Assembly (NCBI RefSeq): GCF_001809535.1
Contig: NZ_KV797917.1
Coordinates: forward strand, 1 to 36,712
Source: Aerococcus sp. HMSC062A02
GTDB taxonomy: Bacteria > Bacillota > Bacilli > Lactobacillales > Aerococcaceae
DNA: 36,712 bases
Direction: 5' to 3'
The notes under the pieces were generated by a model. It was not told where the DNA came from. It did not search any database and worked only from the letters and a program-made list of their open reading frames with translations. Numbering within the stretch: position 1 is the stretch's first letter; the number at the start of each line of letters is the position of its first letter. Positions 1 through 36,712 of the stretch are shown here, one piece after another. A program made the position numbers and the translations under genes.

Positions 1-121
1 ACGGCTGCAAGCCGAACGTTCCCTTTTGTGAAGAAGACCTATTTCTGCCAGCATGAACCCGACTATAAGGGGGTGTGAGACTTGGCGGTTAGCTTTTGTT
101 CGCTGGAGCCAGTTAGCAGTC
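1..121. repeat. Partial copy of a structured intergenic repeat (copy A)
   Basis: This stretch aligns by eye with 30261-30387 over about 120 bases. Shared blocks include a GGCT-loop-AGCC hairpin, a TTTTG-GAAGA block, AACCCGACT followed by TAA and a GGG run, then TGGCG, TTAGCTTT, CTGGA and AGCAG. The first hairpin stem differs between copies in a compensating way: CGGCT/AGCCG here, AAGGCT/AGCCTT in the other. Similarity stops near 121, in the middle of the second module of the full copy, so this copy is truncated there. Its left end lies outside the window. No credible gene lies in 1-165. The strand of any transcript is unknown. Confidence 0.6.
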
Positions 122-165
122 CATCCTGAAAGGCTTATTGCAGCCCTAGTAAAATTGAACAAAAT

Positions 166-215
166 AAAAGAGAATCTACACGTCACTAGTTGCTAGTGGG
201 TAGATTCTCTTTTTT
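166..215. terminator. Bidirectional rho-independent terminator
   Basis: Perfect 14-bp stem AAAAGAGAATCTAC (166-179) with its complement (200-213), enclosing a second CACTAG/CTAGTG hairpin. A T run follows on the plus strand, and a T-rich tract (TTTTATTTTG) follows on the minus strand. It starts directly after the stop codon of the minus-strand XRE regulator and also closes off transcription entering from the left. Confidence 0.85.
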
Positions 216-519
216 ATTCCTTTAGGTCTTGAGCATAGTGAAGCAGCTGAGCCTGTTTATCGGTATCTAGGGATTCATAAATTTCAATGAGTTGGTCGCT
301 AGGACTCTGGTATTTTTCTCGCAAATCTTCTTTTAAGAGTTCGTCGATGCCGACATGGTATATGGCGGCTAGCTCTTCGACGACATCCAGGGAAGGGGCG
401 TACTTACCGTTTTCCCAGTCAGAAATTGTTGAATTTGTTTTACGGTTGAGCTTTTTGGCGATGTCCTTTTGGTAATAATTATTTTTTTCGCGTAAAAATT
501 TTAAATTTTCTGCCAACAT
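214..519 (-). CDS. XRE-family (HTH_3) transcriptional regulator
   Basis: A 101-aa DNA-binding repressor-like protein. The N-terminal 65 or so residues form a helix-turn-helix of the Cro/C1 type: a LAENLKFLREKNNY start, a QKDIAKKLN helix and the recognition segment STISDWENGKYAPSLD. A short acidic tail follows with no recognisable second domain. The start chosen is the ATG at 519, with AAGGAGG seven bases upstream. A TTG six bases earlier keeps the frame but sits too close to that site. It is divergently oriented to a second small XRE gene (700-900) across a 180-bp spacer full of AT-rich palindromes, an arrangement typical of paired regulators that control each other. No integrase or phage gene is visible nearby, so it looks like an orphan switch. 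The target genes are unknown. Confidence 0.85.
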   Translation of the reverse strand: MLAENLKFLREKNNYYQKDIAKKLNRKTNSTISDWENGKYAPSLDVVEELAAIYHVGIDELLKEDLREKYQSPSDQLIEIYESLDTDKQAQLLHYAQDLKE

Positions 520-557
520 AGGCAAGCCTCCTTAGTATTTATATTAATCATAGCATG

Positions 558-597
558 TTCATATAAATAATGAAACTAAATTCATGAAATTAATTTC
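558..597. promoter_or_regulatory. Operator-like palindromes between divergent XRE genes
   Basis: Three palindromes are visible: TTCAT-7 bases-ATGAA (558-574), TTCATGAA (581-588) and the perfect 12-mer GAAATTAATTTC (586-597). They lie in the spacer shared by the two divergent XRE genes, close upstream of the minus-strand gene, whose likely -10 (TATGAT read on the minus strand) is just beside them. Binding by either regulator is inferred from position and symmetry only. Confidence 0.45.
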
Positions 598-651
598 GTT
601 TCTATTTATTAGAATTACAGTTCGCTATTTTAGAAATCCAGGCGTATAAAT

Positions 652-680
652 TTGACTTACATATACCCTAACTATATAAT
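652..680 (+). promoter_or_regulatory. Sigma-A promoter of the 66-aa XRE gene
   Basis: TTGACT (652-657), a 17-base spacer, then TATAAT (675-680). Transcription would start near 687, leaving a leader of about 12 bases that holds GAGGAGG before the ATG at 700. This rules out a coding start at the TTG of 652, which is the -35 box itself. Confidence 0.85.
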
Positions 681-699
681 TCATATGAGGAGGCTTGCT

Positions 700-900
700 A
701 TGAAAAGAAAATATTTAGGAGATTGGCGCAAGAGTAGGGGAATGACCCAGGAACAATTGGCTCAGGCTGTCCACATTACGACCAGGACCATTGCCAATTA
801 TGAGAAAGACCCCAAGAATCTCTACCATGCCTCTTATGCTAATGTATTAAAAATAGCAGAGGTTTTAAATATTCATCCGGACCAATTAGAAATCAAATAA
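700..900 (+). CDS. Small XRE-family (Cro-like) regulator
   Basis: A 66-aa protein that is essentially one helix-turn-helix domain: GDWRKSRGMTQEQLAQAV, then the recognition helix region TTRTIANYEKD, then a closing helix ending ADVLNIHPDQL-like (here AEVLNIHPDQLEIK). Length and form match Cro-type small regulators. The ATG at 700 is preceded by GGAGG with good spacing, and a near-consensus promoter sits just upstream. The ten bases GGAGGCTTGC before this start also precede the start of the divergent regulator at 519. A strong terminator begins at the stop codon, so this is a one-gene transcript. The controlled genes are unknown. Confidence 0.85.
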   Translation: MKRKYLGDWRKSRGMTQEQLAQAVHITTRTIANYEKDPKNLYHASYANVLKIAEVLNIHPDQLEIK

Positions 901-937
901 AAAGCAGCAAAGTTTAGCAGATACTTTGCTGCTTTTT
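899..937. terminator. Bidirectional terminator
   Basis: Perfect 15-bp stem AAAAAGCAGCAAAGT (899-913) with ACTTTGCTGCTTTTT (923-937) and a 9-base loop. It overlaps the stop of the upstream XRE gene and ends two bases before the stop of the convergent 95-aa gene, so it serves both. Confidence 0.9.
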
Positions 938-939
938 GC

Positions 940-1227
940 TTAATTAAAGTTGGGAAGGATGGCTTCATAGACGTCTGAATTTTCCTTTAATTTGAGGGGA
1001 TAATTGGTTCGGTAGAGTGAGCCTTCTTGGTTCTGCTCCATGTACATGACGAAGTCTCGGGTCTCGTTAATCGGATAGATGGTTAACAATTTAGTGAAGA
1101 CATCATCCTGGTCAATAATGACATTGCGGATTAAATAATCCTCAGTAAAGGAATAATCAAATTGAAAATATTGGCCGGGCTGGACCCGGTACTCGTACTC
1201 TAAGAAAGTGATCAGTTCTTTGGACAT
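940..1227 (-). CDS. Hypothetical 95-aa acidic protein
   Basis: I do not recognise this family. The 95-residue product is soluble-looking and rich in Asp, Glu, Tyr and Phe, with no signal peptide, membrane segment or cysteine. It reads as alternating beta-strand-like segments (EYEYRVQPGQYFQFDYSF, then DYLIRNVIIDQD). The gene is probably real: ATG follows AGGAGG at a good distance, a promoter with TTGTAA-17-TACAAT lies upstream at 1268-1296, and the 3' end shares a perfect terminator with the convergent XRE gene. It is divergent to pepO, and a palindrome overlaps its -35 box, which suggests regulation by a dimeric repressor. Confidence 0.7.
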   Translation of the reverse strand: MSKELITFLEYEYRVQPGQYFQFDYSFTEDYLIRNVIIDQDDVFTKLLTIYPINETRDFVMYMEQNQEGSLYRTNYPLKLKENSDVYEAILPNFN

Positions 1228-1267
1228 GTAAATTTCCTCCTAGCTCTACAGTGACTTTCCTTTATTA

Positions 1268-1307
1268 ATTGTACCTATAAATGTATGCGTTTACAAGTTT
1301 TTGTAAA
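1268..1307 (-). promoter_or_regulatory. Promoter with overlapping palindromic operator
   Basis: Read on the minus strand: TTGTAA (1291-1296), 17 bases, TACAAT (1268-1273). The -35 box sits inside the perfect inverted repeat TTTACAA-GTTT-TTGTAAA (1290-1307). The palindrome lies in the 238-bp spacer between the 95-aa gene and pepO. It could bind a repressor that blocks the -35 region. Its identity is not known. A clear -35/-10 pair for pepO was not found. Confidence 0.55.
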
Positions 1308-1465
1308 TAAATTCACAGTTTGAGTGGATAATATTTTATTATGGGCACTTGTTACTAGCTGGCAAAAGTGAGTTAAAACTACTTTTTAGTAAACTTTAAA
1401 AGGTCAGGGGCCGATACCGTATGTTAAAATAGAGGGTACAGACTATATGGAGAGGGAGAGCGATA

Positions 1466-3364
1466 ATGACTATCGATTACGATTCGATTAAAGATGACCT
1501 TTACCTAGCAGTTAACGGAGACTGGCTAGCCCAAGCGGAGATTCCTGCTGATAAGCCAGCTACAGGCGGATTTACCAGTTTAAGAGACCAGATGGAAGAC
1601 CTCTTATTAGAAGAAACCCAAGCCATGCGCGAGGGCAAATTAGCCTTGGACCAGCCAGAATTGGAAGAATTCGTGGCCTATTACAATAAGGCCCTCGACT
1701 TCGAGGGGCGCGAAGCCCAAGGGAGTCAGCCCTTAGAAGAAGAAATTGACCAAGTCAAAGCCTTGGAGAGCTTAGCTGACCTGCAAGCCTTTGCAAAAGA
1801 CTGGTCCCTTAAGAATAATGACTTGCCCTTTGCGATCAGCGTGGAAGCGGATATGAAGGATACCGACCACTATACCCTCTACCTGGATACCCCAGGCTTG
1901 GTCTTGCCAGACACGACCTATTATGAAGAAGGAAACGAAGCGGGCCAAAGCTTACTAGCTGTCTATGCCAAGCAGTCCGAGGAATTATTGAGCTATTGTG
2001 GGATTGATCAAGCGGAACAAGTCACCGCTCATGCCTTGGCCTTTGACCGGTCCTTGGTCCAGTATATGAAGAGCAATGAAGAATTAGCGGACTATCCCAA
2101 GCTCTATAACCCACGGTCGATGGACCAGGTGCAAGCTTACTCGGCTAGCTTTGATTTTAAAGCTTACTTTGAAGCCCTCTTAGGTCAAGTGCCGGACCAG
2201 GTGATTGTGACCCAGCCGGTTTTCTTTGAGCATTTTGATGAGCTTGTTAATGCCGATTCCTTCGACCAAATGAAAGCTTGGCTCCTCGTCCAAGTGGTCA
2301 ATGCAGCGTCGAATTGCCTCAGTGAAGAAATGCGCCAGATCGGCAGCCAGTATAGCCTGGCCCTGTCCGGTAATCCTGAGACCCTATCTAAGGAGAAACA
2401 AGCCTTCTACGCTAGCACAGCCATGTTTGACCAAGTCATCGGGCTCTATTACGGCAAGAAACACTTTGGCCCCCAAGCCCGTGAAGATGTCCGCCAGATG
2501 GTTGTGGAAATGATTGAAGTTTACAAGAAACGCTTAGAAGCTAACGATTGGTTGAGTCCAGAAACCATTGACAAGGCCATTGTCAAGCTCGACGCCATCG
2601 ATATCTTGGTCGGCTATCCGGATACCTATCCTGACATCTACAGCAAATTCAAGGTAGACCCTGAGCTCAGCTTCTACGGCAACCTCCAAGCTTTCAGCCG
2701 GATAAAGATTGCTGACCGTTTGGGGCGTTATGGCCAAAAGGTTGACCGGACGGAATGGGGGATGTCACCAGCGACGGTCAATGCCTACTATAACCCAAGT
2801 TTCAACCATATCTGTTTCCCTGCGGCCATCTTACAGGCGCCTTTCTATGCCATTGACCAGAGCCGGAGCCAGAACTACGGGGGGATTGGAGCCGTGATTG
2901 CTCATGAAATTTCCCACGCCTTCGACAACAATGGGGCCCAGTTCGATGAGAAGGGGAATATGACCAATTGGTGGCAAGCAAAAGATTATGAGGTCTTTTC
3001 TGCTAAAGCAGAAGAGATGGTCGACCAATTTGACGGCCTGCCTTTTGCTGGGGGCCAAGTGAATGGACGGATGACGGTTTCTGAAAATATTGCCGATGCC
3101 GGCGGTCTCCAAGCGGCTCTTGAGGCCTGCCAGCACGAGGAAGATTATGACCTAGAAGCTTTCTTCATTAATTGGGCAAGGATCTGGTGCCAAAAAGCTC
3201 GGGACCAATACAAGCAATTGCTGCTCAATATGGACGTCCATGCCCCAAGTCCACTGAGAGCTAATGTTCAAGTCAAGAATATCGATGCCTTCCATACTTG
3301 CTTTGGCATCCAGGAGGGCGATCCCATGTACCTAGCCAAAGAAAATCGTGTGGTGATTTGGTAG
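1466..3364 (+). CDS. pepO: M13-family zinc endopeptidase PepO
   Basis: Neutral endopeptidase of the neprilysin/PepO family, which cleaves oligopeptides and usually acts inside the cell in lactic acid bacteria. At 632 aa it is full length. Seen in the sequence: the zinc motif HEISH (His480, Glu481, His484), the downstream third ligand in ENIAD (Glu540, with Asp544 as partner), the substrate-binding NAYYN stretch before the zinc site, and the conserved C-terminal end with a final Trp. There is no signal peptide or N-terminal membrane segment, in line with a cytoplasmic enzyme. The ATG follows a purine-rich GGAGAGGGAG site. It is transcribed alone, 88 bp before argS, and is divergent to the 95-aa gene. 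Confidence 0.95.
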
Positions 3365-3452
3365 GTGCTATAAGTATAGAAGATTCTATGCTAAAATAGT
3401 TAAGATGAAAGAGGTGCTCAAATCCGCACCCAAAAAGACAAGGAGTTGTGTT

Positions 3453-5144
3453 ATGGATTTAAAACATCATGTTGCCGAAGTGATTTATGAGTCAGTTTCT
3501 GACCACTTGGATGTGGATCAGATTGAAGCTGCCCTCGAAACTCCTAAGCATAGTGACCACGGCGATATTGCCTTTCCCTGCTTCCTCTTAGCCAAGGCCT
3601 TGCGCAAGGCACCCCAAGCCATTGCTCAAGAACTCGCTGCTGAGATAAATGACCCTGCTTTAGACAAGGTTGAAGCAGTGGGCCCTTACTTGAATTTCTT
3701 CCTCAAGCCGGACCAAGTGTCTAAGCAAGTCTTAAAAGAAATTCTCAGCCAGGGTTCAGATTACGGCCAACAGGACTTAGGCCATGGGGGCAATGTCACC
3801 ATCGATATGTCCAGCCCGAATATTGCAAAACCTATGTCCATGGGCCACCTGCGTTCTACGGTGATTGGGAATGCGATTGGGAATATTTTGGCCAAGGTCG
3901 GCTTTAACCCCATTCGGATCAACCACCTGGGTGACTGGGGGACACAGTTCGGGAAATTAATTGTGGCCTATCGCTTATGGGGAACGGAAGAAGAGGTCCG
4001 GGCGAATCCGATCCAGGAACTCTTACGCCTCTACGTGAAGTTCCACGAAGAAGCCGAGGAAGATGAGAGCTTAAACGACAAGGGCCGCCAAGCTTTTAAG
4101 GCCTTGGAAGAAGGTTCGGAAGAAGAATTGACCCTCTGGCGTTGGTTTAGAAGCGAGTCCCTCAAAGAATTCAACCGCATCTATGCGATGTTAGGCATTG
4201 AATTCGATTCTGACAAGGGTGAAGCCTTCTACAATGACAAGATGGACCGAGTGATCGAGCTCCTGGAAGAAAAGGACCTGCTCAAGGTCGATAATGGGGC
4301 GACGATTGTTGACTTAGACAAGTATGATTTGATTCCTGCCTTAGTCAAAAAGTCAGATGGAGCGACCCTTTATATGACCCGCGACCTGGCCGCTGCCCTC
4401 TATCGTAAGGACCACTATGACTTTGCTCAGTCCCTCTATGTGGTGGGCAATGAGCAGAGTATCCACTTCAAGCAATTGAAGGCGGTCCTCAAAGAAATGG
4501 GTTACGACTGGTACGATGACATCCACCATATTCCGTTCGGTCTGGTGACCAAGGATGGGAAGAAGCTATCTACCCGTAAAGGTAAGGTGGTCCTTCTCGA
4601 AGAGGTTCTCAATGAAGCTATCCGCCTGGCTGAAGCACAAATCGAAGAAAAGAACCCAGATTTAGCCAATAAAGACCAGGTCGCCCACCAAGTTGGGGTC
4701 GGAGCTGTCATCTTCCACGACCTGAAGAATGACCGGATGAATAACTTTGACTTCAAACTCAGTGAAATTGTCCAGTTTGAAGGGGAGACTGGGCCCTATG
4801 TCCAATACGCCAATGCTCGGGCGCATTCCATCCTGCGCAAATCAGGTCGCGACCTTGACCTGGCGGCTGACTATACCTTAGAAGATTCAGAAGCCTATAC
4901 TATTGTTAAGGCCTTGAATGACTTCCCAGAAACCATTGAAAAGGCCTACCGCCACTATGAGCCAAGCGTGATTGCTAAGTATGCGATCAACCTCGCTCAG
5001 AACTTTAACCGCTACTATGCTCACAACCGTATCCTTGAAGAGGATGAAGGCTTAGAGTCACGTTTAGCCCTCGTTAAAGCAACGACAATTGTTCTAGAAG
5101 CAGCTTTGAACCTGCTCGGTGTCGCTGCACCACATGAAATGTAG
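3453..5144 (+). CDS. argS: Arginyl-tRNA synthetase
   Basis: Class I aminoacyl-tRNA synthetase that charges tRNA-Arg. The 563-aa product has the usual length. It shows the N-terminal additional domain, the HIGH-type signature in the form MGHL (residues 130-133) within [17 protein letters not shown], the KMSKS-type loop LSTRKGK (about 372-378), and the all-alpha anticodon-binding C-terminal domain (DALR type). I chose the ATG at 3453 because AAGGAG stands seven bases before it. A longer frame from 3405 would add 16 residues that the family lacks. The 88-bp gap after pepO holds a short GGTGC/GCACC hairpin (about 3413-3431). No T-box features were seen. A terminator follows. Confidence 0.95.
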
Positions 5145-5181
5145 GGAAGGGCTAAAAACTTGAGCAATCAATTATCATATT

Positions 5182-5236
5182 AAAAGAAGCCTTGACCAAT
5201 CAGTTGGACTGAAAGGGTCAAGGCTTCTTTTTATTT
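5182..5236. terminator. Bidirectional terminator between argS and the convergent gene
   Basis: Perfect 16-bp stem AAAAGAAGCCTTGACC (5182-5197) with its complement (5216-5231), an 18-base loop and T tracts on both sides. It ends inside the stop codon of the minus-strand membrane gene. Confidence 0.9.
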
Positions 5237-6427
5237 TTCGGGATAGAGTCCGGCTTCGGCTTCTTGGATCATATTTTTAATCGGTAGGACGATGATAAGG
5301 AAGAGGAAGCTGGTCTGGATCCAAAAGATCGTCAGGTCTAGGAGACCGTGGAGGAGGACAATGGAAATAAAGGAGCAGATCAGGGCCAAACGAAGACGGA
5401 GAGCAGGATGCTTTCTCATGGTATTAATCAAGCTAGCAAAGCGGTAGAAAGGGAGAAAGAGGATGCTGCAGCCGACTATCCCATAGCTGAGCAGGGGATC
5501 CAGGTAGATGCTGTGGGAATGGATGGTTGATTTTCCCCCAGGGTACTCGTTCCAGACCTGCAAGTAGGTCAAGGGGCCCTGGCCAAAGAGATAGTTATGG
5601 CGGAGCGCTCGCAAGGCTGTCTGCCAGATATGGATCCGGTCCCCCAAGGCCCAAGATAGGGAGTCCATGCGGGGGAAGAGGTCGGTCACCATTAAACCAA
5701 GAACGCCAAGCACCATCAGCCCTAAGCTGACCAAGGCCTGTTTGTGGTAGCCGTAAACATAGTAGAAGACGACGATTGATCCGACAACCACCATAAAGCT
5801 GGTCCTAGCTCCAGTAAAGAATATAGCGGACAGATTACAGAGGGTAATGAAGGCGAAGGCTAATTTCTTTCGCAATTTCTTGGTTCGCGTCAACTTGTAG
5901 AGGCCAATAATGATGAAGAATTCAAGCATCATAGCATAGTAATTCGGATTAAAAAAAGTCGCTTCGACCCGGTCCGCATGCTGCTTGCCCATAGCTTCGG
6001 AAATAAAGGTGTAGTCCCATTCCTGGATGAACTGAAAGTGCTCGAGCAGGGCAAAAATAAAAAGAATAAAACTGGCGATAAGGCTGACATTGATCAAGTC
6101 TTCCACAAAATAAGGCTTGATGGCATCAAAATAATACTTGAAAAAAATTAAGTAGATAGCAAAGCCAAAAGATATGAGGACACCCAACCAGTTTTGATAG
6201 ACGAGGGAAATGCTAATATTGTAAGCGATAAATATCCAAAAGGCTGCCATGACCCCACTATTATCCGTAAAGCTGGGGCGGAAAAGCCCGCAGCCCCCTA
6301 AAATAATAAAAATAACCGTCATCACGGTGACCGTAATATAGAAGGGGAAGAAGTTGCTAATTAATAAGATCATCAAGAGCAAGGCTTGCAGGTCCCAGGG
6401 TAAACGATCGCTTGAGAGGGTCTTCAT
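5231..6427 (-). CDS. O-antigen ligase-like (Wzy_C/WaaL) membrane protein
   Basis: A 398-aa polytopic membrane protein with about ten hydrophobic segments. The large loop near the C-terminal third contains RIHIWQTALRALRHNYLFGQG and HSHSIYLDPLLSYGIVG, the pattern of the Wzy_C/O-antigen ligase family. Members polymerise or transfer lipid-linked glycans at the outer face of the membrane. The ATG at 6427 was chosen because GGAGGTGATTC lies just upstream, almost complete complementarity to the 16S rRNA end. The GTG nine bases earlier has no room for a ribosome site. The gene stands alone, with no glycosyltransferases, flippase or sugar-nucleotide genes beside it, so its substrate cannot be inferred from context. 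Confidence 0.8.
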   Translation of the reverse strand: MKTLSSDRLPWDLQALLLMILLISNFFPFYITVTVMTVIFIILGGCGLFRPSFTDNSGVMAAFWIFIAYNISISLVYQNWLGVLISFGFAIYLIFFKYYFDAIKPYFVEDLINVSLIASFILFIFALLEHFQFIQEWDYTFISEAMGKQHADRVEATFFNPNYYAMMLEFFIIIGLYKLTRTKKLRKKLAFAFITLCNLSAIFFTGARTSFMVVVGSIVVFYYVYGYHKQALVSLGLMVLGVLGLMVTDLFPRMDSLSWALGDRIHIWQTALRALRHNYLFGQGPLTYLQVWNEYPGGKSTIHSHSIYLDPLLSYGIVGCSILFLPFYRFASLINTMRKHPALRLRLALICSFISIVLLHGLLDLTIFWIQTSFLFLIIVLPIKNMIQEAEAGLYPEK

Positions 6428-6544
6428 GCGAATCACCTCCTCCTTTATAACTTATCATTAGTTACTATGATACCACGTTATAGCTAGAGAAGTACAAAGA
6501 ATTTCTAAAATCAAGACCAGCTTTGCTCGGCCGATCCTCATCCT

Positions 6545-6573
6545 CTGACAAAGGCAAGTAAGAATGGTAGAAT
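6545..6573 (+). promoter_or_regulatory. Sigma-A promoter of the C39-like gene
   Basis: CTGACA (6545-6550), 17 bases, TAGAAT (6568-6573). The leader is short and GGAGG stands seven bases before the ATG at 6608. Confidence 0.7.
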
Positions 6574-6607
6574 AGGGATATGATATTCGCGATATGGAGG
6601 GAAATGA

Positions 6608-7291
6608 ATGGTTGAACAATGGCAGGGTCTGCCAGCAGACCGCTTTGCAAAATATAGAAGTTGGATTAACCGCGAGGAGCCTGGAATTTGTGGGTCCTAT
6701 GTCACTGCTGCCTTAGTCCATGACCGTGTTCTGGCTGATACAGGACGGGCCTTGGACCCGGGCCGCTTACTCGGGGCCAGCCAAGAGTTAGTCGATGACA
6801 AGCACTTACACAAGGGTACCTTTATTTGGAACATTTATTCGGGCTTAGACAGTCTCTTGGGACCCCAAGGCTACCGGGTCAAGGTCGGTCTCTTTTCAGA
6901 AGTTAAAGTCCCTGACTTAATGGCTGCAGGCTACGGGCCCTTTGTCGTGGGAACAGCAGGTCTCCTAGGGTCTCCCTATGGTAATCACTGGCTTCTGGCC
7001 TACGCCTATCGCTATAATGACCAGGGGGACTTGGAATTTCGCTGCTACGACAACCACGGTCAGTCCCAAGCCGTCCTCCCAGCTAAGTATTGTTTCTCCT
7101 ACGCTTATTTAGAAAAGCTGCCAGAGACAGCAGATGACCAGTCTGCGAAAGAAGAGAGAAGTCATAAAGATGAAACTATCCGCTTCCATAGCAATGGCTA
7201 CCGCCAAGAGGCCCTTGAGCAGGCCGAAGCAGAGGAAGGGAAGACCATTTTTGGAAAGTCTCTAAGCGATATTTTGGATCTTTTTATTTAA
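6608..7291 (+). CDS. Putative papain/C39-like cysteine peptidase-fold protein
   Basis: A 227-aa protein without signal peptide or membrane segment. Three spaced elements suggest a papain-like catalytic set: Cys28 in GICGSYVTAALVHD, His127 in GNHWLLAYAY, and Asp148/Asn149 in CYDNHG. This order and spacing resemble the C39-like peptidases and their inactive relatives. The usual upstream Gln of the oxyanion hole is not obvious, so activity is uncertain. The last 60 or so residues are charged and probably disordered. It has its own promoter and terminator and is not beside a transporter or bacteriocin precursor, so a bacteriocin-processing role is not supported by context. The fold assignment is inferred from motifs only. 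Confidence 0.5.
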   Translation: MVEQWQGLPADRFAKYRSWINREEPGICGSYVTAALVHDRVLADTGRALDPGRLLGASQELVDDKHLHKGTFIWNIYSGLDSLLGPQGYRVKVGLFSEVKVPDLMAAGYGPFVVGTAGLLGSPYGNHWLLAYAYRYNDQGDLEFRCYDNHGQSQAVLPAKYCFSYAYLEKLPETADDQSAKEERSHKDETIRFHSNGYRQEALEQAEAEEGKTIFGKSLSDILDLFI

Positions 7292-7309
7292 TTTTTTTCG
7301 ACAACACAA

Positions 7310-7351
7310 AAACAGAGCTTCCCGTCTTTTGGACAGGAGGCTCTGTTTTTT
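7310..7351. terminator. Terminator after the C39-like gene
   Basis: Stem AAACAGAGC (7310-7318) with GCTCTGTTT (7340-7348), extended by TCC/GGA, followed by a T run. It also lies just past the stop of the convergent ATPase gene and may act on both strands. Confidence 0.8.
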
Positions 7352-7380
7352 ACTTAAGCCGAGTTAAGAGACTTGGCTTC

Positions 7381-10086
7381 TTATTTGTGATCTTCTGATT
7401 TGGCTGCATAGCCGGATTGACGTAGGAAGAATTTGATAATCTCTACGTAAGGGATGATAGACAGGGCAGCAACAATGATAACTGTCCACATTTGACCGGC
7501 ATTTGGATCATTAACCAAGTGGATGGTACCGAAGGCATCGTTTAAGCCTGGAACAAAGACGGTAATGATCAGCATGGCAGCAGAAACTAGGATGGCCAAG
7601 TTGAAGGCCTTGTTGTTAAATGGATTACTTGAGAAGAGTGACCGGTATACGGACTTACAGTTGAAGGCGTGGGCCAATTGGATAAAGGCCAGGGTTAAGA
7701 AGGCCATGGCTTCCGCGTCAACGTGTTCGACCTGCATCCGGTTAATGGCATACCAGTAAACGAAGAGGGTAATCCCACCTTCATAAATCCCTTGGTAGAT
7801 AATGCCTTCCAAGACCCCACCAGATAAGAGGTTGGTCCGGCGACCGCGTGGGGTGTGTTCCATCACGTCAGGTTCCGCTTCTTCTAGACCTAGGGCGATG
7901 GCTGGGAAGGTATCGGTAACCAGGTTAATCCAGAGAATATGGATAGGTTCTAAGATCGTCCAGTTGGCAAAGGTGGCAATGAAGAGGGTCATGACTTCAC
8001 CTAGGTTAGCTGATAAGAGGTATTGAACCGCTTTTTGGATATTAGCGAAGACTTTACGTCCTTCTTCGACCGCATGGACAATGGTGGCGAAGTTGTCGTC
8101 AGCCAGCACCATGTCGGAAGCACCCTTGGAAACTTCTGTACCAGTGATCCCCATACCAATCCCGATGTCGGCTTGTTTGAGGGATGGTGCATCGTTGACC
8201 CCGTCACCGGTCATAGCAACAACCTTGTTGTGGGTCTTGGATTGCCAAGCACGAACAATTCTTACCTTATGTTCAGGGGCAACCCGAGCATAAACAGAGT
8301 ATTGTTCGACTTCTTGTTCTAATTGCTGATCGTCGATGGTATCGAGGTAAGCCCCAGTGGTTACCGCAGATTCATCATGTTCTTCGGTAATGATACCTAA
8401 ACGTTCTGCAATGGCAGCAGCTGTTGTTTGGTGGTCACCCGTGATCATAACAGTCCGGATACCAGCTGCCTTAGCGGTAGCGATCGCGTCCTTAGCTTCT
8501 GGACGTTCAGGGTCGATTTCACCGACCATACCAGCATATACCAAATGACGTTCATGTTCTTCACTGGTATACTCGTCAGCTTCTTCATCGATATACTTGA
8601 AAGCCATAGCGAGGACACGCAGGGCTTCAACAGCCATATCGTGGTTAGCTGTTAAGAGTTTGTCACGGTAGGCTTCGGTCATTTCATGGATCTGACCATT
8701 TTCATAGTAATAGTCACAGTTGTCAATAATAACGTCAGGCGCACCCTTCGTCATCACAACGAATTGACCTTGAGCCTTGTCTGAGCTTGGATGAACAGTG
8801 GTTGACATCTTACGTTCAGAATCGAAAGGAATTTCACCAATCCGAGGTTGGGCTTGGAGAGCTTCATCGAGTTTGAAACCCTTGTCGATCCCGAATTGAA
8901 CCATGGCGGTCTCGGTTGGGTCCCCAGCCAGGCTCTTGTCGGATGAAACCGTGGTGTCATTCGCCATATTCATGATCTTGAAGACAGGTTCTTCGAAGTC
9001 AATGTCTTCACTAGCATCATGGATTTGGCCATTGTAGTAGACCTTTTCGATGGTCATCTTATTTTGGGTCAGGGTACCTGTCTTATCGGAACAAATCACT
9101 TCAGTTCCACCCAGGGTTTCAACAGCTGGCAACTTACGCACAAGGGCATTGCGGTCGGCCATCTTTTGTGTCCCCAGGGCGAGGATAATGGTTGAGATGG
9201 CTGGCAGCCCTTCAGGAAGGGCAGCAACGGCGATTGAAATCGCGGTTAAGAGCATATCGACCCAGTAGCGGCCTTGAACTAAACCAACCACAAAGATAAT
9301 AACAGCGATAACAATGATTGCCACGGTAAGGAATTTAGACAACTTATCTTGGTCTTCCTGGAGTGGCGTCTTCTTAGTTTCGGCATTATCCAGCATGGTC
9401 GCGATATGGCCGACTTCTGTATTCATTCCAGTCCCAGTAACGATCCCGGCACCGCGTCCATAAGTGACGTTAGTGGAGGAGAAGGCCATATTTTTACGGT
9501 CCCCGATAGCTGCTGTGTCGTCCGCCAATTCTAAGTTCTTGGTAACAGGTACAGATTCCCCGGTAAGGGCCGCTTCTTCAATCTGCAAAGAATTGCTTTC
9601 GATCAAGCGCATATCGGCTGGCACAACATTCCCAGCTTCTAGTAAAACAACGTCGCCAGGCACAATTTCGCGTGAATCAATGGCACGAATCTCACCGTCA
9701 CGGCGGACATTGGCTTGGGGCGAAGACATTTCTTTCAATGAATTAATGGCGTCTTCAGCCTTGTTCTCTTGGATAACCCCAAGAATGGCATTAATAATAA
9801 CAACGGCAAGAATAATGATCGCGTCGACCATCCCCTCATAGCCTTCCAGGACAACGGAAAGCACAGCTGCAATAAGCAGGATAATGATCATGAGGTCCTT
9901 GAACTGATCAATAAACTTTTGGAAAGTAGACTTACTTTCACCTTCTTGGATCTCGTTGGGGCCGTATTGGTCCAGGCGTTCTTTGGCTTGGGCATTGGTC
10001 AAGCCTGTCGTTGACGTTTGGAATTCATCTTCAACGGCAGGAACATCCATGGTGAAATACTTCTTCCCTGACTCTTGTTGGTCCAA
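7381..10086 (-). CDS. P2-type cation-transporting ATPase (probable Mn2+/Ca2+ exporter)
   Basis: A 901-aa P-type ATPase of the SERCA/PMCA-like group that pumps divalent cations out across the membrane using ATP. Seen: the N-terminal cation_ATPase_N region, the actuator motif TGES (175-178), the membrane motif PEGLP (291-295), the phosphorylation site DKTGT with Asp334, the hinge TGDGVNDAP and a six-segment C-terminal membrane domain. By homology it would be annotated calcium-transporting. However, its leader holds a yybP-ykoY manganese riboswitch, as for the lactococcal YoaB pump, which points to manganese export. The start is a TTG at 10086 with AAGGAG nine bases upstream. No in-frame ATG or GTG fits that site, and the next Met is residue 13. 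Confidence 0.93.
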   Translation of the reverse strand: MDQQESGKKYFTMDVPAVEDEFQTSTTGLTNAQAKERLDQYGPNEIQEGESKSTFQKFIDQFKDLMIIILLIAAVLSVVLEGYEGMVDAIIILAVVIINAILGVIQENKAEDAINSLKEMSSPQANVRRDGEIRAIDSREIVPGDVVLLEAGNVVPADMRLIESNSLQIEEAALTGESVPVTKNLELADDTAAIGDRKNMAFSSTNVTYGRGAGIVTGTGMNTEVGHIATMLDNAETKKTPLQEDQDKLSKFLTVAIIVIAVIIFVVGLVQGRYWVDMLLTAISIAVAALPEGLPAISTIILALGTQKMADRNALVRKLPAVETLGGTEVICSDKTGTLTQNKMTIEKVYYNGQIHDASEDIDFEEPVFKIMNMANDTTVSSDKSLAGDPTETAMVQFGIDKGFKLDEALQAQPRIGEIPFDSERKMSTTVHPSSDKAQGQFVVMTKGAPDVIIDNCDYYYENGQIHEMTEAYRDKLLTANHDMAVEALRVLAMAFKYIDEEADEYTSEEHERHLVYAGMVGEIDPERPEAKDAIATAKAAGIRTVMITGDHQTTAAAIAERLGIITEEHDESAVTTGAYLDTIDDQQLEQEVEQYSVYARVAPEHKVRIVRAWQSKTHNKVVAMTGDGVNDAPSLKQADIGIGMGITGTEVSKGASDMVLADDNFATIVHAVEEGRKVFANIQKAVQYLLSANLGEVMTLFIATFANWTILEPIHILWINLVTDTFPAIALGLEEAEPDVMEHTPRGRRTNLLSGGVLEGIIYQGIYEGGITLFVYWYAINRMQVEHVDAEAMAFLTLAFIQLAHAFNCKSVYRSLFSSNPFNNKAFNLAILVSAAMLIITVFVPGLNDAFGTIHLVNDPNAGQMWTVIIVAALSIIPYVEIIKFFLRQSGYAAKSEDHK

Positions 10087-10137
10087 TTATAAACACTCCT
10101 TCTTCGCTCAACTGAGCAGTTTATTATATAATAGTGT

Positions 10138-10181
10138 AAAAAAAGACTCATACTACTGTCGTCCCCCAGTAGCATAAGTCT
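10138..10181 (-). terminator. Riboswitch-linked intrinsic terminator
   Basis: Read on the minus strand, a 15-bp stem (AGACTTATGCTACTG paired with CAGTAGTATGAGTCT, two mismatches) is followed by seven T. Its 5' arm contains CTTATG, the same bases that close the P1 helix of the upstream aptamer. Aptamer and terminator are therefore mutually exclusive, so ligand binding should let transcription continue into the ATPase gene. Confidence 0.85.
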
Positions 10182-10264
10182 CACCAAATTAAGGTAATAC
10201 CAGCAATACAATTGACTGCGCCTGTTGATATTACCGCAGACATGCTGCAGGTTACTCCCTTATG
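10173..10264 (-). promoter_or_regulatory. yybP-ykoY (manganese) riboswitch aptamer
   Basis: Read on the minus strand, the leader starts with CATAAGGGAGTAACC and ends with GGTGAGACTTATG. These match the two conserved segments of the yybP-ykoY class (the GGGGAGUAG-type 5' element and the GAGACCUAUG-type 3' element). CATAAG (10259-10264) pairs with CTTATG (10173-10178) as P1, and internal hairpins lie between. The class binds Mn2+ and turns on exporters. The switch sits between a good promoter (10289-10317) and the ATPase gene, with the terminator overlapping its 3' strand. No covariance search was run. Confidence 0.85.
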
Positions 10265-10288
10265 ATTTGTACACTAATATGTATAGTT

Positions 10289-10317
10289 AGTATAGAGGAT
10301 AAAAGACGAAAATGCAA
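10289..10317 (-). promoter_or_regulatory. Promoter of the riboswitch-ATPase transcript
   Basis: On the minus strand: TTGCAT (10312-10317), 17 bases, TATACT (10289-10294). Transcription would start near 10282, about 18 bases before the aptamer P1 helix and about 195 bases before the ATPase start codon. Confidence 0.75.
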
Positions 10318-10370
10318 TTTATAACTCGAATTCTTGTTAATTATTTTAAGGTGTGCAAGCGAGAGAAGAA

Positions 10371-10426
10371 TGCTATAATGGAGCAGCATAGAGAAGGTTG
10401 AATTAGACGGGGCGTAAGCCCTGTCT
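10371..10426 (+). promoter_or_regulatory. Extended -10 promoter and leader hairpin of the 64-aa gene
   Basis: TGCTATAAT (10371-10379) is an extended -10 element. The leader then holds a 9-bp stem AGACGGGGC (10405-10413) with GCCCTGTCT (10418-10426), one G-U pair and a GUAA loop of the GNRA type, followed by TTATTT and then AGGAAGG before the ATG at 10448. The hairpin could be a weak attenuator or a 5' stabiliser. Confidence 0.5.
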
Positions 10427-10447
10427 TTATTTAGGAAGGTAAGCAGT

Positions 10448-10642
10448 ATGATAATTAATACTAAAGAAATTGAATATCTTTTATTCGATAGTGATTTTTC
10501 AATTTATGAGATTTGTGTAGAGTGCGAAATACCATCACGTTCTTCTCTTAATAATGCACGAAATAGAAAGAGAATTGATAATCTAACGCTAGCTAAGTTG
10601 ACAAAGCTTCAAAATTTTTATAATAAGAATGTAACTCGATAA
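10448..10642 (+). CDS. Small HTH-like protein (64 aa), function unknown
   Basis: A 64-aa basic protein. Its layout (EIEYLLFDSDFSIYEICVECEIP, then SRSSLNNARNRKRIDNLTLAKLTKLQ) resembles the short helix-turn-helix proteins common in Lactobacillales, where a degenerate HTH is followed by an arm of the form xIxNLTLxTAxKL. It is clearly more AT-rich than its neighbours, which hints at recent transfer or relaxed codon use. The start is supported by AGGAAGG at a good distance, with an extended -10 promoter and a GNRA-loop hairpin in the leader. It lies between the divergent riboswitch promoter and tex. The partner or target is unknown. The 156 bp that follow hold a TCTATC/GATAGA inverted repeat and the tex promoter. 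Confidence 0.6.
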   Translation: MIINTKEIEYLLFDSDFSIYEICVECEIPSRSSLNNARNRKRIDNLTLAKLTKLQNFYNKNVTR

Positions 10643-10742
10643 AATATCTATCAATTTTACTATATCTAGAATCAGTAGGATAGAGAATAAAAGCATTGCA
10701 TTAATAGCGTGCAAGTAAAATTAGATTTACTTATATTTCGCG

Positions 10743-10751
10743 TGTTATAAT
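10743..10751 (+). promoter_or_regulatory. Extended -10 promoter of tex
   Basis: TGTTATAAT: TG, one base, then TATAAT at 10746-10751, in an AT-rich region 48 bases before the tex ATG. No convincing -35 hexamer is present, which is usual for extended -10 promoters. Confidence 0.55.
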
Positions 10752-10798
10752 AAAAAATTATAAGGGAATTTTTAAAGGAAGTTAGGTGTCAAATATTC

Positions 10799-12946
10799 AT
10801 GAATGAAGATTATTTGAAGTTAGTGCATCAAGAGATGCCGACTTATTCGAAGAAACAAATCCAAAGTGTCCTCAGCTTGTTGGAGGAGGGCAATACGGTT
10901 CCTTTTATCGCCCGCTACCGGAAGGAACAGACGGGATCCCTCGATGAAGTGGAAATTCGTAAGATCCAAAAAACTTATGATTATATTGAAAATCTGGAGA
11001 AACGCCGGGAAACGATTCTCGACACCATTGAAGCTGCAGGTAAGCTGGAACCCAAGCTAAAAAAAGAAATCCTAAAGGCAGATAAGCTCCAAGAATTAGA
11101 AGACCTCTATGAACCCTACAAACCCAAGCGCCGGACCAAGGCAACGATTGCCAAAGACCAGGGCTTGGAAGGCTTGGCTGAATGGCTCTATGCCAGTCCT
11201 AAAACGGGAGATCCTAAAGAGGAAGCGGCCAAGTATGTCACTGAAGAAGTCCCTAGTCTAGAAGAAGCCTTAGCTGGAGCCCATGAAATCCTCTGTGAAT
11301 GGATCAGCGAAACGGCTCGCTACCGGCAATGGCTGCGCCGCTATGTCAAAGAAGAGGGGCGCCTAGTGAGTGAGAAGGCCAAGGGAGCGGAAGATAATAA
11401 GCAGGTCTACAAGGTCTACTATGACTTCTCCCAAGCTCTCGGTAAGCTCAAACCCTACCAAGTTCTGGCCTTGAACCGCGGCGAGAAAGAAAAAATCCTG
11501 CGCTTGAACTTTGAGTTTGATGAATTTCCAGTCTTAGAGTACTTAGTTAACCAGGTGATCGATGGGCACCCTGTCAGCTTGAAGGAGCTCCAGGCAGCGA
11601 TCCAGGACGCCATGCAGCGCTTCCTCCTGCCGGCAGTGGAAAGGGAAATCCGCTCCGAATTGACCGAGGAGGCTGAAGCCCACGCCATTGAAACCTTCTC
11701 TGATAACCTCTACCACTTGCTCATGCAGGCTCCGCTCAAGGGCCGGGTTGTTTTAGGCCTCGATCCCGCCTTCCGGACCGGCTGTAAGTTAGCAGTCGTG
11801 GATGAAACGGGGAAATTCCTCGATAAGGCAATTATCTATCCAACCCACCCAGTCAATAAAGTCGAAGAAGCTGCTAAAATTTTCGGCCAACTGGTTGAAA
11901 AATATGGGGTAGAAATGGTGGCCATTGGGAATGGGACTGCGAGTCGAGAATCGGAGCAATTCGTGGCCGACCAAATCCAAAATCGTTTCCCAAATCTCAA
12001 ATATATGATTGTTAATGAGAGCGGGGCTTCGGTCTATTCCGCCAGTAAAGTGGCCCGGGCGGAGTTCCCAGACTTTAATGTCGAAGAACGGTCTGCCGTC
12101 AGCATTGCTCGCCGCCTCCAAGACCCGCTGGCAGAATTGGTGAAGATTGACCCGAAATCCATTGGGGTCGGCCAATACCAACACGACGTCTCCCAAAAAG
12201 AACTCTCCGACTCTCTTGACTTTACCGTCGAAACCGTGGTGAACCGGGTAGGGGTGAACTTGAATACGGCGAGTCCTTCCTTGCTGGTCCATGTGTCAGG
12301 CGTCAACAAGTCGGTGGCCAAGAATATTGTGGCCTATCGCAATGACAATGGGCTCTTTAAGAACCGTAAAGAACTCAAGGATGTTTCCCGCTTAGGTCCT
12401 AAAGCCTTCGAACAATGTGCCGGCTTCTTGCGTATCCTCAACGGGGAAGAAGTCCTCGATGCGACGGCTATCCACCCGGAAAGTTACAAACTCACTAATA
12501 AAATTCTAGCTGACCAGGGCATTGACCTGGCCGACATCCATGAAGATGCTGTCCGCCAGCAGATTAAACACTGGAATATTTCACGTCTTGCGGCTGATTA
12601 CCAGATAGGGGAAGAGAGCCTCACGGACATCCAAGATTCCCTCCTGGCACCTGGTCGCGACCCGCGGGATGACTTGGATGCGCCAATCTTGCGCTCAGAT
12701 GTCTTGAAACTGAGTGACCTCAAAGAAGGCATGGCCTTACAAGGAACCGTCCGCAATGTGGTCGATTTTGGGGCCTTTGTCGACGTTGGGGTCAAGCAGG
12801 ACGGCCTGGTCCATATCTCCAAGCTCAGCAAGAAATTTGTGAAACACCCAAGTGATGTCGTGGCTGTGGGTGAAATTGTCAATGTTTGGGTGGAATCGGT
12901 GGATACCCAAACAGGCCGGATTGGACTGACGATGATTGAAAACTAA
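10799..12946 (+). CDS. tex: Tex-family RNA-binding transcription accessory protein
   Basis: A 715-aa cytoplasmic nucleic-acid-binding protein of the Tex/Spt6-like family, linked to transcription and translation accuracy. Domains in order: N-terminal helical Tex domain (about 1-200), a YqgF/RNase H-like fold beginning at GLDPAFRTG (Asp322), tandem helix-hairpin-helix elements (about 488-550) and a C-terminal S1 RNA-binding domain (about 645-712) with GTVRNVVDFGAFVDVG. The length is normal and all domains are intact. The ATG is weakly served by AGGTG ten bases upstream, with a stronger AAAGGAAG further away. The last 11 bases overlap the TTG start proposed for the SprT-family gene, suggesting translational coupling. 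Confidence 0.95.
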   Translation: MNEDYLKLVHQEMPTYSKKQIQSVLSLLEEGNTVPFIARYRKEQTGSLDEVEIRKIQKTYDYIENLEKRRETILDTIEAAGKLEPKLKKEILKADKLQELEDLYEPYKPKRRTKATIAKDQGLEGLAEWLYASPKTGDPKEEAAKYVTEEVPSLEEALAGAHEILCEWISETARYRQWLRRYVKEEGRLVSEKAKGAEDNKQVYKVYYDFSQALGKLKPYQVLALNRGEKEKILRLNFEFDEFPVLEYLVNQVIDGHPVSLKELQAAIQDAMQRFLLPAVEREIRSELTEEAEAHAIETFSDNLYHLLMQAPLKGRVVLGLDPAFRTGCKLAVVDETGKFLDKAIIYPTHPVNKVEEAAKIFGQLVEKYGVEMVAIGNGTASRESEQFVADQIQNRFPNLKYMIVNESGASVYSASKVARAEFPDFNVEERSAVSIARRLQDPLAELVKIDPKSIGVGQYQHDVSQKELSDSLDFTVETVVNRVGVNLNTASPSLLVHVSGVNKSVAKNIVAYRNDNGLFKNRKELKDVSRLGPKAFEQCAGFLRILNGEEVLDATAIHPESYKLTNKILADQGIDLADIHEDAVRQQIKHWNISRLAADYQIGEESLTDIQDSLLAPGRDPRDDLDAPILRSDVLKLSDLKEGMALQGTVRNVVDFGAFVDVGVKQDGLVHISKLSKKFVKHPSDVVAVGEIVNVWVESVDTQTGRIGLTMIEN

Positions 12947-13425
12947 AAAGACTTATTCAGATGCTGCCTTACAGGCTCTAGTGGAGAAGGTGTCTCTTGA
13001 AGACTTCGGACGCCCTTTTTGCCACCAGGCGGTATGGAACCGGCGCTTGCGGACAACCGGCGGGCGCTTCCATTCCCCGTCCTGTAAGTTAGATTTTAAT
13101 CCTAGAATTCTTGACCGTTATGACCAAGACCTGCTCGTTAAAGTGATCCGCCATGAGCTTTGCCACTACCACCTTTACCGACAAGGAAGTGGTTACCGGC
13201 ATGGCAACTCGCAATTCAAGGAGCTTTTAGAAGCAGTTGGGGGGGATTGACTATGTGCCCGACTTGCTTGATCCCTCCGAGCGAAAGCTCTATTACTACC
13301 GCTGTCAATGCTGCCATGAACTTTATGAGCGCGAGCGCCGCATCAACCCTCGCGCCATGTGTGGCGACTGCTTAGGGGTCTTAGTACAAGTCGAGGGGCC
13401 TGAAGATGGCCTTGGTGACAGTTAA
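12936..13425 (+). pseudogene. SprT-family metallopeptidase gene interrupted by a frameshift
   Basis: Two overlapping frames together encode one SprT-family protein of about 162 aa. The first frame (12936-13250) gives the N-terminal part with FGRPF, LRTTGGR and the zinc motif HELCH (His73, Glu74, His77). The second (from about 13237 to 13425) gives the C-terminal zinc ribbon, CQCC then CGDC. They meet at a run of seven G at 13239-13245. With six G the frame would be continuous. As given, translation stops six codons after the tract starts and the zinc ribbon is lost. The start appears to be a TTG overlapping the tex stop. The cause could be a true mutation, a slippery switch or a sequencing error. 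Confidence 0.75.
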
Positions 13426-13473
13426 GGGCTAGCCTTTTCTCACACCCTTACATTAAAATGAAAGGAGTCTGCC

Positions 13474-14274
13474 GTGATTAAAAGATGTCAAAATTGTGAC
13501 TGCCAGCTTGCAGAGGATGACCTAGTTTGTCCTAAGTGTGGACAGGTTATCCAGACTGAGCAAGATTTCTACCTGCAAGAAGCGGACAGTAAGACTGAAG
13601 AAGAAACAGATAAGAAGGCCAAAAAAATGAGCCGGAAAAGACGGGCTGACCAGGAGAAGTGGACCGCCTATGCCAAAGACTTCTCCCGTTGCTTCTTGGC
13701 CTTTTTGAAGAATCCGATTAAGAATATCCAAAATCCTAGTTATATCAATTCCTACTATGGGGTGGCTATGCTGGTGATCCTCACCCTGACCAATACGGTG
13801 ACCCTAACAGCCATGGCGAATTTTGCTTTCTCTAATTATGCCTGGCTATCCAGCATCTCGATCTTACCCAACATTGATTATTACTTTAATCCTTGGTTGT
13901 TCTTTATCCAGGCCTTGGTGTACTTCTTTGTGATGTTCTGGTTAATCGCCGCGATTAGTCAGGCCACCATGCGCTTGATTTTTAAGCTGGACCAGAGCAA
14001 CTTGGAATGGTTGACGCGCTTTATGGGCATGAATAGTCTGACCGTGGTCCTTGCCATTTTGGCCATGCTCTGTAGTTTAATCGCGCCCTTGCTCTTCTCC
14101 ATCCTGGTTCTCTTCTTAATGCTCTTGGAGTTCATCGTCTTCCTGATTTCGATCCCGCTCCTCTATTACCTCTATGAGTCGCGGGTATCCTGGATCAACC
14201 GCTACTATGCAGCATTAATCGCTATTGCTTGCTTTGTCTTGCTTAATATTTTCTTAGTGAACATTATTTTCTAA
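13474..14274 (+). CDS. Zinc-ribbon membrane protein, function unknown
   Basis: A 266-aa protein with an N-terminal zinc ribbon (CQNC at about residues 5-8, CPKC at about 19-22), a charged linker rich in Glu and Lys (about 35-65), then four to five strongly hydrophobic segments between about 90 and 266. This resembles the streptococcal zinc-ribbon membrane proteins of the DUF6574 type. The family name is from memory and the function is not known. The start is GTG with AAAGGAG six bases before it. It follows the broken sprT gene by 48 bp, which hold GGGTGTGAGA on the minus strand, the same word that opens the modules of the structured repeat. No terminator separates it from the downstream tRNA, which has its own promoter. 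Confidence 0.75.
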   Translation: MIKRCQNCDCQLAEDDLVCPKCGQVIQTEQDFYLQEADSKTEEETDKKAKKMSRKRRADQEKWTAYAKDFSRCFLAFLKNPIKNIQNPSYINSYYGVAMLVILTLTNTVTLTAMANFAFSNYAWLSSISILPNIDYYFNPWLFFIQALVYFFVMFWLIAAISQATMRLIFKLDQSNLEWLTRFMGMNSLTVVLAILAMLCSLIAPLLFSILVLFLMLLEFIVFLISIPLLYYLYESRVSWINRYYAALIAIACFVLLNIFLVNIIF

Positions 14275-14292
14275 AAAAATTAGGAAAAACGG

Positions 14293-14321
14293 TTGACAGC
14301 TTAACCGATATGCGGTAAGAT
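14293..14321 (+). promoter_or_regulatory. Consensus promoter of tRNA-Leu
   Basis: TTGACA (14293-14298), 17 bases, TAAGAT (14316-14321), 19 bases before the mature tRNA 5' end. It is the closest match to the sigma-A consensus in the window. Confidence 0.9.
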
Positions 14322-14340
14322 ATATCTTGTGTTAAGCAAC

Positions 14341-14425
14341 GCGGGTATGGCGGAATAGGCAGACGCGCTACCTTGAGGGGGTAGTGGGAGTAACTCCCGT
14401 GCAGGTTCAAGTCCTGTTACCCGCA
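14341..14425 (+). tRNA. tRNA-Leu (anticodon GAG)
   Basis: An 85-nt class II tRNA. The acceptor stem GCGGGTA pairs with TACCCGC and the discriminator base is A. The anticodon stem CTACC/GGTAG (14368-14372/14380-14384) encloses loop TTGAGGG with anticodon GAG at 14375-14377, reading CUC and CUU. A long variable arm of GGGAG/CTCCC type and the TTCAAGT T-loop are present. The 3' CCA is not encoded. A consensus promoter precedes it and a strong terminator follows, so it is a single-gene unit. Confidence 0.97.
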
Positions 14426-14460
14426 TTCATAAAAAGCTCAAGAAGCTTACTGAATGTGAG

Positions 14461-14505
14461 AAAAGGCTAGAAAGTATTGTAGAAGTAATGCTTTCTAGCC
14501 TTTTT
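14461..14505 (+). terminator. Terminator of the tRNA-Leu transcript
   Basis: Perfect 14-bp stem AAAAGGCTAGAAAG (14461-14474) with its complement (14491-14504), followed by a T-rich tract. Confidence 0.9.
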
Positions 14506-14685
14506 CTATTTTTAAAAAAATTTGAGCTTTCAGGAGAAGTGCAAAGAATTAAAAATATTTTTGCATGCATTTTGCACCCGAAATCGTTTGCGCTTGCCCG
14601 AAATGCTTGCCACAAAGGAGGGCCTTTTTAACAATCAAGCAGGCAAATATCCTCACTTCATGATAGAATGAACTTATGACCTGTC

Positions 14686-14814
14686 ATGAAAGGAGGGGCT
14701 GGCTGTCTGGGCCTGATGATGTTAACAAGGAATCTGATCTTAGCCAGTTTGTGGCTGCTATTGTTTACTTTGAGAAAAGTTTTGAGTCGGTTTTTAGGGA
14801 AGAAAGCTTGCTAG
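14686..14814 (+). CDS. Possible tiny membrane peptide (42 aa or 32 aa)
   Basis: A short frame encoding MMLTRNLILASLWLLLFTL followed by a basic tail ending RFLGKKAC. It is one hydrophobic helix plus positive charges, the general form of small membrane peptides and of type I toxins. The longer start (14686) lacks a ribosome site, and AAAGGAGG (14689-14696) lies inside that version. For the inner ATGs at 14716 and 14719 the same site is 19-22 bases away, which is too far. A -10-like TAGAAT is at 14664-14669. The gene is not certain. It matters because the surrounding 460-bp gap (14506-14968) holds nothing else coding and is followed by a structured 3' region. Confidence 0.3.
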   Translation: MKGGAGCLGLMMLTRNLILASLWLLLFTLRKVLSRFLGKKAC

Positions 14815-14904
14815 GATAAGTTTTTCATTCTGAAAAAGAGAAAGCTATCAGTGTGCTGGGCTATGTGCTTTAAAGAATTTCTTTGATAAACTTATCATTT
14901 TTTT
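14815..14904 (+). terminator. Large nested hairpin ending in a T run
   Basis: GATAAGTTT (14815-14823) pairs perfectly with AAACTTATC (14888-14896). Inside, AAAGC pairs with GCTTT, and a T run follows from 14898. It could end the transcript of the tiny frame before it or be the 3' part of a small RNA. It lies 65 bp before the glyoxalase gene. Confidence 0.4.
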
Positions 14905-14968
14905 ATCATATTTCTTTAAAAAAGGATGAAAGTTAGGTAGAATAGACATAAGGAAAGGTGATGATTGA

Positions 14969-15355
14969 ATGCCAGTAGTGGATCATACATGTGTACGCGT
15001 TAAAAATTTAGAAGCGTCCATTACGTTTTACCAAGATGCCTTTGGTTTTGAAGAGGTGGAGCGTCGGGATTTCCCAGATAATGAATTTACGCTTTGCTAT
15101 CTTTCTTTACCAGGCCAAGACTATAAATTAGAGTTAACTTATAACTATGACCATGAAGCCTATGATTTAGGGAATGGTTATGGGCATATTGCGATTGTAA
15201 CCGCAGATGCCGAAGGACTCCACCAAGCTCATAAGGAAGCGGGTTATCCTGTAACAGACTATGTCGGCTTACCTGGGACAGAGCCATTCTACTACTTTGT
15301 GACTGACCCAGATGGCTACAAGATTGAAGTTATTGACGAAGAGGCTTGGAAATAA
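14969..15355 (+). CDS. gloA: Glyoxalase I / VOC-superfamily protein
   Basis: A 128-aa single-domain VOC protein, close to lactoylglutathione lyase (glyoxalase I), which detoxifies methylglyoxal. Two beta-alpha-beta-beta-beta units are visible. The metal ligand set of the family is present: His6 (DHTCVRV), Glu55 (KLELTYN), His73 (GYGHIAI) and Glu120 (YKIEVID). The DPDGYKIE ending is typical. The ATG follows AAAGGTGAT. It is probably transcribed alone, and a new promoter starts two bases after its stop. Lactic acid bacteria often lack glutathione synthesis, so the true thiol cofactor is unknown. Confidence 0.85.
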   Translation: MPVVDHTCVRVKNLEASITFYQDAFGFEEVERRDFPDNEFTLCYLSLPGQDYKLELTYNYDHEAYDLGNGYGHIAIVTADAEGLHQAHKEAGYPVTDYVGLPGTEPFYYFVTDPDGYKIEVIDEEAWK

Positions 15356-15356
15356 C

Positions 15357-15386
15357 TTGCCTTTTTAGTGGAAACTGTGCTATACT
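15357..15386 (+). promoter_or_regulatory. Promoter of the glg leader RNA
   Basis: TTGCCT (15357-15362), 18 bases, TATACT (15381-15386), with TGC before the -10 giving an extended -10. Start near 15393. It begins inside the stop region of the glyoxalase gene and drives the structured region before glgB. Confidence 0.65.
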
Positions 15387-15392
15387 TATCTC

Positions 15393-15554
15393 GCGATGAG
15401 CTGAGTACACTTAACTGTGTATTGAGAATATAGAGAGCACACGTTGCTTAGCAACACTACAGGAAGTAGGTGCTCGGATAAAGTTGCTGTGAACAGCTTT
15501 ATCCCTTGTCTAGGAGAAAGCGAGAACAATTAACTTTGTTCTCGCTTTTTTTTT
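15393..15554 (+). ncRNA. Structured leader or small RNA upstream of glgBCDA, class unknown
   Basis: About 160 bases of clearly folded RNA. Possible closing helix GATGAG (15395-15400) with CTTGTC (15505-15510). Hairpin AGTACAC/GTGTATT (15404-15423). A three-way element closed by GAGCAC (15435-15440) and GTGCTC (15470-15475) that holds GTTGC/GCAAC and CTAC/GTAG. Hairpin GGATAAA/TTTATCC with inner GCTG/CAGC (15476-15504). It ends in a 13-bp terminator stem (15517-15529 with 15536-15548) and nine T. It matches no riboswitch, T-box, SRP, tmRNA or RNase P signature I know. No good promoter lies between the terminator and glgB, which favours an attenuating leader, but a free small RNA is also possible. 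Confidence 0.6.
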
Positions 15555-15562
15555 AGAAATAA

Positions 15563-15577
15563 ATGCAAGCGTTTTTA
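15563..15577 (+). promoter_or_regulatory. cre-like CcpA site before glgB
   Basis: ATGCAAGCGTTTTTA fits the catabolite-responsive element consensus WTGNNANCGNWNNCW with one mismatch (T for C near the end). It lies downstream of the leader terminator and 22 bases before the glgB ATG, where bound CcpA would act as a roadblock. Carbon control of glycogen genes is plausible; the site itself is inferred. Confidence 0.5.
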
Positions 15578-15598
15578 TAAAAAGGGAGGAGGGAGAAT

Positions 15599-17539
15599 AT
15601 GACGCAATTGACCAAAGACCAACTGGCAACAGAAATGTATTATTTCAATTTAGGCAATCATTTTTCCGCTTATCATTTTCTAGGTGCCAAGCCTTGCCGC
15701 GATGAGTCCGGCCAAGAGGGTTATCGTTTTACAGTCTGGGCTCCCCGGGCTAAGACCGTTGCAATTATTGGAAGCTTTAACCAGTGGCAGGAAGAGACCC
15801 TTGAAGCAGTGGGGGAAACCGGAGCTTGGACCATCTTTAAGGCTGAGGCTAAGGAATGGGACCTCTATAAATTTGTGATCACGGACCAAGCAGGGCGTAA
15901 AAAGGAAAAGCAAGACCCCTTCGCCTTTGCCAGTGAGGTCCCACCCAAGACAGCTTCGGTGATCCAGAACTTGCCCCAGTATGACTGGCAGGATGCCGAG
16001 TGGCTGGCCGAGCGTCGGAAAGCTAAGCGCTATGACCGGCCATTAAACATCTACGAGGTCCATATGTCCTCCTGGCGCCGTCATCCGGATGGGTCGGCTT
16101 ATAGCTTCGATGACTTGAGGAAGGAACTTATTCCTTATGTCAAAGAAATGGGCTATACCCATATCGAATTCATGCCTTTGATGGAGCACCCCTTGGAGGC
16201 TTCATGGGGCTATCAGATTTCGGGCTATTTTTCGATCGCAGGTCGCTTCGGCCACGACTTTGAACCCCTAATGCGTTTTGTGGATGCCTGCCACCAGGCG
16301 GGGATTGGGGTCTTGGTGGATTGGGTGCCCGGCCACTTTGTCCGCAATGATGATGCTCTGGCCTATTACGACGGGACCCCGTGCTTTGAATTTCAAGACC
16401 CTCAGCGTGCGGTTAATAACCGCTGGGGGACCTATAATTTTGACCTAGGCAAGAGCCAAGTCCACAGCTTCTTGATTTCGAACGCTATTTTTTGGCTGGA
16501 GGAGTTCCATGTCGATGGTTTGAGGGTGGATGCCGTCTCTAATATGCTCTACTTGGACTATGATATTGGGGACTGGCAGCCTAACCGCTATGGCAATAAT
16601 GTCAACTTGGAGGGGGTAGACTTCCTCCGCCGTTTGAACCAGGAGATCTTCTTGCGGGATGACTCCTATCTCATGATTGCGGAAGAATCCACGGCTTGGG
16701 ATGGGGTGACCCGCCCCACTTCCGAGGGGGGCTTGGGCTTTAACTTCAAATGGAACATGGGTTGGATGAATGATACCTTGAATTTCTTTAGCTTGGACCC
16801 CATCTATCGGTCTCACAACTATAGGTTAGTGAACTTTACCTTCATGTATATGTTCCATGAGAACTTCATCTTGCCCTTCTCCCACGACGAAGTGGTCCAC
16901 GGCAAGGAGTCCCTCTTAGGGCGGATGCCGGGGCAAACGCGTTATGATGAGTTCTCAAACTTGCGAACACTAGAGGGTTACCGGATGTGCTATCCAGGTA
17001 AGAAATTATCCTTCATGGGCAATGAAATTGGCCAATTCTTAGAGTGGCGCTTCTACAGCCAGCTGGAATGGGAGGACCTGGACCGGCCCTATAACCGGGA
17101 ATACCAGCACTACATCCAGTGCTTGAACCAGCTCTACCAAGACCAAGCAGCCCTCCATCAATTGGACCTGAGCCCAGAAGGCATTCGTTTCCTGGAAGCG
17201 GATGATGACCAGGAGACTACGGCGGCCTTTATCCGAAAGAGCCAAGATCCAGAAGATTTTATTGTGTGTGCTTATAACTTTACCCCCGTGGAACGTCAGA
17301 ATTACCGCTTGGGGGTACCGTATCCAGGAACTTATCGTGTCCTCTTGAACAGTGAAATGCAGGAATTTGGAGGCAATTGGGAATACCAGCAGGAAACTTA
17401 TACGGCAGAGCAAGTGCCCCACCAAGGCTTTGATTATTCGCTATCTGTCGTATTGCCCTCCCTGTCGACCTTCCTATTGAAGCCCGATCAGCTTTTGACG
17501 GAGAGGCCAGAAGCATTAAAGAAAGAAGATTTAGTTTAA
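15599..17539 (+). CDS. glgB: 1,4-alpha-glucan branching enzyme
   Basis: GH13 branching enzyme that makes alpha-1,6 branch points in glycogen. The 646-aa product has an N-terminal CBM48 module ([22 protein letters not shown]), a central TIM barrel and a C-terminal all-beta domain. Catalytic residues are visible: nucleophile Asp311 in GLRVDAVSN, acid/base Glu362 in IAEEST, and His429-Asp430 in FSHDEVVHG. The ATG follows a strong AGGAGGGAG. It is the first gene of glgBCDA; the next start is 29 bp after its stop. Expression is probably governed by the upstream structured RNA with its terminator and by a cre-like site. Confidence 0.96.
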
Positions 17540-17568
17540 GGAGGGGAAAGAGAGTAATCTCGATCATT

Positions 17569-18711
17569 ATGAAAAAACAACTATTAGCTATGATACTTGC
17601 TGGGGGTAAGGGGACCCGCCTCGGTAAATTAACCAAAGAAATTGCCAAACCAGCTGTTCCTTTTGGAGGCAAATACCGTATTATTGATTTTCCTTTGAGT
17701 AACTGTGCCAATTCTGGCATCAAAAAAGTGGGGGTCATGACCCAGTATGAACCCTTAGTCCTCAATGACCATATTGGGGTGGGAGTGCCTTGGGACTTAG
17801 ATTCTAACGAAGGTGGCGCCTATGTCCTCCAACCTTACTCTTCTACGGAAGATGGGGAAAAATGGTTTAGAGGGACAGCCAATGCTATCTACCAAAACAT
17901 TAACTTTATCGATAGCCAGAAGCCGGAATATGTCTTAGTCCTGTCGGGGGACCATATCTATAAGATGGACTATGAACGCATGCTAGAAGACCATGTGGCC
18001 AACGGGGCAGACTGTACCGTTGCGGTCATTCCGGTGCCCATGGAAGAGGCATCACGCTTTGGGATTATGAATACCGATGACGATGATAAGATTATTGAGT
18101 TTGAAGAGAAACCTGAGCATCCCAAGTCGAACCTAGCTTCCATGGGGATCTATATCTTTACTTGGGACAAGCTGCGGGACTATCTCACTTCAGACCCTGA
18201 AAAAATGGAAGACTTCGGGAAAGACGTGATTCCAGCCTATCTGGACAATGATGAAGCCCTCTATGCTTACTCTTTTGATGGCTATTGGAAGGATGTGGGG
18301 ACCATCGAAAGTCTCTGGGAAGCCAATATGGAATTCCTGGACCCTGACCACCCCCTCAATATTCGCTCAAATGACTGGCCTATTTATAGTAAGAATATCG
18401 TGTCACCTCCTCAATTATTAACGGAAGAAGCGGATGTGACGGAATCCATGGTCTGTGATGGGGCCTTCATTCGTGGTCAGGTCAACCGCTCAGTTATTTC
18501 ACAAGACGTGAAGATCGGCAAAGACAGCCAAGTGGAGAAATCAATCCTGATGACTGGGGCGCGTGTGGGACAAAATGCCGTGATTAAGTATGCTATTCTC
18601 GGGGAAGGCGCCCAAATTGCGGACAATGCCCAAGTGATTGGGACCCCAGAAGAAATTAAAGTCGTCGGCTATGAAGAAGTAGTGGGAGGTAGCGACAATG
18701 AAGAAGAATAA
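17569..18711 (+). CDS. glgC: Glucose-1-phosphate adenylyltransferase, catalytic subunit
   Basis: ADP-glucose pyrophosphorylase, making ADP-glucose from ATP and glucose-1-phosphate, the committed step of glycogen synthesis. The 380-aa protein has the nucleotidyltransferase fold with LAGGKGTRL (10-18), [11 protein letters not shown], the [10 protein letters not shown] metal and catalytic stretch, YWKDVGT, and a C-terminal left-handed beta-helix. The ribosome site AAGGAGG is unusually far from the ATG (about 24 bases), but a GAGA/TCTC mini-hairpin with a GTAA loop between them would shorten the distance. It works with GlgD, whose gene overlaps its last 14 bases. Confidence 0.96.
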
Positions 18712-19843
18712 ATTAAGTGCCATTATTAATATGACTGAAGATGATAACAAGCTAGCTCCGCTGACGGATAGTCGGCCAATTGGCGCCCTGCCTTTTGCCT
18801 GCCGCTATCGCCTTCTAGATTTTACCCTGTCGAGCTTGTCACACGCCGATGTGCGCTCAGCAGCTATCTTCATTAATGAAACGGGTCGGTCCGTCTATGA
18901 CCACATCCGCAGCGGCCAGGCTTGGGACCTGGATACGAATTCAGGCGGGATCTTCACTTATTCGCAGATGAAGCATAAGAAGGCTCTCTATGAAGCGGCC
19001 AGCCGGATTGGTGACTTCTATGAAGACCACAAGATCTTTATCGAACGGGCCAATAGCGAGTATGTCTTTATTTCGGGGTCTAAGATCCTATCTAGCGTCA
19101 ACTTAGTGGACATGCTGGATACTTTTGAAGCGGGCAGCGCCGAAGTGATGCGGATGTATGCTAAGAAGGAAAAGAGTTTCGTCGAATATCATCCTGATGA
19201 GAATTTATTGACCATCGATGACAAGGGCTATGTGACTGACCTGGCTAAGGAAGGCGTTACGCCAATTGAAGGCGAAACAGTTAACTTCGATATGAACATG
19301 ACCATCATGCCTGCCAATATCTTGCTTGAAATTATTGACAAGGCCAATGCGGAGAACCTCAATGATAATCTCGACCAAATTATTGAGAAATATCTCCTGG
19401 ATTATACCGTCCAAGCTTATGAACACAAGGGCTTTGTGGCCAATATTGATTCCGTTAAGGCCTATTATGATACCAGTCTCTCCATGCTGGAAGGGGAAGC
19501 CTTCACTAGCCTTTTCCACACTGAGTTGCCGATTATTACCCGGACCCATAATGGGGCTCCAACTTATTACGGCAAAAAGGCTGAGGTTCACAATGCACAG
19601 ATCGCGACCCATACCGATATCCGAGGTAAGATTTCCCACTCGCAAATTTCACGCAAGGTTGAGGTTCATGAGGGGGCAGAAGTCGAGAATTCTATCCTCT
19701 TCCAAGGCTGTGTCATTGAAGAGGGCGCCCGGGTCAAGCATGCCATCCTGGATAAGCGGGTCTATGTTGAGGCCGAGGCTGTGGTCGAAGGAACGCCCGA
19801 AGAGCCCCTAGTGGTTGCTAAGAATACACGGATTAAAGCCTAA
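18698..19843 (+). CDS. glgD: ADP-glucose pyrophosphorylase regulatory subunit
   Basis: A 381-aa GlgC paralogue that pairs with GlgC to form the active heteromeric enzyme in Firmicutes. It keeps the fold ([20 protein letters not shown] and the C-terminal beta-helix) but has lost the catalytic signatures: the GGxGxRL loop is replaced by [11 protein letters not shown], and the SGDH stretch reads SGSKIL. It is therefore a regulatory, not catalytic, subunit. The start overlaps glgC by 14 bases and is served by GGGAGGT seven bases upstream, so the two are translated together. Confidence 0.95.
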
Positions 19844-19867
19844 TGCAATAGTTTAAAGGAGACAAAA

Positions 19868-21313
19868 ATGAAAATTTTATTTGCTTCAGCTGAAGCAGCC
19901 CCCTTTTTTAAAACAGGGGGCTTGGGCGATGTGTCCTATGCCCTGCCTAAGGCCCTAAAAGCCCAGGGCATTGATGTTCGGGTAGTCCTTCCTTATTACA
20001 CCCTCATGTCTGAGGAGTATAAGGAAGCTTGTGAAGACCTTTTGAATTTCCAAGTGGAGATGGGCTACCAACGTCAAGCTTATGTAGGGATCAAACGCCT
20101 GATTTTAGACGATTTAACCTATTACTTTGTGGATAATTTGGATTATTTCAATCGACCTTCCTTGTATGGTTATGAGGATGACTGTGAACGCTTTGCCTTC
20201 TTTGACTTAGCTGTGATTGAAATGATGCAGAAAGTAGACTTTATTCCAAACATTATCCATGTCAATGACTGGCAGACGGCCATGATTCCTGCCCTCCTAG
20301 TGGACAAGTACCATTGGCTGGAAGATTACCGCGATATCCGTAAGGTCCTGACCATCCACAATATTCAATTCCAGGGTTGGACGGACAAGGAAGCCCTTTA
20401 CTCTTATTTCAATACGACGGACGCTACCTTCCACGACAAGGGTTGTGAGCACCATGGCGCGGTTAACTATCTCAAAGGGGGTATTAACTTCTCCGATATT
20501 GTGACAACAGTGAGTCCCCGCTATGCTGGTGAGATCCAGACGCCAGAATTCGGTGAGGGACTAGATGCCTGCTTGCGTGACAACCACTTTAAGATTCGGG
20601 GGATTATTAACGGTATTGACTATGACTTAAATAATCCGAAAACAGATCCGAATCTAGCGGTGAATTATGACGCTCAGACTGTCCAGTCCGCTAAGCTTAA
20701 GAATAAGATTAAGCTCCAGGAGCGAGTTGGACTAGCTAAAGACCCAGATGCAGTTCTATTGGGCCTGGTGTCACGGCTGACACCGCAGAAGGGCATGCAG
20801 TTGATCCAGGAGAAGGCGGAAGAGCTCTTGAATACGCGCCGGGTCCAAGTCTTGGTTTTGGGAACGGGAGACGATGAATTTGAACACTCTTTCCGTTACT
20901 TTGAGCACAAGTATCCAGGCCGCTTTTGTGCCTATATTGACTTTGACATCCACCTGGCCCAACAGATCTATGCGGGTTCTGACCTCTTCTTGATGCCGAG
21001 TGCCTTTGAACCCTGTGGCCTGTCCCAGATGATTGCTATGCGCTACGGAACCCTGCCCCTAGTCCATGAGGTGGGAGGCTTGGCCGATACAGTTGAACCC
21101 TACAACCACTTTACAGGCGAGGGAACTGGCTTTAGCTTCAACCAATTCAATGGCCGCGACTTCTTGAAGATTCTTAACTATGCGGTTGATGTTTATGAGC
21201 ATGATAAGAAGGCCTGGCAAGCTTTGATCCAAGAGGCCATGAGCCGCGATTTCAGCTGGCAAGGACCGGCTGAAGATTATATCCAAGTCTACCAATCCTT
21301 ATTGGAAGCCTAA
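19868..21313 (+). CDS. glgA: Glycogen synthase (GT5)
   Basis: Transfers glucose from ADP-glucose to the growing alpha-1,4 chain. The 481-aa GT-B enzyme shows the N-terminal ADP-glucose motif KTGGLGDV (15-22), the HVNDWQTA region, and the C-terminal E-x7-E-like stretch around Glu381 in FEPCGLSQM. AAAGGAG precedes the ATG. It is the last gene of the operon, followed by a strong GC-rich hairpin. No glycogen phosphorylase or amylopullulanase gene follows, unlike the longer glg operons of several lactobacilli, so breakdown enzymes must be encoded elsewhere. Confidence 0.96.
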   Translation: MKILFASAEAAPFFKTGGLGDVSYALPKALKAQGIDVRVVLPYYTLMSEEYKEACEDLLNFQVEMGYQRQAYVGIKRLILDDLTYYFVDNLDYFNRPSLYGYEDDCERFAFFDLAVIEMMQKVDFIPNIIHVNDWQTAMIPALLVDKYHWLEDYRDIRKVLTIHNIQFQGWTDKEALYSYFNTTDATFHDKGCEHHGAVNYLKGGINFSDIVTTVSPRYAGEIQTPEFGEGLDACLRDNHFKIRGIINGIDYDLNNPKTDPNLAVNYDAQTVQSAKLKNKIKLQERVGLAKDPDAVLLGLVSRLTPQKGMQLIQEKAEELLNTRRVQVLVLGTGDDEFEHSFRYFEHKYPGRFCAYIDFDIHLAQQIYAGSDLFLMPSAFEPCGLSQMIAMRYGTLPLVHEVGGLADTVEPYNHFTGEGTGFSFNQFNGRDFLKILNYAVDVYEHDKKAWQALIQEAMSRDFSWQGPAEDYIQVYQSLLEA

Positions 21314-21317
21314 AATA

Positions 21318-21357
21318 AAAGGCCCTGCCCCCAGTCAAGTTCTGGGGCAGGGCCTTT
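21318..21357. terminator. Bidirectional GC-rich terminator after glgA
   Basis: Perfect 14-bp stem AAAGGCCCTGCCCC (21318-21331) with its complement (21344-21357). Only three T follow on the plus strand, while the minus strand continues with TTTTATTTTA, so it may be more efficient for the convergent hydrolase gene. Confidence 0.85.
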
Positions 21358-21368
21358 GTGTTGGATGA

Positions 21369-22682
21369 TTAACATCGGTTGGTCTGATAGAGGGTAGAGA
21401 GGAAGGCTTTGGCGCCTGCTTTAAGACAGGCTTCGTCGAAGTCGAAGGCATCGTTGTGGTTGCCGGCAGCTAGGGGGCAGGCGAGGACAGCGTAGGTTGC
21501 CTGGCCGCCCTGGTCTTGGACGGCTTGCATCATATAGGCGAAGTCATCGGTCGCTCCGCGGTTGGCATATTGGCGGTAGGAATGGTCGAAGTCGGGGACT
21601 GCCTTGCTAGCCTGGTAGACCTTTTCGGCGAATTCGCGGCTGGCCTGGGCATTGATGGAGCCGCCGACGATTTCTAGCTCATACTGGCAGTCATAGATCT
21701 CACAGGCTGCTCGAATGGAGGTCACCGCCTTGTCATAGAGGTGCTGGTTGACTTCCCGGCTGGGCCCCCGGGTCTCGGCTTCAAAGTAACAGAAGTCGGG
21801 AATGACATTGCGTCCGGTTCCACCGTTAATGGTCCCGATATTGAGTCGGCCATTGCCATGGGAATCCTGGAAAAACATGTTCATATTGGCGATGGCAGAG
21901 GTGGCTGCGAGAATGGCATTGTGACCAGACTCTGGGGCCAGGCCAGCATGGGCCGACCGACCGTGGATGCTGACATTGAATTTACTAGTGGCGTAGAGGC
22001 CGGACCAGTCGCTATAGAAGGCCAGCTCATTCTCGGGGCTCTTCAGGATATGGCAGGCTAGGAGGTAGTCAACACCTTCTAAGACGCCTGCCTCGACCAT
22101 GGCCCGGGCCCCGCGTACCCCTTCTTCGGCGATTTGGAAGATAAAGCTAATTTTCCCGCAAAAATCTTTCTGGTAACGGTGGACCAGTTTGGCGAGCACG
22201 AGGCCGATAGCTGTATGGCCGTCATGACCGCAGCCGTGCATGGCATCCGGATTCTTTGACCGGAAGCCGGCTTGGTTAGGGAAGTGGTCGGCTTTCAGTG
22301 TTTCATGGAGGTCATTGGCATCGATATCGAAGCGGAAGGCCAGGTGGGGCCCCGGTCGACCTGTATCAATTTGGGCGATTGCTCCAGGAAAGCCAGCCAT
22401 CTGCCGGATAATCTGAGGATCAGCCCCTTGGTCGATGGCGCGGTCCCTGGCTGCTTGGCGACTAGCATAGTCAGGGCGCCCCCAGGCAAAGTCGGGATTG
22501 ACCAGGTCAGGACCGAAGTGGACTGGAATCCCGGCTTCTTCTAGGTAAGTGATGATTTGTGAAGTCGTTCGAAATTCCAACCAGGCTGTCTCCGGATACT
22601 GGTGGAAGTCCCGCCTCAGCTGGATCAAGTCCTCCTCCATGTCATCAACTGCCGTTAATAAAGCCTCTAAGTCCCCATTCAT
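21369..22682 (-). CDS. M20-family amidohydrolase, AbgA-like
   Basis: A 437-aa metal-dependent amidohydrolase. It looks close to AbgA, the A subunit of p-aminobenzoyl-glutamate hydrolase: LRRDFHQYPETAWLEFRT near the N-terminus, DTGRPGPHLAFRFDIDAND, the metal motif MHGCGHDGHTAIG (Cys151, His153) and catalytic Glu186-Glu187 in QIAEEG, with GARAMV following. These enzymes cleave amide bonds of acyl or aryl amino acids. The true substrate here is unknown, and no AbgB partner or AbgT transporter lies nearby. GGGAG stands seven bases before the ATG. It converges on glgA and is divergent to the aspartate kinase gene. Confidence 0.85.
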   Translation of the reverse strand: MNGDLEALLTAVDDMEEDLIQLRRDFHQYPETAWLEFRTTSQIITYLEEAGIPVHFGPDLVNPDFAWGRPDYASRQAARDRAIDQGADPQIIRQMAGFPGAIAQIDTGRPGPHLAFRFDIDANDLHETLKADHFPNQAGFRSKNPDAMHGCGHDGHTAIGLVLAKLVHRYQKDFCGKISFIFQIAEEGVRGARAMVEAGVLEGVDYLLACHILKSPENELAFYSDWSGLYATSKFNVSIHGRSAHAGLAPESGHNAILAATSAIANMNMFFQDSHGNGRLNIGTINGGTGRNVIPDFCYFEAETRGPSREVNQHLYDKAVTSIRAACEIYDCQYELEIVGGSINAQASREFAEKVYQASKAVPDFDHSYRQYANRGATDDFAYMMQAVQDQGGQATYAVLACPLAAGNHNDAFDFDEACLKAGAKAFLSTLYQTNRC

Positions 22683-22784
22683 TGTTATTCTCCCTTTCTC
22701 CTAGCGTTCAAAATATAATACCTCTACCATAGCCTAAAGGCCGTCGAAAAACAATACTTTCCTGAAAAAGCCAATGAAAGATTC

Positions 22785-22813
22785 TTGTCTAGCAGGAACA
22801 GGTATGATATATT
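22785..22813 (+). promoter_or_regulatory. Promoter of the aspartate kinase gene
   Basis: TTGTCT (22785-22790), 17 bases, TATATT (22808-22813). The resulting leader is only about 35 bases, too short for a lysine riboswitch, and it excludes the longer coding start at 22774. Confidence 0.6.
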
Positions 22814-22854
22814 ATAGAGAAATGAGAAAATTAAACATGAATGAGGTTATGCTG

Positions 22855-24219
22855 ATGAAAGTGATTAAATTTGGTGGAAGCTCGGTGGCTAGTGCTGAGC
22901 AGATTAAAAAAATTAAAGATATCATTGTAAGTGACGCTGACCGACGTATCGTGGTCGTTTCGGCTCCTGGTAAGCGTTTTCCAGAAGATACCAAGGTGAC
23001 CGACCTCTTAATCGACTTAGCTTCTCAGGTGCTTAATGGGAATAAGGGGGTCTCTCATGTCTTTAATCAAATTGTCAACCGTTACAAAGAAATTGCGACG
23101 GACCTGGCCATTGATGAGGATATTGTGAGTGAAATTTCCCACAGCCTGCAAGAGCTGATTGAAGGGGACACGACGGAAGAATCTTATTTCATGGACGCTT
23201 TGAAAGCCAGCGGGGAAGATAATAGTGCCAAACTCATTGCCGCCTACCTGCGCTCAGAAGGCATTCCTGCCCGCTATATTAGCCCGAAGGAAGCGGGCCT
23301 CTACTTATCCGACGAGCCGGGCAATGCCCAAATCTTGCCCGAATCCTATCAAAATCTCTTTGCCTTGAGAGACTATGACGAGATTATTATTTTCCCAGGC
23401 TTCTTCGGCTTTACCAAGACTGGCAAGCTGGTGACCTTCTCACGCGGGGGGAGCGATGTGACCGGGGCTATCCTGGCTAATGGGGTCAAGGCGACCTTGT
23501 ATGAAAACTTTACTGATGTGGATTGTATCTATTCAGCCAGCCCAAGTATTATCGAGAAGCCAGTGCCGATTGAAGACTTAACCTATACCGAAATGCGAGA
23601 ACTCTCTTATTCTGGCTTCTCTGTTGTCCACGATGAAGCCCTCTATCCTGCTTTTGCGGAAGGGATTCCCGTTGTGGTCAAGAACACGAATAATCCAACA
23701 GCGCCAGGGACTAAGATCACCCGGACGCGGTCTGAATCTGAATACCCCCTCGCTGGCGTTGCTAGCAAGTCTGGTTTTGCTTCCATCTACATCAGCAAGT
23801 ACATGATGAACCGGGAAGTTGGCTTCATCAACCGGGTCCTGGATGTCTTGGAAGATTATAATATCAGTTTGGAACACATTGTTTCGGGGATCGACGACAT
23901 TGATATTGTCTTCAAGGAAGAAATGATTACTGCTAAGCAGTTCCAAGACCTCTTAGTGGAGATCAAGGTCAAGACAGCAGCCGACGTGGTGGAAAAACGG
24001 GACAATCTTTGCTTAGTTATGCTGGTGGGGCAAAATATGCGACATAAGATTGGACTGATGGCTCGGGCAACCAAGGCCTTAGGTGAAGCTCAGGTTAATA
24101 TCGACATGATCAACCAAGGTTCATCCGAGAATTCCATTATGTTTGGTATCAACGAAAATGAAGAAGAACGCGCCGTTGCCGCTATCTATAAGGAATTTTT
24201 CGAATCTGATAATAAATAA
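22855..24219 (+). CDS. Aspartate kinase
   Basis: Phosphorylates aspartate, the entry to the lysine, threonine and methionine branch and to diaminopimelate or lysine for the cell wall. The 454-aa monofunctional enzyme starts MKVIKFGGSS, the family hallmark, has GFTKTGKLVTFSRGGSD in the kinase domain, and two C-terminal ACT domains (about 300-450), the sites of feedback control. I chose the ATG at 22855, the canonical start with GAGG eight bases upstream. Upstream in-frame ATGs at 22837 and 22849 cannot be excluded. It is transcribed alone, with its own promoter and terminator. Which amino acid inhibits it cannot be told by eye. Confidence 0.92.
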   Translation: MKVIKFGGSSVASAEQIKKIKDIIVSDADRRIVVVSAPGKRFPEDTKVTDLLIDLASQVLNGNKGVSHVFNQIVNRYKEIATDLAIDEDIVSEISHSLQELIEGDTTEESYFMDALKASGEDNSAKLIAAYLRSEGIPARYISPKEAGLYLSDEPGNAQILPESYQNLFALRDYDEIIIFPGFFGFTKTGKLVTFSRGGSDVTGAILANGVKATLYENFTDVDCIYSASPSIIEKPVPIEDLTYTEMRELSYSGFSVVHDEALYPAFAEGIPVVVKNTNNPTAPGTKITRTRSESEYPLAGVASKSGFASIYISKYMMNREVGFINRVLDVLEDYNISLEHIVSGIDDIDIVFKEEMITAKQFQDLLVEIKVKTAADVVEKRDNLCLVMLVGQNMRHKIGLMARATKALGEAQVNIDMINQGSSENSIMFGINENEEERAVAAIYKEFFESDNK

Positions 24220-24234
24220 AGAATTAATTTAACT

Positions 24235-24259
24235 AGGGAAGCTGAGTCTTCCCTTTTTT
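24235..24259 (+). terminator. Terminator of the aspartate kinase gene
   Basis: AGGGAAG (24235-24241), six-base loop, CTTCCCT (24248-24254), then five more T. Confidence 0.85.
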
Positions 24260-24280
24260 AATTTAAACTAAATAGTACAT

Positions 24281-24458
24281 ATGAGCATCCGTTGCGCTTT
24301 TGAATTTGATCGTTATAGAGCCATGGCACCGGCTCGAGCCAAGGTCACTCGCCTAGCGAGCTTCAAACGTCTAGTACGGCTAACGCCTACTATACGTAAT
24401 TCACATCGCTTGCTTGTTCATGGCTAACGATCAAATTCAAAGCTCCACTACTGCTCAT
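24281..24458. repeat. 178-bp inverted-repeat intergenic element
   Basis: Begins ATGAGCA (24281-24287) and ends TGCTCAT (24452-24458). Moving inward, both arms share TTTGAATTTGATCGTTA (read on the strand of each arm), and then CCATG. The arms are about 40 bases and imperfect between the shared blocks. The centre holds a CTCG/CGAG hairpin (about 24348-24360) and a longer CGTCTAGTACGGC/GCCTACTATACG hairpin. No open frame for a transposase is present. Single arms of the same family occur at 28039-28080 and 36666-36712. It resembles a MITE or another palindromic intergenic repeat. No target-site duplication was evident. Confidence 0.7.
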
Positions 24459-24514
24459 AATTAATTAAAGCTCCTTATCCAATACTAAAAAGGATGGTAG
24501 CTTGTATTATTTAA

Positions 24515-24620
24515 ATTCATTGAAATCCATAAAAATATCCCTTTAGAGTAGATTCTGCTTGTAGCATATTTACTCTAAAGGGAAAATTTAATTTCAATCG
24601 TTCAATGATAGTTGCTGTGG
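24515..24620. other. Nested hairpin in a 256-bp gene-free stretch
   Basis: A perfect 12-bp stem CCCTTTAGAGTA (24539-24550) with TACTCTAAAGGG (24571-24582) and a 20-base loop, flanked further out by TCATTGAA/TTCAATGA and ATTGAAAT/ATTTCAAT matches. On the minus strand the stem is followed by ATATTTTTATG, so it could end a transcript from the right, but the nearest minus-strand gene ends about 130 bp away at 24715. The rest of 24459-24714 shows no gene. Confidence 0.45.
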
Positions 24621-24714
24621 GCTAATTGAGCCTTATTAAGCTTCAGGTATATTATGCATCGACTCAATCGAATGAAAATAACTTTGCTTATGTTTTAGGA
24701 AACCCAAACTCTGC

Positions 24715-25542
24715 TTAACGAATCCAAGCGAAGTAGATGATAACGACTAATCCCAGGACAATCCGGTACCATCCGAAAGGCTTGAAGTCGTTGCTTTGGA
24801 TGTAGCGGAGGAGGAGCTTGATAGTGATAACGGAGACCAGGAAGGCAACGACCATGCCCACTGCCAGGTAGCTGAGCTCGAGTCCGGTGAAGCGGAAGCC
24901 TTCAAGGAAGCCTTTGACCAGTTTTAGGAAGCTGGCGCCGAACATGATGGGGATACTCATAAAGAAAGAGAAGTCAGCGGCAACGGGACGGGAGGTGCCC
25001 ATGATGGTGGCCCCGAGGATTGAAGACCCGGAACGGGAGGTGCCGGGCACTAGGGACAGGCACTGGAAGAGGCCGATTTCAAAGGCCCGTCGGTAGGAGA
25101 GTTCGCGCATGCTGTTGACTTGGCTGGTCCGGGTCTTGTTGTAATTTTCTACCAGGATAAAGGCGATACCGTAGATAATTAGAGCCAGGGCCACGACCAA
25201 CCAGTTCATCAGGTGGGCTTCCATCCAGTCATCGATCAAGAGACCGAGGACGGCGGCAGGGATACAGCCAACCGCTACTTTAAACCAGGTTTCCCAGGTT
25301 TCTCGTTTTTCTTCCTTAGTTTTTTGCGGGGAGAAGGGGTTGAGTCGGTTAAAGTAAATCCAAATGACTGCCAAGATAGCGCCGAGCTGGATGACAACGA
25401 TGAAGATGTCCCAGAATTCGGGGCGGACTTGGAGTTGGACGAATTCCTCCACGAGGATCATATGGCCGGTACTCGAGATGGGCAGCCACTCGGTGATGCC
25501 CTCAATCAGGCCGATTAAGATAATTTTTAAGAGTTCAAGCAT
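24715..25542 (-). CDS. uppP: Undecaprenyl-diphosphatase
   Basis: Dephosphorylates undecaprenyl pyrophosphate at the membrane to recycle the lipid carrier for peptidoglycan and other envelope glycans; it also gives bacitracin tolerance (BacA). The 275-aa protein has seven to eight membrane segments and both family motifs: [14 protein letters not shown] (14-27) and PGTSRSG (166-172, with Arg170). The ATG is preceded by AAAGGAAA. An extended -10 (TGTTATATT) lies 55 bases upstream, so it can be transcribed apart from the lactonase-family gene that precedes it on the same strand. Confidence 0.96.
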
Positions 25543-25596
25543 AGACAGCTTTTCCTTTCTGTGAGTTACTTCTTAGCGCTTAAATAAGCAGCTTCC

Positions 25597-25605
25597 AATA
25601 TAACA
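25597..25605 (-). promoter_or_regulatory. Extended -10 promoter of uppP
   Basis: On the minus strand TGTTATATT: TG, one base, TATATT. It lies in the 109-bp gap between the lactonase-family gene and uppP. No clear -35 box was seen. Confidence 0.5.
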
Positions 25606-25651
25606 AAGTTTCGCCTCTACCACGGGCTTCTGACCTAAATTTGAAGAAAAT

Positions 25652-26680
25652 TTAAGAAATACTTTGGACACAGACGACCTGGTCGAGCTGGTAGTCGAAG
25701 TCTTTAGCTGTTAGAAGACCAGTTTCGGGATCGCGGTCGAAGAGGCGCAAGTGGCCATCGTTTTGGTGGGCCACGAGGAGATAGGATTCATCGGGGGATA
25801 GGTTGAAGTCCCGGGGAAAGTCGCCCTGGCTGGCAATGACTTGGATGCGGTCCAGGCTTCGACCATCTCTACTCAGGGCACATACTGTCAAAGTATTTTC
25901 TCCTCGGTTGGAGCAGTAGAGGAAGCGGCCGTCGGAAGAAATCCGGATAGCAGCGCTGGAGTTGAAGGCTTGGGGCGTTTGGGGCAGGGTCTGGTAGCGA
26001 CCCACTGCTTCTAGGTGGCCGGACACGTCGTCGACTTGAACGACTTCGACCGTATAAGAGAGTTCGCTCAGGACATAGACATAGGGGAGCGTGGGATGGG
26101 CGACCAGGTGGCGGGGGCCTGAGCCGGCTGGGATAGCGAGAGTATCGACCAGCTGGAGCTTGTCTTCCTGGATGCGGTAGCTAAGGACTTCATCCGTCCC
26201 TAGGTCACAGGCTAGGAAGTAGGGGCTGTCCCGGTACTGTTTGAAGTAATGGCAGTGGGGTTGGTCCTGGTTGGGATGGGGCCCTGAGCCGGTGCGCTGG
26301 ACAATATCCGCTAGCTCGAGTTTGCCATTTGCCTGGACTTTGATTAAGATAAGACTAGCTTGCCGGTAGGAGGCACAGAGAACGTAACGCTCATCTGCGC
26401 TCAGGCTCACATAGCAGGCTGGCTCTTCGAGAAAAGCTAAGCGGTCTGCGAGCTGGTAGCCCTCTTCTGTCCAACGATAGTGGCTAACACCCGGCTCTGA
26501 CCCTGCATTGGACAGAGTGAAGAGCGACTTCTGGTCGGCTGACAGACAGAAGTAGCAGGGGTCGGCCTCTTCTATGAGGCGATCGACTTTAAGCGGCTGG
26601 TCTAAGTTAGGGTCCACGCTCAGGCTGTGGATGCCCGTATTGGAGCCATCGGTATAGGCCCCGAGATAAAATTGGTCCAT
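25652..26680 (-). CDS. pgl: 6-phosphogluconolactonase-family (lactonase) beta-propeller protein
   Basis: A 342-aa cytoplasmic protein of the seven-bladed beta-propeller lactonase family (Pgl/YkgB type), which hydrolyses 6-phosphogluconolactone in the oxidative pentose phosphate pathway. Repeating blade motifs are visible: GAYTDGSNTGIH at the start, AIPAGSGPRHLVAHPTLPY, SAAIRISSDGRFLYCSNRG and the DFNLSPDESYLLVAHQNDG block near the end. These are the conserved family stretches. AAAGGTGG precedes the ATG. No zwf or gnd lies next to it, so the role rests on family membership. Not all members have proven lactonase activity. Confidence 0.85.
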   Translation of the reverse strand: MDQFYLGAYTDGSNTGIHSLSVDPNLDQPLKVDRLIEEADPCYFCLSADQKSLFTLSNAGSEPGVSHYRWTEEGYQLADRLAFLEEPACYVSLSADERYVLCASYRQASLILIKVQANGKLELADIVQRTGSGPHPNQDQPHCHYFKQYRDSPYFLACDLGTDEVLSYRIQEDKLQLVDTLAIPAGSGPRHLVAHPTLPYVYVLSELSYTVEVVQVDDVSGHLEAVGRYQTLPQTPQAFNSSAAIRISSDGRFLYCSNRGENTLTVCALSRDGRSLDRIQVIASQGDFPRDFNLSPDESYLLVAHQNDGHLRLFDRDPETGLLTAKDFDYQLDQVVCVQSIS

Positions 26681-26796
26681 GTTAATCCACCTTTCATATT
26701 AATTTTACTATAAGTTCAGGACCTGGGTTAGGCCAAAAACAAAATATATTGTATACTTAAGCAATAAAAGTAAATTATTCCTAGAGGGGGAGTTCG

Positions 26797-28011
26797 ATGA
26801 CTGATAAGCGAAACCCAAATGATAAAATGAACCAGTACTGGCAAGAACGAAGCGACCAACTGCAGAAGATTAACTACCATTCCTTCCGGTCTTTCTTGAG
26901 CAACCGCTGGCTTCAATTGTTGCTTGTACTCATCTTAATTGCCTTATTCCTATTGATCTTTAGTCGGATTGCCCACTTATTCCATCCCGTCTTGGATTTC
27001 GTGAGCGTGATTGCCTTGCCGATTATCTTAGCAGCCATCCTCTATTACCTGACCGTACCTATCGTCAACCGCTTGGAAAAGCGGGGCGTCAAGCGGCAGT
27101 GGGGGGCTATCCTGGTCCTCGTCTTGATGGGGATAGCAGTCTTGATCCTGACCTATCTGACGCCGGTCTTCTTTGCCCAGTCCCAGTCTCTAGTATCCAA
27201 CTGGGATGAGCTGATCTCGAGCTACGACCAGCCCTTGCAGCGTTTCTACCACAATCCCTTGTTTGAAGAGGGGGTCAATCTCTTGAACGACTGGGGACTC
27301 AACTTCATCCAGGGCAATTCCATTAATTGGTCGACGATTTTTAATTCGGCCATTGATTCTATCGGGTCTATTGTGGGCGTCCTGTCCAACTTCATCCTGG
27401 CCATTGTAACGGCGCCCTTTATCCTCTTCTACATGTTAAAGGACGGGCCCAAGTTGAAACAAAACCTGGCCTTGGTGGTGCCTAATCCGATTCGCTCGTC
27501 GACCATGCAGCTGCTCTTTGAGATGAACCAACAAGTCTCAGCCTATGTGCGTGGGCAGATTATGGTCGGCATCTCGGTAGCCATTATGTTTATGCTGGGC
27601 TATTCGATTATTGGCCTTCAGTACGGGATTATTCTCGGTGTCTTGGCGGGCTTCCTAAACTTGATCCCTTACCTGGGTTCTTTCTTAGCCATGATCCCAG
27701 CGGTTATTATCGCTCTTGTCCAAGGGCCTATCATGGTGGTCAAAGTCCTCGTCGTCTTCATGATCGAGCAGACCATCGAAGGCCGGGTGATTTCGCCCCA
27801 CATCCTGGGTTCCAACTTGGACATCCATCCCGTTACCATTATGTTGCTCTTGATCGCTGGGGGGAAACTTTTCGGCATTATCGGGATTATTATTATCATT
27901 CCAAGCTACGCCATCCTCAAACTGATCTTTACCTACTTCTTCAAGTGGTACCGCAAAGTTTCAGGGCTCTATGAGGAAGACCTGCTGGCTGAATGGGATT
28001 CGGATGAATAA
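26797..28011 (+). CDS. AI-2E-family (YtvI/PerM-like) membrane transporter
   Basis: A 404-aa membrane protein of the AI-2E/UPF0118 family, with about eight membrane segments, a soluble loop after segment 3 (around SNWDELISSYDQPLQRF) and the family stretch GFLNLIPYLGSFLAMIPA, then HPVTIMLLLIAGGKLFGIIGI. Members include exporters of autoinducer-2 and sodium-proton antiporters, so the substrate cannot be assigned. GAGGGGGAG lies just before the ATG and a TATACT -10-like box is about 40 bases upstream. Transcribed alone; a repeat arm and a terminator follow the stop. Confidence 0.85.
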   Translation: MTDKRNPNDKMNQYWQERSDQLQKINYHSFRSFLSNRWLQLLLVLILIALFLLIFSRIAHLFHPVLDFVSVIALPIILAAILYYLTVPIVNRLEKRGVKRQWGAILVLVLMGIAVLILTYLTPVFFAQSQSLVSNWDELISSYDQPLQRFYHNPLFEEGVNLLNDWGLNFIQGNSINWSTIFNSAIDSIGSIVGVLSNFILAIVTAPFILFYMLKDGPKLKQNLALVVPNPIRSSTMQLLFEMNQQVSAYVRGQIMVGISVAIMFMLGYSIIGLQYGIILGVLAGFLNLIPYLGSFLAMIPAVIIALVQGPIMVVKVLVVFMIEQTIEGRVISPHILGSNLDIHPVTIMLLLIAGGKLFGIIGIIIIIPSYAILKLIFTYFFKWYRKVSGLYEEDLLAEWDSDE

Positions 28012-28038
28012 AATCCTCTAAAAAAACTTGTTCTAATT

Positions 28039-28080
28039 TGAATTGTGCTGGTGAGCATCCGTTTTGCTTTTGAATTTTGG
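28039..28080 (+). repeat. Single arm of the TGAGCATCCG repeat family (copy 2)
   Basis: Starts TGAATTGT, then GGTGAGCATCCGTT and CTTTTGAATTT, matching the left arm of the element at 24281 and, more closely at its left side, the copy at 36666. No opposite arm is found before the terminator at 28095. It lies between the stop of the transporter gene and its terminator, so it is part of that mRNA 3' end. Confidence 0.6.
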
Positions 28081-28094
28081 ATTTAAATATAAAG

Positions 28095-28123
28095 GAGGCT
28101 GGACAAGTATCCAGCCTCTTTTT
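28095..28123. terminator. Terminator after the AI-2E-family gene
   Basis: GAGGCTGGA (28095-28103), six-base loop, TCCAGCCTC (28110-28118), then five T. It may also serve gatD from the other strand, where CCTTTATATTT follows the stem. Confidence 0.85.
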
Positions 28124-28189
28124 AGTGGAAAAAATATTATTGTTTTTTAAAGTCCAGTGGGTAAAGAGATTTTTTATAGGCTTTTATTT

Positions 28190-28831
28190 TTAGTCCACTT
28201 TCCGGGCGAGGTCGATGATGATCTCTGCCAGCTTGGGATTGCGGACGAGGAGGGGGCCGTGGAAGTAGGAGCAGAAGGTGTTCTTGTAGAGGCAGCCTTC
28301 TGTTTGGTCCTGGCCGTTATTGCCGAAACCGTTTTTGACTTGGCCCAGGGCTTGGACGCCAGGACCCAGATAGGTGCGGCCGGCGTGATTTTCATAGCCT
28401 TTAAGGGTCAGGTCAAAGCGTTCATTGTAGATCTCGATGTCTCCAATCAGACGGTTGGCTTCGGTTTCGGTATAGTAGTCAATCGCTCCTAAGCCTTCCA
28501 AACGCTCGTGTTGGGCATTGATATAGTAGTGGCCCAGAAGCTGGAAGCCGCCACAGATGCCCACAAGGACGCCGCCTGATTCAATGTATTGGGTCAGGGG
28601 CGCTTTTTTTGTTTGGATATCCTTAGCTACCAAAGATTGTTCATAGTCCTGGCCGCCGCCGAAGAAGACCAGGTCATAGGCTTCGGGATCGAAAGGATCA
28701 TTGAGGGAGACGAGGTCGGTTTTAACTGCTTCTCCCTTCTCCTTGGCCATATATTGGAGCATGAGGAGGTTGCCATTGTCGCCGTAGGTATTCATCAAGT
28801 TGCCGTAGAGATGGCAGATTCTGAGGGTCAT
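28190..28831 (-). CDS. gatD: Lipid II isoglutaminyl synthase, glutaminase subunit GatD
   Basis: Class I glutamine amidotransferase that supplies ammonia to MurT for amidation of the D-Glu residue of lipid II to D-isoglutamine. The 213-aa protein has the nucleophile Cys93 in GICGGFQ, His191 in YFHGPLL and the conserved FFGGGQD stretch. Its ATG overlaps the murT stop by four bases (ATGA), the expected arrangement of the murT-gatD operon and a sign of translational coupling. The amidation is needed for normal cross-linking in many Gram-positive cocci. Confidence 0.96.
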   Translation of the reverse strand: MTLRICHLYGNLMNTYGDNGNLLMLQYMAKEKGEAVKTDLVSLNDPFDPEAYDLVFFGGGQDYEQSLVAKDIQTKKAPLTQYIESGGVLVGICGGFQLLGHYYINAQHERLEGLGAIDYYTETEANRLIGDIEIYNERFDLTLKGYENHAGRTYLGPGVQALGQVKNGFGNNGQDQTEGCLYKNTFCSYFHGPLLVRNPKLAEIIIDLARKVD

Positions 28832-30186
28832 GCTTGCATCCGCTCCTTCACATAGCCCTCCGCAGCCAGGGCCCGTCTGAGTTCGAGCATGGCGGTATAG
28901 GTGGCTAAGATATAAACTTTCTGTGACTGTGATTCTTTAATGTATTTAATGAGACTGACCGCGTCTTCAACCGGGTCTAGCTGGTCCTTGTCAAAGCCAG
29001 CTACTACCAGGCGCTGTTTCAAGTCAGTGGCCCGCATGCCGGCATAGGCGGTGTCTTGAACCTTGTCGAGTTGGGCTAGGTCCTCGAAGTTGCCGTCCCA
29101 GATCCAAGAAATGTCTTGGCCATCAGCCGGCTGGTCGTTGAGGATGGAGATGAGGTCAAAATCATCTTTTTCGAGCTTGATCAGTTCAATGATTTGGTTG
29201 AGGCCAACGGGGTTCTTGATCAGGTTGATCCGGACCTCTTTGTCTTCAATCTGGATCGTTTCTTGCCGACCGAAGATCCGTTGGGCAGAGGCTAGGCCGC
29301 GCTTAATGGTCAAGTGGTCGAGGCCAAAGTGCTTGGCCACGGAATAGGCGGCTAGGGCATTGTAGACATTGTAGAGTCCGGCCACGGGAATGGTGTAGTC
29401 CTCGCCGTCAATCGCGAAGCTAGCCTGGTCTGGGGTCAGGTCGTGGATAGCCGTCACCGCATGCTGGAGCTCGGGGCGTTGGAAGCCGCAATTCGGGCAG
29501 TAGAAGTCACCCAGATTGGAATAAGTAATCATATGATAGTGGAGGATCTGTTCACATTTAGGGCAGATCACCCCATCGGTATTGTAGTGGGCTAGGAAGT
29601 CTTCTTCCTTATTTCCATTAGCGAAGCCGAAGTAGGCTCGTTCATTAGCTGTCTCTTTAGAAGAAAAAATAGGGGCGTCCCCGTTCAAGAGCAGGCGGGC
29701 TTGAGGCGTCTTAGCGGCCCCTTCTAAGATCAAGTCGTAAGTGGTATAGATCTCGCCGTAACGGTCCATCTGGTCGCGGAAAATATTGGTCGCAACAATT
29801 AATTCAGGTGTCACTTGGGCGGTGACATGGCGCAGGCTGGCCTCATCCACTTCGAGAATAGCAATTTTGTCTTGGCCTGACTTGGTCGAAGCCTGGCTCA
29901 CGAAGGTCGACGTAATGCCCTGGATCATATTGGACCCAGTAGGATTGGTCAAGACATGGGGGTAGACTTGCTTGAGGATATTGACCGCTAAAGCAGTCGT
30001 CACCGTCTTGCCATTGGTTCCTGTAATCAGCACAATGCGGTAGTCCTTAGCTAGCTCCTGTAAGACATCCGGATCGACTTTCTTGGCAATCTTACCAGGC
30101 AAACTCGATCCCCCTTTAGTAAAGGTATGGAGCCCCCAGTAAGAAGCCCGGCCAGCCAAAGCCGCCAATTGAGTTTTCAAACGCAT
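28828..30186 (-). CDS. murT: Lipid II isoglutaminyl synthase, Mur-ligase subunit MurT
   Basis: Catalytic partner of GatD. The 452-aa protein has a Mur ligase central domain with P-loop TGTNGKT (55-61), the ribbon of four cysteines typical of MurT (Cys208, Cys211, Cys230, Cys233) inserted in that domain, and the C-terminal MurT-specific domain (DUF1727). The ATG follows AGAAAGGA. About 300 bp of repeat sequence with strong structure lie just upstream (30211-30499) and would form a long leader if transcription starts near 30500 on this strand. A TATCAT box there could serve as -10, but this is uncertain. Confidence 0.96.
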   Translation of the reverse strand: MRLKTQLAALAGRASYWGLHTFTKGGSSLPGKIAKKVDPDVLQELAKDYRIVLITGTNGKTVTTALAVNILKQVYPHVLTNPTGSNMIQGITSTFVSQASTKSGQDKIAILEVDEASLRHVTAQVTPELIVATNIFRDQMDRYGEIYTTYDLILEGAAKTPQARLLLNGDAPIFSSKETANERAYFGFANGNKEEDFLAHYNTDGVICPKCEQILHYHMITYSNLGDFYCPNCGFQRPELQHAVTAIHDLTPDQASFAIDGEDYTIPVAGLYNVYNALAAYSVAKHFGLDHLTIKRGLASAQRIFGRQETIQIEDKEVRINLIKNPVGLNQIIELIKLEKDDFDLISILNDQPADGQDISWIWDGNFEDLAQLDKVQDTAYAGMRATDLKQRLVVAGFDKDQLDPVEDAVSLIKYIKESQSQKVYILATYTAMLELRRALAAEGYVKERMQA

Positions 30187-30210
30187 GGATAAATTCCTTT
30201 CTAATTTAAA

Positions 30211-30499
30211 GGGTGTGAGAGGATGCGGGAGAAAGGGACCTCTGGAGTAAAAAACCAGAGAAGGCTGAAAGCCTTCGACGGGCTTTTGCGAAGAGGAGCC
30301 CTTTATGCATCCTCGAACCCGACTGTAAAGGGTATGAAGGCTGGCGTTTTAGCTTTCCTTCACTGGAACAAGTCAGCAGAGCAGTCTAACAGACTGCGGC
30401 GGAGACTTATGAAGTGACAGGAAAGCTGCCAGACCGAACCCAACTAGGGTGTGAACCAGAGCGCTTTGTTCTTACTCCACTTCATCGGGTTTTGGACCC
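30211..30499. repeat. Modular structured repeat, full copy B (three stem-closed modules)
   Basis: Three consecutive modules each open with GGGT followed by TGA and close with ACCC. Module 1 (30211-30320): GAGGATGC/GCATCCTC outer stem with inner hairpins CTCTGG/CCAGAG, AAGGCT/AGCCTT and GGGCT/AGCCC. Module 2 (30330-30441): one long stacked hairpin with GGCTGGC/GCCAG-CC, AGCTTTCC/GGAAAGCT, CACT/AGTG, AGTC/GACT and GCAGTCT/AGACTGC. Module 3 (30447-30499): shorter, closed by GGGT/ACCC. Modules 1 and 2 are matched by 1-121, with compensating stem changes. The frame at 30223-30417 is not credible as a gene. Nothing else occupies 30187-30540. It fits no RNA family I know. Confidence 0.65.
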
Positions 30500-30558
30500 T
30501 GTCTGCTCCCTATGATACCATAATTTGAAGGGCCTAAATGTATAAATTTATGCAAACA

Positions 30559-30567
30559 TGTTATAAT
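30559..30567 (+). promoter_or_regulatory. Extended -10 promoter of the tdk cluster
   Basis: TGTTATAAT (TG, one base, TATAAT at 30562-30567) with a weak -35. The leader to the tdk start is about 125 bases and holds two copies of TGACTAAGTG and a CCGACT/AGTCGG pairing just before the ribosome site. Confidence 0.6.
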
Positions 30568-30697
30568 TTAAGCGTTCGAACTTCCCATCTTCTGCCAAGA
30601 ACTTGGGGGCAAATATTGACTAAGTGCCGACTGCCAAGTATGATTAATAAGGTATTTATCTGACTAAGTGAATAGTCGGGAAGGAATAGGTGGTATT

Positions 30698-31300
30698 TTG
30701 GCACAATTATATTTTCGCTATGGAGCAATGAACAGTGGGAAATCGATTGAAATTCTCAAGGTGGCCCACAATTATGAAGAACAGGCTAAGCGGGTGATCG
30801 TGATGACGAGCGCCGTGGATACCCGGTCCGGCCAGGGCGTGATTGCCAGCCGGGTGGGTCATGAGCGGCCTGCTGTGGCGATTGATGGAACCTTAAATAT
30901 TTATGACTATGTTGCTCGGGAAAACCAGGCAGAGCGTGTTTTCTGTGTCCTTATCGATGAGAGCCAGTTCTTGAGCGCTGACCATATCGACCAGTGCGCC
31001 CAGATCGTCGACGACTTGAATATCCCGGTCATGGCTTTTGGCTTGAAGAATGATTTTCAAAACCATCTCTTCACCGGTTCAGAACGGCTCTTGCTAGTGG
31101 CGGATAAGATTGAAGAAGTGAAGACCATCTGCTGGTTCTGCGAGAAGAAGGCGATCATGAATATGCGGGTCCATAATGAGGTGCCTTGCTATGATGGCGA
31201 CCAGGTGCAAATTGGGGGAAATGAATCCTACTATCCCGTTTGCCGTAAACACTACAAGCAACCGCCCATGCAGGACGGTAAGATTGCTAAGCGAGTATAA
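30698..31300 (+). CDS. tdk: Thymidine kinase
   Basis: Phosphorylates thymidine to dTMP in pyrimidine salvage. The 200-aa type II enzyme has the P-loop GAMNSGKS (9-16), the catalytic DESQF stretch and the zinc-binding Cys set (CWFCEKKA, then Cys and His near the C-terminus). I take the TTG at 30698 as start because the product then begins [16 protein letters not shown] as in the family, with AAGGAA and AGGTGG just before it. The GTG at 30668 would add ten residues and has no ribosome site. First gene of tdk-prfA-prmC-tsaC, a conserved Firmicute order. Confidence 0.93.
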
Positions 31301-31323
31301 AAGGAAAAGAGAGTGAAGATTGC

Positions 31324-32406
31324 ATGCTATTAGATCAAATTGATACTTTTATCAACCGTTACCAGGAATTGGCCGAGTTATTGAGCGACCCCGATGTCAT
31401 CAATGATGCCAAGCGCTTCCGCGACCTATCCAAGGAAGAAGCTGACCTCCGACCTAAAGTTGAGGCCTTCAGACATTATAAGGATGTCGTGGACCAAATT
31501 GAAGGGGCCGAAGAAATCCTGGCTGATGAATCAGATGAAGAACTCTTAGAAATGGCCAAGGAAGAACTGAAAGAGCTCAAGGAAGAGCGCGACCAATTAG
31601 AAGAAGAAATCCGTGTCCTCATGCTGCCGAGCGATCCTAATGATGACAAGAACATTATCATGGAAATCCGCGGGGCAGCAGGTGGGGATGAGGCCCAGCT
31701 CTTTGCGGCTGACCTCTATGAAATGTACTCTCGCTATGCGGAGAGCCAGGGCTGGCGGATCTCCGTGGTCGAAGCCCATAGCAATGACATCGGCGGCTAC
31801 AAGGAAATTATCCTCCAAATTACTGGCGACAAGGTCTATTCCAAGCTCAAATACGAGAGTGGGGCCCACCGTGTCCAACGGGTACCCAAGACCGAATCCC
31901 AGGGCCGGGTCCATACCTCAACAGCGACAGTCGGCGTGATGCCAGAATTGGAAGACCTAGACTTCGAAATCGATGCCAACGATATCCGGACCGACATCTA
32001 CCATGCCTCAGGGGCTGGGGGCCAGCACGTCAACAAGACGGCTTCCGCTGTCCGTCTGACCCACATTCCAACTGGGATTGTAGTGGCCATGCAAGATCAA
32101 CGGTCCCAGCAACAGAACCGGGAGAAAGCTATGCTGATCTTACGGTCCCGGGTCTATGAACATGTCCAAGCGGAACAACAGAGTGAATACGACAGCAAGC
32201 GGAAGAACCTGGTAGGGACAGGGGACCGGTCGGAACGGATCCGGACCTATAACTACCCCCAAAACCGGGTCACCGACCACCGGATCAACCTGACCATCCA
32301 AAAATTGGACCGGATCATGCAAGGTGAACTGGAAGAAATTATCAATGCCCTCATCTTGGCTGACCAGGCTCAGAAATTAGAGGAACTCAATGAACAAAGT
32401 ATTTAA
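31324..32406 (+). CDS. prfA: Peptide chain release factor 1
   Basis: Recognises UAA and UAG stop codons and triggers release of the finished protein. The 360-aa product shows the N-terminal helical domain, the stop-codon recognition domain and the peptidyl-hydrolysis motif GGQ (232-234) in [11 protein letters not shown]. The Gln of this motif is the target of the methylase PrmC, whose gene overlaps its last 17 bases. It lies 23 bp after tdk. Confidence 0.97.
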
Positions 32407-33292
32407 CGGCTCCTACCGAGAAGCTCTCTTAGGGGCTTCTTCTTTTTTAAGCGACCGGGGCTGTGAGGAGGCCATTGCCTACCACTATCTCCTAGGGCTG
32501 ATGGATTGGGAGCCCAACGACTGGTACCGATACCAATTCCAAAGCATGTCAGTGGAAGACTACGCAGCTTATGAAGCGGGCATCCAGCGTATTGCCAAGG
32601 ACCATTATCCCTACCAGTATCTTCTGGGGGAGGCCTACTTCTACCGCTACAAGTTTAAGGTGACGCCGGCCACCCTGATTCCCCGCCAGGAGACTGAACT
32701 CTTGGTGGACCGGGTGAAAGACTTGCTTGCTAAGGGAGAGCTTCCCCGTCAGGCCCAGGTCGTCGATATTGGAACAGGGACGGGAGCCATTGCCCTGACT
32801 CTGAAGAAGGAATGCCCCGACCTGCAAATCACAGCGACTGACCTGTCAGAAGAGGCTTTGGCCGTGGCCAGGGACAATGCCCAAGCCCTTCAAGCAGATA
32901 TCCAATTGGCCCAGGGCGACCTCTACCAGGCCATCCAGGGGCAGACTTTTGACCTGATCGTGTCCAATCCGCCCTATATTGGTCGCCAGGAGATAGATGA
33001 AGTAGCGGAAGATGTCCAGCGCTATGAACCCGACCTAGCGCTCTTTGCTGAAGAAGAGGGCTATGCTATCTACTACCGACTTATCGATGACCTGGATGCC
33101 TATCTCAGACCAGGCGGCAGTTTCATCGCAGAAATCGGCTACCGCCAAGGCGACCAGCTCCTAGCTTACTGCCAGACTCACTTGCCGCATAATTACCACT
33201 ACCGTATTGAAGAAGATTTTGCCGGGCACGACCGCTTTCTGGTGGTGTCCAAGGAAGGAGAGCGAGAAGATGACGGAAATTTATCAGAGTGA
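32390..33292 (+). CDS. prmC: Release factor glutamine methyltransferase PrmC
   Basis: Methylates the Gln of the GGQ motif in release factors, using S-adenosylmethionine. The 300-aa protein has a helical N-terminal domain, the cofactor motif [13 protein letters not shown] and the catalytic NPPY in SNPPYIG. Its ATG, with AGAGGA upstream, lies inside prfA, and its own end overlaps tsaC by 23 bases. The three genes are tightly coupled. Confidence 0.96.
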
Positions 33293-34286
33293 CCGTATTG
33301 ACGAAGCGGCCCAGCAATTACGGGATGGCCAACTGGTGGCTTTTCCCACAGAGACGGTCTTTGGTCTCGGCGCCATCGCCAATAACGACCAAGCCGTCCA
33401 ATCCGTCTACCAAGTCAAAGGACGGCCGAGCGATAATCCCCTGATTGTCCACCTGGCCCACAAGGAAGACCTCTTCGCCTATGTGAGAGACCTGACCCCT
33501 GACCAAGTAAGCTGGGTGAAAAAACTCCAGGAGGCTTTCTGGCCAGGTCCTTTGACTCTAATCCTGCCCGTCAAGGAAGGGGTCTTCGCCCCTACAGTGA
33601 CGGGTGGCTTGGATACGGTAGGGCTCAGGATGCCGGACCATCCCTTGACCCTAGAGTTAATCGAAGCGGTGGGCTTTCCGCTTGTGGGGCCTTCTGCCAA
33701 CCTGTCAGGGAAGCCTAGTCCGACCAAGCTAGACCATGTCCGCCACGACTTCGACGGGAAGATTGCGGGTATCCTAGCTAGCCAACCCACTCGAATCGGG
33801 GTTGAGTCTACGGTCCTCGATCTGTCAGACCCGCGCGGCCTCTTTATCCTGCGCCCAGGCCATATCTCTAGGGGCGAGATCGAGACGGTTCTTGATGGGC
33901 CTGAGGTATCTTACCCCGACCAATTAACGGTGGAAGCTGACCAACAACCCAAGGCACCCGGGATGAAGTACCGCCACTACAGCCCCCATGAGACGGTTTA
34001 TGCCGTGGCGGCTGAGCGGATGGCGGAAGTCATTCAAGCTAATACTGATAAGGCCATCTTCTGCGCCGGACAGGAGGCTAGCTTGGCTGGCCTGCCTCCT
34101 GTCGCCCAGACCTATTCCTTGGGCCCAAGCCTGGAGACTGCTACCCAGCGCCTTTTCGACGCCTTGCGGAAAGCCGATGACAGCCAGGATATTGACCTGA
34201 TCCTCGTGGAATGGATCGACGCGGGCGAAGCCTCAGCAGGCTACCAGAACCGCCTGCTCAAGGCCAGCAGCCAGGTCTTTGCCTAG
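33270..34286 (+). CDS. tsaC: Threonylcarbamoyl-AMP synthase (Sua5/YwlC type)
   Basis: Makes threonylcarbamoyl-AMP from threonine, bicarbonate and ATP for the t6A37 modification of ANN-reading tRNAs. The 338-aa product has the YrdC-like domain (about 1-205) with PTETVFGLGA, KGRPSDNPLIVH and VGPSANLSGKPSPT, a linker, and the C-terminal Sua5 domain. It is thus the longer Sua5 form, as in Bacillus YwlC. I chose the ATG at 33270, preceded by AAGGAG; the frame from 33207 would start deep inside prmC. Last gene of the tdk cluster; no clear terminator was seen in the 107 bp before upp. Confidence 0.93.
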   Translation: MTEIYQSDRIDEAAQQLRDGQLVAFPTETVFGLGAIANNDQAVQSVYQVKGRPSDNPLIVHLAHKEDLFAYVRDLTPDQVSWVKKLQEAFWPGPLTLILPVKEGVFAPTVTGGLDTVGLRMPDHPLTLELIEAVGFPLVGPSANLSGKPSPTKLDHVRHDFDGKIAGILASQPTRIGVESTVLDLSDPRGLFILRPGHISRGEIETVLDGPEVSYPDQLTVEADQQPKAPGMKYRHYSPHETVYAVAAERMAEVIQANTDKAIFCAGQEASLAGLPPVAQTYSLGPSLETATQRLFDALRKADDSQDIDLILVEWIDAGEASAGYQNRLLKASSQVFA

Positions 34287-34321
34287 GCTGAGCTTTTCAT
34301 CGACTAAACAGCTATTTCTCT

Positions 34322-34349
34322 TTGCAATTAGCTGAATTAGTGGTAAAGT
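34322..34349 (+). promoter_or_regulatory. Promoter of upp
   Basis: TTGCAA (34322-34327), 16 bases, TAAAGT (34344-34349), about 45 bases before the upp ATG. No PyrR-type or other attenuator was visible in the short leader. Confidence 0.5.
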
Positions 34350-34393
34350 AAGTAGAGAAGTTTGACTACGAATCTAAATATTGGAGGCAAAAA

Positions 34394-35029
34394 ATGGGAA
34401 AATTACACGTGATTGATCATCCATTGGTCCAACATAAGATGACCTTGTTACGGGATAAGAACTTAGGGAGCAAGGGTTTCCGTGAACTTGTCAATGAGAT
34501 TACGGTCTTCCTCGGCTATGAAGTCACCCGCAGTCTACCACTTGAAGAAGTGGAAGTCGAAACACCAGTTGCTATGACCAAACAAAAAATGATCACCGGT
34601 AAAAAAGTCGCTATCGCACCGATCCTGAGAGCTGGTTTGGGTATGGTTGATGGGATCCTCACCCTGGTACCAGCTGCTAAGGTGGGCCATATTGGCATGT
34701 TCCGTGATGAAGAAACCTTGGAACCCCAAGAATACTTCTTCAAGATGCCTAATGACATTGAAGAGCGCCAAGTGATTATTGTCGACCCCATGCTCGCAAC
34801 TGGGGGCTCAGCCCTTATGGCTATCGACTCCTTGGTGAAACGCGATGTGGACCCTGCCCACATTGACTTTGTCTGCCTGGTTTCCGCACCAGAAGGGGTT
34901 AAGGCTATTCAAGACAAGTATCCAGAAGTCGACATCTATACAGCCGCTCTGGACGAAAAACTAAATGAACATGGCTATATTGTTCCGGGCCTCGGTGACG
35001 CTGGTGACCGTCTCTTCGGGACCCTCTAA
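34394..35029 (+). CDS. upp: Uracil phosphoribosyltransferase
   Basis: Converts uracil and PRPP to UMP in pyrimidine salvage. The 211-aa protein has the family start [20 protein letters not shown], the PRPP loop [11 protein letters not shown] and the C-terminal uracil-binding [20 protein letters not shown] precedes the ATG. It has its own promoter and a strong terminator. In Bacillus it is followed by the ATP synthase operon. Here murA comes next. Confidence 0.97.
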
Positions 35030-35044
35030 GCCAGCCGCATACAA

Positions 35045-35100
35045 AAATCCAAGTCAGTCCCTCACTAGAAGTGGGGAGACTTTATCACTTGGATTTTTTT
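35045..35100 (+). terminator. Terminator of upp
   Basis: AAATCCAAGT (35045-35054) pairs with ACTTGGATTT (35087-35096). An inner stem of AGTC and CCTCACT with AGTG and GGGGAGACT stacks within, and T runs to 35100. Confidence 0.9.
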
Positions 35101-35103
35101 GTG

Positions 35104-35109
35104 TATAAT
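35104..35109 (+). promoter_or_regulatory. -10 box of murA
   Basis: TATAAT four bases past the T run of the upp terminator, about 40 bases before the murA ATG. The -35 region would lie inside the terminator stem; no good hexamer is seen. A frame starting at the TTG of 35116 begins at the likely transcription start and is not used. Confidence 0.45.
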
Positions 35110-35148
35110 AGTTAATTGAATACTGATGAAGGTGGTGTTTCCAGTTAC

Positions 35149-36450
35149 ATGGAGAATATAATTGTGCGGGGAGGCAAGACCCTCCAGGGAGAGGTCAAGG
35201 TTGATGGGGCCAAGAATGCGGTCCTACCGATTTTAGCTGCGACCCTCTTAGCCTCTGAAGGGAAAAATTTAATCAACAACGTTCCGCTCTTATCGGACGT
35301 CTATATTATGAAAGAAGTGCTGGCTTACTTGGACGCAGAAGTCCACTTTGACGAAGCCAAGCAACAAATTGAAGTGGTCTCAGAAGGCCAGTTAAGGACC
35401 GAAACGCCCTTTGAACTGGTCTGCAAGATGCGTGCTTCCGTTGTAGTCATGGGTCCGCTCCTGGCCCGTTTTGGCCATGTCAAGGTCGCTATGCCAGGTG
35501 GCTGTGCCATTGGCTCGCGGCCGATCGACCTCCATATCAAGGGCTTTGAAGCCTTGGGAGCTGAGGTCACCATGACCAATGGCTATGTTGAAGCCCGGGC
35601 CGACCAGCTTGTGGGGACTGATATATATCTGGACTTCCCCAGCGTCGGTGCGACCGAAAACATCATGATGGCCGCCGTCCTGGCCGAAGGAGTCACCACG
35701 ATTGAAAATGTGGCCAAGGAACCAGAAATCGTCGACTTAGCCAACTACCTCAACCGGATGGGAGCCCAAGTCCAGGGCGCCGGGACCGATACCATTAAGA
35801 TTACGGGTGTCGAATCCATGCACGGGACCGACCACTGCGTCATCCCCGACCGGATTGAAGCCGGAACCTTTATCCTAGCCACTGCCGTTGCCGGGGGCGA
35901 GGTCCTGGTCAAGGATGCTCTGGTCGAACACAACTTGCCTCTGATCTCCAAGTTACGAGAAATGGGAGTCGAAATCGTGGAAGAAATGGACGCTGTCCTG
36001 GTGAAATCAGAAGGCCAGTTGAAGGCAACAAATGTCAAAACCCTGCCTTATCCCGGCTTCCCAACCGACCTCCAGGCGCCCTTTACCATCGCCCAAATTC
36101 GTGCAGAAGGTGGTTCGGTTATGGAAGAGACGGTCTTCGAGAACCGCTTCATGCACCTGGAAGAACTCCGCCGTATGGATGCCCAATTCAAGATCCACGG
36201 CGATACCGTGAGCTTCGAAGGCCCTAGTCAACTCCAAGCTGCCAGTGTCCAAGCGACCGACCTGAGAGCCGCTGCAGCCTTGATTATCGCGGGTCTGGTG
36301 GCAGAAGGCACGACTGTTGTCTCTCAATTGCAGTACCTGGACCGGGGCTACCACCACTTGGAAGATAAGCTTCAAGCCTTGGGGGCGGATATCAAGCGGA
36401 TTGACGCCGACGAATTGCAAAGCCGGCCAGCCAGCGACTTCTTCGACTAG
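35149..36450 (+). CDS. murA: UDP-N-acetylglucosamine 1-carboxyvinyltransferase
   Basis: First committed enzyme of peptidoglycan synthesis, transferring enolpyruvyl from PEP to UDP-GlcNAc; target of fosfomycin. The 433-aa protein starts [12 protein letters not shown], has [12 protein letters not shown] with its catalytic Lys and Asn, and the reactive Cys119 in [12 protein letters not shown] (Cys, not the Asp found in fosfomycin-resistant forms). The ATG at 35149 gives the family N-terminus; AAGGTGG lies 13 bases before it, rather far. It is followed eight bases later by epuA. Confidence 0.96.
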
Positions 36451-36458
36451 GTGGTCCT

Positions 36459-36638
36459 ATGGCGAAATCAAGGCGCGGCCTGAGGACCTGGCAGCGCTGG
36501 GGCCTCTATCTCCTGGCCCTGGTCTGCCTCTTTCTTATCGGCCTCATGCTAGGCTATGGCCTGGTCAGCGACTATTTCTTCCTTAAGGTCTTTGACGGCG
36601 AGGTCTGGCAGCATTTGTTGGATTATTTTAGGGGATAG
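36459..36638 (+). CDS. epuA: EpuA-type small membrane protein (DNA-directed RNA polymerase subunit beta family)
   Basis: A 59-aa protein with a basic N-terminus (MAKSRRGLRTWQRW), one hydrophobic segment (LYLLALVCLFLIGLMLGYGL) and a short tail ending HLLDYFRG. It matches the small EpuA-like proteins encoded just after murA in streptococci and relatives, often labelled DNA-directed RNA polymerase subunit beta although a polymerase role is not evident from sequence. The start is the ATG eight bases after the murA stop; GGTGG overlaps that gap. Position after murA is the strongest support. It may be linked to the envelope or to uptake; function is uncertain. Confidence 0.8.
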   Translation: MAKSRRGLRTWQRWGLYLLALVCLFLIGLMLGYGLVSDYFFLKVFDGEVWQHLLDYFRG

Positions 36639-36665
36639 GGTTTTATTAAATGAAAAAATATTTAG

Positions 36666-36712
36666 TGAATTGTATTGGTGAGCATGCGTTCCGTCTTGAA
36701 AGTGATCGTTAA
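36666..36712 (+). repeat. Arm of the TGAGCATCCG repeat family (copy 3), cut by the window end
   Basis: TGAATTGTATTGGTGAGCAT, then GCGTT and, after a short divergent part, TGATCGTTA. It matches copy 2 on its left side and the 24281 element on its right side. It lies 28 bases after epuA and runs into the window end, so a full inverted-repeat element may continue beyond. A 20-codon frame (36650-36712) crosses it but has no ribosome site. Confidence 0.55.

What the first reader, a model, noticed from the sequence alone, without database searches (positions are those of the whole stretch)
30211..30499. Modular, multi-hairpin intergenic repeat with three GGGT...ACCC-closed units and a second, diverged copy at 1-121
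Seen directly: three consecutive modules, each closed by GGGT/ACCC, with long nested stems (for example AGCTTTCC/GGAAAGCT and GCAGTCT/AGACTGC in module 2). A second copy 30 kb away shares modules 1 and 2 in part. The first hairpin changes on both sides between copies (CGGCT/AGCCG versus AAGGCT/AGCCTT), which points to selection on RNA or DNA structure. It matches no tmRNA, RNase P, SRP, T-box or riboswitch signature I know. It could be a structured non-coding RNA family, a non-autonomous mobile element, or a long murT-gatD leader when read on the minus strand.
Basis: partly seen in the sequence, partly recalled or inferred. Interest (0 to 1): 0.78.

Follow-up and report, generated by a model that had tools for sequence, protein, structure and literature searches.

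The report
Stop-codon-anchored modular RNA hairpin repeats
The feature is one copy of a large repeat family, not found in the databases searched, whose ~119-base units fold into a conserved hairpin and sit, often in tandem, right after the stop codons of many genes in Aerococcus and related bacteria, which suggests an RNA element at the ends of messages.

Summary
The repeat is real. Window 30209-30325 and 30328-30446 are two full modules; 30447-30499 is a degenerate 5' fragment rather than a third module; 1-135 is the broken end of another array at a contig edge. The genome holds at least 100 full modules. Eighty-two modules share one hairpin with covarying helices (94.2% of cells paired, 28 of 34 pairs doubly changed) and near-fixed internal loops. 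No Rfam family matched. A covariance model matches 44 of 76 genomes of the family and 68 of 295 sampled from the order, and 4 of 398 sampled from the class that lie in other orders. Of 140 arrays with a sense ORF ending within 400 nt upstream, 89 start within 14 nt of its stop codon; antisense control 5 of 97. Between two close species 29 of 34 sites are shared but module number agrees in 8. Best reading: a 3'-UTR RNA element that spread as a non-autonomous repeat and acts on termination or decay of the upstream message; this last step is inferred by analogy with REP and BOX. The window copy is a minority case, between divergent murT and tdk.

The parts
30209..30325 (+). full module 1 (subtype with GAGGATGC/GCATCCTC P2 and AAAGGG/CCCTTT P3)
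   Evidence: CM R1 107.1 bits, model 1-118; fold z -6.48
30328..30446 (+). full module 2 (subtype with P3 AGCTTTCC/GGAAAGCT)
   Evidence: CM R1 98.4 bits, model 1-118; fold z -5.31
30447..30499 (+). degenerate 5' fragment of a further module (AGGGTGTGA...) running into other sequence; GGGT/ACCC closure seen by eye only
   Evidence: no CM hit; tail differs from the orthologous site of G007; 5' fragments end many arrays
1..65 (+). 3' part of a module, cut by the contig start
   Evidence: CM R1 26.7 bits, model 54-118; window = G000 contig C15 from base 1
71..135 (+). 5' fragment of a module ending the same array
   Evidence: nhmmer model 3-67, E 1.2e-6
167..215 (.). terminator-like hairpin (GAGAATCTAC/GTAGATTCTC plus T run) after that array, before the convergent ORF 214-525
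   Evidence: read by eye; ORF; the crude scan did not report it
28828..30186 (-). murT, divergent gene on the element's 5' side (22 nt between)
   Evidence: NCBIfam NF045635 581.7 bits, below its 800-bit cut-off; Pfam MurT_C 113 bits over its cut-off of 25
28190..28831 (-). gatD, partner of murT
   Evidence: NCBIfam NF045636 292.2 bits, below its 400-bit cut-off; Pfam GATase_3 over its cut-off
30668..31300 (+). tdk, thymidine kinase, downstream of the array
   Evidence: NCBIfam NF003299 322.2 bits over its cut-off of 284

Best explanation
A family of interspersed, often tandem ~119-nt elements that work as RNA in the 3' untranslated region. SHOWN: each full module is one long hairpin whose helices change by compensation while internal loops (GUGA/GA next to P1, GGA/GA next to P4) stay nearly fixed; most arrays with a called upstream gene lie on that gene's strand, and the first module commonly starts at or inside its stop codon; array sites persist between two close species while module number turns over. 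INFERRED: when the upstream gene is transcribed, the array folds directly behind the terminating ribosome and either slows termination and recycling (as reported for E. coli REPs within 15 nt of a stop codon) or blocks 3'-5' decay of the message, thereby setting output of the upstream gene; it spread as a non-autonomous element tolerated at that spot, and arrays grow, shrink and swap modules by recombination between copies. The mobilising enzyme is unknown.
For: 94.2% of 2785 cells paired, 28 of 34 pairs doubly changed, covariation 0.671 against 0.185 shuffled and at most 0.195 when slid; RNAalifold finds the same 34 pairs unaided; 26 of 34 pairs doubly changed among the 52 G000 rows alone. 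Loops: GUGA in 62 and GA in 78 of 82; GGA in 77 and GA in 82 of 82. G-U over A-C in stems 73:35, plus 44:0 at columns 42/91, so the sense strand is the one kept pairing. Orientation: upstream gene on the same strand in 47 of 55 clusters with a called upstream gene, of 62 clusters. Start within 14 nt of a sense stop codon in 89 of 140 versus 5 of 97 antisense; in 12 of the 140 the TGA of the module's own GTGTGA ends the frame, and 11 of 97 upstream proteins end in -RV or -RA. Spread: 44 of 76 and 68 of 295 genomes. In G201, units of hairpin plus own terminator-like hairpin stand where the relative G098 has a different terminator-like hairpin, at 2 of 4 sites aligned.
Against: No expression data. 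28 of 168 clusters have no sense ORF end within 400 nt, and 51 of the 140 start farther than 14 nt away. The window copy lies between divergent genes. The reverse complement folds nearly as well, and strand-biased mutation could mimic the G-U excess. Upstream proteins are rarely shared between genera: 4 cross-genus pairs among 97 proteins, three at 33% identity or less, one (G112-G122) at 58%; this fits spread better than gene-specific regulation. ORFs were called mechanically and some may be spurious; orthologous sites of G000 and G007 are counted apart, so the 140 are not all independent.
Confidence: 0.56

Rival explanations
1. DNA-level parasite: a MITE- or REP-like repeat whose hairpin is recognised as DNA (single strand or cruciform) by a transposase; its place behind stop codons is only where insertions harm least.
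For: Near-identical dispersed copies in G201 and G051; terminator exchange at 2 of 4 aligned sites; upstream proteins rarely shared between genera; Y1 transposase (PF01797) occurs in 27 of 44 carrier genomes against 9 of 32 others (Fisher p 0.005; without genus g19, 16 of 32 against 8 of 31, p 0.07); edges TA-AGGG...GACTA resemble a TA-flanked insertion (by eye).
Against: PF01797 was not found in the high-copy genomes G000, G007, G006, G014, G016; starts cluster at the stop codon itself and only in sense; loops stay unpaired yet conserved, and G-U exceeds A-C. No clean target duplication seen in the sites printed. Other transposase families were not searched.
Confidence: 0.32
2. Neutral tandem repeat whose arms are kept matched by template switching or conversion between arms, with no selection.
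For: Module turnover between G000 and G007; chimeric modules with mismatched arms exist (L007:1620-1736, L031:829-946).
Against: Arm correction would also repair the internal loops, yet GGA/GA and GUGA/GA stay mismatched and conserved; by eye the same loop words occur in L265 and L266 from other orders.
Confidence: 0.07
3. Cis-regulatory 5' leader (riboswitch or attenuator) of murT-gatD, read on the minus strand.
For: Ends 22 nt before the murT start codon; the minus strand also folds well.
Against: 13 of 15 murT loci of the genus lack modules; copies lie behind many unrelated genes; G-U bias favours the + strand; a simple scan found no promoter-like site on the minus strand.
Confidence: 0.03
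4. Integron-like attC or other cassette recombination sites.
For: Tandem ~119-nt imperfect hairpins in one orientation at a fixed site, with a residual 5' fragment at 3 of 5 sites where modules are missing.
Against: Modules abut with no genes between them; ends lack the RYYYAAC...GTTRRRY boxes (boxes recalled). No search for an integrase was made.
Confidence: 0.03

Closest known systems
BOX elements of Streptococcus pneumoniae
   Same: Modular, variable-number, highly structured repeats; 36 BOX lie at the extreme 3' end of a gene and encode its stop codon; some are transcribed (PMC3049150, passages seen).
   Different: BOX is a composite of A, B and C parts; here every unit is the same closed hairpin type with near-fixed internal loops, and 89 of 140 arrays with a sense ORF upstream start within 14 nt of its stop. 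No BOX sequence was compared.
E. coli REP / BIME
   Same: High copy and extragenic; 446 of 4072 predicted E. coli REPs lie within 15 nt of a stop codon, where REPs are reported to stall ribosomes (PMC12306157, passages seen).
   Different: REPs are 20-40 bp palindromes, in BIMEs in alternating orientation (abstracts in listing), linked to RAYT transposases; here ~119-nt multi-helix hairpins, and no PF01797 match in five high-copy genomes.
MITEs such as RUP
   Same: Short, non-autonomous, hairpin-forming, near-identical dispersed copies in some genomes.
   Different: No parent insertion sequence was identified and no clean target duplication seen; strong orientation and stop-codon bias.

Membership tests
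Rfam family (any of 4227) | covariance-model score at or above the gathering threshold | tested here: not met
   window, 14 relative loci and L245: only tRNA hits or none; relaxed searches of 30100-30700, L265 and L266 gave only hits far below gathering
RAYT-associated REP | Y1 transposase (PF01797) in the carrier genome | tested here: inconclusive
   not found in the high-copy genomes G000, G007, G006, G014, G016, but present in 27 of 44 carriers against 9 of 32 non-carriers
RAYT-associated REP | 20-40 bp palindrome, alternating orientation in BIMEs | tested here: not met
   modules ~119 nt; neighbours in tandem arrays share one strand, although G014 has opposed pairs
BOX (pneumococcal) | boxA/boxB/boxC sequence and order | not tested
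   no BOX sequence was fetched for comparison
MITE | terminal inverted repeats and target-site duplication | tested here: inconclusive
   P1 GGGT/ACCC closes each module; sites without full modules keep a 5' fragment or are too diverged
Kink-turn | 3-nt loop followed by tandem sheared G-A pairs (recalled) | tested here: inconclusive
   tandem G-A opposition conserved, but the loop reads as 2 nt if U6-A120 pairs; geometry not testable here
Integron attC | R and L boxes flanking gene cassettes (recalled) | tested here: not met
   ends AAGGGTGTGA and GAACCCGACTA, no genes between modules; judged by eye

The most novel reading that the evidence does not exclude
A class of modular RNA elements, old in Bacilli, that targets the stop codons (or terminators) of genes in sense, so that insertion is coupled to transcription or translation termination, and that then acts as an exchangeable 3'-UTR regulatory cassette whose module number tunes the upstream gene.
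Probability: 0.22. Interest if true: 0.85.

Novelty: new variant of a known kind. Interest (0 to 1): 0.62.

Why it matters
If true, it adds a widely distributed structured RNA family that Rfam release 15 does not hold, and makes testable the old question whether interspersed repeats at gene ends (REP, BOX) are parasites or regulators: structure, strand and position can be separated here by natural variation, since the same sites carry different module numbers in two close species.

Tried and rejected
Rfam at gathering and relaxed thresholds gave nothing useful. Insertion sequence or coding content: the ORF lists of L090 and L081 show no transposase-sized ORF over the element. Plasmids: two blastn queries found one record, the 592-kb Aerococcus tenax CP127381. 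Phages: one query, none. Viral contigs: 4 pattern hits gave no model hit; a second pattern gave none. RAYT: not found in five high-copy genomes, yet Y1 transposases are commoner in carriers, so not excluded. Clean empty site with target duplication: sought among the 5 of 34 orthologous sites without full modules in G007, not found. attC: rejected by eye on ends and lack of cassettes. Kink-turn: left open. Literature: no held paper has both 'Aerococcus' and 'intergenic repeat'; the listings show no description of this family; the library lacks most subscription journals.

Limits of counts: genome CM searches scored at most 48 candidates a genome, 12 or 9, so copy numbers are lower bounds and weak carriers may be missed. 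One search used 331 of the 334 hits (left out: L015:42-93; L081 and L090, repeats of L116 and L099). Alignment A1 used 82 of the 93 non-redundant modules; 11, among them truncated or chimeric ones, were left out. Orthology: 37 of 43 G000 clusters had a usable flank; 34 of the 47 places listed were compared; N gaps and one contig end in G000 make module counts approximate. One search held only the first 2188 of 4400 letters: sites L099-L102 and most of L103. Carrier and Y1 lists were typed.

Full report
WHAT IS THERE. The window is contig C15:1-36712 of a 2.14-Mb, 49-contig genome, G000. The reported stretch holds two full modules, 30209-30325 and 30328-30446 on the + strand, followed by a degenerate 5' fragment to about 30499; the copy at the window's start is the broken end of another array. 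One blastn query listed 62 places in the genome. In the stretches of G000 that I fetched, a profile finds 89 full modules and 34 partial ones, and 12 further model hits listed lie outside those stretches; so about 100 full modules is a lower bound. Several contigs end inside a module (for example L017, L038, L039, L042, L043), as repeats break assemblies.

STRUCTURE. With 82 modules from G000, G007 and G016 aligned, RNAalifold finds, unaided, one long hairpin with 34 pairs, 28 of which change on both sides. With that structure named, 94.2% of 2785 cells pair against 67.8% after shuffling, and the covariation score is 0.671 against 0.185; sliding the partner by one column drops it to 0.195 or less. 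Relatedness inflates such shuffles, but within G000 alone (52 rows) 26 of 34 pairs still change on both sides with 94.9% of cells paired. While helices differ strongly between subtypes, unpaired parts hold: GUGA (62 of 82) facing GA (78 of 82) beside P1, GGA (77) facing GA (82) beside P4, a bulge of three or four bases that mostly opens with G, and the linker RACUA (75 of 82). Both loops oppose tandem G-A; I call this kink-turn-like only in a loose sense. In 33 core pairs G-U outnumbers A-C 73 to 35, and columns 42/91 have 44 G-U and no A-C, so the sense strand is the one kept pairing. Both window modules and a G201 copy fold with z from -5.3 to -6.5; the reverse complements of the window modules do so too (-6.3, -6.6), so folding energy alone does not tell the strand.

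DISTRIBUTION. The covariance model R1 matches 44 of 76 genomes of the window's family (12 of 21 genera) and 68 of 295 sampled genomes of the order (32 of 75 genera). In 398 genomes sampled from the class, 7 match, four of them in other orders; two loci of these (L265, L266) show, by eye, the same loop words, L266 in tandem units of 123 bases. Named relatives came from one pattern scan: 37 of 50 genome stretches carry a model hit, all titled as Bacillota (Trichococcus, Jeotgalibaca, Fundicoccus, Desemzia, Atopobacter, Globicatella, Carnobacterium, 'Streptococcus sp. 263_SSPC', one Sporosarcina MAG); the 13 without a hit are titled Proteobacteria, Planctomycetes and Actinomycetes. This split is a specificity control. 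The phage and viral searches made found no carrier; the plasmid searches found one record, a 592-kb Aerococcus tenax replicon.

POSITION. In 62 clusters of G000, G007, G016 and G014 the upstream gene is on the module's strand in 47 of 55 with a called gene; seven had none. With model-defined starts, 168 clusters from 31 genomes were examined; 140 have a sense ORF of 80 codons or more ending within 400 nt upstream, and in 89 of these the first module starts within 14 nt of the stop codon (69 within -3 to +6). The control, antisense ORF ends facing the array's far end, gives 5 of 97. In 12 the TGA of the module's own GTGTGA ends the frame. ORFs were called mechanically, and orthologous sites are counted in both species, so the numbers are not fully independent. 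Exceptions: the window copy has divergent murT on its 5' side and tdk beyond; 28 clusters have no sense ORF end within 400 nt, and 51 start farther away. Many arrays end in a 5' fragment of a further module, then other sequence; a crude scan found a terminator-like hairpin within 260 nt in 88 of 166.

DYNAMICS. Of 34 orthologous sites compared between G000 and G007 (flanks 81-98% identical), 29 carry full modules at the same point, yet the number of full modules agrees in only 8 of the 29 (G000 has gaps, so this is approximate), and subtypes differ at sites read by eye. Five sites lack full modules in G007; three of these keep just a 5' fragment. At murT-tdk, G000 has two modules and G007 one of another subtype; the 13 other murT loci of the genus have none within 1.5 kb. 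In G201 ten near-identical units, hairpin plus linker plus a terminator-like hairpin of their own, were read, 8 of 10 with a sense ORF end within 20 nt upstream. Of four sites aligned to G098, two show a different terminator-like hairpin in that place, one a partial unit (end of the hairpin, linker and terminator), and one was uninformative. So the element can take the place of a native terminator.

MECHANISM. Shown: RNA-type covariation, strand, stop-codon anchoring, turnover. Inferred: it acts in the message. The nearest precedent is the reported effect of E. coli REPs closer than 16 nt to a stop codon, which lower translation by stalling ribosomes (PMC12306157, passages seen; it cites an earlier study that I did not read), and BOX elements that encode the stop codon of 36 genes (PMC3049150, passages seen). 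A decay block by a 3' hairpin is an equal alternative. Among 97 upstream proteins, 4 cross-genus pairs match, three at 33% identity or less, which points to spread at many genes rather than control of one pathway. How it moves is unknown. PF01797 (Y1 transposase) was not found in five high-copy genomes, but across the family it occurs in 27 of 44 carriers against 9 of 32 others (p 0.005; 16 of 32 against 8 of 31, p 0.07, without the Y1-rich genus g19). Phylogeny is not corrected for; I count this for the DNA-mobility rival and moved the odds by 0.02.

NOVELTY. No Rfam family matches the window, 14 relative loci or L245 at the gathering score apart from tRNA, nor L265 and L266 usefully at a relaxed one. 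Listings and passages of PMC2864571 show no description; that library is partial. I file it as a new variant of a known kind, structured interspersed repeats, not as REP or BOX.

Noticed in passing
L022 1098-1285; tails of L015, L021, L149: Other tandem repeats follow some arrays in Aerococcus; in L022 units of ~41/82 bases (CAACCCACAAT...GGGTG type), by eye similar or different short units elsewhere.
   Followed up: no
query block about 979-1060, several further places in G007: Part of one G000 flank recurs at several places in G007, so another dispersed repeat lies near an array.
   Followed up: no
L160-L165, L070: In G014 modules often occur as oppositely oriented pairs with short spacing, unlike the same-strand arrays elsewhere.
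   Followed up: no
L007 1620-1736; L031 829-946: Chimeric modules whose 5' and 3' arms, by eye, come from different subtypes and no longer pair: marks of recombination between modules.
   Followed up: partly
L265, L266 (G476, G440): Relatives in other orders of Bacilli with the loop words GCGTTTA or AGCGTTTA and TTGGA/GAA kept.
   Followed up: partly
CP127381.1 (L119): A 592-kb Aerococcus tenax record called a plasmid carries housekeeping-type genes such as nadE near an array; it may be a chromosome part.
   Followed up: no
L240 / G046: A genome titled Streptococcus sp. 263_SSPC seems to be G046, which the genome tool places in the window's own family (same hit position and score); probably misnamed.
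   Followed up: no
window 14341-14425: A tRNA gene, the window's only Rfam match at gathering.
   Followed up: no
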